From assembly GCF_003987395.1 (NCBI RefSeq), contig NZ_PIPT01000008.1, forward strand, positions 62,001-126,000: 64,000 nt of DNA. Reading direction: 5' to 3'. A program made the translations under genes and the position numbers. This document shows positions 1 through 64,000 of this stretch, one piece after another (the first letter of the stretch is position 1; every line of letters starts with the position of its first letter). Under the pieces are notes generated by a model that worked only from the letters and a program-made list of their open reading frames with translations, was not told the origin of the DNA and ran no database searches. The DNA comes from Pseudidiomarina aquimaris. GTDB taxonomy: Bacteria > Pseudomonadota > Gammaproteobacteria > Enterobacterales > Alteromonadaceae.

Positions 1-2
1 TC

Positions 3-1514
3 GATGCTGAAAAAGGCGTGCAAACACAGACGCGTCGCCATAGCTTCATTGTCAGCTTGCTCGGCATTAAGCATGTGATCGTTGCCGTTAATAAAATGGA
101 CAGCGTCGACTTCAGCCAAGAACGCTACAAAGCTATTCAGCAAGAGTACATTGAGCTAGCCGGTTTATTGACGATTCCGGACATCCATTTCGTGCCAATC
201 AGTGCGCTTAACGGCGACAATGTTGTAAACAAAAGCGCCAATACGCCGTGGTTCCGCGGTCGCACCTTAATGCAATACCTTGAAACCCTAGAAATTCAGC
301 AGGCGCAGCAAAAAGCCTTCCGCTTGCCAGTGCAATGGGTGAACCGCCCCAACGCACAGTTTCGCGGCTATGCCGGAAACATCGCCTCGGGCGCAGTACA
401 GCCAGGCGACACCATTCGCGTGCTGCCCTCGGGCAAAGTCACCACAGTGAAAAGTATCGAGACCTTCGACGGTGCATTAGAGCGTGCGCAGGCGCCGCAA
501 GCGGTCACGTTAACCCTCAACGACGACATCGATATCAGCCGCGGCAATATGATCGTCGAGAAAGACGCCCTGCCCCAAATGTCACGGCGATTGCGCGCCA
601 AACTGGTTTGGTTGCATGAGGACGCGCTGCAACCGCAGCGGGAATATCTGCTGAAGATGAACACCCAGACCACCACCGCGCAGTGTGAGAAGGTACGCTA
701 TCGCATCGATATCAATACGCTCAAAGAAGTTGAAGACAACCAGCTTGGTTTGAACGAGATCGGCATGATTGACCTGCAGGCAACGCAGCCGCTGGTGTTT
801 GATAGTTACCAACAAAACCGTGCCACCGGCGCGTTCACTCTGATCGACAAGCTTACGCAAGCGACGGTGGCAGCGGGTATGGTCACCCAGGCGCTGAATG
901 ATAGCATTGAAGCGCGCTCGCCTCGGGTGGGCCCGGTTACTTGGCAGACGACCACCGTCAGCGCTGCAGAGCGCGCGGCGTTGAAACAACAGAAACCGGT
1001 GGTGTTGTGGTTTACTGGGCTTTCGGGCGCGGGCAAGTCAGCCATTGCCAATGCAGTCGAAAAGCGATTACTGGAAATGCACAAACACACCTACCTGCTC
1101 GACGGCGACAACGTGCGCCACGGCCTCAATACAGGGCTGACCTTCAGTGAGGCCGATCGCATCGAAAACATCCGCCGCATTGGTGAAGTTGCCAAGCTGA
1201 TGGTCGACGCTGGCTTGATTGTGTTGACTGCATTTATTTCGCCACTACGTGCGAACCGGGAATTCGTGCGCTCGCGACTTGCCCAAGACGAATTTATTGA
1301 GATTTTTGTCGATACGCCGCTCGAGGTGTGTGAACAACGCGACCCGAAAGGCCTCTACGCCAAAGCCCGCCAAGGCGAAATTGCCAACTTTACCGGCATT
1401 AGCTCACCTTACGAGCCGCCTGAAGCGCCGGAGCTGACGCTCGACACCACGGCATTGAGCATCGACGAAGCCGCCGACAAAGTCATCGCCTATTTGGCAA
1501 CACGTAGCCCGTAG
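3..1514 (+). CDS. cysNC: Sulfate adenylyltransferase subunit 1 / adenylylsulfate kinase fusion (5' end cut by window)
   Basis: The frame is open from base 3, so the true start lies left of the window and the N-terminal GTPase P-loop is missing. What remains begins at the CysN switch region ([14 protein letters not shown]), followed by the guanine-specificity motif NKMD (about 25 residues on) and EF-Tu-like beta-barrel domains. A CysC APS-kinase domain follows, with P-loop GLSGAGKS near residue 334 counted from base 18, and [14 protein letters not shown]. CysN with CysD makes APS from sulfate and ATP; CysC phosphorylates it to PAPS. A cysD gene should lie immediately upstream. The last codons (Ser-Pro-stop) are read from the first REP palindrome, so the C-terminus was probably reshaped by REP insertion. 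Confidence 0.95.
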
Positions 1515-1608
1515 TTCTACTACGGGTCAAACCTGCCACCACCGCCATACCCTGAACAACCACCCACGTGTGCCCCGCAGCTTCCCCCGCAGTAAAACTG
1601 CGGGCTAC
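1504..1608. repeat. REP doublet, tail-to-tail palindromes at the cysNC 3' end
   Basis: Left unit 1504-1527 has head GTAG followed by stem CCCGTAG, loop TTCTA, stem CTACGGG. Right unit 1586-1608 is the inverted form with a CCCGCAG/CTGCGGG stem and a GTAG head on the other strand. The heads point outward. The 3' half of the linker (about 1556-1585) resembles those at 21806-21835 and 44169-44196. The TAG at 1512-1514 inside the left unit is the stop codon of cysNC. Confidence 0.9.
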
Positions 1609-1663
1609 TGTTATTGAAGCGTTAGCGTTATGATAGGCGCTACGGACGAATTGGACGAAGAGA

Positions 1664-2578
1664 ATGAAGAAGCTCAGCCTAAAAGCTTTAGAAGCTTTCC
1701 AAACAGTATTTCGCACCGGCTCAACAACAGCTGCTGCCACTCAATTACAATTAACGCAGCCTGCGGTTAGCCGGTTACTCGCGAGTTTTGAGGAGTATGT
1801 CGGCTTTGCGTTGTTTTATAGAGAGCATGGGCGTCTGATCCCCACTGAAGAGGCGCATGCGCTAAGTAACGAAGCAGAGGTTGCACTGGGTAGCGTCGAG
1901 CGTTTGGGGCAACTGGCCCAAAATATTAAAAACACCAGTATCGGTTCGTTAAAAGTGGTGGCCCCAGTAAGTTTTGTCGCAGGCCTATTAGCCGACGTTG
2001 TTGCCGAATTTATGCGTTTACACCCCAATGTGACGATCAACCTCGACTCTCGCAGTCCTGACTCAACCCGCGAACTAGTAGCGCATCGCGCTTTTGATTG
2101 TGGGTTTATTCAATTGCCTGAGCGCCATCCAGGAATCAATGCCACCCCACTCTTTCAAAGCCAGATGATGTGCGTGCTCAACCGTAACCACAAACTCGCA
2201 CAAGAGCCACAGCTCACCCCCAGCAATCTAGCCCAAGAACACCTTATATTGCTAGGCAAAGGGCGCACTTCACGCGGGCAAATAGAACAGGCCTTTCGTG
2301 ATCACAACTTGTCACTAAGACCAAAAATCGATACGCATAATGTGGCCACGGCTTGTGCCTTTGCTAGGCGGGGCCTTGGCATCGCCATTGTGAACGGCGC
2401 GCTGGCACAACAATATCTAAATCAAGAGCTTATTTTACGACCGTTTGCCCCCACTATTCCCATCGAGTACGGCTTTATTACGTCCAAGCACGCACCTATG
2501 TCACTGCTTACGCAGCGCTTTATGGAGCACTGCCAACAAGCAATGACGGTGAGTGCAAGTCGAAGTATTCATATATAA
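1664..2578 (+). CDS. LysR-family transcriptional regulator
   Basis: A 304-residue protein of standard LysR length. It has an N-terminal winged helix-turn-helix (residues about 4-64, with the typical AAATQLQLTQPAVSRLL helix pair), followed by a linker helix and a periplasmic-binding-protein-like effector domain (about 90-295). It lies on the same strand directly upstream of the TonB receptor / amidohydrolase / permease series, 113 bp before that receptor's start. A role in controlling those genes is plausible by position. The inducer cannot be told from sequence; an amino acid or N-acylated amino acid would fit the neighbours. The start follows GAAGAGA, an acceptable ribosome site. Confidence 0.9.
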   Translation: MKKLSLKALEAFQTVFRTGSTTAAATQLQLTQPAVSRLLASFEEYVGFALFYREHGRLIPTEEAHALSNEAEVALGSVERLGQLAQNIKNTSIGSLKVVAPVSFVAGLLADVVAEFMRLHPNVTINLDSRSPDSTRELVAHRAFDCGFIQLPERHPGINATPLFQSQMMCVLNRNHKLAQEPQLTPSNLAQEHLILLGKGRTSRGQIEQAFRDHNLSLRPKIDTHNVATACAFARRGLGIAIVNGALAQQYLNQELILRPFAPTIPIEYGFITSKHAPMSLLTQRFMEHCQQAMTVSASRSIHI

Positions 2579-2613
2579 CAAAACCGCATAGCTGAATGAC
2601 AAAAACAGATAAC

Positions 2614-2626
2614 ATTGCATAGCAAT
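2614..2626. promoter_or_regulatory. Candidate LysR operator (ATTGC-ATA-GCAAT palindrome)
   Basis: A perfect 5-bp inverted repeat with a 3-bp centre, in the 113-bp gap between the LysR gene and the TonB receptor gene. LysR proteins bind short interrupted dyads of this kind. The match is short and untested, so the call is tentative. Confidence 0.3.
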
Positions 2627-2691
2627 TTAAGTATTTGGTAGCTTGCCTGCGTCGTAACAAAATAACTTATAACGCATTGCGGAGACGCATT

Positions 2692-5415
2692 ATGAACAAC
2701 CCTATTTTTATGAAGACGCTCGTAGCAAGCGGCATTACCCTCGCATTATCGGCGGCGTTAAGCGCGCCAGCGCAAGCACAAGAGCAAACCGAGCCAACGG
2801 CGGAACAGACACAAGTACAAGAAAAAATCACCGTTACAGGTTCGCGGATTGCCCGCCGCGAAGAATCCGGCGCACCTGTACAAGTAGTCGACCAAGAAGA
2901 CCTGGAAATTCGTGGCGCACTTAGCTTAGGTGAAGTATTGCAGGAGCTGCCGTCAGTCGGCGCCAGTTTAAATGGAAACGGCTCAGCCGGTACGTCACAT
3001 GGTTCGAGCACAATCAACCTTCGCAACCTCGGTGAAAACCGTGCGTTAGTGCTGGTTAATGGTAACCGTTGGGTTAATGGTGCCGGTACCCGTGGTTTTC
3101 GTGACTTTGTTGATCTCAACACTATACCAAGCGCTATTGTGAAGAGCGTCGAGGTACTCCAAGACGGTGCGACGGCCATCTATGGTGCCGACGCCATCGC
3201 CGGCGTCGTCAATATCCAAACCTACAAAGACTATGTAGGGACGCAAGCAAAAGCTTATTACGGGCAAGCCAGCGAAGGCGATCGTGAATCTGTCAACTTT
3301 GACTTTCTTCATGGCAGCGACTTTGGCGCCAACAATCTAATGATTGCGATCAGCTATACCGATCAACAACCTATCTATAGCCAAGATCGTGCTCTCACTC
3401 GCGTCCCCTTGAACGGCCTTACCACCGGTACCACCGAAGGGATCTTCCTTGAATCGGATCTTGCCTATTTGCCCTATTACGAGAACGGCGGCATCACCCG
3501 TGATCCAAACACCGATGGCAGCAACCCTGATAACTGGCGCGCCGCGACAAGCTCTGATGAATACAACCGTTGGGACAACAACTACGTAGTGGGTCCACTC
3601 GAGCGCAGCGCGGTATATGCGCAGTGGGTACAACCGTTTCAAGATGTCACCATGCGCATTGAAGCGCTTTATAATAACCGCAAATCCGATCAGCAATTTA
3701 GTCCCGCACCGCCCGTTATTCGGGGCAGCCGCGGCTTCATGATTGCCAACGACGCGCGCGTTAATCCGTTTGGCGTTGAGTTCTCTGGCAGCGACTTTCG
3801 AGTGTTGAACTTCTTCGACGAGGTAGGGCCGCGCGTCAACTCACAAGACGTAGACACCATGCGCTTTGGTATTGGTTTTGACGGTTATCTCGGCGCTACT
3901 TGGAGCTGGGACGCATTCGCTAGCTACGCCAGCAACGAAGCGACCTTCGTCAGTAATAACCAGCTCGATCTCGACCGCTTAGCGCTGGGATTACGCGCCT
4001 GTGACACCACGGGTATTGCCGCTGATGTCAGTGATTTAGCAGCCAACTGCACACCCGTGAACCTCTTCAACCCACTGACAGCCGACATGGTCGATTACAT
4101 TCGTTTTCAAGGGCATGACCAAAACGAATCCAAGCAAACCCACGCGCGCATCAACTTTAGCGGTCCGGTAGCCGAGCTCGATGCCGGTGAAATTTTGGTT
4201 GCGACCGGTTTTGAATACCGTAAAGAACAAGGCGTTGATAACCCAGATGCGCGTATTAGCGCTGATCCACGGGTCAACAGTTATCGTGCAACTACTTCGT
4301 CACCACGTGAAGGCACCCGCGGCGAATACGACCTATACGAAGCCTATGCTGAAGCCACGATCCCGCTCTTAACCAATGCTGCGCTGGCAAAAGATCTTGA
4401 ACTGAACCTAGCCGCGCGGTTTAGCGACTACTCCACCTTTGGCAGTACCACCAATACCAAAGTGGGCGTGCTCTGGCGCGTGAACGACGATCTGATGTTC
4501 CGCAGCAACTGGGCTGAAGGCTTCCGTGCGCCAAGCATTCTGGAGTTATTCGAAGGCCAGCGCGCAACATTTGCACCGGTCATCGACCCATGCTCCGGCG
4601 GTAGTAACTTACCCGGCTGTCAAGGCGTAGCAAGCAGTTACGTACAGACCGACTCGCTCCAGCCAGTTACAGTAGGCGGTAACCCCGATCTGCAACCGGA
4701 AACTTCAGATAACTTCAATATCGGCATGGTGTGGAGCCCTGCAGCGATAGAAGGCTTCAGCTTAAGTTTGGACTACTATGATATTGAAGTGAGCGACACT
4801 ATTAGCACGTTCGGTGCGCAAAACTTACTCGACCTATGCGCCAATACTGGTCGTAACTGCGGCGTCATCACGCGTAATAGCAACGGTGAACTGGTAAACA
4901 TCGTCGATGGTCCAGTGAACCTTAACCGCACCGCTACCAGTGGTGCTGACCTGCTCGCTAGCTATCGTTTTGACAATCACTATGGACGCTTCGACATGAC
5001 TTTGAACATGTCCTATTTGAGTGAGTTTGAGCAAGCAAGCACACTGGCTGATGGCTCGGAAAATGTCGAAGACCTCGTAGGCATTGCGCGTTCACGTGAA
5101 GCGTTCCCTGAACTGCGCAGTAACTTCCAAGTGCAGTGGCAGCGTGATGACTGGAGCGCAACCTATAGCGCACGCCACATTGGTGATACCACTGAAACCT
5201 ACAAAGGTGAGGACTATCACATTGGCACCGTGGTCTATCACTCAGCTTCGGCCGGTTATGACTTCGGCAATGGTTTGCGAGCTAAGTTCGGCGTCAATAA
5301 CATTGGTGATAAACAACCACCAGCGAGTCGTACCAACTTGAATATCAACTTTGATATCAATACGTACAACGCAATTGGTCGCTTCTACTACACCCAATTG
5401 ACTTATAACTTTTAA
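2692..5415 (+). CDS. TonB-dependent outer-membrane receptor
   Basis: The start is placed at ATG 2692, which follows GGAGACGCATT; an upstream in-frame start at 2635 lacks a ribosome site. The product is about 907 residues. It has a signal peptide ending near ...SAPAQAQ, a TonB-box region with EKITVTGSRI, a plug domain (GEVLQELPSV, NLRNLGENRALVLVNGNR, DGATAIYGADAIAGVVNI) and a long 22-strand-type beta-barrel. The barrel ends in an aromatic residue (YTQLTYNF), as outer-membrane proteins do. It imports a large or scarce substrate using TonB energy. The next two genes suggest a peptide or N-formyl/N-acyl amino acid rather than iron, but that is inferred from context only. Confidence 0.93.
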   Translation: MNNPIFMKTLVASGITLALSAALSAPAQAQEQTEPTAEQTQVQEKITVTGSRIARREESGAPVQVVDQEDLEIRGALSLGEVLQELPSVGASLNGNGSAGTSHGSSTINLRNLGENRALVLVNGNRWVNGAGTRGFRDFVDLNTIPSAIVKSVEVLQDGATAIYGADAIAGVVNIQTYKDYVGTQAKAYYGQASEGDRESVNFDFLHGSDFGANNLMIAISYTDQQPIYSQDRALTRVPLNGLTTGTTEGIFLESDLAYLPYYENGGITRDPNTDGSNPDNWRAATSSDEYNRWDNNYVVGPLERSAVYAQWVQPFQDVTMRIEALYNNRKSDQQFSPAPPVIRGSRGFMIANDARVNPFGVEFSGSDFRVLNFFDEVGPRVNSQDVDTMRFGIGFDGYLGATWSWDAFASYASNEATFVSNNQLDLDRLALGLRACDTTGIAADVSDLAANCTPVNLFNPLTADMVDYIRFQGHDQNESKQTHARINFSGPVAELDAGEILVATGFEYRKEQGVDNPDARISADPRVNSYRATTSSPREGTRGEYDLYEAYAEATIPLLTNAALAKDLELNLAARFSDYSTFGSTTNTKVGVLWRVNDDLMFRSNWAEGFRAPSILELFEGQRATFAPVIDPCSGGSNLPGCQGVASSYVQTDSLQPVTVGGNPDLQPETSDNFNIGMVWSPAAIEGFSLSLDYYDIEVSDTISTFGAQNLLDLCANTGRNCGVITRNSNGELVNIVDGPVNLNRTATSGADLLASYRFDNHYGRFDMTLNMSYLSEFEQASTLADGSENVEDLVGIARSREAFPELRSNFQVQWQRDDWSATYSARHIGDTTETYKGEDYHIGTVVYHSASAGYDFGNGLRAKFGVNNIGDKQPPASRTNLNINFDINTYNAIGRFYYTQLTYNF

Positions 5416-5425
5416 GGAGTCACAG

Positions 5426-6277
5426 GTGTCAAACGAACAAGCATTTACCATGTGGTTGCCCCCAACGGGGCAATCACAGCCGTTGGTATTCGATTCACCG
5501 CATAGCAGCTGTCGGTTTCCATCACATCCACTACTCGCCGCCACCGAAGCGCAACTGAAAACCGGTTGGGACGCCTACGTCGACGAGCTATGGCAACCGA
5601 GTGTGGCGCGTGGCGCCAGCCTAATTGCGGCCAACTTTTCACGCATGTTCATTGATCCTAATCGGGCGGCGACAGATATTGACGCGGCGCTCTTGGCTGA
5701 GGCTTGGCCCGAAGATTTACAGCCAACGCCGTATAGCGATCGCGGGATGGGCTTGATCCGGCGCTTTGCCTTACCCGGCGTGCCAATGTATGCAGGACGA
5801 TTAAGTGTTACCGATGTACAAGAGCGCATTAGTGCGTATTATCAGCCGTACCACGAGGCCCTTGCTACGCGCTTAGATACCCTTAAAGCGCAATTTGGTA
5901 GCGTTTGGCATGTTGATTGTCACTCCATGAAGTCGACCGGTAATGCCATGAACATAGATGCGGGCATCGCCCGCCCTGACGTGGTGATCAGCGATGCCAA
6001 TGGCACTTCGGCGTCGCGCGAGTTCAGTTCGGTGGTGATCAACGAGTTTCAGCGTCTTGGCTTGCGCGCCGCATTGAACCACCCCTATCAAGGTGGCCAC
6101 ATTGTGCGCCACTATGGCTTACCCTCGGCCGGAATGCATAGTATTCAGATCGAGTTAAATCGTGCGCTTTATATGAACGAGGCGACCTTTGAAAAATCAG
6201 CGAACTTTGCGCAGTTGCAGCAGGACTTGGCGCAAGTAACGGAGACGATTCTTGAGTACATCAAAGCAAACACGTAA
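5426..6277 (+). CDS. N-formylglutamate amidohydrolase family protein
   Basis: A 283-residue HutG/FGase-family metal hydrolase. Recognisable family motifs are DSPHSS near the N-terminus, DPNRAATD, WHVDCHSM (likely metal ligands) and NHPYQGGHIVRHYG. The family removes formyl or related acyl groups from amino acids, classically N-formyl-L-glutamate to glutamate plus formate at the end of one histidine-degradation route. No other hut gene is nearby, so the substrate may differ. The start is GTG at 5426 with AAGGAG seven bases upstream. It lies 10 bp after the TonB receptor stop and overlaps the permease gene by 26 bp, indicating one operon. Confidence 0.85.
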   Translation: MSNEQAFTMWLPPTGQSQPLVFDSPHSSCRFPSHPLLAATEAQLKTGWDAYVDELWQPSVARGASLIAANFSRMFIDPNRAATDIDAALLAEAWPEDLQPTPYSDRGMGLIRRFALPGVPMYAGRLSVTDVQERISAYYQPYHEALATRLDTLKAQFGSVWHVDCHSMKSTGNAMNIDAGIARPDVVISDANGTSASREFSSVVINEFQRLGLRAALNHPYQGGHIVRHYGLPSAGMHSIQIELNRALYMNEATFEKSANFAQLQQDLAQVTETILEYIKANT

Positions 6278-7640
6278 TCCACTAGTCGTGCTGTTTGGCA
6301 TTTTGCTCTTGGCCGGCCTGCTTACTTATTTGGTTGACTCGGGCAGCTATGAACGCGAAGGTCGTCTCGTCTTGCCTGGCAGCTATACGGTGCTTGATAA
6401 AGATGCCAGCGTCAGTAATCTTTGGCGCGTATCCCCTGTCGCCGACGGCGCCGCTCCCGTGAGTATGGCTGAGCTGTTTCTAGCCATTCCAGAGGGCTTA
6501 GAGCGCGGTGCTGGCTTAATCTTCATGGTACTGGTGATTGGCGGTATGTTTGGCATCTTAAAGCAAGCTGGGGCAGTCGATGCCGGTCTGGAGCGGCTAT
6601 TGAGCTCAGTGCGGGGTAATGTATACGTGCTGGTGCCAACACTGATGGTAGTGTTCGCCGCCGGCAGTACCTTTTTGGGTCTAGCGTCTGAATATTTATT
6701 GATTATTCCACTGATGGTGGCCATGGCCGAGCGTTTGGGCATGACACGGATCATCGGCTTGGGCATTGTGACCGTTGCGGTAAAAGCCGGCTATTTAAGT
6801 TCGGTCACCAACCCACTACCACTGACCATCGCGCAACCCTTAGTGGGAGTACCTATTTTTAGCGGCGCCGGGCTGCGTTTTGTATTTTTCTGTATCTTCA
6901 CTCTGGTTGGCATCGGATTTATGCTGCTGGTCATTCATCGCTACAGTAAACACCATGCGGTACGCGAAGAAACCGTTATAAGCTTTGACGCCAAGCCTTT
7001 GTCAGCACGTCATACCTGCATGTGGTTGGTATTATTAAGTGGCATTGGTTTTCTGGTCTATGCATCGAATACCTGGCAGTGGAACAAAGAAGAGCTGACT
7101 GCGTTTTATCTGTTTCTGAGTGTGATTTTAGCTTTTATCAGCGGCCTAGGCCTAAGCGGCGCCGCCGATGCTTTCGTTGCGGGCATGAAAAAGATTTTGT
7201 TGGCGAGTTTTTTAATTGGCGTCGCCTTTGCTATTGCAGTAACGCTGGAACGCGGGCAAATTCTCGACAGCGTGATCTTTGGCCTCACCAGTATTATCGG
7301 TGAAAATAATTCCTGGCTAGCCGCCCAAGGCATGTTGCTGTCACAGCTGAGTTTGGACTTTTTGATCCCATCAACCTCAGGGCAAGCTGCGGTCTCGATG
7401 CCGATTTTAGGTCCCTTAGGCCAAATTGCCGGGGTCGGCCCACAAACAACCGTATTGGCGTTTTTATTTGGTAATGGCATCACCAACATGATCACCCCCA
7501 CATCAGGAACCTTGCTGGCATACTTAGCCACCGCGCAAGTTCCCTGGACCCAATGGGCGAAGTTTATCTTGCCTCTGTGTGTGGTGTTCATTGGCTTGGC
7601 AATGCTAATGCTTACGTACGCGGTAAGCCTTGGGGTGTAG
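6252..7640 (+). CDS. YfcC/DcuC-family inner-membrane permease (amino acid or dicarboxylate)
   Basis: A 462-residue polytopic membrane protein with about 11-12 hydrophobic segments. It resembles the YfcC / C4-dicarboxylate anaerobic carrier (DcuC-like) family, seen in LIFMVLVIGGMFGILKQAGA, LSLDFLIPSTSGQAAVSMPI and NGITNMITPTSGTLLAYL. Family members move dicarboxylates or basic/other amino acids and peptides. Translation appears to start at TTG 6252, seven bases after GGAG and inside the 3' end of the amidohydrolase gene. This is a translationally coupled arrangement: outer-membrane uptake, deacylation and inner-membrane transport are encoded together. Confidence 0.85.
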   Translation: MSTSKQTRNPLVVLFGILLLAGLLTYLVDSGSYEREGRLVLPGSYTVLDKDASVSNLWRVSPVADGAAPVSMAELFLAIPEGLERGAGLIFMVLVIGGMFGILKQAGAVDAGLERLLSSVRGNVYVLVPTLMVVFAAGSTFLGLASEYLLIIPLMVAMAERLGMTRIIGLGIVTVAVKAGYLSSVTNPLPLTIAQPLVGVPIFSGAGLRFVFFCIFTLVGIGFMLLVIHRYSKHHAVREETVISFDAKPLSARHTCMWLVLLSGIGFLVYASNTWQWNKEELTAFYLFLSVILAFISGLGLSGAADAFVAGMKKILLASFLIGVAFAIAVTLERGQILDSVIFGLTSIIGENNSWLAAQGMLLSQLSLDFLIPSTSGQAAVSMPILGPLGQIAGVGPQTTVLAFLFGNGITNMITPTSGTLLAYLATAQVPWTQWAKFILPLCVVFIGLAMLMLTYAVSLGV

Positions 7641-7724
7641 TCAAAGCCTATTTATCGACGCATTCCTGATACCCGCGAGGCGTTCACTTTTAGCGTCAAT
7701 GAAATAAGCGGTGAGTACCTACTG

Positions 7725-8036
7725 GTGTCGAAGCGTAATACCGATACATCTGGTTTTCGAGTCAGTTTTGACTCTGAGCTTGAGTCCGAAGGTTATTTTA
7801 AGGCACCAACTATTAAGATCTTAATCTACACTGGTGAGCGCGACGCGGTTGCCACACTGATGCTTAACTTAGCAGAGCAGGAAGCTGTGCTGGTCGAAAA
7901 CCGCGCCTATTCAATGGCACCATTTCTACTTGAACTTATTGCTAATGACAAGCAATCGAATGAAATAGTCGCCTCTTGCTTGAGACGGTATTCGAATGAT
8001 GATTATGTTTGTGTGAAGCCTGCGTCGCTGCGTTAG
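7725..8036 (+). CDS. Hypothetical protein, possibly a 3' gene remnant
   Basis: The 103-residue product (from GTG 7725) has no recognised motif. The same frame is open upstream to the permease stop at 7640 and reads sensibly (…FTFSVNEISGEYLLVSK…), yet contains no ATG and no convincing ribosome site. It may therefore be the tail of a larger gene whose 5' part was lost, or a small protein with an unusual start. The sequence is soluble and acidic in character with no signal peptide. It marks the left edge of the accessory region. Function unknown. Confidence 0.4.
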   Translation: MSKRNTDTSGFRVSFDSELESEGYFKAPTIKILIYTGERDAVATLMLNLAEQEAVLVENRAYSMAPFLLELIANDKQSNEIVASCLRRYSNDDYVCVKPASLR

Positions 8037-8082
8037 ATTGCGAGAATAGGTATTACGAAGTTCGGAGTTGCAATAATAAAAA

Positions 8083-8122
8083 AGCAGTACCCACAAAACA
8101 GATACCGCTACACTCTGAAAAA
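8083..8122. repeat. Partial third copy of the dispersed leader repeat
   Basis: The stretch reading TACCCACAAAACAGATACCG and continuing to CTGAAAA closely matches 18367-18400, the region just upstream of the small membrane-protein gene at 18065-18343, and less closely 12229-12275. No coding part of that gene is present here. The fragment runs directly into a REP unit at 8127. Confidence 0.6.
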
Positions 8123-8126
8123 TTCC

Positions 8127-8147
8127 CCCGCAGTAGAACTGCGGGCT
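8127..8147. repeat. Single REP palindrome (GGAG head variant)
   Basis: Stem CCCGCAG / CTGCGGG around loop TAGAA, inverted orientation. On the minus strand the head reads GGAG rather than GTAG. It has no partner unit nearby. Confidence 0.75.
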
Positions 8148-8224
8148 CCCCTTGATTTCACCACTTTCGCCCAAAGGTAATAAAGAGCACGCAAATTCAA
8201 TCAACGAGATAAGCGAGGTTCTAA

Positions 8225-8842
8225 ATGCGAGTTGCAGTGGTAGGAGCCAATGGAAAAATAGGTCAACAGCTGGTAGAGCTGTTGCACAATGATGCCGAGC
8301 ATGAGGCCGTGGCGCTGGTGCGCAAAGAAGCGCAGCAAAAACAGTGGCAGGATAAAGGTGTGGAAACACGCCTAACAGATTTAGAAGGCTCAGTGGCGCA
8401 GCTGGCCGATGCATTCGCAGGTGTTGACGCCATCGCCTTTACCGCAGGTTCAGGTGGTAATAGCGGTGATGACAAGACCTTGCTGGTCGATCTCGACGGC
8501 GCCGTGAAAACCATGGAAGCCGCGCAAGCTGCAGGCATCAAACGCTTTGTAATGGTCAGCGCCTGGCAGGCCAACAATCGCGAGAACTGGGCGGACGAAC
8601 TCAAGCCCTACTACGCCGCCAAACATTACGCCGACCGCGAACTGATGCGCAGCGGCTTGGAGTGGACCATCGTCCGACCAGGTGCGCTCACCGACGACAA
8701 AGGCAGCGGCCGCGTCGACATTGGCGAGCATCTGCCCGCCGGCAAGATACCACGCGAAGATGTCGCGCATGTGCTGCTCGGCTGTCTGACAACTGATGGT
8801 ATGGTGGGTAAGGCGTTTGATGTGATAAGCGCCTACGAGTAG
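8225..8842 (+). CDS. NAD(P)-binding atypical SDR protein (YwnB/YhfK-like)
   Basis: A 205-residue Rossmann-fold protein with the N-terminal nucleotide-binding glycine motif VVGANGKIGQQL, then SAWQANNRENW and YYAAKHYADRELMRSG. This pattern is typical of small NAD(P)H-binding atypical short-chain dehydrogenases of the YwnB/NmrA-like group, whose substrates are mostly unknown and which often act as redox-sensing or stress enzymes. The stop TAG (8840-8842) is the head of the REP doublet that follows. A fragment resembling its 5' end (leader, ATG and about five codons) recurs at 15967-15997. Confidence 0.85.
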   Translation: MRVAVVGANGKIGQQLVELLHNDAEHEAVALVRKEAQQKQWQDKGVETRLTDLEGSVAQLADAFAGVDAIAFTAGSGGNSGDDKTLLVDLDGAVKTMEAAQAAGIKRFVMVSAWQANNRENWADELKPYYAAKHYADRELMRSGLEWTIVRPGALTDDKGSGRVDIGEHLPAGKIPREDVAHVLLGCLTTDGMVGKAFDVISAYE

Positions 8843-8943
8843 CCCGTGGTTCTACCACGGGCCCACCCCGCCACCACCTCGGTGGCTTTAATAATTACCC
8901 GAGTGAGTCCCAATGCGTAACCCGCACTACAAGTGCGGGCTAC
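8839..8943. repeat. REP doublet terminating two convergent genes
   Basis: Left unit 8839-8862: GTAG head with CCCGTGG / CCACGGG stem. Right unit 8921-8943: inverted, with a different loop (stem CCCGCAC / GTGCGGG around TACAA). The left head gives the stop of the plus gene (8840-8842), and the right head gives the stop of the minus gene (8940-8942). The right hairpin is followed by TTTTT on the plus strand and could act as a terminator. Confidence 0.88.
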
Positions 8944-10004
8944 TTTTTATGCTGGGCAGCTTCCGTTATCGGCCATCCGAGCCGTGTGGTGTGGTCGAAG
9001 GTAAAGCAATGCTCAGTCGGATTATTATGACAAGCACCGATCACGACATGTGAGGATTTAAAATGGGGCTTACGTAGGCGAATCACACCACCGCACACTG
9101 GGCACGAAGAACCAGCGCTGATGACTTCTAATGTTGGGGCATTATCGAGGTTAGTTTTCATTACTACCACTGACTGCGGTGCAGAAATTCTTGCTAGCGC
9201 ATCATGTGTCAGCGCAATACGATGTGTCATGAAGCGGTCAAATGCGCGTAGCCAACGTAGCGCAAAGTAACCAATCAGCAGGTAGGCAGCAAGCCCCATC
9301 AATGAGTTCGTAGACATAACGCTCAACGCTGCCTCGACTAGAAAAACCCCTACCGCAAAATAGCCCATAATCAAAAGCCACAGCACTATGCCAGCTATTA
9401 TCATAGGCCCGGTGCGCAAGCGCAGCCCCGATATAAATCCAAACAAACGCCATAATTCATGTTTTTCTTCAAATGTATAGCGTATTGCGCCTGGAGGTAT
9501 CTCGTTTGCGCGGGGAATATCCCCCTCGGGAGTTTCGACAGCACTGAACTTCGCAACATTGATTCGCTCAGATTTATCTAGTGACACCTTTGGAATGAAC
9601 GCAAAGTCGCTGTCGATGGCAAACTCTCGTAAGCCGTCATAAAACTGCTCTAGCTTTTCTTCAAATTTTGAGAATGCTTTACCGTGCGCGGAGTTGCTTT
9701 CAGACTTTGCCACTTCGTCGACGACGTCCGTTAGGTTAAAAGCCAACTTCTCTCCGTCAGAGTCAATAACCTGCTGACTCATACTGTGAAGCAATTGATG
9801 AAATGCTTGTGTGGGCTTTTTGTTCTTTTTCAGCGCTTCAACCCATTCCTTCGCACAGCGCGCAGCAATTATAAGCCTTTGTTTTTCCATGGCGATTCTC
9901 TGAGATTCTCTGTGTTTCGCTAACTTTTCTTCAGTTTCTGCGGTTATCTGGTTCCCGTCAATACGACATTTATTAACACGAGGAAGCAGATATGAAATAC
10001 CCAC
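8940..10004 (-). CDS. Membrane protein with C-terminal zinc ribbon, unknown function
   Basis: 354 residues, not recognised. The N-terminal half is soluble, charged and helical (lysine/glutamate rich, coiled-coil-like around residues 15-60). Two hydrophobic hairpin segments follow (about 205-260: GPMIIAGIVLWLLIMGYFAV and a second). The C-terminal domain carries CPVCGG and later C/H residues (GACHNN, EHCFTFDH), likely a zinc ribbon facing the cytoplasm. Its annotated start overlaps the divergent CoiA-like gene by 13 bp. Met39 (ATG at 9890) is an alternative start that would remove the overlap. The divergent pairing hints at a shared function. The stop codon comes from a REP head. Confidence 0.65.
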   Translation of the reverse strand: MGISYLLPRVNKCRIDGNQITAETEEKLAKHRESQRIAMEKQRLIIAARCAKEWVEALKKNKKPTQAFHQLLHSMSQQVIDSDGEKLAFNLTDVVDEVAKSESNSAHGKAFSKFEEKLEQFYDGLREFAIDSDFAFIPKVSLDKSERINVAKFSAVETPEGDIPRANEIPPGAIRYTFEEKHELWRLFGFISGLRLRTGPMIIAGIVLWLLIMGYFAVGVFLVEAALSVMSTNSLMGLAAYLLIGYFALRWLRAFDRFMTHRIALTHDALARISAPQSVVVMKTNLDNAPTLEVISAGSSCPVCGGVIRLRKPHFKSSHVVIGACHNNPTEHCFTFDHTTRLGWPITEAAQHKK

Positions 10005-10705
10005 TCATCCCATTTGCCATTCACAAGTTCTCAGGACGCTGGCTAGAGGTGACAGAGGTAGAGCAAGGACTTGAATGCGACTGTATGTGTTCCGGTTGTT
10101 TTGGCGACTTGATAGCCGACCAAGAACAGCCAAAGTACTGGCACTTTGCTCATACCTCCGATGATGCCGAGCAATGTTGTTATTACGCATTCGCAGAGTC
10201 GCTTTATGGCGTCATTCATCAGCTGCTGAATCAGCTCAGTGAGTTCATGACGCCCAGCTCGGCGTTACTTTGTAATCGCCCTGTCGCAATTGACGCCATT
10301 GAAGCTGGCGTTGAATTTGACGAGTACCAAGTAGATTTCGTCATTCATACCGAAGACACGCAAATTGCTGTTGTCATGACCCACACTCGGCGTCCGTTCC
10401 GCCAGGACTTACTCACTGCAATTCCGAAAACATACCCAGTTTTAGAGTTGATATTGAGCGAGTACAACGAGGAGTTCAGAAATACCGAACCGGAAAACTA
10501 CCGAACTCGTTTACTTCATTTACTCAGCCAATCGATAACCGCAAAAGCTTGGCGGCGCATCCCAGAAAAATGCGAGTTCCCGCTGCGACCGCAATTCGAC
10601 TACCACTGCATCGGTTGTGGTTCGCGTTGGCAAAGTCATGCCTGCGCGCACATGTGCGAGACCTGTCGGAGCCCTCTGCTTGCGTTACAGGAGCCATCGT
10701 CATGA
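9992..10705 (+). CDS. CoiA-like zinc-finger protein with degenerate nuclease-like core
   Basis: 237 residues. The N-terminal part has a CoiA-like zinc cluster (Cys29/31/33/36, then HFAH at 51-54). The middle domain (VDFVIHTEDTQIAVVMTHTR) lines up with the next gene's PDAIGYVNERAYAIEIYVTHR but has Val-Val where that gene has Glu. If this is a PD-(D/E)XK-type fold, the active site here looks lost. A second zinc cluster sits at the C-terminus (Cys206, 209, 222, 225). CoiA proteins act in DNA uptake and recombination in Gram-positives. The ribosome site GAGGAAG precedes ATG 9992. The stop overlaps the next start as ATGA. Confidence 0.6.
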   Translation: MKYPLIPFAIHKFSGRWLEVTEVEQGLECDCMCSGCFGDLIADQEQPKYWHFAHTSDDAEQCCYYAFAESLYGVIHQLLNQLSEFMTPSSALLCNRPVAIDAIEAGVEFDEYQVDFVIHTEDTQIAVVMTHTRRPFRQDLLTAIPKTYPVLELILSEYNEEFRNTEPENYRTRLLHLLSQSITAKAWRRIPEKCEFPLRPQFDYHCIGCGSRWQSHACAHMCETCRSPLLALQEPSS

Positions 10706-11343
10706 TGATTTATGGTATAGCTAAAGAAAGTAGGGAACGTGTTCACGTTACTGAGGCAGTCAACGGCGGTGATTTTATTTGTGCACTTTGTCGTACAAAG
10801 GTCATCGTCGTGAGACGAAATAACGAGCCCCATCACTTTCGTCACCATTCTGGGACGCGTCAAGCAGGAGGTGGCGGTAAAACCCGCCTCCACGAGGACG
10901 CCATAGATAAGATTAAAGAATTGGGTGAATTAAAGTTACCTAACGGAGAGATTATACGCTTCGATAAGGTTGACACTGGTGCTCGTCTAGGAAGAGACGT
11001 AGTTCCTGATGCAATAGGCTATGTCAACGAGCGCGCCTATGCGATTGAGATTTATGTCACGCACCGTGTCGACGAGGAAAAGATTGCGAAATTGGAGCAA
11101 CACAACGTGGATACCGTTGAAGTTGATTTGAGTCATTGGTACCGCGCGTGTCCCTCTTTCTCAAGCCCCATCGGACTGGAAGAGCTGCTAGTAAAGTATG
11201 CACCTCGGAGGTGGATTGTGCGGCGGCGGAGGTTTCCGCGTTTACAACGATGGTGGACACGAGTGACAAATAGAGTCTTAAGGAACACTAGAGCCAAAAC
11301 CGGTAACTACCGAGCTCCGAAGCAGCTGCATCTTGGAATATAG
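10702..11343 (+). CDS. CoiA-like putative nuclease, paralogue of the preceding gene
   Basis: The start is ATG 10702, which overlaps the previous stop (ATGA) and follows AGGAG; a longer in-frame start at 10549 would run 150 bp into the previous gene. 213 residues. Zinc-binding Cys27 and Cys30 are followed by HFRHHS (45-50), the CoiA-type signature. A nuclease-like core then has Asp103 in PDAIGYV and Glu116 in AIEIYVTHR, consistent with a D-(x)n-ExY version of the PD-(D/E)XK site. The tail is very basic (RRWIVRRRRFPR), suggesting nucleic-acid contact. It is translationally coupled to its paralogue. A DNA-processing or defence role is inferred, not shown. Confidence 0.6.
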   Translation: MMIYGIAKESRERVHVTEAVNGGDFICALCRTKVIVVRRNNEPHHFRHHSGTRQAGGGGKTRLHEDAIDKIKELGELKLPNGEIIRFDKVDTGARLGRDVVPDAIGYVNERAYAIEIYVTHRVDEEKIAKLEQHNVDTVEVDLSHWYRACPSFSSPIGLEELLVKYAPRRWIVRRRRFPRLQRWWTRVTNRVLRNTRAKTGNYRAPKQLHLGI

Positions 11344-11460
11344 CCTCGGCATTAAGCTCGACGTCAGAATGATACTTCAAAACGAACTCGGCACTTAGCG
11401 CAAATAGTTTTTGTGCACTTATTGTAACTCTCCGTTGAACACACACTAGCAATATGGGTC

Positions 11461-11715
11461 TCACACTGGTTCCGGCCCCACTGGCAAGAAGACCTTAGGC
11501 TCTATACCCAAAGCAAAACAGAAGTCTGAAAGCGAACCTAATGTCATGTTGCGGGAGCCACTCAAGACCTGCGTCACATAAGCCCGAGATTTTCCTAAAC
11601 GACGAGCTAACTCCGACTTTGAAACGCCCTTATCTTCGAGAATCACTAGGAGATCCTCCGTAACGGTGTAAATCAGGCTCTCACGCGCATATAAGCGCTG
11701 TTCTGCGTTGCTCAT
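11461..11715 (-). CDS. XRE-family helix-turn-helix regulator
   Basis: An 84-residue protein that is essentially one Cro/CI-type domain: VSKSELARRLGKSRAYVTQVLSG forms the two recognition helices, then TLGSLSDFCFALGIEPKV. The N-terminal 25 residues are a short helical extension. GGGAGAG precedes the ATG. No toxin partner is apparent immediately beside it, so it may be a solitary regulator or antitoxin-type repressor. A perfect 14-bp palindrome lies about 67 bp upstream (11782-11795) and is a natural candidate operator for autoregulation. Confidence 0.85.
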   Translation of the reverse strand: MSNAEQRLYARESLIYTVTEDLLVILEDKGVSKSELARRLGKSRAYVTQVLSGSRNMTLGSLSDFCFALGIEPKVFLPVGPEPV

Positions 11716-11781
11716 CTATGCTCTCCCTATAGGCGATAACGTGATCAAGTAGCTGTTGCGAAGTACTCACAACACACCTGT

Positions 11782-11795
11782 TAACATATATGTTA
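11782..11795. promoter_or_regulatory. Perfect 14-bp palindrome TAACATATATGTTA, candidate XRE operator
   Basis: A self-complementary 14-mer in the 213-bp gap upstream of the XRE gene (start 11715, minus strand). Its size and symmetry suit a Cro/CI-type dimer site. The surrounding AT-rich sequence could hold the promoter. No binding evidence is available from sequence alone. Confidence 0.5.
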
Positions 11796-11920
11796 GCGGA
11801 GCGATATTATCAAGGTCTCTGTTCAAAATTGCAACTTCCTTTTGCTTAAGGTCCACTGACCTAAGGTGTCAGCACGGTCATAAATGGTCAAGACAACGAA
11901 CTAAAATAACTCACGCCTGC

Positions 11921-12313
11921 GTCAGCTATTACTTCAGCAGCGCCCCGCGCACTAAATATTGAATTACTGCCGCGAACAAGATAAACCCGGCAACCATATT
12001 CAAGAACCCACGAATCAATTCGAACATGGGTTGCAGCGTTTCGGCGGTGATAGTGTCTGGCGATGACTCGTCGGGCGATACGAAGAGCTGGAAGAAAAAA
12101 CCTGAGGCCCAAATGGCAATCGCCAAGAGTACGCCGGACACCAAAGCTTCAGCTGGTGGCTTGTTCAACAATAGCGTGAGAAGATCTTTGTTACGTCGAG
12201 CCATGAGCAACACCTCGAAAAAAAGCGGTACCCGCTGACGTCACCGTCAAAAACAGATACGACTTCATTCTGAAAATTGGAGTCAATGTTATAAAGCAAC
12301 CATGCCAGCGAAC
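11921..12313. repeat. Direct duplication, copy 1 (small membrane gene plus leader)
   Basis: Matches 18060-18438 in the same orientation. The coding part is highly similar; the upstream leader is more diverged, with an indel around 12230-12255, and ends in the shared CATGCCAGCGAAC. The two copies flank 5.7 kb containing a lipoprotein, an InlB-repeat-like lipoprotein, a C39-like peptidase and hicAB. Confidence 0.75.
11929..12204 (-). CDS. Small two-TM membrane protein, copy 1
   Basis: 91 residues from ATG 12204, which follows CGAGG. The protein has a basic N-terminus (MARRNKDLLTLLL), a hydrophobic segment (VSGVLLAIAIWASGFFFQLF), an acidic Ser/Thr loop (SPDESSPDTIT) and a second hydrophobic segment near the C-terminus (GFLNMVAGFILFAAVIQYLV). 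This predicts two membrane helices joined by a periplasmic loop. It is nearly identical to the gene at 18065-18343, with most differences conservative. The repeat extends well past the coding part. Not recognised as a named family. Confidence 0.65.
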   Translation of the reverse strand: MARRNKDLLTLLLNKPPAEALVSGVLLAIAIWASGFFFQLFVSPDESSPDTITAETLQPMFELIRGFLNMVAGFILFAAVIQYLVRGALLK

Positions 12314-12516
12314 GCAGCGTTTAGGATTCAGCTTATGACAAGGCTGGCTCTATTCGTCTGAGGTTAGCTCTGAAAATATATAAACGACCAAGTTCACCAA
12401 TAAAAGCGCCTTAGCCGCACCAACGAACAACGAAAACTTCACTTGATTTAAACTTCTTATTAAGCAATTATTCGTAGCTTATTTTTTGCAAACGAAAACA
12501 AATAATAGGGAAGAAA
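12205..12516. other. Intergenic region, 312 bp
   Basis: The first ~110 bp are the duplicated leader of the small membrane-protein gene. The remaining ~200 bp become AT-rich towards the lipoprotein gene and presumably hold divergent promoters. No convincing -35/-10 pair, RNA gene or additional coding sequence could be picked out by eye. Confidence 0.5.
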
Positions 12517-13494
12517 ATGCAAAACAATACGAAGCTTGGAGTGCTCCTTTCGCTGACTGCAACGCTGCTTATTGCCGGGTGCTCGAGCACCGCAACAACT
12601 TCGACAGGTGAATCAGTAGGTCCAATTTTTATGACTGATTACATCGATCTCAAGTTGGGATTATGTCAAGTTCCGGTGAGTTACGATCAAGCGACGGAAT
12701 ATGCCGGTGTCAATGCAACCATGTCTCCAGCGGAACGACAGGCAGAGAAAAAAGAGGCGTGGGAATCATGGATGACAGTGATTCAAGAGCATAAAACAGA
12801 CGTCACCGCCAAACCTCAAATTTTCAACGTTGACACAGTTGCAGTGTTTGAGCGCGATTCCGACCAAGACGGCGTTGTTTATTTCCAAGATGATAGATCA
12901 ACATCTAACTCATCACAGAGACAAAAATTTAAGTGGATCGATTATCACTCGAGTGAATCCACAATGCCGTCGCAAATACTAACCATTCTGCGCGGTGAGG
13001 GCTACCATTTTCCCATCCCATACGGACTTGTAGATTGGCAGGTTCATCCCAACATGGAGTTCCGAAGAGAAGCAATCATCAATCAACGCAAAAGCAGCGC
13101 AATAGAAGACTACTATCAGTCATATTTCTCCACAAGTGCTGAACAAGTTCACGTGGTAACACATAACTTTAATGCCAGAACTAAAGTCACATCCGATAAA
13201 ACATCGATTGGCTCGGATCGATACGGACATGGAGTTCTGATCAATGTCGGCGAATGGTTTGAACATCCTGACTCGCTAATTAAAAAGACAGAGAACGGAG
13301 AATTCGTTTTTGATTTCAGAAATATCGATTTTGTTGAAAAGTTTGGATTCTATCCCGATGCTAAAGATCTATTTGTCCGAGTTTCATATATTTATCAAAT
13401 CTCTCGCTGCGAGGGTCGAAACCTAATGGGAGACATTAAAGAAGTAGTCGTTTATACGCCAAACAATACTGAAATTTTTAGGATCTCAATTTAA
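12517..13494 (+). CDS. Putative lipoprotein, unknown function
   Basis: 325 residues with a clear lipoprotein signal: basic start, hydrophobic stretch and lipobox LIAGC with cysteine near residue 22, followed by Ser/Thr-rich SSTATTSTGES. The mature part is hydrophilic with scattered aromatic residues (YHFPIPYGLVDWQVHPNMEF, FEHPDSLIKK) and no recognised domain. It should be anchored in the outer or inner membrane facing the periplasm. GGGAAGAAA precedes the ATG. It lies between the two copies of the duplicated membrane gene and is followed by a strong stem-loop. Base composition is AT-richer than the flanking metabolic genes, in keeping with an accessory gene. Confidence 0.6.
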   Translation: MQNNTKLGVLLSLTATLLIAGCSSTATTSTGESVGPIFMTDYIDLKLGLCQVPVSYDQATEYAGVNATMSPAERQAEKKEAWESWMTVIQEHKTDVTAKPQIFNVDTVAVFERDSDQDGVVYFQDDRSTSNSSQRQKFKWIDYHSSESTMPSQILTILRGEGYHFPIPYGLVDWQVHPNMEFRREAIINQRKSSAIEDYYQSYFSTSAEQVHVVTHNFNARTKVTSDKTSIGSDRYGHGVLINVGEWFEHPDSLIKKTENGEFVFDFRNIDFVEKFGFYPDAKDLFVRVSYIYQISRCEGRNLMGDIKEVVVYTPNNTEIFRISI

Positions 13495-13821
13495 CGATTT
13501 CACGTGAGGCGGGTTTAACCGACCGCCTCACGTCAGCTTAGAGCACTGAACGCGCACAAAAACCTGCGACTCTATGGCATTTGCGCTATGGCAACGAGCA
13601 ATCTGACACTGTCATCGGAGGCATTCCGTCCAAACAATTAACGCAAGCCTCTCACTTCTATGGAAATCTCATCGATGTCATGGTCCTATTTTTAGGGTAG
13701 AGGTCACGGCGCCGTCAATGGGACACTTACAGCCAATACCTCTAGCGCGGCAGATTATAATCCTAGCTCATCCAACCGAACCAAACGTACCCCTACGTCT
13801 GATTCGGTCTATTGCTAACAC
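13495..13821. other. Non-coding interval, 327 bp, with a strong stem-loop at 13502-13533
   Basis: Just after the lipoprotein stop lies an 11-bp perfect stem (ACGTGAGGCGG / CCGCCTCACGT) with a 10-base loop. It has no T-run, so it is a transcript-end structure or Rho-dependent stabiliser rather than a classical intrinsic terminator. The rest holds no reading frame or recognised element that I can support. Confidence 0.5.
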
Positions 13822-15876
13822 TTAATTAAACTCGCCATTCTCATACAACGCCAAAAATGCACTGGCTTTCGTTTTACTAATCTCAGCCATTGGTAAAACC
13901 AGTTGGGTAACCCCATCGTTGAGCACCATATCTAAAGAATCAGCGTCAACTAGGCAACGAAGGAAGGACAAGCCTTCATTTTTTGAAGGTACACTTTCGC
14001 CTCTATCAAATGTCCCCGAGACGCTTACCCCATCACTATTCCAGTATGAGTAATCTGATGCGTTCGACACTGGCACTTGTGATAAACAATTTGCCGAATT
14101 CGAAACGATACTAAAATTCGGTCGCAAAGCAGCCTCGATTCCTTCTGCATGTCCATACAGCCCGAGAGACAGTCCTGGAGCCCCCTCCCCCAACGCCGAA
14201 GAGTATGCGGCAACAGTTACCCCTATATTTCCATCGATACTTGTAAAAGTAGTATAAATAAAAGAGGAATTGCTTGAACATGCAATAAAGTCAGCCTCTG
14301 GCTCAAAACCATTCGACGCACAATATTCTCGAGCTATATCAACAGGGATACCGCTCCCCTCAGAAAAGCTCAAAAGCTGCTCTTCAGTCAAGGGAATCCG
14401 TTCAAAAGTAAGTCGACGCTTATACTGATAGGTCATCTCAATCAACTTAGAGATGCTCTCGTAGGCATCAGGGGCATCAGCCTTAATAATAGGCCGTGAT
14501 CCGTCAACTAGCTCCACGACAAAGGAAGTGTCTGCGAATGTCTTTAGCTCTGGCAAGTTTTGCCGAGCAAGCTCATAATCAAAGTCGGAAGTTAATGTAT
14601 CATTAGTAGTCACAAGGTGAAAAGTAGCAGATTTAGTAACAGTTTCATCGCCCACCTCGGAAACTTCCAAGTCATCTCTTAATTTTAGTCCTACCCCCTC
14701 GTTAACCACAAACCAGCTGTCAAGCCAAGCTCCAGAAAAACCAGAATCCTTCGGCGTAACGACTGTGATTGCGTTATGTTTCTCGCGCACCCTTTGGTCG
14801 TAGGGTTGTATAATTGGCGACTTGACTGAAATGGAATACTCTCCTGACATTAATTCAGCAATCAAGACAATATTACCGAGATAATCTTCCTCTACATTAG
14901 GGTTTTCTGTCCGAAAAATTTCAATACTGCAACTAAAATTCGGCGTCTTATAACAGTCTTCATAAAGCTCCAACTCGGTAAACCCCGTTTTTTCGGCAAT
15001 GTGCGGAAGCCAACTTGGGCCCACCTCTATGATTTTACTTTCCTCAGCCAAAACTCGTTGAAGCTGGTCTAACATAGCGACTTTCAACTCGTATCGCCCT
15101 TCTATATCTGGCACAAAGCTTAGTTTTTCAGACGACGCATCAGCCAAAATCAGCTCGCTTTCATCCGGCCGACTCGCTAACTCCCAAGAAATCTGACTTG
15201 TCTGCGGAATGCCGCCACTTTCGCCAATCGACAGTGTGATTTCTTCGTCAACAAGAGGGAATTCATCGGGTTGGATAGAGCTTTCAATGGTTAATGCAAA
15301 AGCTGGGTATTCTATAAATGAAACCTCAAATGTACAGTTTTCAGCGCCCGCAACAATGTTATACAGCATTCCATCTAAATCACCATCGCACCCAGAGATA
15401 GTATCTAAATACCAGCCGATATCTGGCAACAATTCAAAGCGATGCTCGCCTCCTATAGATGTTGTTACACTACTCGGTGTAACCGTACCGCTACCAATGA
15501 CTTCAGCGTCAATGGTCACTTCAGAGGCTGTAAATTCGGCTGATACTGTGCAATTACTAGTAAGCGAAGCTATTACATAATTATTACCATCCAATGAACC
15601 GCCACATCCAGAAATTTCACTTAACTCATGCCCTGTATCTGGTGTAACTGTTAGCGACACGCGGGAACCTTCTATCACGGTCACAGTTTCCGGAGCGAGA
15701 GCTCCATTTCCTGTCACAGTAGTTTGTACAGTATATCTTCTGACCTCAGGCTCTGACGTGCTCCCCCCGGAACCACCACAACCAATAATCGAACTGACAA
15801 ATAGAAAACAAAATATTGCACGCGCATAGATTGGGCCACGTTTTCGAATGAGACGTTTCATGACTTTTTTATCCAA
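13822..15876 (-). CDS. Large lipoprotein with InlB-type beta repeats
   Basis: 684 residues. The N-terminus has a basic start, a hydrophobic stretch and lipobox SSIIGC, then a GGSGGST linker. Two consecutive ~75-residue modules follow (from about residue 48 and 123): YTVQTTVTGNGALAPETVTV…ISGCGGSLDG and IDAEVIGSGTVTPSSVTT…ISGCDGDLDG. These fit the divergent InlB B-repeat / bacterial-repeat fold, each with paired cysteines. The remaining ~450 residues form an unrecognised extracellular region with several Cys pairs. This points to a surface lipoprotein, possibly adhesive. The composition is AT-rich, and it is not in an obvious operon. Confidence 0.65.
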   Translation of the reverse strand: MDKKVMKRLIRKRGPIYARAIFCFLFVSSIIGCGGSGGSTSEPEVRRYTVQTTVTGNGALAPETVTVIEGSRVSLTVTPDTGHELSEISGCGGSLDGNNYVIASLTSNCTVSAEFTASEVTIDAEVIGSGTVTPSSVTTSIGGEHRFELLPDIGWYLDTISGCDGDLDGMLYNIVAGAENCTFEVSFIEYPAFALTIESSIQPDEFPLVDEEITLSIGESGGIPQTSQISWELASRPDESELILADASSEKLSFVPDIEGRYELKVAMLDQLQRVLAEESKIIEVGPSWLPHIAEKTGFTELELYEDCYKTPNFSCSIEIFRTENPNVEEDYLGNIVLIAELMSGEYSISVKSPIIQPYDQRVREKHNAITVVTPKDSGFSGAWLDSWFVVNEGVGLKLRDDLEVSEVGDETVTKSATFHLVTTNDTLTSDFDYELARQNLPELKTFADTSFVVELVDGSRPIIKADAPDAYESISKLIEMTYQYKRRLTFERIPLTEEQLLSFSEGSGIPVDIAREYCASNGFEPEADFIACSSNSSFIYTTFTSIDGNIGVTVAAYSSALGEGAPGLSLGLYGHAEGIEAALRPNFSIVSNSANCLSQVPVSNASDYSYWNSDGVSVSGTFDRGESVPSKNEGLSFLRCLVDADSLDMVLNDGVTQLVLPMAEISKTKASAFLALYENGEFN

Positions 15877-15966
15877 TGAGTTCTTTTCAAGTGAGAAGCT
15901 TAATTGTATACACTATCCCGTTACAAAAAACATAAATAATGTCACAAATTTAAAAACAATATTATT

Positions 15967-15997
15967 AAGCGAGGCTCTAATGCGAGTCGCAGTGGCA
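15967..15997 (+). pseudogene. Fragment resembling the 5' end of the NAD(P)-binding gene at 8225
   Basis: AAGCGAGGCTCTAATGCGAG and the following GTCGCAGTGGCA match 8211-8242 (leader, start codon and first codons of the SDR-like gene), with a single base missing before the ATG. The match stops within six codons and a TAG follows shortly, so nothing functional remains. It suggests local duplication and decay or a recombination scar. Confidence 0.5.
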
Positions 15998-16090
15998 TAG
16001 AACGGCTTAAAGTATACACAATTGTTACAAGTAATTAGAGATTAAGTATACAATACCACTAATGTTTGAATTTCTGGCGGGTACAGTGCA

Positions 16091-17047
16091 ATGGCGCACA
16101 TTATAAGCATAGTTATTTTACTAGCCGTATTCGGTACGATTGGCTACTTTATTTATTCGTTAACTATAGATTATGTCTGGCCTTTTTTGACATCTTTTTG
16201 GGTCGGGTTCCAATGGTTCTCATGGTTCGTAGTCATTTCAGTTCTTTTTTTGTTGCTTTACCGAGTAATACTTTTGTTGGCGTTTTACGCGAATAAACTT
16301 AGAGGCGGCGAAGTTGGGCAAGCTCAACGTATAGCCCAGCTCTGGTATCGACAAGAAACAACGACATCGTGTGCAATTGCCTGCCAAAGGATCATTTTAC
16401 AGCTCTACGGTCTAGTTCGCTCAGAAGAAGACCTGAGTAAACGCCAAGCTGCAGTGGGAGCATATAAAGAAGGTAAAGGTGCTACCTCTGTTACTCAATT
16501 ACTTCATGGCTACAAGCTCAAGTTATCGGGGTATACAGTCGATGAGTTGAAAAGCTTAGAACGAACGCTGTGGAGTGAGTTGGTCCGCTCTAAAGTGATC
16601 ATCACATCAGTAAACTCTTACCTATTAAACAACCAAGATTCAAATTTCGAAGCAAAAAATCCAATTCCTGACCATGCCATTCTTATTACAGGACTCGTTT
16701 TCGAGCGTACCAAACCATATGTTTTATATTGCGACCCAGGAGTTGAAGGTGGCGCCTTAAAAAAAGTCTCTCTTAGCTTCTTTAAAAATGCATTGGGCTC
16801 AAAGATTTTTAGCGTTTCAAAACAACGCAAAATACCGATAGAATTGCCCACTTTTTTCTCGTCTTGGTTGTTAAAACGCGAGCACAAGAGTGCCAACAGT
16901 TCTAGCCAAAGCTCAGCCAAAGCCATCGGCACTTGCAACCAGTGCGCACAAAACTTCAAGATACCTGCCACTGGGAACATCATCGCCCGATGCCCAAAGT
17001 GTGGAGTTAAGTCACAGTTTGTTGACGGTCAAAGCGTTCAAAACTAA
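16091..17047 (+). CDS. Membrane-anchored C39-like cysteine peptidase with C-terminal zinc ribbon
   Basis: 318 residues. Two hydrophobic segments (about 4-25 and 40-66) anchor the protein. A papain-like domain follows: RQETTTSCAIACQRIIL resembles the C39/C70 active-site segment (Cys94, possibly Cys98), PDHAILITGL supplies His195, and YCDPG supplies Asp215, giving a Cys-His-Asp arrangement. The tail (CNQC at 282-285, CPKCG at 301-305) is a short zinc ribbon joined by a Ser-rich linker. C39 domains usually cleave double-glycine leaders of exported peptides and are fused to ABC transporters; none is present here. This solitary form could process or degrade a membrane-proximal peptide. Assignment rests on motif reading. 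Confidence 0.55.
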   Translation: MAHIISIVILLAVFGTIGYFIYSLTIDYVWPFLTSFWVGFQWFSWFVVISVLFLLLYRVILLLAFYANKLRGGEVGQAQRIAQLWYRQETTTSCAIACQRIILQLYGLVRSEEDLSKRQAAVGAYKEGKGATSVTQLLHGYKLKLSGYTVDELKSLERTLWSELVRSKVIITSVNSYLLNNQDSNFEAKNPIPDHAILITGLVFERTKPYVLYCDPGVEGGALKKVSLSFFKNALGSKIFSVSKQRKIPIELPTFFSSWLLKREHKSANSSSQSSAKAIGTCNQCAQNFKIPATGNIIARCPKCGVKSQFVDGQSVQN

Positions 17048-17086
17048 ATGCTAAGTCCTGTGCAGAGTTTGAACGCTACAAGCAAA

Positions 17087-17212
17087 TTAGTTCATCGGCA
17101 ACCGCACCGACTTAAATGGTGTCCTCTGCAGAACACTCTCACCTAAAAAGTGGCTAATGATGGCGTTGCGGCGTCTTACAATCCATTCGTTGTCGAGCAG
17201 AGACTGTTTCAT
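17087..17212 (-). CDS. Possible 41-residue ORF downstream of hicB
   Basis: A short open frame starts 20 bases after the hicB stop on the same strand. The product has a basic centre (EWIVRRRNAIISHFLG) and ends LPMN. The purine-rich AAGAGG just before the ATG is closer than ideal for a ribosome site. It may be a small third gene of the hic operon or the tail of a decayed gene. No family is recognised. Confidence 0.3.
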   Translation of the reverse strand: MKQSLLDNEWIVRRRNAIISHFLGESVLQRTPFKSVRLPMN

Positions 17213-17232
17213 GTCCTCTTCGCTTGTCTCTT

Positions 17233-17604
17233 TTAGTCTCCACTAATCATTTCTAAATTCGGCATCCGCGTTTTAAGGCACTCGGTTTCAAGTATGCCCG
17301 TCACTAACTTATTAAATGTGACACCGCTCTCCACAGCTCGGATTGTCAGCTTTTTATGAACTTCAGGTGTTGTGCGAACCTGGAAGGTGCCACTAAATGG
17401 TTTCTCGGGTTCTACACCTAATGCCTCGCAATCAGCAATGTAGTCTTCTACTTCTTCTTCAAAGCTAGTACGCAACGCATCGGGGTTATCACCACAATAG
17501 GTAATTAGACTTTTAATATGCAGAACCTTGCCAGTAAGCCGGTTGTTTTCAAAGTCGACCTCAACAGTGCCTTGATAGCCCTTGTGTTTGAGTATTTTAG
17601 TCAT
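17233..17604 (-). CDS. hicB: HicB-family antitoxin
   Basis: 123 residues. The N-terminal partial RNase-H-like fold (YQGTVEVDFENNRLTGKVLHI…DALRTSFEEEVEDYIADCEALG) matches HicB. The C-terminal part (GTFQVRTTPEVHKKLTIRAVESGVTFNKLV) is the ribbon-helix-helix DNA-binding element typical of the HicB_lk/HicB group. HicB neutralises HicA and represses its own operon. It begins 3 bp after the hicA stop on the same strand, so the pair is co-transcribed with the toxin gene first, which is the common hicAB order. Confidence 0.85.
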   Translation of the reverse strand: MTKILKHKGYQGTVEVDFENNRLTGKVLHIKSLITYCGDNPDALRTSFEEEVEDYIADCEALGVEPEKPFSGTFQVRTTPEVHKKLTIRAVESGVTFNKLVTGILETECLKTRMPNLEMISGD

Positions 17605-17607
17605 CGT

Positions 17608-17877
17608 TTAGTCCAAAAATCCCATTTCTTTGAGTTGCGCAATGGTCGCTTTCAGCGCACCGCGATCTACAGGAGTACTACCGTGAGCCTTATGCAAACG
17701 GATTTGCTCACTTTTATTATGTGGATTAACAAACCTGATCCTAGAACCTGAAGTTTTTCCCATCGATATCTCTTCGAGACCAAGTTGTTCAAGAAAGGTT
17801 TTGAGCTCTTGATTGGTGATGTCGCTGGGTGTGGGCGAGCTCAAGATCCTTCTTCTAAGCTTTTCGGCTTTAGTCAT
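17608..17877 (-). CDS. hicA: HicA-family toxin (mRNA interferase)
   Basis: 89 residues, slightly longer than the ~60-residue minimal HicA. The dsRBD-like core is visible: LKTFLEQLGLEEISMGKTSGSRIRF, then IRLHKAHGSTPVDRGALKATIAQL, with the conserved histidine region at 62-65 that serves as the catalytic residue in HicA. HicA cleaves translated mRNAs and is bound by HicB, encoded directly downstream. The module lies inside the segment bounded by the duplicated small membrane-protein genes and could help stabilise it. Confidence 0.82.
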   Translation of the reverse strand: MTKAEKLRRRILSSPTPSDITNQELKTFLEQLGLEEISMGKTSGSRIRFVNPHNKSEQIRLHKAHGSTPVDRGALKATIAQLKEMGFLD

Positions 17878-18059
17878 TTAGTTTCGTCCGTTGATTTTAG
17901 CTCACCGCTAAATTTTTGCAATCAATTTGTAAGTGCAAAACAATTCAAAAAAGTCTCTAACCTAGTCGCTTCTGTTGGTTAAAATTAAGATCGCAGGAGC
18001 CACACTAGTGGTCAAGGTTTCAACCTCATACATTGACATCTTAGATTGCTCACATGCCT

Positions 18060-18438
18060 GTCAGCTATTTCTTCAGCAGCGCCCCTCGCACCAGATATTG
18101 CAGCACCGCCACCAGCAAGATAAACCCGGCAACGATATTCAAGAACCCACGAATCAATTCGAACATGGGTTGCAGCGTTTCGGTGGTGATGGTGCCTGGC
18201 GATGACTCGTCGGGCGTTACGAAAAGCTGGAAAAAGAAACCAGCGGCCCAAATGGCAATCGCCAAGAGTACGCCGAACACCAAAGCTTCCGCTGGAGGCT
18301 TGTTCAACATTAGCGTCAGAAGATCTTTGTTACGTCGAGCCATGAGCAAAACCTCGAAAAAAAGCGATACCCGCAAAACAGATACCGCCCCACCCTGAAA
18401 ATTGAAATCAATGTTATAGAGCAACCATGCCAGCGAAC
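18060..18438. repeat. Direct duplication, copy 2 (small membrane gene plus leader)
   Basis: Pairs with 11921-12313 in direct orientation. The leader here (TACCCGCAAAACAGATACCG) is also the closest match to the isolated fragment at 8083-8122, so the leader occurs three times in the accessory region. Confidence 0.75.
18065..18343 (-). CDS. Small two-TM membrane protein, copy 2
   Basis: The start is ATG 18343, preceded by CGAGG exactly as in copy 1; upstream in-frame codons to 18460 are only the shared leader. 92 residues, with two predicted helices around GVLLAIAIWAAGFFFQLF and FLNIVAGFILLVAVLQYLV and an acidic loop SPGTITTETLQP between them. Nearly the same protein as 11929-12204. Conservation of the frame in both copies, with mainly conservative changes, suggests both are maintained. 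Function unknown. Confidence 0.65.
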   Translation of the reverse strand: MARRNKDLLTLMLNKPPAEALVFGVLLAIAIWAAGFFFQLFVTPDESSPGTITTETLQPMFELIRGFLNIVAGFILLVAVLQYLVRGALLKK

Positions 18439-18623
18439 TCAACGCCCAGCAATTAGACAAAACTCATAAAACAACAACCAAACTTGCGACGCCTTCTGTC
18501 GAAAGGTGTCAATTGAGCACAAAAGTGTCATTTGACACCTCCCACAACCAACCGAAGAACCATACAATTGACATTATAAAAACATAATATTAAAACTATG
18601 CCCATCATAAAAAGGAGTTCATC

Positions 18624-18995
18624 GTGTATAGACCAAGGGAAGTCGACCAAGCCGTTATCGCAATCTGGGTATCACTCGGAATATCTGTTGCTTCAGCCAT
18701 TATTAGTAAATGGATGAACTACGTTACTGAGGGGTACTTCGTATTCTACGTTGTCTTATATGGGCTCTTCTGCCTGCTGCCGTATCACATAGGTCGCGGT
18801 AGTAACACGGCACGGTGGATTTACACTGTTTTGTCGGCGTTCGGCTTAGTCTTGTTTCTGGGGTTGGGTTTCGCCGATATGCCGCCGCCAGATGTGATTG
18901 CCTCGATTATCGGTATCCCTCTTACACTATTCGCGATTGTGCGGTTGTTTCAGGAGAGGTCTAAGGACTGGTTTGAAGAACAGGGGTCGAATTAA
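18624..18995 (+). CDS. Four-TM inner-membrane protein, unknown
   Basis: 123 residues from GTG 18624, preceded by AAAAAGGAG. Four hydrophobic segments (about 10-27, 36-53, 64-84, 89-107) leave little outside the membrane except a charged C-terminus (RLFQERSKDWFEEQGSN). No family is recognised. One base separates its stop from the next start at 18997, so it heads a three-gene series with a TolA-like periplasmic protein and a Sel1 lipoprotein, all probably acting in the cell envelope. Confidence 0.65.
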   Translation: MYRPREVDQAVIAIWVSLGISVASAIISKWMNYVTEGYFVFYVVLYGLFCLLPYHIGRGSNTARWIYTVLSAFGLVLFLGLGFADMPPPDVIASIIGIPLTLFAIVRLFQERSKDWFEEQGSN

Positions 18996-18996
18996 T

Positions 18997-19359
18997 ATGC
19001 GTAGTCTATTCGCGGGCCTTTTTGCCGTAACACTATTTGTTTCACTACCCGCAACGAGCGCAGAGACGCGACGTACCAATCATTACTCTCCCATGGCCGA
19101 ATATACAGCCAGTATCTTCAAGGCCGTAAAGCAATACCTTCCCTCAGAATCCGAAGCAAGACGCGGTGTTAGCTGCAAAGTATCGTTTAGGCAAAACCGT
19201 TCAGGCTATGTTCAGGAGATTAAAGTGATTAAATGTAGCGACGGAACAACCAGTAACCTGCTGTTCCAAGCGATAGCAAAGGCGTCACCGATGCCACAGC
19301 CAACACGACCTGAAGATTTCCAGGAAGAGGTTACGATTACTTACGCTCCCCAACCGTAA
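18997..19359 (+). CDS. Periplasmic protein with TolA/TonB C-terminal-like domain
   Basis: The start is placed at ATG 18997, one base after the previous stop; a longer frame from 18898 lies inside that gene. 120 residues. Signal peptide (FAGLFAVTLFVSLPATSAE), then a domain like TolA domain III: GVSCKVSFRQNRSGYVQEIK, two cysteines flanking the strand pair, and AIAKASPMPQPTRPEDF. Full TolA has a membrane anchor and a long helical rod; both are absent, so this is a free periplasmic domain. It might bind Tol/Pal or a lipoprotein partner such as the next gene product. Confidence 0.6.
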   Translation: MRSLFAGLFAVTLFVSLPATSAETRRTNHYSPMAEYTASIFKAVKQYLPSESEARRGVSCKVSFRQNRSGYVQEIKVIKCSDGTTSNLLFQAIAKASPMPQPTRPEDFQEEVTITYAPQP

Positions 19360-19389
19360 TTCCCTGCCTCATTAGGAGAGTTAACGACA

Positions 19390-20445
19390 ATGAAATTCAG
19401 AACCTTTGCTCTTTCCTTACTTTTTGCTTTTACCTTGGCGTCATGCGCGGCGTTTGACCCCGTGAATTTAGGCGTCATCCAGTTCGAGAATGGCAACTAC
19501 GATAAGGCAGCGAGTTTTTGGAATGGGCCGGCACAAGAAGGGAACATGTACGCCCAGCATAACGTAGGCTTACTGTGGCTCAACGGACTTGGAAATACCC
19601 CCAAAGACACCGGTGAGGCGTCGCATTGGTTTATACGCGCAGCTCGCCAAGGCTATGTACCGTCGATGTACCTATTAGCTACGCTGCAGTTTGAGGCCGG
19701 GTATACAGAGGCAGCCCACAGTTGGGCTTACCTCGCTGCTCGATGGGGGCATCATGAATCGCAGGTTTTGCTTCGGCAGAAAGGATATGACGTTCCAGAA
19801 CCTGATCTGTTGATTGCGCAGCAACGAGAACTAGAAAGACAAGAAGCGGAAGCAGCCGAGCGTACTGAAAATGCGCTCATTTTTGCAGCCGCTCTGCTTG
19901 GGGCGGCGGGAAATTATTATACGAAAAAATCCGAAGCCCGGACCGAGGCGCTGAAGCGCAAGACCGAACGTCAGCAAACATATCCAAGCAGTAACTCACG
20001 CCCCAAGCAGCAACAGTCGGGTTATACGCCTAAACCCTTTGTTAATAGTTTTATGAATAATGAGCGTAAGTCAGTAGACGCCGAGAACACACGGCCTAAA
20101 TCACATTGGTGGACAAGTAAAAGGGAACAACAAAGTACCGGCTTTTCGGAATCTACTCAACGCAAGTCAGCGCCCTCACCGATGACTGTAGATCAGGTCA
20201 GTGCAACGCAATGTACCTATGATGCCGATTGTGCTGGCGGTCAAATTTGCATCAGAGACCTGAATCGATATAAAGGTGTTTGCGCGGTACCGAGCCGGGA
20301 GTCACGCGAAACCCTTGATTTGAATCCGCGTAGCCCATTTGAAATAAAGCGAGGCAGCGAACGAGCGTGTCGTGGTAACACGGACTGCAAGATTGGCTAC
20401 TATTGCAGCTCCGAGATTAATGCCTGTGTTAGAAAGGGTGACTGA
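19390..20445 (+). CDS. Lipoprotein with Sel1-like repeats and C-terminal cysteine-rich modules
   Basis: 351 residues. Lipobox LASCA with cysteine at about 19. Residues ~25-135 contain Sel1/TPR-like helical repeats (NYDKAASFWNGPAQEGNMYA, EASHWFIRAARQGYVPSMYL, AAHSWAYLAARWGH). A charged coiled-coil stretch (QRELERQEAEAAERTE) and a hydrophobic patch follow, then a long disordered Ser/Gln/Lys linker. The C-terminus carries two six-cysteine-like modules (CTYDADCAGGQICIRD…GVCAVP and CRGNTDCKIGYYCSSEINAC) resembling small disulfide-knot modules common in secreted eukaryotic proteins. Sel1 repeats mediate protein-protein contacts. Probably secreted or surface exposed. Confidence 0.65.
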   Translation: MKFRTFALSLLFAFTLASCAAFDPVNLGVIQFENGNYDKAASFWNGPAQEGNMYAQHNVGLLWLNGLGNTPKDTGEASHWFIRAARQGYVPSMYLLATLQFEAGYTEAAHSWAYLAARWGHHESQVLLRQKGYDVPEPDLLIAQQRELERQEAEAAERTENALIFAAALLGAAGNYYTKKSEARTEALKRKTERQQTYPSSNSRPKQQQSGYTPKPFVNSFMNNERKSVDAENTRPKSHWWTSKREQQSTGFSESTQRKSAPSPMTVDQVSATQCTYDADCAGGQICIRDLNRYKGVCAVPSRESRETLDLNPRSPFEIKRGSERACRGNTDCKIGYYCSSEINACVRKGD

Positions 20446-20474
20446 ACAATCGCAATCACCACTCTCCGTATTTA

Positions 20475-20514
20475 ATTACAGCAATTTACACCCTAATTAC
20501 GATTAAACTGTAAT
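20475..20514. promoter_or_regulatory. Candidate operator/promoter: inverted ATTACAG … CTGTAAT
   Basis: A 7-bp inverted repeat with arms at 20475-20481 and 20508-20514 spans an AT-rich stretch 60-100 bp before the HTH gene start at 20574. It could be an autoregulatory site. The evidence is symmetry and position only. Confidence 0.3.
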
Positions 20515-20573
20515 AGATGATTGATCTATCCTGCTTCTTGCGTTATAAACCAATAACTAACCAAGGAGTGAAT

Positions 20574-21683
20574 ATGCGCAAACAGAAACTATCATTTAGT
20601 GATTCGAAACGCTTAGTGGAACATGCAATGAATCATGTTTTGCAGCGAGAGTTGGCCGAAATATTGGGAGTCGCAGCATCGCGCCTATCGGAGGCCAAAA
20701 AAGGCCAGTACGCGCTGAAGCCCGAGCACCGTGAAAAAGTGGAACAGTTGTTTGGTCCTTTACAAACCGTCAAAGGGCAATGGCTTGTAGGCGAACTACT
20801 CTCAGCAAAGGAAAGCCTGGAACAACGAGTGGCCGGCACGGTCGAGGCATTTCATACGCTGCAGCGCGTTGTTGAATTCAATCAACGTCTGGGGTCAAGT
20901 TTAGGTAAGGTCATTTCATTTGTCGACACATCAGATCTTGAAGATGATGACGAACTATCAATTTCTTTTCTCGAGTCTTTGCCTGCCGAAAAGGCCATAG
21001 AAAAGTTCAACGAATTAATCTATTCGCCGGTCGTGCGAGCATTCTTTCAAGCCTACGGTGAGCAGCTTACCGATGAACGTGCATTCACAAAAGGGCACAA
21101 AAAGCTGAGTGAAGAAATTGCTTCGCTTCCTGGTGCACGTGACCAAGGCCGTCATACATTCAAAGAATATCTTTTAGCAAACTATGGCTTGATACTGGGA
21201 GCCTCTAGCGATAGCAAAATAATAGAAAAGTGCCGATTGATCCACGAGGGGGTTACTCTTACTGAAGCGTATCAAGCCACACTGGAACAATTAGCAATGC
21301 CATTACCCGGAAAACTCGTATTCACGAAGCCCCATGGCCGCTACTATTTCGGCTCATCTATGGAAAGAGAGTACATTGTTGCTGCGCAGCACATCTTGAA
21401 AGCTAACATAGCCCGAGAGCTAGTTAAAGGTCAGTGCGAAATCAACTTGGATATCTACTTAGGTGAAGACGCCACACACTACATTATTATTGAAGTTGCT
21501 GCTAAGTCGGGTTTGAACAAGAAGCTCATCAAGGGAAACGTGCCGTATCGGGAACTTATTTCGCAGCTCGATGCAATAGCTGATGAACTTGCTATCTCCC
21601 GTTCTGTTTTAGTCGATAACAAATTCAAAGAACGGCTGGCTGAACATGGGGGCTATATACCAACGGCCACAGTACTTGAGTAA
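20574..21683 (+). CDS. HTH-containing protein of unknown function
   Basis: The start is ATG 20574 after CCAAGGAG. 369 residues. The N-terminus has a Cro/CI-like helix-turn-helix (VLQRELAEILGVAASRLSEAKKGQYALK) that should bind DNA. The remaining ~300 residues are mostly helical and charged with no recognised domain (…SLPAEKAIEKFNELIYSPVV…, ELISQLDAIADELAISRSVLV). It could be a large regulator with its own sensor domain or a plasmid/phage-type repressor. It is transcribed alone and ends at a bidirectional hairpin before the capsule locus. Function unknown. Confidence 0.6.
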   Translation: MRKQKLSFSDSKRLVEHAMNHVLQRELAEILGVAASRLSEAKKGQYALKPEHREKVEQLFGPLQTVKGQWLVGELLSAKESLEQRVAGTVEAFHTLQRVVEFNQRLGSSLGKVISFVDTSDLEDDDELSISFLESLPAEKAIEKFNELIYSPVVRAFFQAYGEQLTDERAFTKGHKKLSEEIASLPGARDQGRHTFKEYLLANYGLILGASSDSKIIEKCRLIHEGVTLTEAYQATLEQLAMPLPGKLVFTKPHGRYYFGSSMEREYIVAAQHILKANIARELVKGQCEINLDIYLGEDATHYIIIEVAAKSGLNKKLIKGNVPYRELISQLDAIADELAISRSVLVDNKFKERLAEHGGYIPTATVLE

Positions 21684-21710
21684 ACCTCCTAACGTCTTCC
21701 CCAAAACGCA

Positions 21711-21745
21711 AAAAGCGACACCTGCATCAGCAGATGTCGCTTTCT
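21711..21745. terminator. Bidirectional intrinsic terminator-like hairpin
   Basis: Stem AAAGCGACA-CTGC / GCAG-TGTCGCTTT with one mismatch and an ATCA loop. On the minus strand it is followed by a run of five T, so it fits as the end of the 21-kb capsule transcript. On the plus strand it follows the HTH gene. Confidence 0.75.
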
Positions 21746-21753
21746 CAATCTAG

Positions 21754-21858
21754 GTAGCCCGTAGTTCTACTACGGGTCTAACCACCCAACTACAGCGATG
21801 TCAATCAAACCACCCGAGTGTGCCCCACGGCTTCCCCCGCAGTAGAACTGCGGGCTAC
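21754..21858. repeat. REP doublet at the 3' end of the capsule operon
   Basis: Left unit 21754-21777 (GTAG head, CCCGTAG stem); right unit 21836-21858 (inverted, CCCGCAG stem). The second half of the linker matches those at 1504-1608 and 44092-44219. It ends one base before the stop codon of the aminotransferase gene. Confidence 0.9.
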
Positions 21859-21859
21859 G

Positions 21860-23035
21860 TTACTTCGAAGCCAGCGCCAGCACCTCGCGCACGACCGAGC
21901 AAGTCTTCTCAATCTCGGCAGAGGTTAACGTCGGATGCACCAAAAACATCAGCGACGTCTCACCCAGCTCACGGGCGACTGGCAACGGCTCAGCAGGGCG
22001 CCAGCCGGTGCCATCAAAGGCTTTCTCTAAGTAAACTTCTGAGCATGAGCCTTGGAAGCAAGGTACGCCACGCGCGACGATTTCTGAGACGATGCGGTCG
22101 CGGCTCCAGCCGTCGGCTAAAAGCGATGGTTCGACAAAGCAGTAGTGCTTGTAGCAGGCATGGTCCATGTGCGCGGGTACATCGGGGGTACGAATCAACG
22201 CAAACGACGAACAGGCCTCAACTATCGCGGCGGTATTGCGCTGACGGGCGGCGGTCCAGTCAGCCGTGCGGCGTAACTGAATGCGCCCGATTGCAGCTTG
22301 CATTTCCATCATGCGCCAGTTGGTACCGAAGCTTTCGTGCAACCAGCGGAAACCTGGTGGATGCTCGCGCTCGTAAACGGCTTCGTAGCTCTTGCCGTGA
22401 TCTTTGAACGACCACATTTTGCGCCACAAAGCTTCGTCGTTGGTGGTAACCATGCCACCTTCGCCACCGGTGGTCATGATTTTGTCTTGGCAGAAGGACC
22501 ATGCGCCGATGTGGCCGATGCTCCCCACTGCGCGACCTTTGTAGCGTGCGCCATGGGCTTGGGCGCAGTCTTCAATGACAAACAGACCGTGTTTGTCGGC
22601 CAATTCCATAATGGCGTCCATTTCGGCAGGACGCCCAGCCAAGTGCACCACAATAATGGCTTTGGTACGTGGCGTAATGACTGGCTCGATGGTGTGTGCT
22701 TCGATATTCTGCGTGTCACGATCGACATCAGCAAATGCAGGCGTAGCGCCTGCATTCACTACGGTCGAAATCGATGCAATGAAGGTACGTGGCGTAACGA
22801 TAACTTCATCGCCCTCACCCACTCCCAACGCTTTCAACGCAACATCCAGCGCTAAAGTACCGTTGCCGAGTGCGACAGCATATGACGCATCAGCCCATGC
22901 GGCGAACTCTTTTTCAAACTCGCGGCATTCGATGCCAGTCCAATAGTTAACGCGATTCGATAAAACGACATCGTGTACCGCCTTGGCCTCTTCTTCAGTG
23001 AATGATGGCCAAGGGGAAAAGGGGGTGTTTAGCAT
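21860..23035 (-). CDS. DegT/DnrJ/EryC1/StrS-family PLP sugar aminotransferase
   Basis: 391 residues, full length for the family. Key features: GNGTLALDVALKALGVGEGDEVI (cofactor phosphate site), VIEDCAQAHGA (Asp contacting the PLP ring) and the catalytic lysine K185 in SFCQDKIMTTGGEGG. These enzymes aminate the 3- or 4-keto group of nucleotide-linked deoxysugars using glutamate. With the PglD-like acyltransferase and PglC-like transferase in the same operon, the best guess is a UDP-4-keto-6-deoxy-GlcNAc 4-aminotransferase (PglE/WbpE-type). The 4,6-dehydratase that would make its substrate is not in the window. Last gene of the capsule operon. Confidence 0.9.
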   Translation of the reverse strand: MLNTPFSPWPSFTEEEAKAVHDVVLSNRVNYWTGIECREFEKEFAAWADASYAVALGNGTLALDVALKALGVGEGDEVIVTPRTFIASISTVVNAGATPAFADVDRDTQNIEAHTIEPVITPRTKAIIVVHLAGRPAEMDAIMELADKHGLFVIEDCAQAHGARYKGRAVGSIGHIGAWSFCQDKIMTTGGEGGMVTTNDEALWRKMWSFKDHGKSYEAVYEREHPPGFRWLHESFGTNWRMMEMQAAIGRIQLRRTADWTAARQRNTAAIVEACSSFALIRTPDVPAHMDHACYKHYCFVEPSLLADGWSRDRIVSEIVARGVPCFQGSCSEVYLEKAFDGTGWRPAEPLPVARELGETSLMFLVHPTLTSAEIEKTCSVVREVLALASK

Positions 23036-23052
23036 TTAGTTGTTCTTCCTAA

Positions 23053-23685
23053 TTAGAAGAGTTTTTTCGCCGGCGCGGTATAATATGTCCCACTGCCTTT
23101 TATAGAGCTTTGGATTGTACATCCTGCTCCGATATTAACTCTGTTTCCTATTTTTTTCTTCGGCACTACTCGAGCTCCAGAGCCTAAAAAGCAACTTTCC
23201 CCGATTTGAACAGCGCCAGTAATATCAACATGTGAACTGAGCGTTGAAAAGTCGCCTATTACTGCATCATGCCCGATTGACGTATAGCAATTGAGAGTTA
23301 CAAAGTTCCCAATCCGGGTGTTCGCAGACAAAACCGAGAACGGACAAACTATCGTTCCAACTCCAATATTAGAAGTTCTCGTAATTACAGCAGTAGGATG
23401 AATTAGAGTTTGAAACTGAGCTTTATAACCCGCGAATTTTTTTAAGATATTTCTTTTGGCTTCAGGGGAACCAACCCCCAAAAGAAACCTGTCGCTTTTC
23501 TCGGGCTTGAAATTGGTAATATCACCTAAAAAATCCAAGTTGTATCCGAAAGATTTTAAGTCTGCGTGTTTATCGTCAAGGTAATGCGTTATTAAATGAT
23601 TAGCGGTTATTTCATTGGTATCACTGGCCCATTCCAAAACTTCTCTAGCGAAACCTCCAGCACCAATAAGAATCAATCTAGACAT
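23053..23685 (-). CDS. PglD/NeuD-family left-handed beta-helix sugar N-acyltransferase
   Basis: 210 residues. N-terminal Rossmann-like sugar-nucleotide-binding part (LILIGAGGFAREVLEWA) and a C-terminal hexapeptide-repeat helix (IGVGTIVCPFSVLSANTRIGNFV … IGHDAVIGDFSTLSSHVDITGAVQIGE … IGAGCTI). In the PglD family a His in the helix (here in SIGHDAVIG) deprotonates the sugar amine. The usual donor is acetyl-CoA. Next to ACP, KAS III and reductase genes, this enzyme may instead take a short acyl group from the dedicated ACP or its CoA form. It lies 6 bp from the SDR gene and 17 bp before the aminotransferase gene. Confidence 0.85.
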   Translation of the reverse strand: MSRLILIGAGGFAREVLEWASDTNEITANHLITHYLDDKHADLKSFGYNLDFLGDITNFKPEKSDRFLLGVGSPEAKRNILKKFAGYKAQFQTLIHPTAVITRTSNIGVGTIVCPFSVLSANTRIGNFVTLNCYTSIGHDAVIGDFSTLSSHVDITGAVQIGESCFLGSGARVVPKKKIGNRVNIGAGCTIQSSIKGSGTYYTAPAKKLF

Positions 23686-23691
23686 CTACAG

Positions 23692-24456
23692 TTACCTTAC
23701 CGTATAACCGCCATCAACTCTTAATGAGCTGCCGGTAATCCAATTACTTCCATCGGACAATAGAAAAATGACAGCATTAGCTACATCTGACGTTTTTCCC
23801 AGTCCGAGCAAGTGCCTATTTTCCAGCTCTTCCTGAGCGGAGCTGCCACTGTTTTTAAATCGTTTCTCTAGCATTTCTGTGAGTACAGCACCTGCGTTTA
23901 CACTATTAACTCTGATTTTACGCTGCGCAACTTCACATGCCAATGATCGAGTTAATCCATCTATCGCTGACTTCGAAGCACTGTACATTCCATAACCAGC
24001 TTGTCCGGTCAAACTTGCTACCGAGGACATAAATACTAAAGATCCTGCGTCTTTCATTATATTCTTTTTGGACGCGGCGCGAGCAACGCCAAACCCAGCA
24101 AAAACACTAGCAGCAAATATTTCATCAACGTTTCTTTGTTTAACCAAACGTGCGGGTAATACCGTTTCAATTCCCGCTGAATGAAAAATACCATCGAGAG
24201 GGCCTACTCGTTCAACTGCATCCGAAATCAATTGATACGTATTATCAGCGTCGCGCAACTCACCAACCATAAGTTCGTGATTGTCGCCGTCTAGCTTTTC
24301 GCGAATACCATTGAGTCTTTCAAGGTTTCGCCCACCGAGAATAAGCTGACAACCAAGTTGCGATAATTTTACCGCTGTGTGAGCACCGATGCCTGAGCTC
24401 GCACCGGTTATGAGTATCTTCTTACCGCTAAAACTGTTTCTATCAAATAAATTCAT
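23692..24456 (-). CDS. Short-chain dehydrogenase, FabG-like 3-oxoacyl reductase
   Basis: The start is ATG 24456, whose ATGA overlaps the stop of the upstream KAS III gene; the seven extra upstream residues lie inside that gene. 254 residues with the classical SDR signature: TGASSGIG (17-24), FHSAG (91-95), catalytic Ser145, Tyr158 and Lys162 (YSASK), and GGYTV at the C-terminus. Family members reduce 3-oxoacyl-ACP or sugars with NADPH. Coupling to KAS III and ACP genes favours reduction of an acetoacetyl-type ACP intermediate to 3-hydroxyacyl-ACP for decorating the sugar. Confidence 0.88.
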   Translation of the reverse strand: MNLFDRNSFSGKKILITGASSGIGAHTAVKLSQLGCQLILGGRNLERLNGIREKLDGDNHELMVGELRDADNTYQLISDAVERVGPLDGIFHSAGIETVLPARLVKQRNVDEIFAASVFAGFGVARAASKKNIMKDAGSLVFMSSVASLTGQAGYGMYSASKSAIDGLTRSLACEVAQRKIRVNSVNAGAVLTEMLEKRFKNSGSSAQEELENRHLLGLGKTSDVANAVIFLLSDGSNWITGSSLRVDGGYTVR

Positions 24457-25517
24457 AGTTCTATCGTTTCCACACACTTCAGTGGTCCAATATCAACAGA
24501 TGCTGCGCCCCATGAATAGCCGACACCGAACCCAAACATTGCGATATGATTCCTTCGTTGTGACAGTTCAGATTGCATTCGTGTTGTCATCAAAAGAGGT
24601 ATCGATGCAGAGCTCGTGTTTCCAAACTCTTCAATATTCATGGGAACTTTATCGAGTGGTAAACGAGATTTTTTGCACAAATGATTCAGCATGAACTTAT
24701 TTGCTTGATGAAAAAGAAATCCATCAAATTCATCTAGCGAACCATTTGCAGCAGTCAAAAGAGAATTCACTAAAGCGGGTACTCTCTTTAACGTAAAATT
24801 AAATATAGCCCCACCATCCATATAGAGCTTATCCATATCTCGTTCCTTCAAGCGCGTATCCAAAGATACATTCCCATAAATTGGGCTATTTGGAACAATC
24901 AAGTTTGCCGCCCCAGACCCATCACTCCCTAAAACGAAAACGCTTTCTGATGATGAGTCAGTGTACTCGATAGCGGTGGCCGTTCCAGCATCACCAAATA
25001 ACATCGCGGTTGCTCTATCATTTGGATCTGATATGGAACTTATGGTGTCGCCAACTAACAAAAGCACTCTTTTTAAGGATTCACCATTTATTAAACTCGA
25101 ACAAAGCCAAACCCCATAAGGGTAAGCCGAACAGCCCAAATTCACGTCAAATGCTATACAACTTGATGATAACTCGAGTTGACTCTGTAATTTACACGCC
25201 GTGGCAGGCAAAACATGAGATGGCGTTTGACTCATGAATATAATTGCATCCACCGAAGAACGCTCCCAACCCAATTTATCGAGAAGCGTGTTAGCGGCTG
25301 CAAAACAAAGATCTTCTGTACGAACTCCATTGGGAGCTCTTCGTCGACTTTGCACACCAGTCATTTTTGAAACGTCGGAAATTTCCTCTGATGAGAATCG
25401 ATCAAGGAAGTAATCATTTCCGACATTTATTTCTGGAACACATGATACTACCCCGACAATTGAAGTTCCCGAGGTTATGCGGACTTTAGGTTCATCAATC
25501 AAGCGCGTGTCCCCCAT
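24453..25517 (-). CDS. 3-oxoacyl-ACP synthase III (KAS III-like), copy A
   Basis: 354 residues, thiolase-fold KAS III family. The catalytic triad is complete: Cys129 in NLGCSAYPYG, His270 in HQANKFML and Asn300 in FGNTSSASIP. The C-terminal FGFGVGYSWG loop is typical. KAS III enzymes condense a CoA-bound primer with malonyl-ACP. The gene sits 9 bp after a dedicated ACP and overlaps the SDR gene by 4 bp. It is clearly paralogous to copy B at 25763 but well diverged, with a longer N-terminus and a differing insert after residue 205. Either successive condensations or an altered second activity (acyl transfer or ester formation) is possible. Confidence 0.9.
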   Translation of the reverse strand: MGDTRLIDEPKVRITSGTSIVGVVSCVPEINVGNDYFLDRFSSEEISDVSKMTGVQSRRRAPNGVRTEDLCFAAANTLLDKLGWERSSVDAIIFMSQTPSHVLPATACKLQSQLELSSSCIAFDVNLGCSAYPYGVWLCSSLINGESLKRVLLLVGDTISSISDPNDRATAMLFGDAGTATAIEYTDSSSESVFVLGSDGSGAANLIVPNSPIYGNVSLDTRLKERDMDKLYMDGGAIFNFTLKRVPALVNSLLTAANGSLDEFDGFLFHQANKFMLNHLCKKSRLPLDKVPMNIEEFGNTSSASIPLLMTTRMQSELSQRRNHIAMFGFGVGYSWGAASVDIGPLKCVETIEL

Positions 25518-25525
25518 TATAAGCC

Positions 25526-25750
25526 TTAACTATTCTCTTTTATTAACTTTTCAATGTCTGCAACCGTTTCGCACTCTGCTAACTTCACACCGTCTAGCGC
25601 AACATCATACAAATTATCCACTAGCGCTATTGTCGAAACCACCGCCATGGAATCCCACTCTTGCTCGCCATTAGCTAGATCAAAAGAAGCATCTACACTA
25701 TCTTCTGGCACTTCCAGGATTTCTGCAATTCCACTATATAAGTCTTTCAT
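25526..25750 (-). CDS. Dedicated acyl carrier protein
   Basis: 74 residues, acidic, four-helix ACP pattern. The phosphopantetheine attachment site is Ser34 in EWDSMAVV (the DSL motif of housekeeping ACP is DSM here). AAGGAGA lies at ideal distance from ATG 25750. It lies between two KAS III genes with short gaps, so it most likely carries the growing short acyl chain for the capsule decoration and not general fatty-acid synthesis. A phosphopantetheinyl transferase from elsewhere must activate it. Confidence 0.92.
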   Translation of the reverse strand: MKDLYSGIAEILEVPEDSVDASFDLANGEQEWDSMAVVSTIALVDNLYDVALDGVKLAECETVADIEKLIKENS

Positions 25751-25762
25751 TTAAATCTCCTT

Positions 25763-26785
25763 TTAGATTGTTACTGTGCAACCTGCCCATGATAAACCTA
25801 CACCAAAGCCGAGAAAAACAACTTCATCTCCGGGCTCCAACATCTTACCATCGAACATTCGCTCTAAAGCCATAGGGATGGTGGAAGAAACAGTGTTACC
25901 TCCGTCCTCCATCAAAATTGGAACTTTTTCTTTGGGAACTTTCAATTTTTTGCTCAAAGCTTCAAGCATGAATTTATTGGCTTGATGTAAAACAAAAAAT
26001 TTATAATCTTCTTTGTCTCGACCACTCTTCTTTAAGATTTGATCAAGAGCCTTCGGAACCTCTCTGAGCGTGAAATTTAGAACGTTCGCCCCATTCATAA
26101 ACAAGTTACATTGTGTGCGAATATTACCGGAAGAATCCGTAACTTCCTCGTAATCTTTTTCGGTGCGAATTGGTTGCCTCATGCCACCAACAGGTACTAT
26201 TAGATCTTTTGCTCCGCTACCATCAGTACCGAAAACGAAATTAGATATCCGTGGACAATCACTATTACACGCCGAAATTAACGTTGCTGCTGCACCGTCA
26301 CCAAAAAGAGTTCGCACACTTTTGTCCATCGGATGTATAAACTTGGTATAAGTATCCGCTGTCAAAAGCAACACATTATTAACTTGCCCTGATTCAATAA
26401 GACCTTTGGCCAAAGACAGACCGTAAACAAAACCGGAACACCCCAAATTAATGTCTACAGCACCAGCAGAACGATTAATGTTCAATCTATCTTGAATAAT
26501 ACAAGCCGAAGTAGGTAAAAAGTAATCAGGCGCTTGTGTGCAGAAGATAACGTAGTCAATGGATTCATGCGATACTTGATGTTCTGAAAAAAGTCGTTCA
26601 GCAGCATGACAAGCTAAATCCAATGCTGTCTCGTTTTCATCTGCAATGTATCGATTCTCGATTCCGGTCTTACTGTAGATTTTATCTGCAGTCCAATCGC
26701 TAAATACTTCTGATAAATGTTCATTCGTTAAAACAGTTTGCGGAAAATAAGACGCTATTTTTTCAATTTTTGCTACACGATTCAT
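25763..26785 (-). CDS. 3-oxoacyl-ACP synthase III (KAS III-like), copy B
   Basis: 340 residues with the full Cys116 (NLGCSGFVYG), His267 (HQANKFML), Asn297 (GGNTVSSTIP) triad, and FGDGAAATLI in the core. It shares the unusual HQANKFML motif with copy A, pointing to an ancient tandem duplication flanking the ACP gene. Likely role: condensation of acetyl-CoA (or another starter) with malonyl-ACP to give an acetoacetyl-type intermediate. It starts 10 bp upstream of nothing else but the PglC-like gene end, so it belongs to the same transcript. Substrate is inferred from neighbours. Confidence 0.9.
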   Translation of the reverse strand: MNRVAKIEKIASYFPQTVLTNEHLSEVFSDWTADKIYSKTGIENRYIADENETALDLACHAAERLFSEHQVSHESIDYVIFCTQAPDYFLPTSACIIQDRLNINRSAGAVDINLGCSGFVYGLSLAKGLIESGQVNNVLLLTADTYTKFIHPMDKSVRTLFGDGAAATLISACNSDCPRISNFVFGTDGSGAKDLIVPVGGMRQPIRTEKDYEEVTDSSGNIRTQCNLFMNGANVLNFTLREVPKALDQILKKSGRDKEDYKFFVLHQANKFMLEALSKKLKVPKEKVPILMEDGGNTVSSTIPMALERMFDGKMLEPGDEVVFLGFGVGLSWAGCTVTI

Positions 26786-26794
26786 GTTAAATAC

Positions 26795-27400
26795 TTAATT
26801 CTTTTTCTCTGGGTGAGTACCCTCGAAGCGATGCATGGTAACACTTCCCTCAGCCGTTATCCCTTCGCGTTTAAAAACTTTTTTCACAGTCATAAATATA
26901 ATTTTAATGTCTAACCATAGTGATTGATTATCAACATACCAGACATCTAGCTTGAACTTTTCTTCCCAACTAATGGCATTGCGACCATTCACTTGTGCCC
27001 AACCTGTAACGCCCGGGCGAACTTCGTGTCGACGTGCTTGTTCGGGGGTGTACAAATCGAGATATTCCATTAACAGTGGGCGAGGACCGACCAGACTCAT
27101 GTCACCTTTTAGTACATTCCATAGTTCGGGGAGTTCATCCAGGCTTGTTGCTCTTAAAAATGCGCCGAATTTAGTGATGCGCTCTGAATCTGGTAAGGAA
27201 TTGCCGTTGCTATCAAAGGCATCGCGCATGGTGCGGAACTTGAACATTCGGAATGGCTTTCCATGAACACCTGGGCGAAGTTGATAAAAGAAAATGGGTG
27301 CGCCAAGATTGATGCTGATCAGTAGGCTCAATACTAGAATTAACGGAAGCAACGCTAGCAATCCAATCAGCGCAGCACAAAAATCTAAGAAGCGTTTCAT
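26795..27400 (-). CDS. pglC: PglC-type polyprenyl-phosphate glycosyl-1-phosphate transferase
   Basis: 201 residues: the small monotopic PglC/WcaJ-C form. One N-terminal hydrophobic re-entrant helix (FLDFCAALIGLLALLPLILVL), then the family core FKFRTMRDAFD, LRATSLDELPELWNVLKGDMSLVGPRPL and RHEVRPGVTGWAQVNGRN. The Asp-Glu pair in TSLDELPEL is catalytic. It transfers a phospho-(acyl)amino-deoxysugar from UDP to undecaprenyl phosphate, starting the repeat unit at the inner face of the membrane. Its start overlaps the glycosyltransferase gene by 4 bp. Confidence 0.9.
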   Translation of the reverse strand: MKRFLDFCAALIGLLALLPLILVLSLLISINLGAPIFFYQLRPGVHGKPFRMFKFRTMRDAFDSNGNSLPDSERITKFGAFLRATSLDELPELWNVLKGDMSLVGPRPLLMEYLDLYTPEQARRHEVRPGVTGWAQVNGRNAISWEEKFKLDVWYVDNQSLWLDIKIIFMTVKKVFKREGITAEGSVTMHRFEGTHPEKKN

Positions 27401-28530
27401 CCTTTAATAATTCCCATTGCCTTAAGCATCTCGTCATTCACTCTATGAACATCGTATTTTTCACAAGCAATTTCGCGAGAGCGCTGCCCCATTGAATCGA
27501 TTAACTCGGGTTGCTGAATAAAACGCTCCATTGCGGTAATTAGTTGTTCAACAGATTGTACATCGACCAAAAAGCCATTATCGCCATCGACAACTGTCTC
27601 ACGACATCCTGGAGCATCTGTTGTTATGATCGCACGACCCATTGACATCGCCTCTAATACGGAGCGTGGCGTTCCCTCTCGGTAACTTGGAAGTACATAG
27701 ACGTGACTATCCGAGATAAACGGACGTACGTCGCTTACCGCACCGCGCCATTGAACAATACCCTGTTGTAACCAAGATTTTACTTCCCCTTCTGAAATAC
27801 CGTTTGGGTTGGTATCAAGCCCCCCCACCAAATGAAATTGGGTTTCAGGATATCTATTTGAAATTTCTCGTGCAGCGGCGACATACTCACGAATACCTTT
27901 ATCTCCTAAAAGGCGAGCGATAAGGAGGTAATTGATTGTCGCCTTTGACGGGAGCGGGGCCTTCGCAAAGTTACCGGTATCTACGCCCGAACCATTCACG
28001 ACTTTTGTCCGAATATCTCTAGGCAAAAGGCCGTTCGTAGTGAATTCTTCCAAATCATCAGGGTTCTGAAAAAAGACCAGCGAAGCCTTCCTCAATGAAT
28101 ACTTATAGAGTGACTTTGCGATTTTTTGTATAACTCCTCGTAATCCTCTGGCCTTTCCGGTAAACGCGTACCCAAGCCCAGTAATCAAAGCTACGCGACT
28201 ACTTACTCCAGCATAGTAAGACGCAACAACACCCCATATTACGGGCTTAGCTGTGTACCCGAAAAATATATCTATTTTATGTAGCTTAACTAGACGATAA
28301 AGCTGATAGCAAGTTCTTATGTCGCATAATGGATTAAGGCCATTGCGCTGCATAGCAATATTGTGACAGACGACTCCCTTTTTTTCTAGTGTTTGCCTAA
28401 CGCTCGCCCCCGGCGATAGACTTGGCGCAGCGACATGGACTTCTATGCCGACATCGATAAAGCTTTGGATAAGCTCGCCTCTGAAGTTTGTAAGAGATTC
28501 AGCCAAAGATGCTACTAAAACGATCCTCAT
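27397..28530 (-). CDS. GT4-family glycosyltransferase (PglA-like)
   Basis: 377 residues, GT-B fold. N-terminal acceptor half begins with MRIVLVASLAESLTNFRG. The C-terminal donor half shows INYLLIARLLGDKGI, FHLVGG and the E-x7-E signature in SYREGTPRSVLEAMSMGRAIITTD. The resemblance is to PglA/WbpX-like enzymes that add GalNAc or a related sugar to the lipid-linked first sugar. It is the only clear glycosyltransferase besides PglC in the minus-strand capsule operon, suggesting a very short repeat unit. Overlaps both neighbours by 4 bp. Confidence 0.88.
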   Translation of the reverse strand: MRIVLVASLAESLTNFRGELIQSFIDVGIEVHVAAPSLSPGASVRQTLEKKGVVCHNIAMQRNGLNPLCDIRTCYQLYRLVKLHKIDIFFGYTAKPVIWGVVASYYAGVSSRVALITGLGYAFTGKARGLRGVIQKIAKSLYKYSLRKASLVFFQNPDDLEEFTTNGLLPRDIRTKVVNGSGVDTGNFAKAPLPSKATINYLLIARLLGDKGIREYVAAAREISNRYPETQFHLVGGLDTNPNGISEGEVKSWLQQGIVQWRGAVSDVRPFISDSHVYVLPSYREGTPRSVLEAMSMGRAIITTDAPGCRETVVDGDNGFLVDVQSVEQLITAMERFIQQPELIDSMGQRSREIACEKYDVHRVNDEMLKAMGIIKG

Positions 28531-29894
28531 TCTGACAGCGCCTTTAATTGTTCCTCGGAAAGGTCGTTTTTGACTATTCTGTATTTACCACTCTTCTCCC
28601 GAGGAATATCATTAACGTATTTCAGTTCCACCTGCATTCTAGAACCCAATCTACTTTGTAGATTATCGAGAAAGATAATTTCATCCTCCATAGAGTATAA
28701 ATTGTTAGTTACAAGCAAAATTCTCACAGCATCTGGAGATTCCTGATGAACTTGGAATTGAACGATCCCCGACGTACCCTTTGTACAATTGCTGATATTG
28801 CCTAAATTTACCTTTCCATGCTCCGGTGACCAAATAAAATCTGAACTACGACCGACTATTTGCTTGACTAACGGGTGGTGAGAGCCACAATCACAATTCT
28901 GATTGGATGTATCAAGTACTAAACTGTCACCTATACGATATCGTATGAGTGGAGTGCCTCTCGTAGTAAATGAGGTAACTAATAACTCGCCCTCCGACGC
29001 CGACTTGCCATTAATGTCTACCACTTCAAAAACACCTGACAAGAGGTGTATGTGAAGATTTCCATATTCGCATTCCAAAATGAACGGCGCCCCCTCGGAT
29101 GAGGCGTATTGGTCCACAAGCCTGCAACCGAGAATATCTCCGATGACGTCTCTATGTTCTTTTAAGACAACTTCTGCCGTAGGGAAAAACACCTTAACTT
29201 TATTCCTAAGTCTGAGTCCTCTCTGCTTAGCCATAAGGCAAATATCGTAAACACTCGAAGGAAAACCGACTAAAAATTCTGCCTCAAAATTTTCGAGAGC
29301 CCTCCAGTAAACATCGAAATTTTTCTGATTAATGTGAAAGGTAGAGAAAAATCTAATTTTGTTAAGCCAATCATCGCGATAGCAATAGCCTTTCGATATG
29401 TCCCTCTGTCTCACAATATCCTTACCGCTAAACCACGCAACTCGTTTTCCTAACTTGTAGCCATGTTGTTCTCTAAAATGGTCTAGAAGTGCATGTCGCT
29501 CCTGCACATCCTCACTAGTATACACAACTTTCATCGACGCCCCGGTCGTTCCCCCTGTAAGACTTACAACACCATCCGATTCAGAAATAGTGCAAATACC
29601 TTCGAGGTTTTCTATTAGGTGAGATTTTTCGAGAACATCGAAATCGGATAATTCAAGATTCCTTTTTGAACTATAATAAGTTGAATTTGTTGTCGCCCAA
29701 CATAGGAAGCTTTTAAGTCTCCTCTGTTGCTCAGAAATGAGCGTTTGCAAACTTGCATTCTCGTAGTCCGCAAAGTATTTTCTATAACGGCGGTATAAAC
29801 CTGTGTGCCTGCGATGATATAACCTTGAATTATAAATGCTGATCAAGAAATTCTGAATAAATATTGGTGCATACTTTAGAATATATTTCTTCAC
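28527..29894 (-). CDS. CapK/PaaK-like adenylate-forming enzyme
   Basis: 455 residues of the phenylacetate-CoA ligase-like CapK branch. AMP-binding motif SLTGGTTGASMKV, second motif QYASSEGAP, TRGTPLIRYRIGDSL, and a C-terminal PREKSGKYRIV containing the likely catalytic lysine. A CDCGSHHP element resembles the zinc-binding loop of this branch. Such genes recur in capsule/O-antigen clusters, where they are thought to activate a carboxylate for attachment to sugar (ester or amide). Here the partner could be an amino or hydroxy acid, or a hexuronic acid being amidated. Overlaps the glycosyltransferase gene by 4 bp. Confidence 0.8.
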   Translation of the reverse strand: MKKYILKYAPIFIQNFLISIYNSRLYHRRHTGLYRRYRKYFADYENASLQTLISEQQRRLKSFLCWATTNSTYYSSKRNLELSDFDVLEKSHLIENLEGICTISESDGVVSLTGGTTGASMKVVYTSEDVQERHALLDHFREQHGYKLGKRVAWFSGKDIVRQRDISKGYCYRDDWLNKIRFFSTFHINQKNFDVYWRALENFEAEFLVGFPSSVYDICLMAKQRGLRLRNKVKVFFPTAEVVLKEHRDVIGDILGCRLVDQYASSEGAPFILECEYGNLHIHLLSGVFEVVDINGKSASEGELLVTSFTTRGTPLIRYRIGDSLVLDTSNQNCDCGSHHPLVKQIVGRSSDFIWSPEHGKVNLGNISNCTKGTSGIVQFQVHQESPDAVRILLVTNNLYSMEDEIIFLDNLQSRLGSRMQVELKYVNDIPREKSGKYRIVKNDLSEEQLKALSE

Positions 29895-29986
29895 GTTTTA
29901 TACCTATTCAAAACGATTAAACTTTAAGAACCAAATCTAGAAAAACAATTAAAACTTATAAAAGTGGAAAGGGAAACAGTTTTCGT

Positions 29987-31207
29987 TCATCCAATGTTTT
30001 TCATTTCACGAGAAATTCGCAAACGATTAATAGCTAGAGCAATTAGTGCAATCAGAAACCAAAACTCACGTTTCCTAAGATGATAGGTGTAACCCCAAGC
30101 TACAAACATAGCCAATATAAAAGGAGTTAAAATAAACAAAAAAGCAGCCCATTTATTCGTCTTACGCCATTTTCTTCCAGAAAAAGCTCCGCCTAATATG
30201 TGCGCTACAAAAAATAAATAGGTTAGAACTCCAAAGATTCCACCGTAAGCTAAAATCCCAAAATAGGTAGAATGAATTTCATGAAATTGATAAACGCCGC
30301 TCACATTACCAAGGCCTACACCGAAAAGCGGGCTATCCGTAAAAGCATTTAGAGACGATTTAATATTCTCAGCAATAAATCCATCACCAAAGCCATCCAC
30401 AACATCAGAAGAAAACTTATACGAAAATCGAGAGGAGGCTTGTTCCACATTATCTAGCGCAAAAAAGAAAGCGGTTGTTATGAAGATCGAAAAAAGCCCA
30501 ATGGCTAGAAGAGAAACAATTCCGAGTTTTTTGTCCTGACGTGAATTAGAGAAAATCAAGAAACACACATAAAATATACAACCCAATATAAAGGACAAAA
30601 TAGACGCTCTTTTAAAGGTCAGAATCAAAGCAATCATTATCATTAATATAATAACCGCGTTTATCAGATTCCTTGGTATTAATCTAGTGACGTAAAGACT
30701 CAAAATAATAAAGAGGTGAACAACAAAAAAGGAGCCAGCCTGTCCAGTGTTTCTGAATGGACCTTGAATCCCTCCCAGATTTCGACTACTAATTAGGCCA
30801 GGCAGAAAAAAGAAGTCAATTAAACATAATAGCGTCAACACCCCGATTGAATAGGTATAGCCTAGAAGAAGCTTAGCCAGCTGACTATCTGAAAGCGTAT
30901 TAATCACGTTATATATTGAAATTGAACCCACGAAACCGAATATCATTATCGCTAATTCAAAAAGTGCTGAGATCTTGTTTTGAGCGACCATAACACTTAT
31001 TGATAAAGAAATGATTAATGGCACAAAAGATACAAAAATTCTGGGCAGGCTTATGATTCTTTTTTTAATTGAAGTCAACATCGTAACGATAACTATAAGA
31101 AGCAGAACAATGTCGGCTGGGACAATTCTAGCACCTAAAGTGATTTCTAGAAAGGCACTTAGAAAAACATACGATATAAATAATGAAATCGTCAAGCTAA
31201 AATTCAA
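29987..31207 (-). CDS. wzy: O-antigen/capsule polymerase-like membrane protein (Wzy)
   Basis: 406 residues with about 11-12 membrane segments and one larger periplasmic loop (about residues 255-310: SSRFSYKFSSDVVDGFGDGF … NAFTDSPLFGVGLGN … HEIHSTYFGILAYGG). The F-x-G-G-x-G-N / H-S-x-y pattern is typical of the Wzy_C/O-antigen ligase superfamily. It should join lipid-linked repeat units in the periplasm. The codons are AT-rich compared with flanking export genes, as commonly seen for unit-specific wzx/wzy genes. Confidence 0.8.
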   Translation of the reverse strand: MNFSLTISLFISYVFLSAFLEITLGARIVPADIVLLLIVIVTMLTSIKKRIISLPRIFVSFVPLIISLSISVMVAQNKISALFELAIMIFGFVGSISIYNVINTLSDSQLAKLLLGYTYSIGVLTLLCLIDFFFLPGLISSRNLGGIQGPFRNTGQAGSFFVVHLFIILSLYVTRLIPRNLINAVIILMIMIALILTFKRASILSFILGCIFYVCFLIFSNSRQDKKLGIVSLLAIGLFSIFITTAFFFALDNVEQASSRFSYKFSSDVVDGFGDGFIAENIKSSLNAFTDSPLFGVGLGNVSGVYQFHEIHSTYFGILAYGGIFGVLTYLFFVAHILGGAFSGRKWRKTNKWAAFLFILTPFILAMFVAWGYTYHLRKREFWFLIALIALAINRLRISREMKNIG

Positions 31208-31322
31208 TTCAAGGCCTCTTTTCTAACTATTCTTCGACAATGTAGTCATAGGATAAAAGGCATAAACCCGCTTCAACACAAAACTTATAAGCGCAGTTCA
31301 TAATTAAAAAACATAAAATCAT

Positions 31323-32474
31323 CTAATATTTTGCCTGCATATTCAATGATGAGTAAACAGAACTCGCCGAAATGACAAGACGTAACAAAAAGCACAAAAA
31401 TATGACTAAAGCATAGCCAAATCCATTCCATAAATCAGCAATGCAATTCGATAAAAGTAGAGATGCTACAGCTGTCACCAATGTAGAAATTACAATCAAA
31501 CCCTCTATATTTCGAATGCTTGAAAACGCTTCTATAAAATTCACGAGAAAGATAAGAGGCATACAAATCAAAAGGCTAAGAATTAATAGCATTTCATGTT
31601 TTGAAAAAACGAATACATTTAGGAGCGCTAATGAATAAATCATCAAGAATAAAAAAATTATTAATAAGCAAGATAATACAGATATGATTTTAACTTTCCC
31701 TTTAAGCTTTCTAAGTATCGATCCATCCGTATGGTCGAATCTAGGAAGTAACACAGGCAGCATAGCTGATATGATTACTTGCCCTATCAAGTAAAAATAC
31801 GAAATGAAACTCACCAATGATAAAATACCATCTTCGATATTCTCTGACGATCCGATAACAATCCGTGGATATGCAACTACTATACTTGATATACTTGCGA
31901 CGAAGCCGAGGTAAATTGCCGATACCAATCGTATTTTTATTATTCCGTCTTGAGTCGTATAAAAATATGTATATAGACCATATAACACTAGCCAAGGCGC
32001 TGTCGAAATCATGAAATAAATGATTCCACTATTGAAAAAAGCGAGGAAAGCCACAAACATTAATAGCCTAATAATAGATATAATACAAAGACCTATTACA
32101 TTCTTATCAATCTGCAACTCGAGACTCACTGCATCGATACAATAGTCATTGATCTTCCAAAATAGAATCATATAAAATACTTGACTTTTCTCTTCTGAAA
32201 GAAAAAATGCTAAGACCGTAAAGCAAAACAAACTAATGAATCGTACTAGATGAGCATTGCTCTTGGTCAACCTTTCAGATAAACGTAGTTGTCGAACTCC
32301 TAAAAGAAAAAACGTATACACAGGCAACAAGTAGGACAAAATGTAAAAAAATTCGTCAAGTAATTCAATGCTATAGTTTAGATAGATGAAGGCGATTAAG
32401 AGCCCCTGCGCGGAGATCAGTGTCAGCTGGTAAATTACATTCGCATAAAATAAATGGTTTGCATTAGGGCGCAT
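31323..32474 (-). CDS. wzx: Polysaccharide-unit flippase-like membrane protein (Wzx)
   Basis: The start is ATG 32474, one base after the epimerase stop; a longer frame to 32546 would lie inside that gene. 383 residues, about ten to eleven membrane helices, very hydrophobic and AT-rich. There is no strong sequence motif. The MATE/MVF-like repeat pattern and its place between epimerase and polymerase genes support a flippase that moves the lipid-linked unit to the periplasm. It is rather short for Wzx (usually 400-480), so the assignment is by position and topology. Confidence 0.65.
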   Translation of the reverse strand: MRPNANHLFYANVIYQLTLISAQGLLIAFIYLNYSIELLDEFFYILSYLLPVYTFFLLGVRQLRLSERLTKSNAHLVRFISLFCFTVLAFFLSEEKSQVFYMILFWKINDYCIDAVSLELQIDKNVIGLCIISIIRLLMFVAFLAFFNSGIIYFMISTAPWLVLYGLYTYFYTTQDGIIKIRLVSAIYLGFVASISSIVVAYPRIVIGSSENIEDGILSLVSFISYFYLIGQVIISAMLPVLLPRFDHTDGSILRKLKGKVKIISVLSCLLIIFLFLMIYSLALLNVFVFSKHEMLLILSLLICMPLIFLVNFIEAFSSIRNIEGLIVISTLVTAVASLLLSNCIADLWNGFGYALVIFLCFLLRLVISASSVYSSLNMQAKY

Positions 32475-32475
32475 G

Positions 32476-33513
32476 TTAATTACAGCTTTGTACATACCAA
32501 TTGATTGTCTGCTCAAGTCCCTCATAAACATTCTCAGAGGGTGCAAACATTAGTTTATTTTTTGCTTTTGATGTATCAGCCTGTGAATGACGAACGTCAC
32601 CAGAACGAAACTCTCGGTAATCTGGTCCATTATTATACTGAACACCATGGTGCATGAGAGCATCTTTAATCCCAAAAAACAATTCATTCAGCGTCGTACG
32701 GTCACCCAACGCCATGTTATAAACTTCATCTTTGGCCGCGTCATCTGCTGTCGCAGCAAGAAGGTTCAATTGCACAGCATTCGCCACAAAAGAAAAGTCA
32801 CGGCTAGTCTCGCCATCACCATTAATAAACACTGGTTCGCCTTTGATCATGGCCGCAGTCCATTTAGGAATAACCGCTGCGTATGCACCATCAGGGTTCT
32901 GACGCGGACCAAACACATTGAAGTAACGTAAACCAATGGTTTTAAAGCCGTAGACTCTCGCAAATACGCTAGCATAGAGCTCATTCACGTATTTGGTCAC
33001 AGCATAAGGTGACAACGGATTACCAATGTTCTCTTCGACTTTTGGCAGTGCTGGGTGGTCGCCATATGTCGAGCTGCTTGCAGCGTAGGTGAAGCTATCC
33101 ACACCAGCATCTTTAGCTGCCACTAGCATATTCAAAAAGCCGTCGATATTGCTTTTATTGGTACTAATGGGGTCATCGATGGAGCGAGGCACTGAACCTA
33201 GCGCAGCTTGGTGTAAGACATAGTTAACATCACCGGCTGTCGCATGTTTCATAACAGACTTGCAGGTATCTAGATCGCAGATATCACCTTGAACGAACTG
33301 GAAGCGCTGCCATTGCGCTTCGGTCACGCTATCTTGAACTTCATCTAGATTATGCTGAAAGCCAGTGGAGAAGTTATCTAAACCCACAACATGTTGGTCC
33401 AGCTTTAACAGCGTTTCGAGCAAATTTGAGCCAATAAAGCCTGCAACGCCGGTGACAAGCCATACTTTGGGCGATGACTTTAATTGAGTCTTTATTTCTT
33501 CGTATCTAGTCAT
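32476..33513 (-). CDS. UDP-N-acetylglucosamine 4-epimerase (TviC/WbpP-like)
   Basis: 345 residues, extended SDR. N-terminal NAD site [31 protein letters not shown] with the catalytic Ser, and Tyr in [16 protein letters not shown]. The N-terminal extension ([22 protein letters not shown]) is characteristic of the WbpP/TviC/WbgU group that interconverts UDP-GlcNAc and UDP-GalNAc (and their uronates). It is paired with the dehydrogenase at 33574, exactly as in Vi-antigen and P. aeruginosa O6 loci, so the product is likely UDP-GalNAcA. Confidence 0.9.
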
Positions 33514-33573
33514 ATGAATCTTTTATGGTTTCATTTGATTGCTTTATGAGATAAAGGGTGTCATTTGACACCT

Positions 33574-34848
33574 TTAGAGCCGGATATCAGCAATGCCTGC
33601 ATCAACAATGTATTTTAGGTCATAAATGACATGTTCACTTTTCGCGAGGGCTTTCATGCCATCAATACCCATTTGCTTGAATTGGTTGTGCGCTACAGCC
33701 ACCACAACGCCGTCGTAGGAACCTTCTGTTAGTTCCGCCACAGGCGTTACACTGTATTCCTGTTGCGCCTCTTCGGCATCCACCCAAGGGTCGTACACAT
33801 CGACATCAACACCGTATTCCTTGAGCTCATCAATAATGTCGACGACTTTGGTGTTACGAATATCAGGACAGTTCTCTTTAAAGGTTAGGCCCATAATGAG
33901 TACTCGAGCACCTTTTACGGTAATACCTTTTTGTAGCAAGGCTTTCACAAACTCTGACGCGACATAGCGGCTCATGTTGTCGTTAATGCGGCGGCCCGCA
34001 AGAATCATTTCTGGGTGATAACCAATGGATTCGGCTTTATGGGTCAGGTAGTACGGGTCCACGCCAATGCAATGACCGCCGACAAGACCTGGGCGGAACG
34101 GTAAGAAGTTCCATTTGGTGCCTGCGGCTTTCAATACGGCTTCGGTATCGATGCCCATGCGGTTGAAGATCATCGCCAGCTCGTTAATCAGGGCAATGTT
34201 TACGTCACGCTGGGTGTTTTCAATGACTTTAGCGGCTTCGGCGACTTTAATGCTTTCGGCTTTGTGAGTACCCGCGGTAATGATGGACGCGTATAGGCTA
34301 TCTACGAAATCAGCCACTTCTGGGGTGGAGCCGGCGGTAACTTTTAAAATCGTGGTCACGCGGTGTTCTTTGTCGCCTGGGTTAATGCGCTCTGGGCTGT
34401 AACCTGCGAAGAAGTCTTGGTTGAAGGTTAGGCCTGAGACTTTTTCGAGTACTGGCACGCAATCTTCTTCGGTCGCACCTGGGTACACGGTGGACTCGTA
34501 AATAACGATATCGCCCTTTTTCAGGGTTTTGCCGATAGTTTCTGATGCTTTGATGAGCGGCGTCAGGTCTGGCTGCTTGAACTTGTTGATGGGCGTTGGC
34601 ACGGTCACGATGTAGATGTTGGCCGCTTGCAGATCTTGTGTGTCTGCGCTGTAGCTGAGTTTGTCGGCCTGTGCCAGTTCTTCGGGTTCGACTTCGAGGG
34701 TGTGGTCGTGGCCGCCCTGTAGTTCGGTGACGCGCTTTTGGTTGATGTCGAAACCAATGGTTGGATAGTGTTTGCCAAATTCGACGGCCAACGGCAGGCC
34801 AACGTAACCGAGTCCGATGACGGCGATTTTTGCGTTGTTTAGATCCAT
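33574..34848 (-). CDS. UDP-N-acetyl-hexosamine 6-dehydrogenase (TviB/WbpO-like)
   Basis: 424 residues, UDP-glucose/GDP-mannose dehydrogenase family. NAD site [33 protein letters not shown], and catalytic Cys in [20 protein letters not shown], which is the diagnostic sequence of the WbpO/TviB subfamily. It oxidises UDP-GlcNAc or UDP-GalNAc twice to the uronic acid. First gene of the unit-specific part of the operon, separated from wzc by a REP unit. The last ATG-proximal ribosome site is AGAGAAGTACC-like and modest. Confidence 0.92.
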
Positions 34849-34920
34849 GAAGGTACTTCTCTTGGAGAGTTAGTTTTTGGAATGAGGTTTTAATTACCAC
34901 CGTGGTGGTGGCGGATTGAA

Positions 34921-34944
34921 CCCGTAGTAGAACTACGGGCTACC
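34921..34944. repeat. Single REP palindrome downstream of wzc
   Basis: CCCGTAG / CTACGGG stem with loop TAGAA and a GTAG head on the minus strand, 8 bases past the wzc stop. A CCACC-GTGGTGG inverted repeat lies just left (34897-34911) and may be the remnant of a partner's linker. No second unit is present. Confidence 0.88.
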
Positions 34945-34951
34945 CAGTGCG

Positions 34952-37186
34952 TTATGCGTTGTCTGATTTATAGCTATAACCGTAAGAGTACCCATAGCCA
35001 TAACCGTAGTACCCACCAGCACGGCGCTGCACGCCATTCAAAATAACGCCGCGAATATCAACGCCATTCTGTCCAAAACGCTTCACAGTAGCTTCAACTT
35101 CTTTCGCTGGAGTTTCACCGAAGCGTGCGACTAGCAGCGACGTGCCTGCGTAGCGTCCGACAATGGCGGCATCAGTTACGGCAAGCACTGGCGGTGTATC
35201 AATCAGCACGTAATCGTAGTATTCGTTCACTTTTCCGAGCATTTTTTCCATGCGTGGATGCATCAATAGCTCAGATGGGTTCGGTGCTGCGGTACCGCGT
35301 GCAATAAAGTGCATGTTGGGCACTTTGGTTTTGTGAATGATGGTCGACAGATTGTTTTTGTCGATGGGGCCACCATCAGGTGACTTATCAACGCTTGCTA
35401 AGAAATCTGACAGGCCGTAGTTGTTTTGTACGCCCACAGACATATGCAAATAGCCACGACGTATATCCCCGTCAATGACCAACACGCGTTGCCCTGCTTG
35501 CGCTAATACTGCAGCAAGGTTCAGAGTTACGAAGCTTTTGCCGACGCCAGGTGCTGGACCCGACACCATGATAACTTTGTTCTTGGCTTCGAGCATCGCA
35601 AAGTGTAGGCTGGTGCGCAGTCCACGCATGGCTTCAATGGCTAAATCGGCTGGGTCTTCCAAGGCCAAGAACGGCAAGTCGTGCACTTCTTTCGTGCGTC
35701 CTACCAACTTGCCGAGCTTCTCGTTCAAATCGACTTGGGTCGGGCTTTCAGGTATCGACGCATACACGTTAATGCCCAGCTCTTCAATTTGCTCTGGCGA
35801 TTCCACCCCGCGGTTCAGTGCCGCCATTAAGAACACGTAACCTATACTCACCATACCGCCCAACATGGTCGCTAGAACCACGATAAGGCTTTTCTTCGGT
35901 GCCACTGGCTGCGGATTGGTGACGGCTTCATCAAGAATACGCACATTGCCAACGGTACCGGCTTTAAGTACGTTCAGCTCTTGCATACGGTTCAGTAGCT
36001 GCACGTAAATCTCTTGCGAGACTTCCACGTCACGGGCTAAGCGCAAGACTTCTTGTTGGGTCTCAGGTAAGTCACCGACTTGGTCGTTGATTTGCTCTTG
36101 CTCGCGCAATAGCTGCTGCTTTTGCTCTAAAAGTGACTGATAGGTTGGGTGTTCCTTGGTGTACAAGCGTGACAGTTCTTTTTCTTTCAGTTCTAACTCG
36201 TTCAAACGCTTTTCGATTTCAACCACACGCTCAAGCAAGCTTTGCGTCTCAATAGAGAGATCAACTGACTGGCTTTCATTGCGGTATTGGTTCAATTTAT
36301 CTTCAGACGCAGTCAAATTACCTTTAACTTCGGGTAGTTGACGCTCAATAAACTGCAAGCTGTTCTCAGCTTCGGCTGCGTTACGGCGAATGTTCTGCAG
36401 CATGTATTCTTGTGCAATGGCATTGAGTACATTTTCAGCGTAGTCGCGATCAGGGTGTTGGAAGCTTGCGCTTAAAATACCCGTTTGTTTGCCGCGCTCG
36501 CTTACGCTAAGCGCTTGTTGCACATCGCGAACCGTGCGTAAACGATTGGCCTTGCTGATAACGAACTCCTGCGTGTCAGTTAACACGACATCATTAACCA
36601 TCAGCTCGAAGCCATCCATGACCGCCAACTGGCCAACATTCCCGGCTAATACCAAGTCGCCCTCTTCGTCATGGATTTCATATTGGGTGCCGTTGTCTGC
36701 AAACTCTAAATACAACGGCGCACCTTCGTAGCCACGTGGCACGTTGAAGGTAGTAATGCTCAGCTCGTCTTGTCCCGGCGTGCGACGTGCCAACCAGCCA
36801 CCGATGAACGGCATATACTGCGGCGTGACTTTATGGGTGAGCTGTAATTGATCCACCACAGCGCCAATCACCATCCGCGACTTCATGATCTCGATTTCAG
36901 TGGCGGCTTCACTGTCGCTGGTGAACATCTCACCGAATTCATCGCCTAGGGCAGGTAAACCGCTGGATTTTTTCTCGACTTGCAGCAGAGCGTCGGCTTG
37001 GTAAATCGGCGTTGAAAGCACGGCGTAGATGACACCGCATACCATAAACACAAAAGTCACGCCGATGATCAACCAACGGCGATCGAGCAGCATGCCAAAC
37101 AAACGGCCGAGATCGATTTCGTCGTCGTTACGGTCCTGAGTTGCTACTGGTGGTTTCACAGGTGTGTTCACAGTTTTGTTTTCCAT
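34952..37186 (-). CDS. wzc: Wzc/Etk-type tyrosine autokinase and polysaccharide co-polymerase
   Basis: 744 residues. N-terminal Wzz domain between two membrane helices (about 33-55 and 440-460), with long periplasmic coiled coils. Cytoplasmic BY-kinase domain: Walker A GPAPGVGKS near 543, Walker A' VLVIDGDIRRG, Walker B YVLIDTPPVL. The C-terminus is a tyrosine cluster (alternating Gly/Tyr, last ~20 residues) that is autophosphorylated. It controls chain length and works with Wza for export; Wzb dephosphorylates it. Gene order gfcE(wza)-etp(wzb)-etk(wzc) matches group 4 capsule operons. Its start overlaps wzb by 19 bp. Confidence 0.95.
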   Translation of the reverse strand: MENKTVNTPVKPPVATQDRNDDEIDLGRLFGMLLDRRWLIIGVTFVFMVCGVIYAVLSTPIYQADALLQVEKKSSGLPALGDEFGEMFTSDSEAATEIEIMKSRMVIGAVVDQLQLTHKVTPQYMPFIGGWLARRTPGQDELSITTFNVPRGYEGAPLYLEFADNGTQYEIHDEEGDLVLAGNVGQLAVMDGFELMVNDVVLTDTQEFVISKANRLRTVRDVQQALSVSERGKQTGILSASFQHPDRDYAENVLNAIAQEYMLQNIRRNAAEAENSLQFIERQLPEVKGNLTASEDKLNQYRNESQSVDLSIETQSLLERVVEIEKRLNELELKEKELSRLYTKEHPTYQSLLEQKQQLLREQEQINDQVGDLPETQQEVLRLARDVEVSQEIYVQLLNRMQELNVLKAGTVGNVRILDEAVTNPQPVAPKKSLIVVLATMLGGMVSIGYVFLMAALNRGVESPEQIEELGINVYASIPESPTQVDLNEKLGKLVGRTKEVHDLPFLALEDPADLAIEAMRGLRTSLHFAMLEAKNKVIMVSGPAPGVGKSFVTLNLAAVLAQAGQRVLVIDGDIRRGYLHMSVGVQNNYGLSDFLASVDKSPDGGPIDKNNLSTIIHKTKVPNMHFIARGTAAPNPSELLMHPRMEKMLGKVNEYYDYVLIDTPPVLAVTDAAIVGRYAGTSLLVARFGETPAKEVEATVKRFGQNGVDIRGVILNGVQRRAGGYYGYGYGYSYGYSYKSDNA

Positions 37187-37620
37187 TGATTACAGCTCTT
37201 TTCGATGAGATCAAATACGTGGTCGTAAACTTCGTTGCTACGTTTAAATGGATCCGGTATGTCTTTGCCTTTGCCGTCGTCAGTTAGCCATTGGCCGAGC
37301 AGCATTGTTTTGGCCATGGCTTCGGGGTAGCGCTTGCCAATGTACTGGCGATGTTCGTTTTCCATGACCAGGATAAGGTCATGCGCGTTGATAAGGTCAC
37401 GCGTTAGTTGTTGTGCGGCGTGCTCGCCGAATTCGTGGCCTTTGGCTTTGGCGGTTTCGCGGGCTTTGGCGTCCATGTCCCAGGCTTTGCCGTCCCTTAC
37501 CATAGCGGTTATTCCCGCGCTGTCGATGTGTTTTTCGGGTAGCGCTTGTTGGAGTAGGAATTTGGCTGTTGGTGACCGGCAAATATTTCCCAAGCAGACG
37601 ACTAGAATCTTATTGAACAT
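37168..37620 (-). CDS. wzb: Low-molecular-weight protein tyrosine phosphatase (Wzb/Etp)
   Basis: 150 residues. Active-site loop VCLGNICRSP (Cys9 nucleophile, Arg15) at the N-terminus and general-acid Asp in the C-terminal DIPDPF motif; both are intact. It removes phosphate from the tyrosine tail of Wzc, cycling the exporter between states. It lies between wza and wzc, with a REP doublet and a short tandem repeat separating it from wza. Confidence 0.95.
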   Translation of the reverse strand: MFNKILVVCLGNICRSPTAKFLLQQALPEKHIDSAGITAMVRDGKAWDMDAKARETAKAKGHEFGEHAAQQLTRDLINAHDLILVMENEHRQYIGKRYPEAMAKTMLLGQWLTDDGKGKDIPDPFKRSNEVYDHVFDLIEKSCNQWKTKL

Positions 37621-37628
37621 GGTTTCCT

Positions 37629-37731
37629 GTAGCCCGCAGTTCTACTGCGGGTCAAATTATAACGTTTCGTGGTGGTTGTAGCATACACCGAGGTTGCGGG
37701 TGGTTGGACCCGTGGTAGAACCACGGGCTAC
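37629..37731. repeat. REP doublet between wza and wzb
   Basis: Left unit 37629-37652 (GTAG head, CCCGCAG/CTGCGGG stem); right unit 37709-37731 (inverted, CCCGTGG/CCACGGG stem). The two units carry different but internally compensated stems. It sits inside the operon, 9 bp before the wzb start, so it is transcribed in the polycistronic message and may stabilise or separate the wza part. Confidence 0.9.
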
Positions 37732-37746
37732 CCGGTACCCGTTTTT

Positions 37747-37794
37747 CGAACAGCGAAGCGGACGAACAGCGCAGCGTACGAACAACGAACAACG
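37747..37794. repeat. Three 16-bp tandem units
   Basis: CGAACAGCGAAGCGGA, CGAACAGCGCAGCGTA and CGAACAACGAACAACG lie head to tail immediately downstream of the wza stop codon and beside the REP doublet. The units share CGAACA-C. The block is non-coding. Confidence 0.6.
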
Positions 37795-37798
37795 CTTT

Positions 37799-38944
37799 TT
37801 AGTTACTAATGTCGTCCGAGAAACGGCCGATGCTGTACAGGCCGGTAATCGAAGGCAGCAATTGGCTAATTACGCGGTTCCAACGTGCCACAGGCGCGGC
37901 TGTTACATACACGATGTCGCGTTGCTGCAGCTCAAATTGCTCGGCCATGACCAAAGCGATGGCGTTTTCGGCGTTCAGCTGATACACCTGTGCGATTTTG
38001 CCGCTGTCGGCTTCGGCTTGGCGAATGACGAAAATGCCTGAGGCATTGGCGGTCGATTCGAACATACCACCGGCGTCAGCTAAGGCTTCAGCAAGGGTGG
38101 TGCCTGATTGGCCCATCATGTACGACTGTGGTTTGCGCACCTCACCCAACACAAACACTTTGTTGTCGTCGTTACGTGCTACGTGCACCACGTCGTTTGG
38201 TTGCAACAAGATGTTCTGGTCAGTGTTACCGGCTTGGTACAACTCGCGTAAGTTAAAGCTACGCGCGGTGTTGCCACGGGTCAGCGTCACTTGATTCCAG
38301 TTGGCGGCTTCGTTCATGCCACCGGCGGCGTTCACGGCTTCGATGAGCGTCATTGGTACGTTGGTGACTGGCACGGTGCCTGGCTGGTTCACGGCGCCAG
38401 TTACGTACACACGCTGGCTACGGAAGGCCGCTACAGTCACATCGACCTGCGGGCTTTCAATGTACTTGGCCAAGCGCTTGGTGATGTCTTCGCGGATCTC
38501 GGTCACGCGCTTACCCGCCACCTGCACTTTGCCGATGTACGGATAGAAGATAGTACCGTCGCTATGCACCCAGTTGCCCGCTTCTTCGGCGCTACGCATG
38601 GAGCCTGCCGGAATCGTCAGCTCTGGGTGGTTCCACACGGTAATGTTCAGAATGTCGCCGCGGCCCACAGTGTAGTCATAGTTATTGCGGGCTTGCTCGA
38701 GGGCGCTATTGAACTCCGGCTTAGTGGCTGGGGTTTGCATTTCGCTGATCAGCATTGGCGAGATCTGGTACACGTCGACCAGTTTCATCAGCTCGGCTTC
38801 GCTGAACTCTTGTTCATAGGCGCTACGGCTGTCATCACTGAACAGACCGCCGCTGCTGTCGTCGGGAATGTGCCCGCCCGGAGCTAATGCACAGCCGCCG
38901 AGCCATAAGGCGAGGGTTGATACTGCTGTCAGTTTCATGTTCAT
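37799..38944 (-). CDS. wza: Outer-membrane polysaccharide export lipoprotein Wza/GfcE
   Basis: 381 residues, the usual Wza length. Lipoprotein signal (LALWLGGCALAPGG, lipid-modified Cys about residue 18). Then the polysaccharide-export domain (YTVGRGDILNITVWNHPELT) followed by SLBB domains (VYVTGAVNQPGTVPVTNVPMTL … VFVLGEVRKPQSYMMGQSGTTL) and a C-terminal amphipathic segment (RVISQLLPSITGLYSIGRF) that forms the octameric alpha-barrel across the outer membrane. Works with Wzc to export the polymer. 16 bp after the gfcD gene. Confidence 0.95.
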   Translation of the reverse strand: MNMKLTAVSTLALWLGGCALAPGGHIPDDSSGGLFSDDSRSAYEQEFSEAELMKLVDVYQISPMLISEMQTPATKPEFNSALEQARNNYDYTVGRGDILNITVWNHPELTIPAGSMRSAEEAGNWVHSDGTIFYPYIGKVQVAGKRVTEIREDITKRLAKYIESPQVDVTVAAFRSQRVYVTGAVNQPGTVPVTNVPMTLIEAVNAAGGMNEAANWNQVTLTRGNTARSFNLRELYQAGNTDQNILLQPNDVVHVARNDDNKVFVLGEVRKPQSYMMGQSGTTLAEALADAGGMFESTANASGIFVIRQAEADSGKIAQVYQLNAENAIALVMAEQFELQQRDIVYVTAAPVARWNRVISQLLPSITGLYSIGRFSDDISN

Positions 38945-38959
38945 GATTGTTGTTCCTGG

Positions 38960-41266
38960 TTAGTTCTGCCCAGCTTTATAGCCACGCGCTTCCGTAGTTT
39001 CGTATAAATTAATACTGCGATTGAGCATCTGTCCACCGTCACGCGTAATTGGCTGCCAGCCGATGCGGCCGCGCGCCAAGGTATTCCGTACGGTGAACAG
39101 GTCAAACGGAATACTTATGTAAAAGCCTTTGGTAAAGCCACCCTCGCCGTATTCTTCTCGCGAGACATTGGTGAAAGCGGCGTAGGCACCAGCGCGGACG
39201 CCGGAGTCAAATTGGTGACTGAAGTCCACTTGCACGCCTTCGTCACCAGCCAAGAAGCGCCCTGCTTGCAGTTTGATCAAGCTTTGCGGCAAGAATTCAG
39301 GCTGCCAGTAGATGCTGGCATGGCCAGTGAGCACGTCGTAGTCTTCAAAGCCGAAGCTGTTATCTGGTTCGCGTTGTTTAGCCCAGTTCAGGTCAACACC
39401 GAAGGCGAAGCGGCTGTTGAGGGGGCGATATAGTATTTCGCCACCGATACCGCCAAAGATGCGCTCTAAATAACCGCCGTAAAGGGCGTAATAGACGCTG
39501 TCGCTGGCTTGGTCGGTGTAGACCAGTTGCAGGTTTTGCAGCCACAGGTCTTGGTTGTCGTAATATTCACGAATGCGGGTGCGCACGCGTGGCAATGGGT
39601 TTTCGAGGTCATCGACCAAAAAGTTGAATTCGTCGTAGTTGTTGACGATGTTCACGCCCACGGTACCGCTGACGCGCAGGTTCGGCGTGAAGTGGTAGTA
39701 GCCTTCGCCCATCATTGCTAACTGGTAGATGTAGAAGTCTTCGGCGCCACCGAAGGACTGGCTTAAGTTTGGCGTAATGCTGTATCCGGCTTTCGTGCGG
39801 GTGGCTTGGTAGCCCGTGGTTCTACCACGGGTCACACCTGAAGTTTCCGTTGCGCTTGAACCGACACCACCCGTGGGGGTGGTTTGACCCGTGGTAGAAC
39901 CACGGGCTACGCGGACATTCGACAGCGTGAACGCGTCGTCTTCTTCGCGGTAGAAACGTTCGCCGCGAGCGGCGGATTTATAGAACGGTGCGTTGACGTT
40001 GTATTGCACGATGCCGAGGCCGTCTTTAATTTCAGCGATTTCGTAGCGGGTGACGCTTTCCGGTAGCTCGTTACTCAAAATCCGTGCGGCTTTTTCTACG
40101 GCTTCTTCACGGTCTCGGTAGCGGGTTTGCTCGGCGTACAGCGTGACGCGTTCTTGTTGCACCGCTTCGTTATTGTCATGTTCAACAGCCTTGACTGCGA
40201 AGCCGGTTTCGTTGAGCAAGGCTTGGCTTAAACGGTTCAAATCCACGTCACTAAAACCTTGCGCGCTGCTGCGTTTGGCGTCACGCAGCGGCGGCTCGGT
40301 TTTCACCTGATATGCTGTCGCTAGGTTATAACGCAAACTAAAGCCAAAGGTCATTGTGTTACCACGCTGATAACCCAGCTTTAGATTAATGAGATTGTTG
40401 TAGGCGTATTCGGCACCGAAGTTCCAGAAGCTGTCTTGCACGATTTGGCGTGGGTTTTCTGGATCAATCGGCGCTGGCAAACGTTCGCTTTGATAATCGT
40501 TCGGGTCGTATTCGGCCTTTAAGCGCAGGCCTTGAATAGGTGTACGCCACTCGACGCCACCAAAAGTCGCCGCTGGGCCTTTGAACATTTTCTCCCATTC
40601 AATATCACCGCCACCAGGCGTGGTGCCGCGCGGACGCCCGCAGAATTCGTCGGTAATTTCACAGAACGGGTTATACGAATTGTCACGTCGGCCTAAATAT
40701 CCAAAACCCAAGCCTAGGTGAAAGTCGAAGGTACCGAGATTTTCGGTATGCCAGGCTTTGCTACCGACAATGTATTCACCGCCAAATAAACCGGTACCGC
40801 CTAAGTCACGTAAGCCAATCGCCACTTCTGGTAGCCATTTTGACTCTTTCAGTGCGCGGAATTTTAGGTCGAAGCCTTTGTCTTTCAGCGTCTGATCACC
40901 TGAGAACTCAGGGTCGCGGCTGTAAAACGAATAGCGCAAATCGGTATACCGCGCGGTCGCCTCCATCCAGTCAAACAACTGCAAGGTAATGCTGGTACGG
41001 CGATAGTCGTCGGTGTCGTAGTAGCCAAGGGTCAGATGCCCTTCGCTGTTCATGCGTGCGGTTGGGGTTTGCAATAAGCCGACGCCGCCGTAATCACTGG
41101 TGGTGTATGGGTCGCGCTGGAAGCTTTGGCCGGTGGGTGGCTCGCTGCGATCTTGTGCGTGTGCCGCTGGCATTAACGGCAGGAGCACCCCTGCCCCTGC
41201 GACAGAATATGTCGCAGCTAGTACTACGGTTTTCAGCATCACGAGCGCGAGCGGCTTTAATTTCAT
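38960..41266 (-). CDS. gfcD: GfcD/YjbH-family outer-membrane protein carrying an in-frame REP doublet
   Basis: 768 residues. Signal peptide ending AAHAQ, then a YjbH domain (DYGGVGLLQTPTARMNSEGHL, FDWMEATARYTDLRY), repeated beta-strands typical of a large barrel and an aromatic-rich C-terminal half. YjbH/GfcD is required for group 4 capsule or related exopolysaccharide secretion. Residues about 453-486 are encoded by a REP doublet (39809-39910): VARGSTTG at one edge and TRGRTTGY at the other are direct translations of the two palindromes. The frame is unbroken on both sides. The insert lies between an alpha/beta-looking central part and the C-terminal barrel, so it is probably a surface or periplasmic linker. 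Its stop/start overlaps gfcBC by 4 bp. Confidence 0.9.
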   Translation of the reverse strand: MKLKPLALVMLKTVVLAATYSVAGAGVLLPLMPAAHAQDRSEPPTGQSFQRDPYTTSDYGGVGLLQTPTARMNSEGHLTLGYYDTDDYRRTSITLQLFDWMEATARYTDLRYSFYSRDPEFSGDQTLKDKGFDLKFRALKESKWLPEVAIGLRDLGGTGLFGGEYIVGSKAWHTENLGTFDFHLGLGFGYLGRRDNSYNPFCEITDEFCGRPRGTTPGGGDIEWEKMFKGPAATFGGVEWRTPIQGLRLKAEYDPNDYQSERLPAPIDPENPRQIVQDSFWNFGAEYAYNNLINLKLGYQRGNTMTFGFSLRYNLATAYQVKTEPPLRDAKRSSAQGFSDVDLNRLSQALLNETGFAVKAVEHDNNEAVQQERVTLYAEQTRYRDREEAVEKAARILSNELPESVTRYEIAEIKDGLGIVQYNVNAPFYKSAARGERFYREEDDAFTLSNVRVARGSTTGQTTPTGGVGSSATETSGVTRGRTTGYQATRTKAGYSITPNLSQSFGGAEDFYIYQLAMMGEGYYHFTPNLRVSGTVGVNIVNNYDEFNFLVDDLENPLPRVRTRIREYYDNQDLWLQNLQLVYTDQASDSVYYALYGGYLERIFGGIGGEILYRPLNSRFAFGVDLNWAKQREPDNSFGFEDYDVLTGHASIYWQPEFLPQSLIKLQAGRFLAGDEGVQVDFSHQFDSGVRAGAYAAFTNVSREEYGEGGFTKGFYISIPFDLFTVRNTLARGRIGWQPITRDGGQMLNRSINLYETTEARGYKAGQN
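39809..39910. repeat. REP doublet inside the gfcD (yjbH) coding sequence
   Basis: Left unit 39809-39832 and right unit 39888-39910, both CCCGTGG/CCACGGG with outward GTAG heads, 102 bp in all (34 codons). Every other full doublet in the window is intergenic. Here both palindromes and the linker are read through without a stop on the minus strand. Confidence 0.92.
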
Positions 41267-42747
41267 TGCGCGCTCCGTGTTTTGGCTTGGGCTTGCGTCA
41301 TTAATTCCTTGGGTAGCAACGCCGCCACCGGAGCTTGCGTATAATCCCAGTGCTGCAAAAACATCGCCAATTGCGCGTTCAGATCGCGGAAACCGCGTGG
41401 TAATTGTGCTTCAGCAATGGTGGTCAGAGTCACACCCGGCATCGCGCCGATCGTTTGCGCGGGCTTGCCGGCAGTGCTCGGCTCGAGCTTGCGGATGCTG
41501 CCATCAGGCTGTACCAGCCAACGTTCGGTCGCAACCGCATCCGTTAAGGTGTTAGTCGCTTTGCTCAGGCCCGTCGCCAGCGCCAAAGCGGGTGCCAACA
41601 CTATTTCATATTCTTTATCGGCGTCATGCGGGTTCAACGCCGGGTTCTCGCCGATGGTCAAGCGCATCTGCGCTGGGTCGATGCCATGCACGTAGCTGGC
41701 CCGCAATGGCCATTGCTGAAATTGCTGGGTCAGTGCGTGCGCCGCATCGGCAAGTGCCGTTTCACCGTCATGTCGATAGGTTTGCTCTAGCATGCGCAAG
41801 CGCTTCAGCATACCGGCTTTGCGCGCACTAAAACGCTGGTCGAGCTTATCGCTGTAGATGCGCAGCCCGGGCCAATAGCTATCTGGATACAGCTGACGCT
41901 GCATGGCGGTCACGAATTCGTTGAGGCGCGGCGCGATTTCTTCACCATTGATGTTGCGCACTTGCACCGGCGCTTGGAAGCGGGTGATTTGCGGCTCGCC
42001 CCGTGGCGCGTTCGGGCTAGTAAGGCTGACCATCTCGAGATTTACATAGCCGTGCATGGGGCTCAGCCATTGCTTGCTCTCGATCACGTACTTGCCGTCG
42101 GAGCTTAAGCGATAACTGTTAGTGAATTCGTACTGCTCGCGCTTGCCTTCATTTGAAGCTCCAGTCGTAACGGCCGTGCCAGTTTCGGTGATATCACGGC
42201 CGTTACGGTTGAAGCTTGAGTTGAGGGTGAGGCTGACGATTTCGTATTGCGGGTTGTGCGGGTCAAAGGTGGCGACGGGGCGTTTGAGCTGGATCGTTCG
42301 CTCAAAGTCGGTCGGGCACGTTCGCTCGCTGCTGCCTTGCGCCGCTTGGCTGTTGTGCAGATAACAACTCAGTGGGTCGTCGGCGAGGTAAGAGGTATGG
42401 ATGCGGTTTTCTAGTTCGAGCTGGCTGCTGCGGATCACGCGACCTTGCCATAAAGTCAGTGCTTCGCCACCGGCGGACACCCAGTACTGGCCGTCGGTGC
42501 CATTTACAGCTGCGGCGAGAATGGTTCGAGGTGCGTCACCGATTTGTACGTACGTAACCGGATAAGGCGCTTGCAGGAGGGTTTCGCGATCAGGCGCTTG
42601 CGGCGCATCGCCGAACAGAAAATCAAAAGACGCTTGCGCAGCAGAAAGCTGACTGCTTTCTTCCGAGCTAAGCGATTTAAACGTTGAACAGCCGCCTAAG
42701 CCACTTGCAACTGCAAGCGCCAGAGCGGCTGTTATGACACCACGCAT
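41263..42747 (-). CDS. GfcB-GfcC (YjbF-YjbG) fusion lipoprotein
   Basis: 494 residues. Lipobox SGLGGC followed by STFKSL. The N-terminal ~210 residues look like YjbF/GfcB (APYPVTYVQIGDAPRTILAAAV…DGQYWVSAGGEALTLWQGRVI…). The C-terminal ~240 residues fit the YjbG/GfcC capsule protein (a GfcC-type helical bundle followed by YEIVLAPALAL and LPRGFRDLNAQLAMFLQHW). In E. coli these are two separate genes of about 210 and 245 codons, so the total length matches a fusion. It would couple the outer-membrane lipoprotein and periplasmic subunits of the GfcBCD assembly. Assignment of the C-terminal half is less certain than the N-terminal half. Confidence 0.75.
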   Translation of the reverse strand: MRGVITAALALAVASGLGGCSTFKSLSSEESSQLSAAQASFDFLFGDAPQAPDRETLLQAPYPVTYVQIGDAPRTILAAAVNGTDGQYWVSAGGEALTLWQGRVIRSSQLELENRIHTSYLADDPLSCYLHNSQAAQGSSERTCPTDFERTIQLKRPVATFDPHNPQYEIVSLTLNSSFNRNGRDITETGTAVTTGASNEGKREQYEFTNSYRLSSDGKYVIESKQWLSPMHGYVNLEMVSLTSPNAPRGEPQITRFQAPVQVRNINGEEIAPRLNEFVTAMQRQLYPDSYWPGLRIYSDKLDQRFSARKAGMLKRLRMLEQTYRHDGETALADAAHALTQQFQQWPLRASYVHGIDPAQMRLTIGENPALNPHDADKEYEIVLAPALALATGLSKATNTLTDAVATERWLVQPDGSIRKLEPSTAGKPAQTIGAMPGVTLTTIAEAQLPRGFRDLNAQLAMFLQHWDYTQAPVAALLPKELMTQAQAKTRSAQ

Positions 42748-42776
42748 CCGTGTGACGTCCGCTTTTGCTGTCTAAC

Positions 42777-43040
42777 TTATTGAGTAGTGATAGCGGTTGA
42801 AGAACCGTCGTCATCGCTGGTCACGATAAGCAAAGTCGCTGCTGCTAAAGCACCGGCTGCAATCGCTGCGCCAACGGTCATTTCAACACCACCGATGGTG
42901 ATCATTGAGTCTTTAGCTGATTCAGCTGCCACAGTTTCTTGTGGTGCTGGCTTTGGTTCAGGCTTTGGTTCAGGGTTGGCGATTGCCGAGGTGCTGAACG
43001 CCAATGCTGCCGCTGCTGCTAATGCTGTGAATTTGTTCAT
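42777..43040 (-). CDS. gfcA: GfcA/YjbE-like small secreted protein
   Basis: 87 residues. Signal peptide (ALAAAAALAFSTSAIA), a Pro-Lys-Glu repeat (PEPKPEPKPAP), then a Gly/Ala-rich hydrophobic segment (VGAAIAAGALAAATLLIV) and an acidic Ser/Thr tail. The size, composition and first position of the operon match GfcA/YjbE, a threonine/alanine-rich protein of unknown action in group 4 capsule and yjbEFGH loci. It has a 443-bp leader containing a REP doublet and the ops site. Confidence 0.75.
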   Translation of the reverse strand: MNKFTALAAAAALAFSTSAIANPEPKPEPKPAPQETVAAESAKDSMITIGGVEMTVGAAIAAGALAAATLLIVTSDDDGSSTAITTQ

Positions 43041-43117
43041 GATTACTCCTTGCCTGTGGGCTTTGCTGGACCGTGATGTTGTGCTTCACTACCTCGTTAC
43101 ACGGTTACGGGCAACGG

Positions 43118-43280
43118 GTAGCCCGTAGTTCTACTACGGGTTAAACTTAAACATTACGGTAATTTTTAAACAGTTACGCTAAGTTATAGCATCTGATGAT
43201 GTTTTGAACAACCGCTTTACAATCGGAATTTACATCGCGGATCAATTCGGATTTTCCCCGTGGTAGAACCACGGGCTACC
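43118..43280. repeat. REP doublet in the capsule operon leader
   Basis: Left unit 43118-43141 (CCCGTAG stem) and right unit 43257-43280 (CCCGTGG stem), heads outward. The linker (about 115 bp) is longer than the usual 50-60 bp. It lies downstream of ops and upstream of gfcA, so the hairpins would form in the 5' leader RNA. Confidence 0.9.
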
Positions 43281-43320
43281 AAGACCGCACAACGGGCGTG
43301 GTATCAAATTTAGTCGCAGG

Positions 43321-43332
43321 CACGCTACCGCC
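43321..43332 (-). promoter_or_regulatory. ops element (GGCGGTAGCGTG), RfaH recruitment site
   Basis: On the minus strand the sequence reads GGGGCGGTAGCGTG, an exact match to the 12-base E. coli ops core with the JUMPstart 5' extension GG. It lies about 280 nt upstream of gfcA in the direction of transcription, in a non-coding leader, and directly downstream of the rfaH gene. ops in the non-template strand makes RNA polymerase pause and recruits RfaH, which then suppresses termination over long operons. Confidence 0.88.
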
Positions 43333-43483
43333 CCGAGGGTTACCGCTCCTCATCGCGCCCCGCATTCTGCGGATGTTCATGTTTTTTCGAGAAAAAGCCG
43401 CTCTAGACCAGTAAACACGGCGTTATTTTATCGTAAAATATGGGCCGATTATCTCACGCATGTGCCGTTTTTGCTACGTTTGA

Positions 43484-43999
43484 TTAACGTTTTACGTCCG
43501 ACAGCTCAAATTCTGCACGAACCTGCTTATGCAGAAAATCCAGCAGTACGACACAGCGTGACGCACCATCTAATTTCAGGATTTCAGCAAACAAGCCTTT
43601 GAACGGGCCATCGAGGATCTCGACTTTGTCTCCAGGCTGCGGCGCAGCGTAACGCTGCATCTCTTGCACCTGCGGTGAATCATCGCCGAGCGCTAACATA
43701 TCTGTAACGAGTTGTTCTGACAGACGTGCGGGCGCATCACCAAACTTCACCACTTTGGTCACGCCAAAGGTACTACGAATCTTATGAAAGTTTTGTGAAT
43801 AATCGGGTAACTTTACGAAAATATAACCTGGGAACAGCGGTTCTGTGGTCGGCGTGCGTTTGCCGCGCTTTATTCGCTCAAGGGTGAGCATAGGTAGGGC
43901 TACATCAAAAGCTTGGTTCTCAAGATTCGCGCGCGCTCGCAGCTCCTGCCGCGGCTTCGTCTGAACCACATACCACCACTGCTGTGAAATCTCGGACAT
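43484..43999 (-). CDS. rfaH: Transcription antitermination factor RfaH
   Basis: The start is ATG 43999, preceded by AAGGAAG; an extra 16-codon upstream extension has no ribosome site. 171 residues. NusG-type N-terminal domain (WWYVVQTKPRQELRARANLENQ, LFPGYIFVKLPD, IRSTFGVTKVVKFG) and a C-terminal KOW domain (PQPGDKVEILDGPFKGLFAEIL). The sequence is closer to RfaH than to general NusG. RfaH binds paused RNA polymerase at ops and promotes expression of distant genes in long surface-polysaccharide operons. It is encoded next to such an operon with a perfect ops site. Confidence 0.92.
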   Translation of the reverse strand: MSEISQQWWYVVQTKPRQELRARANLENQAFDVALPMLTLERIKRGKRTPTTEPLFPGYIFVKLPDYSQNFHKIRSTFGVTKVVKFGDAPARLSEQLVTDMLALGDDSPQVQEMQRYAAPQPGDKVEILDGPFKGLFAEILKLDGASRCVVLLDFLHKQVRAEFELSDVKR

Positions 44000-44060
44000 T
44001 TTCGCTTCCTTGGAATCGCCAACCTCAATGCCCGCCATTGTACCCACAACTCGCGCTCTC

Positions 44061-44073
44061 TTCTACCACGGGA
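44061..44073. repeat. Half REP unit
   Basis: TTCTACCACGGGA is the loop plus 3' arm of a CCCGTGG-type REP without its 5' arm or head. It lies 20 bp before the complete doublet at 44092 and looks like a deletion remnant. Confidence 0.5.
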
Positions 44074-44091
44074 CTGGCCGTTTGCAATCAT

Positions 44092-44219
44092 GTAGCCCGT
44101 AGTTCTACTACGGGCCTAACGCGAACCCACCACAGTGTTTGCTACAAACTTACCGCGGCGTCTTGAGCAACCACTCGAGTGCGCCCCACAGCTTCCCCCG
44201 TGGTTGAACCACGGGCTAC
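44092..44219. repeat. REP doublet between the flippase gene and rfaH
   Basis: Left unit 44092-44115 (CCCGTAG stem), right unit 44197-44219 (inverted, CCCGTGG stem, loop TTGAA). The right-hand head on the minus strand supplies the TAG stop (44216-44218) of the flippase gene. The linker before the right unit is shared with the doublets at 1504 and 21754. Confidence 0.9.
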
Positions 44220-45724
44220 GGTCTGTGTATCAGCTTGAGCAGGGCGCGGCGTTCGGGGGCGGCGAAGCCGAAGAATACGACGATCACGAGGGTGCCTAGC
44301 ATGAGTGCGGCGATACCGAGCAATAGCATGAGAAGACCGTCGGCAGCAAGCAAAGACGTCACCAGCCACGCGAGTCCACCGAGCAGCACGCCGACGCATA
44401 CGACCGGCCAAAGCACGTCAACGGTAAAGCGGCGAGCGGAAAACTCATAGATGCGCTTAAGCATAATTACGCGCAGCAGAGCTGAAATTACCATCATGCC
44501 AAATGCTACGTAAAATACCCACTCGGGACCTGCTCCCCAAGTGAGTACCAACCAAGCGATCGGAATGTTGAGCATTAACGTCCCACCAACAACAAACTGA
44601 TAAAGACGAATGCGTCCCGTTGCATATGCTGCAGTCACTAATGGCTTAGAAACGCTTTCGACTACTACTTTTGCCAATAAAATTCGTAAAAACAGTGCAG
44701 CATAGTCGGGGACTTCAACAAGCCACAAAGCCAGAATATCCGGAGTATAAACCATCACTGGCAAGGCCAAAAATGCGATGAGGAAAAAGTTATATTTGCC
44801 GCCGTAATAGATAAGTTGGTCGGTGTATTCTCGATCCTCTGCTGAATACGATTTCATCAACTGCGGATTTATCGCTGACTGCAAATTGGTAACAAATTGG
44901 TTAAGTCCCACTGAGGCTTGTGCAGCAACAGATTTTGCCGCATTAACCGCCGGTCCAAAATAGATATTCAACAGCAGTGTTGCGCCCTGATTCGCAAAAA
45001 CTGATGCGGCATTCCCCCACATTGACCAACCAGAGAAAGAGGCAAGGGTCTTAAAAAGATCAGTATCCCAAAATAGCTGATAGCGAATACTTGAAAATGA
45101 ATTTAGAACGTAAACAAAGTAACTTACGGTCATTGTAAGCGCGACGGCGAAAAGCAGAATTGCGTAGGCTAGAAGCGAATGGATTTCACCAATTGGTAAC
45201 ACCAGCACTACCACCAGTTTCAATACGGCTTCAAGGATACCAAACCAAGCGAATGTCTTCATATGTTCATGGGCTACGACAACCGCATGACACGGCAGAA
45301 CCACGAGGTTCATGATGAAAGTACCGATAGAGAAGACGAAAACCCACATAACAATATCTGGGTCGGTTGTGCCATAGTTGATAACATCTAGTAGAAAAGC
45401 ATACCCGAGCACCAGCGCGACCAGCGCAATCACCAGAGCAAAAAGGATATGGATATTGGTGCTCATTGAAAAAATGCGGCTCAGCTGAGAGTGGTCCTCT
45501 TTGCCAAGTTCAACCGCCACAAAGCGCTGCGTCATCATTGACAACGCGCCTTGCAAGAATCCTAATAAGACAACGACTCCAGCAAGCACATGATAAAGTC
45601 CAAAATCGCTTTCGCCGAGAACATCAAGTAATACACGTGACGTGTACAACATGATAAGTAAAGTGATAAGCATGCGCAGATATAAAAAGCCGGTATTTTG
45701 AGCTATCCTCTTTATTGATTTCAT
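44216..45724 (-). CDS. Polysaccharide flippase, MATE/Wzx-like
   Basis: The start is taken at ATG 45724 (MKSIKRIAQNTGFLYLRM); the longer frame to 45739 would begin at TTG inside the wzi gene. 502 residues, about 14 membrane helices. MATE-like polysaccharide transporter pattern with the N-terminal LYLRMLITLLIMLYTSRVLLDVLGESDFGLYHV typical of O-antigen/teichoic exporters. It would flip a lipid-linked unit. It is the second of three flippases in the window and is placed with wzi rather than with a polymerase. It ends with a REP-derived stop. Confidence 0.85.
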   Translation of the reverse strand: MKSIKRIAQNTGFLYLRMLITLLIMLYTSRVLLDVLGESDFGLYHVLAGVVVLLGFLQGALSMMTQRFVAVELGKEDHSQLSRIFSMSTNIHILFALVIALVALVLGYAFLLDVINYGTTDPDIVMWVFVFSIGTFIMNLVVLPCHAVVVAHEHMKTFAWFGILEAVLKLVVVLVLPIGEIHSLLAYAILLFAVALTMTVSYFVYVLNSFSSIRYQLFWDTDLFKTLASFSGWSMWGNAASVFANQGATLLLNIYFGPAVNAAKSVAAQASVGLNQFVTNLQSAINPQLMKSYSAEDREYTDQLIYYGGKYNFFLIAFLALPVMVYTPDILALWLVEVPDYAALFLRILLAKVVVESVSKPLVTAAYATGRIRLYQFVVGGTLMLNIPIAWLVLTWGAGPEWVFYVAFGMMVISALLRVIMLKRIYEFSARRFTVDVLWPVVCVGVLLGGLAWLVTSLLAADGLLMLLLGIAALMLGTLVIVVFFGFAAPERRALLKLIHRP

Positions 45725-45732
45725 TAACTCTA

Positions 45733-47025
45733 CTACCAACGCAGTTCAAACGAGGCAATTACATTGCCGAAGGAGTCGTCGCGGCCGGAAACGTAGGTTT
45801 CTTTCCATGCCTGTAAGCCAAGTTCGACAATGGAGTTGAAGCCGACAGGGTAAAACAGCACGGCTTCAAATTGTTGGATGCGCTCAATACCGGGGCGGTA
45901 TTCTGGTACTAACTGCCAGCGTGGCGCCATGCCGTATGAATTGTGGTGGCGGCTTACGCGGGTGTCTTGGATGCGGAAATCGTAGCCGAAGCCGTTATTG
46001 GCGAAGGTGGCGTAGCCAATGGTCAACAAGCTACGTAAGTCGCTGCGGTCGTATTCGGCGTACACACGCGCCAAAGACGCTGGTTCTGAGAAACTCCAAT
46101 CAAGGCCGATCATATGGCCGTTGCCACGGCGACCGTCGACATCGTGCTCGCTGATGCTGCCGTAAACATTGAACTGATACGGCAATGACAAACGCGCATC
46201 GAACACCCAGTTGTCTGAGGTGTCCGCCAATTCTGAAGCGACGTAATGCAGACCTAGCTCAAGTCGTTCATGGGCACGCCAGCCTAAGCGTGCTCCATAA
46301 GCTTCCTCTCGTTCCCAAGCATCAACCGTCGGATCCAACAAAAACTTCTCTTCCGATTCGCCCGCAAACGCCGCAAAAGAAAACTCAGAAGAAGCCGGCG
46401 CATACACCGTGCGTATGCCACGCAACGGCAAGGTACTCACGGTATGCAAGCCATCTTGCGCTGAACCCGGTGACCACCAGGTCTGCATTTGGTCGGCGGC
46501 GATCATCCAGTCACCGGCCATGGCGGCCACGTAAGAGCCCTGCCAAGAGACATTCGATACATCTACGCGCGGATTCAGGCTGACACCGCTGTCGCGGTAG
46601 GTGACACGCACCCGCCCCGCTACGTTGGAGCCAATACGTTCATGGGTCAGAGCAGCAGAAGCCTTGCCTTCCATCGGCCGTGAAAAGCTTGGCTGTGCGC
46701 CGGTATCGGTCACACCGGCCAAGCGTACGCCGGTATACGAACCACCTTTGTGGTAGTTCAGTAAAGCCATCAACTTAAAATATGCGACGCGTTGTAATTC
46801 GGTCAACGCAGCAGGGTCAATGCGTTCAAGATCGGCAATCAGCGGTCGCCACATCACCGGGAACGAAGTCACCGGCGCGCTCAACAGCCCAGCGTCAGCC
46901 AGAACTTGCAACGAATGACGTACATGCAGCTCTTCGGCATCCAGCCACGGTGTAGCCTGCGCGGGCGCGGGCAGAACAGCCAGAGCCAAAACGAGCGCCA
47001 GAACCGCACCAGACAAAAAGCGCAC
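45733..47025 (-). CDS. wzi: Wzi-family outer-membrane capsule assembly protein
   Basis: 430 residues. Signal peptide ending PAQAT, then PWLDAEELHVRHSLQVLADAGLL and the Wzi barrel (AGDWMIAADQMQTWWSPGSAQDGLHTVSTLPLRGI is the family's characteristic stretch), ending with strands to a C-terminal Trp (ASFELRW). Wzi is an 18-stranded barrel that anchors capsule chains at the cell surface. It begins immediately after the oxygenase stop and its end meets the flippase start, so all three are co-transcribed. Confidence 0.88.
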   Translation of the reverse strand: MRFLSGAVLALVLALAVLPAPAQATPWLDAEELHVRHSLQVLADAGLLSAPVTSFPVMWRPLIADLERIDPAALTELQRVAYFKLMALLNYHKGGSYTGVRLAGVTDTGAQPSFSRPMEGKASAALTHERIGSNVAGRVRVTYRDSGVSLNPRVDVSNVSWQGSYVAAMAGDWMIAADQMQTWWSPGSAQDGLHTVSTLPLRGIRTVYAPASSEFSFAAFAGESEEKFLLDPTVDAWEREEAYGARLGWRAHERLELGLHYVASELADTSDNWVFDARLSLPYQFNVYGSISEHDVDGRRGNGHMIGLDWSFSEPASLARVYAEYDRSDLRSLLTIGYATFANNGFGYDFRIQDTRVSRHHNSYGMAPRWQLVPEYRPGIERIQQFEAVLFYPVGFNSIVELGLQAWKETYVSGRDDSFGNVIASFELRW

Positions 47026-47634
47026 TTATTTAAACTCCCGCTCGTGGAACCAAAGATTAAACGCCCACTTCTCGCCTTGCGTTACCGGCATCCCGGCATG
47101 CAAACTTTTCGGGTGTACGTTGGTGGTGCCATCGACCACATTGGAAAATATCAGTAGACGTCCCGGCTTGGCCGCAACATTGATGTCTAATTTAGGAAAG
47201 TAGGTCGAACCGCCGCCTTCAGGTCGATTGATGTAGCCAAGCACGGTCACCAAACGCTGCCCGCCGCGAGCGGTACAACGCTTGCCACGTTCGGTGGACA
47301 TGTCATAGGCATCAAAATGCGCGCGGTATTCTTGCTGCTCGCCGTAATGAATCACTTGGTAGCTTTCCGCGTTTGCCAACGGCAACCCTACTTCGGCAGC
47401 AATACGCACACCTAGCTCGGTGGTGATCAGGTTCTGCGAGTGGCGCACCCAAGCAAGGCTGTTGGTGCGGGCATTGCTTAGCACGCCTTCTTTGTCGGAG
47501 CTGACTTTCGCACGGTCCATCAAAGCTTGAGCAGCATTGACTAACTGCTGGCCCTCAGACTCGGTAAAGAAGTCATCGACAATATAAACCTTGGGGTCAT
47601 TGCACAGCACATAGGTACGCGGGTTACTCATCAC
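47026..47634 (-). CDS. 2-oxoglutarate/Fe(II) oxygenase, prolyl-4-hydroxylase-like
   Basis: 202 residues. Double-stranded beta-helix with the iron ligands His106-x-Asp108 (HFDAYD) and His179 (HPKSLHAGMPV), and Lys189 (GEKW) to hold 2-oxoglutarate; RPEGGGSTYFP is the typical P4Hc loop. Bacterial members hydroxylate prolines in proteins or peptides such as EF-Tu. It sits with zero gap ahead of wzi and 8 bp after pgi. That context is unusual and could mean modification of an exported capsule protein, though a separate housekeeping target is equally possible. No signal peptide, so cytoplasmic. Confidence 0.85.
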   Translation of the reverse strand: MMSNPRTYVLCNDPKVYIVDDFFTESEGQQLVNAAQALMDRAKVSSDKEGVLSNARTNSLAWVRHSQNLITTELGVRIAAEVGLPLANAESYQVIHYGEQQEYRAHFDAYDMSTERGKRCTARGGQRLVTVLGYINRPEGGGSTYFPKLDINVAAKPGRLLIFSNVVDGTTNVHPKSLHAGMPVTQGEKWAFNLWFHEREFK

Positions 47635-47642
47635 AGGCTCCG

Positions 47643-49091
47643 TTACATGCGACTGATAATACTGTCAGTGCTTTCATCAAAGGTTTCGTCACTGGCGCCG
47701 GTCATCGCCTCTAGCACGGTTTTGGCGATCTGCTTACCACGCTCCACCCCTGGCTGATCGAACGAGTTAATGTTCCAAATCACGCCTTGGGTAAACACTT
47801 TATGTTCGTAAGCAGCGATCAGTGCACCGAAACTTTGTGGTGTTAGTTCATCAACGAACAACAGGTTCGACGGATGCTGCCCCGGATACGACGGGCCATC
47901 ACCGAACCACATCAAGCGGCGGTGCGCCAAGCAGTTCGCCACTGACAATACTTGTTGCTGACGCAGACCTTCTTGCACGTCGGCGTTAAAACCGGGCGCT
48001 TTGCGATGCAGCACCGCGACAAAGTCCGCGGCAAAGTCGTCATACCCCTGGTGCAGATGCTGGAAGAACGCGTGCTGGCCGTTGGGACCAAAGCCACCCC
48101 AAATAATAGGCCCGGTGGGATAGTCAATCGCATGGCCCTGCAGGTCTTGTTGCTTGCCGTTGCTTTCCATGTCGAGCTGTTGCAGGTAGCTCGGTAGGTA
48201 ACGCAAGCGACCGTCATAAGGCAGCACAGCGACGTTGTTCAGGCCCCGCTCTTCGCGGTTATACACACCGAGCAACGCCATCAATACTGGAATATTTTCG
48301 AGTAACGGCGCTTGGCCAAAGTGTTCATCCATGGCACGAGCGCCGTCAAGCATACGCGCAAATTGGTTGGCGCCAATGCTCAACGCAATTGGCAAGCCAA
48401 TCGCAGACCAGAGTGAATAACGGCCGCCGACCGAGTCTGCAAAGCTAAGTTGCTGCGCGGCAGGAATCCCGAACTCAGTCATGGCCTTGTTGTTTGAGGA
48501 GACGCCAATGACGTGCTGCGCAAGCCATTGCTCTTGACTTAGCGTGCCAGAAACCCAGCGTTTGACGGTATCGACGTTGGCTAAGGTATCGATGGTACCA
48601 AAGCTTTTCGAGGCGATAATAAATAAGGTGGTTTCAGGGTCGATAATCGGCAGTACGGCATATAGTTGGCCGCCGTCCATGGAGCTGACGAAGTGCACAT
48701 CAAGGTCGTGCTCAACGTTGTCGTCGGCGAACTCTTTTAAGGCGAAACTGCCCATCATCGGGCCTAAATCCGAGCCGCCGACACCGATGTTCACCACGTC
48801 GGTAATAGGTTTGCCGGTCGCGCCGAGCCATTTGCCGGCACGCAATAAGCGTACGATTTCGCTGAAACGGTTGCGTCCACCACCGGCGGCCACCACTGAG
48901 TGGCGGCTACGGTTCAACACGTGGGTGACTTTGCGCCATTCGCTCGGGTTTTCGTATTCGCCTTTCAGTAGCAACGCACGCGCTTCGTCAAAACCGGCAG
49001 GCATACGTTTGGCCGCATAGGCTTCAATTTCCGCGGCACTTAGGCCTTGGAAGGTAACGTCTAAGTTTAAGTGCTCCGTTGTTACTTGCAT
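47643..49091 (-). CDS. pgi: Glucose-6-phosphate isomerase
   Basis: 482 residues, shorter than the ~550 of E. coli Pgi but with its landmarks: NIGVGGSDLGP (substrate phosphate loop), SKSFGTIDTLANV, NNVAVLPYDGRLRYLPSYLQQLDMESNGK, FFQHLHQG and VFTQGVIWNINSFDQPGVERGK. It interconverts glucose-6-phosphate and fructose-6-phosphate, which feeds UDP-GlcNAc and UDP-glucose supply for the nearby sugar pathways. ATG 49091 follows GGATGAG and lies only 13 bp from a REP unit. Confidence 0.93.
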   Translation of the reverse strand: MQVTTEHLNLDVTFQGLSAAEIEAYAAKRMPAGFDEARALLLKGEYENPSEWRKVTHVLNRSRHSVVAAGGGRNRFSEIVRLLRAGKWLGATGKPITDVVNIGVGGSDLGPMMGSFALKEFADDNVEHDLDVHFVSSMDGGQLYAVLPIIDPETTLFIIASKSFGTIDTLANVDTVKRWVSGTLSQEQWLAQHVIGVSSNNKAMTEFGIPAAQQLSFADSVGGRYSLWSAIGLPIALSIGANQFARMLDGARAMDEHFGQAPLLENIPVLMALLGVYNREERGLNNVAVLPYDGRLRYLPSYLQQLDMESNGKQQDLQGHAIDYPTGPIIWGGFGPNGQHAFFQHLHQGYDDFAADFVAVLHRKAPGFNADVQEGLRQQQVLSVANCLAHRRLMWFGDGPSYPGQHPSNLLFVDELTPQSFGALIAAYEHKVFTQGVIWNINSFDQPGVERGKQIAKTVLEAMTGASDETFDESTDSIISRM

Positions 49092-49104
49092 TGCTCATCC
49101 ATTG

Positions 49105-49202
49105 GTAGCCCGTAGTTCTACTACGGGGTGAGTTCGACGTTTTCCGTAATGTTAAACATTTCCCGTGTGGCGCGTTTGACCCGTGGTAGAACCACGGGCT
49201 AC
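49105..49202. repeat. REP doublet between the SLBB export gene and pgi
   Basis: Left unit 49105-49127 (CCCGTAG stem), right unit 49180-49202 (inverted, CCCGTGG stem). The right head on the minus strand provides the TAG stop (49199-49201) of the SLBB protein gene. The left unit is just upstream of the pgi ribosome site. Confidence 0.9.
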
Positions 49203-51955
49203 AGGCCGCTGAGCGCCGCCAGCGCGACACCGACTTGATACATGATTTGCGTTGCGGTGGTCCACATTTCGATGTTGTTCATGTATTGGGTGTCCATCGG
49301 TACGACAATCGTATCACCTGGCTCGATTTGATCCGAACCCCCAGAGCTAAACCATGAACGACGCTCCGGCACCACCACGCTGCCGTTAGCTTTGACGATA
49401 TAAATACGTTCGTCATCAGCTTTCTGGCGCATACCGCCGGCACGCTGGATGTAGTCTTCAAGCGAGACGCCGCTCTCATACTGATAGGAACTCGCCAGCT
49501 GCACTTCGCCAATAATCGACACCGTGCTCTGTACCGTTGGTACATACAGGCGGTCACCATTTTTCAGCTGGATATCAGAAGCAACCGATGCGTGCTCACC
49601 TATAACTTTTCCTAGATCGATGACCAAGCGACCGACCGCATCGATATTGGTTAGATCACGTAATAGCTGGTTCATTTCGCCGTAAGCAACCTGTGTCCCG
49701 CTATCAGTAATCACATTCGAGGCGATTTCACGGCGTAATTGCTGCGCCAGCTCGTCTAAGCGTTTCCGCTCGGCTTCACGCAAGTCAGCACGGGTGAAAA
49801 TCGCACCGTCCACAAAGGCGTATTCGGTTAAGCCACCAGCTCGCTCAAGCAGGCCTTGCAGCGTTTCACCGCGACGAATGGTGTACGTGCCTGGAAAGCG
49901 TACTTCGCCCTCCAACCGAACCTGCAGGGTATTTTGCCACTGCGGAATCGGCAGTACTTGCATGCGGTCACGCCCTTGCATCGCGATGGCGCTTTCACCT
50001 TGCAACACACTAGCAAGATTAAACGGCACGTAAACCGCTTCAGCTTCGCCATCGACAATTTGCGTACGGGTGATTTCGGCTCGAGCCAAGTAGGCTGATT
50101 CTTTCAAGCCGCCGGCAGCTGCAATCGCTTGTCGTGCGTCGGCGCCCTGCACCAACGGATAGATCCCCGGATAACGCACTTCGCCGTCAACGTACACCAA
50201 CGGTAAGCTACCGGTGGCGCTATATTGGTTGCGCAGCTGATACAAGATCGGCTGCAACAGGTTATGCCGCGAGAATTTCGCGTAGTAGCCGGCTTCTCGT
50301 TTTTGCTGCCCGTCGTCAATGGCAAACAAAGAGCTTAACTGGTTATCCAACTCTTCCGAGCGTTCCGGCGTAGTTTGCTCTAATAACTGACTAAAGCCGA
50401 GGTCATCGGTGATGAGCTTCTGCAGATATTGCTGGCGATACACTTCCAGCACCCGCTCCCGCTCTTCACGCTGCCGGTCGCTTTCCGACTTCAACCATGC
50501 ACTCAATTGGTTTTCTTCGGCTTTAGCCGATTCATAACGGCTAAACAACACGATTTGGTCACGCGGCTGCAAAGCTAAATTCGCCGTAGCGTCGCCATGA
50601 ATCGCCCGCGCCACATCAAACTGCAATACACTGATGGTACGGCGGTCATCACTGCTGCGCACCACGATACCATACGTGAGGTCAGTGATTGGTAGTAGTG
50701 AACCATCAACCGTCGGTAGCAAATCTTTAATGCGCAAATCGTCACGCCACTCGTAAACACCCGGGCGCACAGCGGCACCAACCACCATCACGCTATCAAC
50801 GGTGTCTTGTGCGACTGGGAATACGGTAACTTCATCACCACCTTGCAGCGGCGTTTTCACCTTACTGGCGGTTAAATCTATGGTTTGTACGCGACGCGAT
50901 CCGTTGCTGATGCGCTGTAACTGCACCGACTTGCGGTAGGCTGTGGGTAACAAACCACCGGCATAACTTAGAGCATCGGCCAAATTTTCTTCAGGAAGCA
51001 ATTCATAAATCGCTGGACGTAGCACTTCACCGCTAATGCTCACCATGTCGCCACGGGTCGGAATAAACACCACGTCGCCCGCTTGCAAGCGGAAATCGTT
51101 CGAGGCATCACCTTCGGTTAACAATTTATAGAGGTCAAAGGTCACCACGGTTTCGCCAGCGCGTTTCAATTGCACATTTCGTAGGGAAGCTATGTCACTG
51201 ACGCCGCCCGAAACAAAGAGCGCTTGGCTAATGGTGGTCAGCGAGCTAACGGTATAGGCACCTGGTTTGTAGGCTTCGCCCACGACAAAAATTTGCATAC
51301 TGCGCAGCTCGCCCATGCTGACCGCCGCTTCCATGCCGATCATGCGCTCGCGCACAGTGCTTTTGATCAGTTCTTTCGCTTCGTTGTAGCGCAAGCCGGC
51401 GACGCTTAAAGGACCGAGGTTTTCGATAACGATTTGGCCTTCATTATCGATAGCGGCGTCAATGCTGCGGGTTTCTTTGCCATAGAGCTGAATACGCAGG
51501 GTATCGCCAACACCAAGTACGTAATTCGACGGCACCGGCGCGTTCGCCATTGGCGCAAACGTACTTGGCTCACCTTGGAATAGGTTGTAACCGAAAGGCT
51601 CAAGTTCGTTGTCGTTCTCGGCGAGGCGTTCGGCAAGTTCAGACGGGCTCAGCTCACTAAGGGGGCGGTTATCATCAGTTCCACGCTTTTCTGATGTCGC
51701 TGCACGCTCACCTAGTTGGGCTGCTTGCACATTGTTCGTCGCTCCACCACCCTTCATTAAGCTTTCAAGCTCGCTTAAATCAACACCAAACTGACGCGCA
51801 ATAGCTTCTTGTTGCGCGCGGGGTAGTTTTTGAATTTGTTCAATTTGCTGTGGAGTTAAGCTCGACAAGTCTTGCGCCTGCAGAGTTTGTACAGGTACGA
51901 AAAGGACAAACGCCAGCGCGGCTGCCGTTAGCGTTTGTTGCAACCATGCTTTCAC
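49199..51955 (-). CDS. Large polysaccharide export protein with about six SLBB domains
   Basis: 918 residues. Signal peptide (…VQTLQAQ, no lipobox), a helical spacer (LTPQQIEQIQKLPRAQQEAIARQFGVDLSELE), the polysaccharide-export domain (NYVLGVGDTLRIQLYGKETRS, about 143-205), then SLBB-like units starting near IFVVGEAYKPGAY, VSISGEVLRPAIY, VMVVGAAVRPGVY, VYVDGEVRYPGIY, VRLEGEVRFPGTY and VSIIGEVQLASSY. It is far longer than Wza (381 here), so it is likely a tall periplasm-spanning export gate of the kind found with WecA-initiated systems. No Wzc kinase is adjacent. It likely works with the two Wzz-like proteins at 60.6-62.4 kb. Confidence 0.88.
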   Translation of the reverse strand: MKAWLQQTLTAAALAFVLFVPVQTLQAQDLSSLTPQQIEQIQKLPRAQQEAIARQFGVDLSELESLMKGGGATNNVQAAQLGERAATSEKRGTDDNRPLSELSPSELAERLAENDNELEPFGYNLFQGEPSTFAPMANAPVPSNYVLGVGDTLRIQLYGKETRSIDAAIDNEGQIVIENLGPLSVAGLRYNEAKELIKSTVRERMIGMEAAVSMGELRSMQIFVVGEAYKPGAYTVSSLTTISQALFVSGGVSDIASLRNVQLKRAGETVVTFDLYKLLTEGDASNDFRLQAGDVVFIPTRGDMVSISGEVLRPAIYELLPEENLADALSYAGGLLPTAYRKSVQLQRISNGSRRVQTIDLTASKVKTPLQGGDEVTVFPVAQDTVDSVMVVGAAVRPGVYEWRDDLRIKDLLPTVDGSLLPITDLTYGIVVRSSDDRRTISVLQFDVARAIHGDATANLALQPRDQIVLFSRYESAKAEENQLSAWLKSESDRQREERERVLEVYRQQYLQKLITDDLGFSQLLEQTTPERSEELDNQLSSLFAIDDGQQKREAGYYAKFSRHNLLQPILYQLRNQYSATGSLPLVYVDGEVRYPGIYPLVQGADARQAIAAAGGLKESAYLARAEITRTQIVDGEAEAVYVPFNLASVLQGESAIAMQGRDRMQVLPIPQWQNTLQVRLEGEVRFPGTYTIRRGETLQGLLERAGGLTEYAFVDGAIFTRADLREAERKRLDELAQQLRREIASNVITDSGTQVAYGEMNQLLRDLTNIDAVGRLVIDLGKVIGEHASVASDIQLKNGDRLYVPTVQSTVSIIGEVQLASSYQYESGVSLEDYIQRAGGMRQKADDERIYIVKANGSVVVPERRSWFSSGGSDQIEPGDTIVVPMDTQYMNNIEMWTTATQIMYQVGVALAALSGL

Positions 51956-51978
51956 GCTATTTCCCCTATTTATAATTT

Positions 51979-53082
51979 TTAGTTAGATGGTTCGATGTGG
52001 CGCCGTTGGCGTACCCAAGATACAACTTTCCAAATATGCTTGAGCATCATTAAGTAGAGAACAAAAATTGCCACAAAAATAATCAAGACAATTGTTTCTG
52101 AAACTTGCATCCATTCGAGTGTCAAACCAAGCGCCAACTTAGCGACCGCAATGACACTGATAATAGCAAGAGCTTGGCGAGCAGAGAAGCCCGCGCGCAT
52201 AAAGATGTGATGTAAATGTTCACGATCAGGCTTAAACGGCGACTGTCCTTTCATCACGCGACGCGAGAGTATGGCAAACATATCCATAAGTGGGACGGCA
52301 ATTAGCCATAGCACGGCGACCGGTCGTACGGCTGTGACGTCAGGAGTGCTCGCAAACCAAGTTTCGAGAATACGCTCTGGATGGGTCAGCATGATGAGCA
52401 TCCACACCACTACGAAACCGACCAGCATAGAGCCTGAATCACCCATGAAAATTTTACGTACTGGGCGATACTTGAAACCGATATTGCGGATTAAATAAGG
52501 AATCATCGCGCCAAACAAAATAGTGGCGACGAGGAGTGGCAACTGCTGCCCGTTCATAAATGCCAGCGCCGCAACGCCAGCAAACGCGACCATCGCCATC
52601 GAGCCGAGCAAGCCATCAATACCATCGATCATGTTGTAGGCGTTCATTGCGGCAACAATACAAAGCAAAGTAAATGGCATCGAGAAAGCGCCGAGCTCAA
52701 TCACGCCAGTACCGAATAAGCTACCGAGCTGGGTGATTTGCACACCTGCGCCAAAAACCACTACCGCCGCCGCCAGCATCTGCGCAATAAATCGCACACC
52801 GGCGTCAATGTCGTAACGGTCATCAAGGGCGCCGATGAGTACCATAAAACTGGCAGAAACCAAGAACAAACGGATATTTACGTCAAGTGGCAATAGTGCA
52901 ACCATCATGATCAGCATAGTGCCATAAACCGCTAAACCACCAACCAACGGAACGGGTGAGCCATGCTGTTTACGTTCGCAAGGCATGTCGACCAGCGCGG
53001 TGCGCCAAGCCATCGGTATCAGGACGTTACATAACACGCTCGAAAGTGCGGCAGCGGCTATTAACACCATCCAAATATTCAT
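51979..53082 (-). CDS. wecA: UDP-GlcNAc:undecaprenyl-phosphate GlcNAc-1-phosphate transferase (WecA)
   Basis: 367 residues, about 11 membrane helices. Family motifs: PLVGGLAVYG, GALDDRYDI (Mg-binding DDR), NAYNMIDGIDGL, IFMGDSGSMLVG and the cytoplasmic KPDREHLHHIFMRAGFS histidine loop. It makes undecaprenyl-PP-GlcNAc, the first lipid intermediate for O-antigen, enterobacterial common antigen and related polymers. With wecB, wecC and wecG close by, it should start the second polysaccharide. Followed by the SLBB export gene 23 bp away. Confidence 0.95.
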   Translation of the reverse strand: MNIWMVLIAAAALSSVLCNVLIPMAWRTALVDMPCERKQHGSPVPLVGGLAVYGTMLIMMVALLPLDVNIRLFLVSASFMVLIGALDDRYDIDAGVRFIAQMLAAAVVVFGAGVQITQLGSLFGTGVIELGAFSMPFTLLCIVAAMNAYNMIDGIDGLLGSMAMVAFAGVAALAFMNGQQLPLLVATILFGAMIPYLIRNIGFKYRPVRKIFMGDSGSMLVGFVVVWMLIMLTHPERILETWFASTPDVTAVRPVAVLWLIAVPLMDMFAILSRRVMKGQSPFKPDREHLHHIFMRAGFSARQALAIISVIAVAKLALGLTLEWMQVSETIVLIIFVAIFVLYLMMLKHIWKVVSWVRQRRHIEPSN

Positions 53083-53096
53083 TTAATCGCTTGTCC

Positions 53097-54263
53097 CTAA
53101 TCACTATTGTAGATATCGCGCGTATAGACTTTTTGCGCAACGTCGCTTAATTCTGCAGCCATTCGATTGCTGATAATTATATCTGATTTCTCTTTAAATT
53201 CTTGTAATTTTTTCTCAACACGACAATTGAAGAAAGTTTCTTCGCTAAGTGTCGGTTCATACACAATAATTTCGATGCCCTTCGTCTGCAGGCGTTTCAT
53301 GATGCCCTGTATTGCGCTTGAGCGAAAATTATCCGAACCCGCTTTCATGACCAAACGGTACACACCGACCGTTTTCGGCTGCTTGGCGATTATAGCATCT
53401 GCTATAAAATCTTTACGGGTACGGTTGGCATCCACAATCGCGCCGATAATGACCTGCGGCACATTATCATAATTTGCCAGCAGCTGCCGTGTGTCTTTCG
53501 GCAAGCAATAGCCGCCATAACCAAAGCTCGGGTTGTTGTAATGGTCGCCAATGCGCGGATCTAAACAAACACCGTCAATAATTTGGCGGGTATCTAAGTC
53601 ATGATGCGCCGCATAGGTATCGAGTTCATTAAAGAACGCCACCCGCATCGCCAAGTAGGTATTGGCGAACAACTTAATCGCTTCGGCCTCTGTCGGTTCA
53701 GTATATTGCACTGGAACATCGGGCTTCAGCGCACCTGCTTGTAAAAGTTGTGCAAAGATTTCAGCCCGTTCGGAACGCTCGCCGACGATAATCCGCGACG
53801 GATATAAATTGTCGTGCAACGCTTTGCCTTCGCGCAAAAACTCAGGCGCAAACAAAATACGCTCGGTGCCCAGCTCAGCGCGCTTCTTGGCAACGTACCC
53901 CACTGGGATGGTAGATCGTATCACAATGTTACACTGGTTATTATATTGTATTACTTGTTCAATCACTTCGTCCACCGAACTAGTGTTAAAGTGATTGGTT
54001 TTCTGATCGTAATTCGTTGGTGTGGCAATAAGCACCCAATCCGCCGACGGAAAAGCTTCAGCAGAATTTGTAGTAGCACTCAACTGTAGCTCTCGATATT
54101 TAAAAAAATATTCAATATCGGCATCTTGGATAGGGCTTCGCATCTGCTTTAGTAGCGCCACTTTTTCGGCATCGATATCAATTGCGATGACCGAATTGTG
54201 TTGAGCCAACAAGACAGCATTTGAAAGGCCTACATAACCGATACCTACAACGACAATGTTCAT
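53097..54263 (-). CDS. ugd: UDP-glucose 6-dehydrogenase
   Basis: 388 residues, the short Ugd form as in E. coli. NAD site [59 protein letters not shown] and catalytic Cys in [16 protein letters not shown]. It oxidises UDP-glucose to UDP-glucuronate. It differs in subfamily motifs from the TviB-like (33574) and WecC-like (56265) enzymes, so the window encodes three different UDP-uronate supplies. It is divergent from wecG across a 116-bp gap that must hold both promoters. Confidence 0.95.
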
Positions 54264-54379
54264 GGGATTCCTTTGAAGTCCTAGGGTGTAAAGTTCTACT
54301 TAACTTACCCCTATGACATTGCAGTTTTATTTAAGCCTAGATAGAATGCCTTCTCCTAATATCGAGATCAATTTTTTAC
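54264..54379. promoter_or_regulatory. Divergent promoter region between ugd and wecG
   Basis: A 116-bp AT-rich gap separates two diverging operons, so promoters for both directions should be here. I cannot place convincing -35/-10 boxes. No ops match is present, unlike the capsule leader, so the wecG series is probably not recruited to RfaH by ops at this point. Confidence 0.45.
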
Positions 54380-55105
54380 ATGCGTTCAACAAATTCAAAG
54401 CAGATTACCGTAGGCGGCTTGCAAGTGATGCCTTTCGCTTCAATGGCTGCTGCTGTACGTCACATTATTAAGCCCGACGGTAGCGTCGTACCTGGCTTCG
54501 GTATCGCCATCAATCCCGAAAAAGTAATGCTCGCGAGAGCAGATGCAACGCTGCGCGAATTAATCAATAATGCCACGTTAAGGTTCGCTGATGGTACCGG
54601 CGTGGTGCGGACGATGCGTAAAAAAGGTGTTGCGAATCAGCGGATTCCTGGCTGTGAATTATGGGAAGCGCTGATGCGCCAAGCGGCGAAGCAGAGCTTG
54701 CCCGTCGTTATCATTGGTGCGAAACCTGAAGTAAATCAGGCATGTGAAGCCAAATTAAAAGCACAGGGCACGCCTGTCGTTGCCGCAATCGACGGTTACT
54801 TTGACGATGAGCGCCAGCTTCACGATGCGTTAACCAAGCACCAACCTAAGTTGGTTTCGGTTGCCATGGGCTCGCCTAAACAAGAAAAGTTGATTCAGCG
54901 TTTACGCAAGGTTTACCCAGATGCTTTTTATCTGGGCGTCGGCGGCACTTATGATGTCTTTACTGGTTATGGCAAGCGAGCGCCCAAACTCTTTTGCGAT
55001 TTGCACCTCGAGTGGTTTTATCGGCTTTGCTCGCAGCCAAGTCGAATCGGTCGCCAGTTAGCTTTATTAAGCTATTTGCGTTTGCACCTCATGCACAAAC
55101 TATAA
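54380..55105 (+). CDS. wecG: WecG/TagA/CpsF-family glycosyltransferase
   Basis: 241 residues. GT26 landmarks: FADGTGVVRTMRKKG (the catalytic aspartate/threonine region), VIIGAKPEVNQACEAKL, VSVAMGSPKQEKLI, GVGGTYDVFTGYGKRAPK and LEWFYRLCSQPSRIGRQ. WecG transfers ManNAcA from its UDP form onto undecaprenyl-PP-GlcNAc. The next two genes make exactly that donor, so the substrate call is well supported. First gene of the plus-strand series. Confidence 0.9.
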   Translation: MRSTNSKQITVGGLQVMPFASMAAAVRHIIKPDGSVVPGFGIAINPEKVMLARADATLRELINNATLRFADGTGVVRTMRKKGVANQRIPGCELWEALMRQAAKQSLPVVIIGAKPEVNQACEAKLKAQGTPVVAAIDGYFDDERQLHDALTKHQPKLVSVAMGSPKQEKLIQRLRKVYPDAFYLGVGGTYDVFTGYGKRAPKLFCDLHLEWFYRLCSQPSRIGRQLALLSYLRLHLMHKL

Positions 55106-55126
55106 GAACACTATCACTGAGACTCT

Positions 55127-56260
55127 ATGAGCAAGAAAGTTCTAATCGTATTTGGCACTCGACCAGAGGCCATTAAAATGGCGCCTTTGGTGCAGCAAAT
55201 GCAACAGCTTAAGACAATTGGCTGGGACGTACGGCTTTGTGTAACCGCACAACACCGCGAAATGCTTGACCAGGTATTAGCTCTGTTTAAGTTACGACCT
55301 GACTATGACCTCAACTTGATGCGCCCAGACCAAACATTGCATGAGCTCGCTGCACGAGTATTAACTGGCATAGAGCCCGTACTTAATGAATTTAAGCCTG
55401 ACTTGATTTGTGTTCATGGCGACACACTTACGACATTAACGACGGGCCTCGCCGCTTATTTTAAACAAATCCCTGTTGCACATATCGAAGCTGGCTTGCG
55501 CACCGGCAATATTTATTCGCCGTGGCCCGAAGAAGCTAATCGGCGTTTAGTTGCTGGTATTACGCGCTGGCACTTTGCCCCAACGGCGCAAGCTCGAGAT
55601 AATTTGTTGGCGGAGAATATCCCTGCAGAGCATATTCATGTGACCGGCAATACGGTGATAGACGCTTTGCTTCACGTTAGTGAACAGTTAGCGAAAGACA
55701 GCAAAAAACAAGAGATGTATGCAGAACGATTCGCATCGATTCGTCTAGAACAACCTCTCTTACTGGTTACGGGGCACCGCCGTGAAAGTTTCGGACAAGG
55801 TTTTGAGCGAATCTGCCAAGCGCTCGCCACACTTGCTAAAGAAAGACCTGAGTTACAAATCGTTTATCCTGTGCACTTGAATCCCCACGTACAGGAGCCG
55901 GTGAATCGCCTGCTGAGCGACTATCCTAATGTACATCTCATAAAGCCTCAAGATTATGAGCCTTTTGTTTATCTGATGAACAGAGCAACCGTCATTTTGA
56001 CAGATAGTGGAGGCATTCAAGAAGAAGCGCCTTCGCTTGGCAAACCAGTATTAGTCATGCGTGACACAACAGAGCGCCCTGAAGCGATAGCGGCTGGAAC
56101 AGTTAAGTTGGTAGGCACCGACGTGAGCACAATAGTAAGTAATGTAACTGAGCTACTTGATAACAAAGAACTCTACCAAGGGATGAGTCACGCTCATAAT
56201 CCGTATGGAGATGGCAGAGCTTGCGAACGCATTATTGACGTATTAAAGAGGGAACTCTAA
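55127..56260 (+). CDS. wecB: UDP-N-acetylglucosamine 2-epimerase (non-hydrolysing)
   Basis: 377 residues, the standard WecB length. [14 protein letters not shown] at the N-terminus, [55 protein letters not shown] and [28 protein letters not shown] are all family hallmarks. It converts UDP-GlcNAc to UDP-ManNAc, substrate of WecC encoded 5 bp downstream. Confidence 0.95.
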
Positions 56261-56264
56261 ATCT

Positions 56265-57518
56265 ATGAGTATCACGCAGACGGTTTCAGTTATCGGTCTT
56301 GGCTACATTGGCCTGCCTACCTCAGCAATATTTGCGAAACAAGGCATGCAGGTCATTGGCGTTGACGTGAACCCACAAACGGTGAAAACCATTAATCAAG
56401 GCAATATCCACATTGTTGAGCCTGGTTTACGCGATGTTGTTGCAAGTGCCGTAAAAAGTGGATTATTAAGGGCAACCCTACAGCCTGAATCCGCTGATGC
56501 ATTTATTATGGCAGTTCCGACGCCATTCAATGACGATAAAACTGGCAACCTTTCCTATATCGAATCTGCGGCGAAAGCACTCGCTCCAGTCCTCAGCAAG
56601 GGTAACCTCATTATTCTTGAGTCGACCTCACCGGTGGGTACCACCGAGCATCTCGAAGCATGGTTAAAAGAGGCTCGTCCCGAACTTACTTTCCCTTCGA
56701 CCCACGGTAGTGATGCCGACATTCAGCTCGCCTATTGTCCGGAGCGAGTTCTTCCAGGCAAGGTTATGGAAGAGCTTGTCTATAATGACCGTGTCATTGG
56801 TGGGTTATCTCCGCGCGCCAGCGAAATGGCAGCTGAACTCTACCGAACTTTTCTAAAGGGTGATTGCCTTTTGACGGATGCTCGCACAGCTGAAATGGCT
56901 AAGCTTACTGAAAACAGTTTCAGAGACGTCAATATCGCCTTTGCTAATGAGCTTTCGCTGATCTGTGACAAACTTGCTATTAACGTTTGGGAGTTAATAC
57001 GCCTCGCCAATCACCACCCTCGCGTAAATATTTTACAACCAGGGCCCGGTGTAGGCGGGCATTGCATCGCAGTTGATCCGTGGTTCATCGTGAGCTCAGC
57101 TCCCGAACAAGCACGACTTATTCGTACCGCCCGCGAAGTTAACGATTACAAACCTAAATGGGTACTCGAACAGGTTCAGCAACAAGTGCAAAGTCTGAGT
57201 AAGCCTGATAACGAACTCGTGATTGCCTGCTTAGGCTTGGCGTTTAAGGCTAATATTGATGATCTGCGCGAAAGTCCAGCACTCGATATTGCAAGAGGCA
57301 TAGCGGCACAACATAATGGTCAAACATTAGTCGTTGAACCCAATATCTCGACACTGCCAGATGACTTCTCAAATGCTATGCTGACCGAACTCAATGACGC
57401 ACTTGAAGCCGCAGATATTATTGTATTGTTAGTCGATCACGAACCATTCAAAGCCATTACTCGCGCTCAACTTGATGGCAAGGTTTGGGTAGATACCAAG
57501 GGTTTAATCGACGGATGA
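56265..57518 (+). CDS. wecC: UDP-N-acetyl-D-mannosamine dehydrogenase
   Basis: 417 residues. NAD site VIGLGYIGLPTSAIFAKQG, PTPFNDDKTGNLSYI, STSPVGTTEHLEAWL, YCPERVLPGKVMEEL and catalytic Cys in GVGGHCIAVDPWFIV, with NHHPRVNILQPGPG, are diagnostic for WecC rather than Ugd. It oxidises UDP-ManNAc to UDP-ManNAcA. It lies between wecB and a glycosyltransferase gene with which it shares an ATGA overlap. Confidence 0.95.
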   Translation: MSITQTVSVIGLGYIGLPTSAIFAKQGMQVIGVDVNPQTVKTINQGNIHIVEPGLRDVVASAVKSGLLRATLQPESADAFIMAVPTPFNDDKTGNLSYIESAAKALAPVLSKGNLIILESTSPVGTTEHLEAWLKEARPELTFPSTHGSDADIQLAYCPERVLPGKVMEELVYNDRVIGGLSPRASEMAAELYRTFLKGDCLLTDARTAEMAKLTENSFRDVNIAFANELSLICDKLAINVWELIRLANHHPRVNILQPGPGVGGHCIAVDPWFIVSSAPEQARLIRTAREVNDYKPKWVLEQVQQQVQSLSKPDNELVIACLGLAFKANIDDLRESPALDIARGIAAQHNGQTLVVEPNISTLPDDFSNAMLTELNDALEAADIIVLLVDHEPFKAITRAQLDGKVWVDTKGLIDG

Positions 57519-58558
57519 TTTATTTGGTGGCGACAGCGGTGAAACACGGACGTGGTGGGATTAGCACAGCTCTCGTCGGATTATGTGCTTCTACAGACCT
57601 GCAAAAAGCGGGTTTAACACTCATTGAGTCGCATCGCGGCAATCAGAGCAAGCTCAAAGCCTATTACGAAGCTGTCACGCAAATACACAAGCAAGTGCAA
57701 GAAAGTGATATTGTTTGGTTGCACTGCGCACGTTGGCTGTCGATGCTACGTAAGTACTTACTTGCACGCCATGCACGCAAGCAGGGAGCGACTATTGTTT
57801 TTCACTTTCACTCCGCGGTCACTGATGATTACTTACGTTCGCCTTGGCGACGCTGGCTACTTAAGCAGATGGTTCAGCTCGCCGACGGCATTTGCGTACT
57901 AACACCTTGGTGGAGACAACGCTTTATAGATGAACTTAAACTCCCAGAACATAAACTCCACGTCGTTCCAAACACGCTCGACGAAGAGTTTTTACAAGCG
58001 ACACCGAAACTCCTCTCAATTGACAACGGGCCAATCAAAATGCTCTGCATGACACGGTTGGTTGCCGGCAAAAATGTCGCTGCTGTGCTACATGCGTTAG
58101 CAATCTTGCCCACACGTTATCACCTGAGTATAGCTGGTGAGGGGCCCGAGCTGCAAAACTTACAACAGTTAGCAATCGATTTGGGAATAAAGGAGCGCAT
58201 AAACTTTCTTGGCTGGGTTGACTACGACAAAAAGATAAACGTGCTGCAGCAGCATCATCTGTTTATCTTGCCCTCGCAGTTCGATGCTTTCGGGATGGGT
58301 TTTATCGAAGCAATGGCTATAGGGCTTCCGGTGATTGCTCTAACACAGGGCCCAACCCCCGACGTGGTCCCACATCAACAAGCTGGCTACCTATGCGAAG
58401 ATGTTTCTACGGCAGAGTTGTTACGAGCCATCGATTTCTGCACAACGCATTACACCTCTTTGACCACAGCGGCACGCGAACACGCGCGTCAGCAATTTGC
58501 TGTTGCGCCGACAGTGCAAAGCTTGCTTAACTTCTTTTCTACGCTACCGCAGCGCTGA
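57515..58558 (+). CDS. GT4-family glycosyltransferase
   Basis: The start is ATG 57515 (ATGA overlap with wecC); the frame's upstream ATG-like start at 57485 lies inside wecC. 347 residues, GT-B fold: MIYLVATAVKHGRGGISTAL at the acceptor side, IKMLCMTRLVAGKNVAAVLHAL, HLSIAGEGPELQNLQQLA, and the donor-binding PSQFDAFGMGFIEAMAIGLPVIAL with the E-x7 pattern. Probably adds the third sugar of the WecA-primed unit. Donor unknown. Confidence 0.88.
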   Translation: MIYLVATAVKHGRGGISTALVGLCASTDLQKAGLTLIESHRGNQSKLKAYYEAVTQIHKQVQESDIVWLHCARWLSMLRKYLLARHARKQGATIVFHFHSAVTDDYLRSPWRRWLLKQMVQLADGICVLTPWWRQRFIDELKLPEHKLHVVPNTLDEEFLQATPKLLSIDNGPIKMLCMTRLVAGKNVAAVLHALAILPTRYHLSIAGEGPELQNLQQLAIDLGIKERINFLGWVDYDKKINVLQQHHLFILPSQFDAFGMGFIEAMAIGLPVIALTQGPTPDVVPHQQAGYLCEDVSTAELLRAIDFCTTHYTSLTTAAREHARQQFAVAPTVQSLLNFFSTLPQR

Positions 58559-58560
58559 AA

Positions 58561-59712
58561 TTAATCAAGTAAGCTAAAGACCTCATCCCACATCTTTTCT
58601 ACGGCTTCGCGTTGCCATTGTCCTGACTCAACTATCCGTGCACGCAATTCTCCGTAGTTCGTTGCGTCGTTCAAGGTCTTGTGAATGCGCTGCCACACGG
58701 CAACCGCATTCTGTTGTGGCTCCACTAGGGCATCTTGACAAGTGTAGTCACTTAATAACTGCTCATACTTGTGACTCCAGCCGGTTGCGGTAACGGGAAC
58801 GCCCTGTGATAAAGCACTCACTAGACCATGATAACGAGAACTTATCACCCAGCCACTGTGTCCAATAAGCCACTTGTTCTGTCGCGCATCACTCGGTGCA
58901 ACCACTGCCACCGCTTTGCTTAGCCGGGCGTTAATGGTGGCTGCCAAGCCTTGGTCCTGTTGCTGTTCATGCAGCAGCATAAATACAGGTTGCTCGTCGT
59001 TTTGTATTGCGTGAATCAACTCGACCAGCCAATTCACATAAACATCGCCGTCTTTTCGCTTCTGCAGCATCTTACTATTGGGGATCACGCAAACACTGTT
59101 CGCTGATGGTTGATATGCCTGATAGGGTCGTGGTTTCAAGAGGTTAGTAAAGTCTGGACAACGCTTTACGCTAGCCTCCTGCTGATAGTTTAGCAGAGAG
59201 GTACAATGATCAAATGAAGTAGTATCACGCGCGTATGCCAAATTAGCATACGCAAGAATATGTTGCATCTGCCTTTGCCATTTTGCTTCACGAAATGGGC
59301 CAAAGGCCTGTGGTAACAACACCACCGGTACACGACGTTTGTGGTATCGGCGCATACTTGTTGCTAATCGATCATGAGCAACACGCCAAGGCCATTGATC
59401 TCCATAAGAAAAGCCTGAGGCATCAAGCACCAAATCAATATCGCTATCATTTACCAACCCCAGCTGTGTACGGCAACTGCGCGGTAACAACTGTAGTGGC
59501 GCTAGATAGTTGATGTGCTTTCGAATCGCTCGTGTTTTTTGCCACAAGCCGAACTGTGCACGACGCTCGTATGCTCCTTGTGGCTCCACCACAAAGCGAG
59601 CCGAAATGCCACGCTGTTGAAACTGCTCGATGATAGCATGAAGCATAAGTTCAGCTCCTTGATTAACGAAGCTGATTCCTTTGACTTCGACAGTAAGAGG
59701 CACCTTCTGCAC
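58561..59712 (-). CDS. Polysaccharide pyruvyl transferase family protein
   Basis: 383 residues of the WcaK/AmsJ/CsaB family: GISFVNQGAELMLHAIIEQF (N-terminal nucleotide-like loop), LDASGFSYGDQWPWR, PVVLLPQAFGPF, YARDTTSF, and SSRYHGLVSALSQGVPV, where the Arg/His pair is the conserved site. Members transfer pyruvate from PEP onto sugar hydroxyls as ketals. It is the only minus-strand gene within the plus-strand series, ending 2 bp after the convergent glycosyltransferase stop. The orientation suggests separate acquisition or separate control. Confidence 0.8.
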   Translation of the reverse strand: MQKVPLTVEVKGISFVNQGAELMLHAIIEQFQQRGISARFVVEPQGAYERRAQFGLWQKTRAIRKHINYLAPLQLLPRSCRTQLGLVNDSDIDLVLDASGFSYGDQWPWRVAHDRLATSMRRYHKRRVPVVLLPQAFGPFREAKWQRQMQHILAYANLAYARDTTSFDHCTSLLNYQQEASVKRCPDFTNLLKPRPYQAYQPSANSVCVIPNSKMLQKRKDGDVYVNWLVELIHAIQNDEQPVFMLLHEQQQDQGLAATINARLSKAVAVVAPSDARQNKWLIGHSGWVISSRYHGLVSALSQGVPVTATGWSHKYEQLLSDYTCQDALVEPQQNAVAVWQRIHKTLNDATNYGELRARIVESGQWQREAVEKMWDEVFSLLD

Positions 59713-59853
59713 GTTTATTAGCCTATAAAGATAAATCTAATTAATAGCTAAAGTCTAACGACTTACACAATAATTCCAAGCGCTTTGTTCACTATATAAA
59801 ACTTAATTGCTACAATCGGTTCTTGCTTTTTTACCACCAACGAAGATGATGCT

Positions 59854-60663
59854 ATGCCAGCAGTTACCGTTTACATTCCTACCAAGAATCGCGTGCAGCT
59901 TTTGCAACGTGCGGTTACTTCTGTGCAAGCACAAACCATGTCCGACTGGGAACTTATTATTGTTGACGACGGCTCAACAGACGGCACATTCGAGTACCTA
60001 ACAGCGGTTACGAAATCTGACCCACGGGTGCACATGCTTCGCAACGAGACCAGTATTGGCGCTTGCGCGAGCCGTAATCGGGCAATAGAGCTTGCTGCCG
60101 CACCGCTCGTAACTGGCCTTGATGACGACGATGAATTTTTACCCGAGCGACTTGAAGTTATGCTCGCAAATTATAATGACGAGTATGCTTTCGTTTGTAC
60201 CAGCTTGTATTGGGTCACGCACAACTCGCGAAAAGTGATCCTCGACGGCGAGCAAATCTTAACGCTTCGCAGCGAGCTTGGTCGCAATCACACGGGAAAC
60301 CAAGTCTTGGTTCGAAAAGAACGCCTATTGAGCATTGGCGGATTCGATAGCGATTTCCCCGCTTTGCAAGACTATGACTGTTTCGTGCGTTTGATCGAAG
60401 CCTATGGCCCCGCCAAGCGGATCGGCCTCCCCTTAATGAACATATACGTCGCGCATGGTCATGAACGAATTTCATCCGGGCCAAAAGCTGTAGACGGATA
60501 CGATGTATTCAGAAAAAAGCATGGCTACAAGATGAGTCTGCGGCAACGCTTTAATCATTACTTGCAAGTACTTGCCCGTAAAGGCTTCAGCCGCAGTCTA
60601 CGTTATCGCATTATGTTGATGATACTCAGCATTAGCTATGTTAGGAAAAAACATGAGTTCTAA
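59854..60663 (+). CDS. GT2-family glycosyltransferase
   Basis: 269 residues, GT-A fold. TVYIPTKNRVQLLQRAVTSV, IIVDDGSTDGTFEYL, ASRNRAIELAAAPLVTGLDDDDEF with the metal-binding DDDD region and GGFDSDFPALQDYDCFVRL in the acceptor part. Typical inverting sugar transferase of O-antigen or capsule loci; donor not predictable. A 141-bp AT-rich gap upstream, after the divergent pyruvyltransferase gene, should carry its promoter. It is followed directly by the Wzz-like genes. Confidence 0.9.
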   Translation: MPAVTVYIPTKNRVQLLQRAVTSVQAQTMSDWELIIVDDGSTDGTFEYLTAVTKSDPRVHMLRNETSIGACASRNRAIELAAAPLVTGLDDDDEFLPERLEVMLANYNDEYAFVCTSLYWVTHNSRKVILDGEQILTLRSELGRNHTGNQVLVRKERLLSIGGFDSDFPALQDYDCFVRLIEAYGPAKRIGLPLMNIYVAHGHERISSGPKAVDGYDVFRKKHGYKMSLRQRFNHYLQVLARKGFSRSLRYRIMLMILSISYVRKKHEF

Positions 60664-61582
60664 TAAAAAGATCACCTTATTCTCGTCACAATTATTTTAT
60701 CGAGTCACACTTAAATACTGGAAACTCTGGGTAGCTGTCCCTATCTTACTGGCATTTACATTTGCCGGCATACGCAACTTAAAGCCAACTGAATACGAAG
60801 CAATTGCGGTGTTGGCGCCAAGTGAGGAACGTACAGGCGGATTAGCTGAAATGGCCGGGGCCTTGGGTGGTTTAGCTGGATTAGCGGGGATCGATCTTGG
60901 TGCGTCGAGATTGAATAATACCCAAATGGCCGTTGAAATTATGAAGTCGCGGAGTTTTGTGTACCCGCTAATCCGAGCCAATAATTGGTTGCCCTACTTG
61001 CTAGCTGTTGATGAATGGGACAGTGAGCGTGAACAGGTTATTTTTGAAGATAATCTTTACAACAAAGAATCACAACAATGGATACGTGACGTTGATCCGC
61101 CATTAAAACCAGTACCTGAGCTATGGGAAGGATATGAAGCATTTCAAGGGCGTTTCGACGTTTTTTACGATAGAACCACTCGCATCGTTACGCTTAGATT
61201 ACGTCACGAGTCGCCGGAAGTTGCTGCCAACTGGCTCAATATCATTGTTAGAGAGATCAACGAAGTGATGCGCCAGCGTGAAGCAACAAATGTAGCAGCT
61301 CAAATCGAATATCTGAACGAAAGCATTGATAACTCACAACAGACCGAGGTTCGCGAAGCATTATATCAGCTTCTACAAGAGCAGTATAAGCGAGCTATGT
61401 TAGTCGAAGTAAATGAAGATTATGTGTTCGAATTTATAGACCCTCCGGTCGTCCCTCACAAACCGTCGTCTTTCTCATGGAAAGTTTGGTTTGTGATTGG
61501 CGGATTTACTGGCTGTCTAATTATGTTTACCACAAGTTTGTTATTAAGTTATCGGCGTGTCGAACAGCAAATTAAATATTAA
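60653..61582 (+). CDS. Wzz-like chain-length determinant protein
   Basis: The start is ATG 60653 after TTAGGAAAAAA, overlapping the previous gene end by 11 bp; an ATG at 60638 is also in frame. 309 residues. First membrane helix about 20-42 (WKLWVAVPILLAFTFAGIR), a Wzz domain (KPTEYEAIAVLAPSEE, QMAVEIMKSRSFVYPLI, DRTTRIVTLRLRHESPEVAANWLNIIVREIN), then a PPVVPHKPSSFSWKVWFVIGG motif leading into the second helix. Wzz proteins sit in the inner membrane with a large periplasmic domain and set polymer length. No kinase domain is attached. Confidence 0.85.
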   Translation: MSSNKKITLFSSQLFYRVTLKYWKLWVAVPILLAFTFAGIRNLKPTEYEAIAVLAPSEERTGGLAEMAGALGGLAGLAGIDLGASRLNNTQMAVEIMKSRSFVYPLIRANNWLPYLLAVDEWDSEREQVIFEDNLYNKESQQWIRDVDPPLKPVPELWEGYEAFQGRFDVFYDRTTRIVTLRLRHESPEVAANWLNIIVREINEVMRQREATNVAAQIEYLNESIDNSQQTEVREALYQLLQEQYKRAMLVEVNEDYVFEFIDPPVVPHKPSSFSWKVWFVIGGFTGCLIMFTTSLLLSYRRVEQQIKY

Positions 61583-62396
61583 AAGTTACTTGCAATGGCT
61601 ACTTCGTCATTGGGTAGTAACGATATTATTTGTCATCAGCGGAGCAGTATTTAGTGTGGGCTATACCCTAGGGCTCAGCCACCTATTTCAAGCGCAGGTG
61701 TTTTTTGTATTCGGTGATGAGGCTTATGCGCAGGGACTGATGCGGAAAATTGATGATAAAGTGTTGGTTTCTACAAGTGCCGAATTCTCTAAACCCGTTA
61801 CAAGGCGTCCAGAAATTCGATTGGCATACCTCATGAGCAGTGAGTATTTCACACAACGCGTTGTACAAATGCTGGAAGGCAAGTATGCTCACTCAATCAC
61901 AAAATACAGCTCTGCGATCTCTCAATACAGCGACTCTCCGGATAAGGCTTTGTTCCTGTATGTAAGACAGAATTTGCACTACTATCGTCACGAGCTCGAT
62001 GAATTTCACAAATTGCGGTGGCACTTCTTTGAAGAAAAGCTTGCCGAGCAACAATTGCACGATATCCTTGAGCTTTTTGAGAGTGTTCTACGCGAGGAAT
62101 TAACTGCTGAACTTGATTTGCGTTTATCGCGCGCAACGACCTTTAGTTTGCGCAACGCTGCAAAAACAGATTTATCTTTCGTCAGTGACTTTATTACAAT
62201 TCTTAAAGCACGAAAACAAACGTTAAGTTCTAAACTTCCGCTACTGTTTAAGAGTTCCGATATCACTACCACCGCCAAAGAGGTCTATCCCAACAAGTCA
62301 GCTGTCGCTGTTATTGTGTATTTCGCTTGGATAACAATAGGGCTAACCGCGCTAAGCTTCTACTTACCTCATCGCAGGTCTAGGTCGCTATTATGA
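61557..62396 (+). CDS. Second Wzz-like two-TM periplasmic protein
   Basis: 279 residues from GTG 61557, inside the 3' end of the previous gene (26-bp overlap). N-terminal helix (WVVTILFVISGAVFSVGYTLG), a helical periplasmic part rich in Leu/Glu/His (QNLHYYRHELDEFHKLRWHF … LELFESVLREELTAELDL) and a C-terminal helix (KSAVAVIVYFAWITIGLTALSFYL) preceded by a short VYPNKS turn like the PxxP of Wzz. Topology matches a chain-length regulator but the sequence is not clearly in the family. Probably a partner of the preceding Wzz-like protein and the large SLBB export protein. It overlaps the next gene as ATGA. Confidence 0.6.
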   Translation: MSNSKLNIKSYLQWLLRHWVVTILFVISGAVFSVGYTLGLSHLFQAQVFFVFGDEAYAQGLMRKIDDKVLVSTSAEFSKPVTRRPEIRLAYLMSSEYFTQRVVQMLEGKYAHSITKYSSAISQYSDSPDKALFLYVRQNLHYYRHELDEFHKLRWHFFEEKLAEQQLHDILELFESVLREELTAELDLRLSRATTFSLRNAAKTDLSFVSDFITILKARKQTLSSKLPLLFKSSDITTTAKEVYPNKSAVAVIVYFAWITIGLTALSFYLPHRRSRSLL

Positions 62397-63691
62397 AGCT
62401 AACATCAACTGAACATAAATTGGGACTCGTGCTGTTTGCACTCTTAGTCTACCCTGTAATCTGGTTAGACACTATTTATGGACTCTTCAGTTACCTTGGC
62501 CTGGGAGGCCTACGCATCAGTCTCGCCTATCGCCTGGTGCTCATAATGATAGGTCTATACCTTGTTTTTACTCGCGAAAACTATGTTACTATCATGGTTC
62601 GCATTATGGTTCTTGCTTGGGCATGTTTTGCGGCATGGTCGACTTTTCCAACTGGCAACTTTAATCTTGTAAGCGAAATTACGCTCTTCTCTCGTTGGCT
62701 TTTTCCGTTTGCTGTGCTTGTGATCACACTAAAACTATTTGAGCGTTTTGGCGATGAGACCCGTCTGTTGCTCATGGGCATTGCATACTACGGTTTAGTT
62801 TTCGGGAGCTTTATGCTCTTTTCATTTGCAACAGGTCTCGGGATTCAAAGTTACGGTGACCACGCTTTTGGTATTAAATCATTCTATGTTGGTGGCAATG
62901 ATATCGGCTTAGCTGCACTCATATCCCTTTGTTTTATTTATTATTTTCTATACCAACATGTAACATTAAGCGGTATTATAAAAGCAGCACTATGTATTGC
63001 CGGTTTAATTTTACTCGGAACTAAAGCTGGCTGGGGCGGAAGCGCTGCATTAACTCTCTTGTTTGTATTTTTAATAGTTGTATTTAAAGTTGCGAATACA
63101 GTTTTTAAGAAGGTAAGCAAGTATTTATTAATGACAGTAATCATCACTGGTGTCATAGCCGCCTACCAATATACTAATAAAAATATTGATGAATTTCGTT
63201 ATCAGCTCACTCAAGTTAACCAAATTATTGAGGGCGCCAGCCCCCGCCAACGTTTGATAAATGCAGCCGATCGTAGTTTAGCTCGATTTGACGAAGAGGT
63301 GATCTGGACTGGTGGAGGCGTAAAATTCTATGAGATGGTAGGTCGGGAATACTACCTTGAGCAAAATAATATTGATGAATTTCTTACCTACAAAAACATT
63401 GAGCAGGAATGGTACGACCTCTTCGGTGGGTACGGTATCATCTTTGCGTTGCTCGTCAGCATTATGCATTTATTTTTCGTACTAATGTCTTTACTTCTCT
63501 ATGTTCGGGCGCCAAGTTCACTTCACCTGTTTTTGACTACTTCAGTCGTCGTATTTTTCGCGCATGGTATGTTTGCTGGACACGCATTTGTTAGCGGACA
63601 GCCGGGGGGGCTAATAGGTGTCGTCTACGCAATTTTGTGTTTACGTTTACGCATATTTTTCGGTATTTCAACCTCGAGAGAAAGCGCATGA
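62393..63691 (+). CDS. wzy: O-antigen polymerase-like membrane protein (Wzy)
   Basis: 432 residues, about 11-12 membrane helices. Long stretch of hydrophobic segments with a periplasmic loop around residues 265-335 (QLTQVNQIIEGASPRQRLINAADRSL … WTGGGVKFYEM … LFGGYGIIFALLV). The position between Wzz-like genes and a flippase supports a polymerase of the second polysaccharide. There is little direct sequence resemblance to the minus-strand polymerase at 29987. Stop overlaps the next start (ATGA). Confidence 0.75.
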   Translation: MKLTSTEHKLGLVLFALLVYPVIWLDTIYGLFSYLGLGGLRISLAYRLVLIMIGLYLVFTRENYVTIMVRIMVLAWACFAAWSTFPTGNFNLVSEITLFSRWLFPFAVLVITLKLFERFGDETRLLLMGIAYYGLVFGSFMLFSFATGLGIQSYGDHAFGIKSFYVGGNDIGLAALISLCFIYYFLYQHVTLSGIIKAALCIAGLILLGTKAGWGGSAALTLLFVFLIVVFKVANTVFKKVSKYLLMTVIITGVIAAYQYTNKNIDEFRYQLTQVNQIIEGASPRQRLINAADRSLARFDEEVIWTGGGVKFYEMVGREYYLEQNNIDEFLTYKNIEQEWYDLFGGYGIIFALLVSIMHLFFVLMSLLLYVRAPSSLHLFLTTSVVVFFAHGMFAGHAFVSGQPGGLIGVVYAILCLRLRIFFGISTSRESA

Positions 63692-64000
63692 AAGCGCTCG
63701 CTTCACTTTTTATAAGTATCGCTCCGGGTGCGTTCCGCATTTTGGTTGTGTGGCTTGCGGCTCACCTCTATACCCCCCAATATGCGGCTCCCTTTACTGC
63801 AATGTATTTATTCGCCACAGCACTTTGCATGATTAGTGGTGGTGGTTTTGGACTTGTACTCATTCGGCATTCAGCGGGCTCCAACCGAAAAAGTAAAGTT
63901 ATCATCAGCCTATTTTTATTGATTACAGGCGCCGTGACTGCTGTACTTATGACAGTAGTCACTATCCCTTTTTTACAGTTCGAACTACTGCCTTTTCTAG
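63688..64000 (+). CDS. Polysaccharide flippase-like protein, 3' end beyond window
   Basis: Starts at ATG 63688 (ATGA overlap with the polymerase gene) and stays open to the window edge, 104 codons. The visible part has MKALASLFISIAPGAFRILVVW, then three hydrophobic segments, GGGFGLVLIRHSAGSN, and looks like the N-terminal part of a MATE/Wzx-type exporter (APGAFRILVVWLAAHLYTP matches the usual first helix and 'stays in place' loop). It would be the third flippase in the window and most likely serves the WecA-initiated unit. Confidence 0.7.
   Translation, partial: MKALASLFISIAPGAFRILVVWLAAHLYTPQYAAPFTAMYLFATALCMISGGGFGLVLIRHSAGSNRKSKVIISLFLLITGAVTAVLMTVVTIPFLQFELLPFL

Follow-up and report, generated by a model that had tools for sequence, protein, structure and literature searches.

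An in-frame REP doublet within gfcD/yjbH of Pseudidiomarina aquimaris, and in-frame REPs in other genes of the genus

How does a palindromic repeat come to lie in frame within a conserved gene for polysaccharide export, and how is it tolerated there? REPs are usually treated as extragenic, and a 2025 survey reported that they seldom overlap coding regions (PMC12306157). The question arises at the gfcD (yjbH) gene of Pseudidiomarina aquimaris, which we analyzed within a window of 64,000 nucleotides, the whole stretch considered here (positions 62001-126000 of contig C21 in the 2.80 Mb genome, G000; other genomes are likewise given by number). In-frame intragenic REPs are already known. GTAG REPs situated within genes, single or as dimers and in frame, were described in 2013, more than half of them dimers or groups coding for 20-30 amino acids; some genes had been hit twice, recB of two Xanthomonas species had been hit at about the same site, neutrality within linkers was proposed as the explanation, and EPS genes of Thauera were flanked by REP arrays (PMC3733652). 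The gfcD doublet is therefore not new in kind and adds one more case.

What deserves follow-up is the genus-wide set of in-frame, mostly well-kept REPs. Pseudidiomarina offers a compact collection of these, a dozen genes in several species with and without the transposase. Two questions become testable with it: can a mobile element furnish protein linkers as a matter of routine, and do intragenic palindromes persist through selection, through homogenisation, or only because they arrived recently? The host genes described in 2013 belong to several categories, many of them DNA synthesis and repair, and differ from the Pseudidiomarina set; the main text of that paper names no Idiomarina, dihydrolipoamide, pyruvate dehydrogenase or hscA, and we found no counterpart there to the frame preference and cross-species palindrome upkeep described below (PMC3733652). 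Neither coding REPs in Idiomarinaceae nor REPs in gfcD/yjbH came up in a search of the open-licence literature.

The doublet and its host gene

The gfcD/yjbH gene (38960..41266, minus strand, 768 codons) belongs to a family of outer-membrane polysaccharide export proteins. It was assigned from its open reading frame and from Pfam, with residues 56-759 matching YjbH (PF06082) over profile positions 2-657 of 658 (E = 8.5e-227); the family match extends along the full length and the gene is whole. An NCBIfam scan of the protein gave just a sub-threshold hit to PorV, and a PDB sequence search at E 0.01 gave no match. Directly downstream is a gfcE/wza-like gene (37799..38944, minus strand), named from resemblance and from the gene order gfcD-gfcE-etp-etk of E. 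coli K-12, and an upstream ORF on the same strand (41263..42747, minus) overlaps the start of gfcD. The nearest named relatives of the gene are those of Pseudidiomarina terrestris, P. atlantica, and P. piscicola. Six orthologues are 76-82% identical in their best segments. Comparison with six relatives, before and after the insert, gave dN/dS values of 0.059-0.117 in 11 of 12 cases, the twelfth being saturated, with silent distances of 1.3-2.5 in all comparisons, which is near saturation. Purifying selection acts on gfcD on both sides of the insert. A second gfcD paralogue, 48% identical, lies outside the window (G000 C21:144907-146967) and contains no REP-like sequence when up to four mismatches are allowed.

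The doublet itself (39809..39910, minus strand) is 102 bp long and coincides exactly with codons 453-486, or 34 codons, base 39910 being the first of codon 453 and base 39809 the last of codon 486. It is an inverted, head-to-head pair, and its translation reads VARGSTTG-QTTPTGGVGSSATETSGV-TRGRTTGY. The leading arm in the coding sense (39888..39910, minus strand) is in phase 0 and encodes VARGSTTG; the spacer (39832..39887, minus strand) begins TCAAACCACCCCCACGGG; and the trailing, reverse arm (39809..39831, minus strand) is in phase 1 and encodes TRGRTTGY. Measured as an inverted repeat, the arms are 30 nt each and 97% complementary, with 42 nt between them. Both carry a GTAG head followed by a GC-rich palindrome, GTAG-CCCGTGG-TTCTA-CCACGGG. 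The earlier note had described a complete REP doublet translated within gfcD, and this description of the sequence holds in full: the coordinates and sequence are exact, the frame is open, and the Pfam match spans the protein. Its suggestion of a strong mRNA hairpin in the middle of the gene agrees with the predicted RNA fold of -67.9 kcal/mol (z = -8.54). The insert would be translated in the cell, probably as part of a floppy protein linker.

Seven other REP pairs are present in the window. One of these (37629..37731, no strand assigned) belongs to the same REP family and is situated between the etp-like and gfcE/wza-like genes; one of its arms has a spacer start, TCCAACCACCCGC, related to that of gfcD, and its arms sit in two small opposite-strand frames (outside the Pfam scan) between the annotated neighbours. 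The others lie at 1504-1608, 8839-8943, 21754-21858, 43118-43279, 44092-44219, and 49105-49202. Five of the seven are not enclosed by any 100-aa frame, a 217-aa frame without a Pfam match surrounds the pair at 21754, and none lies within an ORF with such a match. The earlier statement that every other REP pair is intergenic thus stands for the window but not for the genome, since G000 has seven single arms inside five other genes (HscA, AceF, Der, and RodZ with one each, BkdB with three). An additional arm is found in the C-terminal tail of RibF. At 8839-8943, the GTAG head of the REP provides the TAG stop codon of a 205-aa ORF (8225-8842).

REPs, RAYT genes, and reading frames in the genus

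The REP pattern has 59 exact matches in G000 (27 forward, 32 reverse) compared with none for a backwards control, so these matches are not due to chance. They are mostly extragenic: nine are internal to Pfam-supported genes and a tenth lies at the end of ribF, a count based on Pfam scanning of 20 enclosing frames. A 24-mer REP at C21:54434, in a 113-aa frame outside that scan, is among the 59 and was not counted as coding. Contig C21 carries 27 of the 59 on 6.2% of the genome. The matches form 21 inverted doublets with preferred spacings, eight of 88 bp, three of 89 bp, four of 105 bp, and six others of 80-162 bp. The likely parents of the gfcD copy are 105 bp long as opposed to the 102 bp observed here, a discrepancy that counts against the explanation that we favor below.

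In several species REPs are dense over approximately 100-150 kb around a RAYT gene located beside der. This RAYT adjoins der at C1:1287250 in G018, C3:610033 in G003, C1:200013 in G007, and C9:392571 in G012; it is flanked by REPs on both sides in G018, G008, G003, and G012, and G002 retains a fragment. At least 76 of 139 REPs in G018 lie within 150 kb of the RAYT, as do 30 of 41 in G007 and 17 of 40 in G003 within 100 kb; G003 has 13 further REPs within 50 kb of gfcD, on another contig. The der-side RAYT was not found on contig C21 of G000, which was read except for about 1.1 kb, and the single Y1_Tnp gene of that genome is longer and has no REP of the gfcD-doublet family beside it, leaving G000 with no RAYT flanked by such REPs. 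This absence weakens the claim that the gfcD copy is mobile at present, which is doubtful, rather than the claim about its origin. Degenerate REPs persist beside der in G000. Within 275 kb of REP-dense G018 sequence, only 7 of 133 REP-like sequences are internal to genes (Der, RodZ, HscA, AceF), all in phase 0, so coding REPs are a small minority.

The GTAG head, the inverted doublet as a unit, and a RAYT with REPs on both sides in relatives are features shared with the REPIN/RAYT systems (PMC3116915, PMC2817692). Elements are described as extragenic in those two papers, whereas a minority in Pseudidiomarina lie in translated frames. Work from 2010 proposed that new REPs form near the rayt gene and noted that palindromicity is retained despite mutations (PMC2817692).

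We propose that a GTAG-type REP doublet, a non-autonomous REPIN that relies on a RAYT transposase for its movement, entered gfcD in an ancestor of several Pseudidiomarina species. Retention of the insertion would be explained by a length that is a multiple of three, by arms that are both open (left in phase 0, VARxSTxG; right in phase 1, xRxRTxGY), and by a position between the periplasmic middle domain and the second barrel where length is free to vary. Other genes of the genus, often close to the RAYT but also away from it, would have been hit in the same way; these coding insertions would have survived in hydrophilic linkers, and many would later have lost one arm and part of the spacer. 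We assign this reading a probability of about 0.85. The role of a RAYT as the mover of the gfcD element is suggested by the clustering of REPs around this gene in relatives, and the insert itself would be neutral or nearly so.

In-frame REPs occur in twelve genes of the genus: gfcD (at two sites), three E2 subunits, Der, HscA, RodZ, GspC/E/J/L, and a CBS protein. An orthologue search in all 26 genomes recovered 25 frames for Der, 25 for BkdB, 26 for HscA, and 24 for RodZ, with AceF taken from 22 genomes, and some species have the in-frame REPs where others do not. Two are found in SucB of G018 and G008, and what may be a decayed copy in that of G003; none is present in the SucB of G000, G002, G013, or G006. 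G007 has in-frame REPs in GspC, GspE (whose frame runs off the sequence compared), GspJ, GspL, and RodZ, and G012 has one in a cNMP/CBS/DUF294 protein. The flanks of coding REPs are richer in small and polar residues (0.83 versus 0.67). Frames of the PAVELRAT kind and related ones at the starts of peptidase S9, PALP, methyltransferase, response regulator, and DUF1543 ORFs were omitted from the coding counts because they lie upstream of the Pfam domain and a likely start. Also outside the internal counts are the arm in the tail of RibF, the GspJ leaders, whose start codon is ambiguous, and a REP at the N-terminus of a LysR protein in G007.

Peptides of the form VARxSTxG come from the leading arms, and xRxxTxGY is the usual reading of the opposite arms. 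Among orthologues of der, bkdB, hscA, aceF, and rodZ, forward REPs are in phase 0 in 55 of 55 cases and reverse arms in phase 1 in 5 of 5. This preference is partly a result of stop codons, left phase 2 being closed by a stop from the GTAG head and right phase 2 by stops from the stem in the TGG, TAG, and CAG classes of G000. The GGC class has no such stop in right phase 2, and its frame is therefore not dictated by geometry alone. Six of the 21 doublets of G000 have a length of 3n, and five of those six are open, all with the left arm in phase 0 and the right arm in phase 1, reading VARx...xRxxTxGY, VARx...xSAGY, or a near variant; doublets of other lengths, even where another frame of theirs is open, would throw the gene out of frame. 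The stronger statement that the frame is always the same was weakened by the second gfcD site, where the span is 113 bp and the decayed right arm is in phase 0.

Traces of spacer remain behind single coding REPs. All 19 spacer scores exceed those of codon shuffles (z 0.45 to 3.60, combined 8.1), where the 19 include related sequences and the 81 profile flanks include gfcD copies; 8 of the 19 are below zero in absolute terms, compared with a mean of 7.7 for non-coding REPs. Judged by these traces, single coding REPs look like REPINs minus one arm.

Upkeep of coding palindromes

A leading alternative is that the coding palindromes, including that of gfcD, are kept at the DNA level, either by renewal from and co-evolution with genomic REPs or as functional hairpins. 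We regard this as possible, with the odds leaning against it. All seven stem pairs are intact in 52 of 55 forward coding REPs from five gene families, although equal perfection would be expected from recent insertion. Fourfold sites are identical in 256 of 312 cases in orthologous REP codons and in 4544 of 8214 elsewhere in the same genes, a comparison in which the species pairs overlap and are not independent; some pairs show no excess at all (rodZ in G000-G018, 3/6 versus 57/111; aceF in G008-G003, 2/5 versus 105/218). Stem upkeep and fourfold identity would be given alike by recent insertion, homogenisation, or selection on a hairpin. Switches of stem class at a single site with both sides of the stem changed favor replacement or paired change: Der and HscA have CAG/CTG or TAG/CTA, and the gfcD stem is TGG/CCA in G000 and TAG/CTA in G003, the rest of the 23-mer being unchanged. 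Coding REPs also match the class of their own genome, GGC in G012 and TGG in G007 (all 41 genomic copies). On the other side, G013 has coding REPs of the TAC class, to which the search pattern is blind, and six exact genomic hits that belong to other classes. Several coding REPs have also decayed: in G003 the gfcD right arm and the third of the BkdB sites, in G013 the HscA copy and the second of those sites, and in addition the right arm of the second gfcD site.

A wider and more doubtful reading would join these observations. Pseudidiomarina REPINs might be a recurrent source of linkers with one favored frame, the insertions surviving between the domains of core enzymes and envelope proteins. 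RAYT-guided or recombinational replacement might actively maintain their palindromes as DNA even as they are translated, so that coding copies would co-evolve with the genomic REPs. We advance this tentatively.

Our preferred account of insertion followed by retention has a parallel in the Rickettsia palindromic elements (RPEs), which are likewise palindromes in frame within functional genes (PMC3733652, PMC6649704, PMC5656822). RPEs are described as losing repeat identity with time (PMC6649704), whereas most Pseudidiomarina coding REPs have full stems. Set beside RPEs by description only, the likeness is one of mode of working and not of membership.

Place and history of the gfcD insert

The insert interval aligns with about residues 395-418 of E. 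coli GfcD, a member of the same GfcD/YjbH family, for which published models give two barrels and a middle domain (PMC11494523, PMC8592465) with the boundary between middle domain (M) and second barrel (C) at 423/424 (PMC11494523). By alignment, then, the insert adjoins the published boundary of the middle domain and second barrel, in a stretch whose length varies. The matching part of E. coli GfcD lacks a REP and consists of unrelated residues. Among 40 homologous frames, a set that counts the query itself and three duplicates, the interval is between 23 and 60 residues long. An AlphaFold2 model of GfcD built from 11 sequences was poor overall (mean pLDDT 48.9, pTM 0.36), with a strand pattern compatible with two barrels and a middle domain. 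Residues 451-490 have pLDDT values of 23-31, among the lowest of this model, and 450-491 have no predicted regular structure, consistent with a REP-coded linker that may be disordered. The idea that the insert occupies a flexible loop is thus upheld by the alignments as far as a length-variable stretch at a domain junction is concerned, and the structure model agrees at low confidence.

Could the peptide instead have been exapted, for example as a linker that spaces the GfcD middle domain from the barrel with its lateral gate? We consider this unlikely. The G003 protein kept the peptide while its right palindrome decayed, and where a lone arm survives it is mostly VARxSTxG, at about 13 sites compared with 2 for the right arm (a hand count of sites that are not all independent). 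As DNA the doublet is symmetric, so this excess hints at selection on the peptide; an earlier form of the observation, that the left arm alone ever survives singly, was dropped upon finding two right-arm-only cases in G007 (GspC and GspJ). Against exaptation, gfcD orthologues manage without the linker, and the stretch varies freely in composition and length.

Orthologue alignment confirmed that relatives match both flanks and lack all or part of the insert, as the earlier note had anticipated, and none of the aligned homologues from other genera has the 34 residues; their occurrence across many genera with non-REP codons was what the note had set as refuting its reading. Seven close orthologues (G000, G002, G003, G004, G005, G006, G013) include three with REP sequence at the insert point. 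Thus two of the six relatives (G002 and G003) have REP remnants at the same place and in the same frame, and the other four have no recognisable REP. The G002 gene contains one arm (VARGSTTGQTSPTG), its trailing arm being absent. In G003 there is an exact left arm of another stem class, differing from the 23-base arm of G000 solely by one swapped stem pair (TAG/CTA versus TGG/CCA), followed by a longer spacer and a decayed right arm, TRSRTTGY, which is four base changes and one amino-acid change removed from TRGRTTGY. A 17-nt spacer core, CAAACCA(C/G)CC(C/G)CACGGG, is common to all three genes and follows a REP solely in gfcD among the loci compared. The start of the gfcD spacer resembles that of nearby intergenic REPs, as local insertion would predict. 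Shared place, frame, and spacer core favor one old insertion with later decay, rather than three insertions, as the likely history.

The competing history, with a hot spot at codons 453-486 that was hit independently in each of the three genes, appears rather improbable. REPs are frequent around gfcD, and a second, separate in-frame insertion did strike its middle domain in G012 and G019, leaving a left arm that matches exactly (VARRSTPG) and a right arm that has decayed, over a span of 113 bp. In HscA, one loop holds different REP classes in two clades: single arms of CAG or TAG type in the first (G000, G018, G008, G002; a decayed copy in G013) and a GGC-type doublet in the second (G012, G019, G022, G023; the left arm only in G011, none in G017), with REP-free species falling between the two. 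These precedents are outweighed by the place, frame, and spacer core that the gfcD copies share, the core being found behind no other REP compared, and by the G003 right arm, which is a recognisable decayed form of that in G000. With remnants in two relatives, a second gfcD site in two species, and REPs in other genes, the view of the insertion as a singular event had to be given up. An assembly error or a dead gene, for which nothing was found beyond the oddity itself, deserves almost no credence given the open frame, purifying selection on both sides, and homologous remnants in other assemblies.

Several further observations concern REPs in other proteins. REP-coded peptides occur near the RAYT in GspC, GspE, GspJ, and GspL of G007, and the GspE and GspL doublets, VARGSTTGKT(T/S)PDGNAS(P/T)RGRTTGY, are of a shorter type that is likewise in frame. 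In GspJ, a T2SS pseudopilin, REPs precede the prepilin leader in an open frame, as a doublet in G000 (L121:497-1282, minus strand, corresponding to C21 about 153500-154280), an array in G018 (L308:7759-9039), and a single arm in G012 (L320:10267-11199); in G000, a GTG within the REP could serve as the start codon of the leader. Finally, the linkers of AceF in G008 (L238) contain five copies of the REP octapeptide; in four of them GTAC or GAAC replaces the GTAG head, which would fit loss of the RAYT tag followed by duplication of the unit as a linker repeat.
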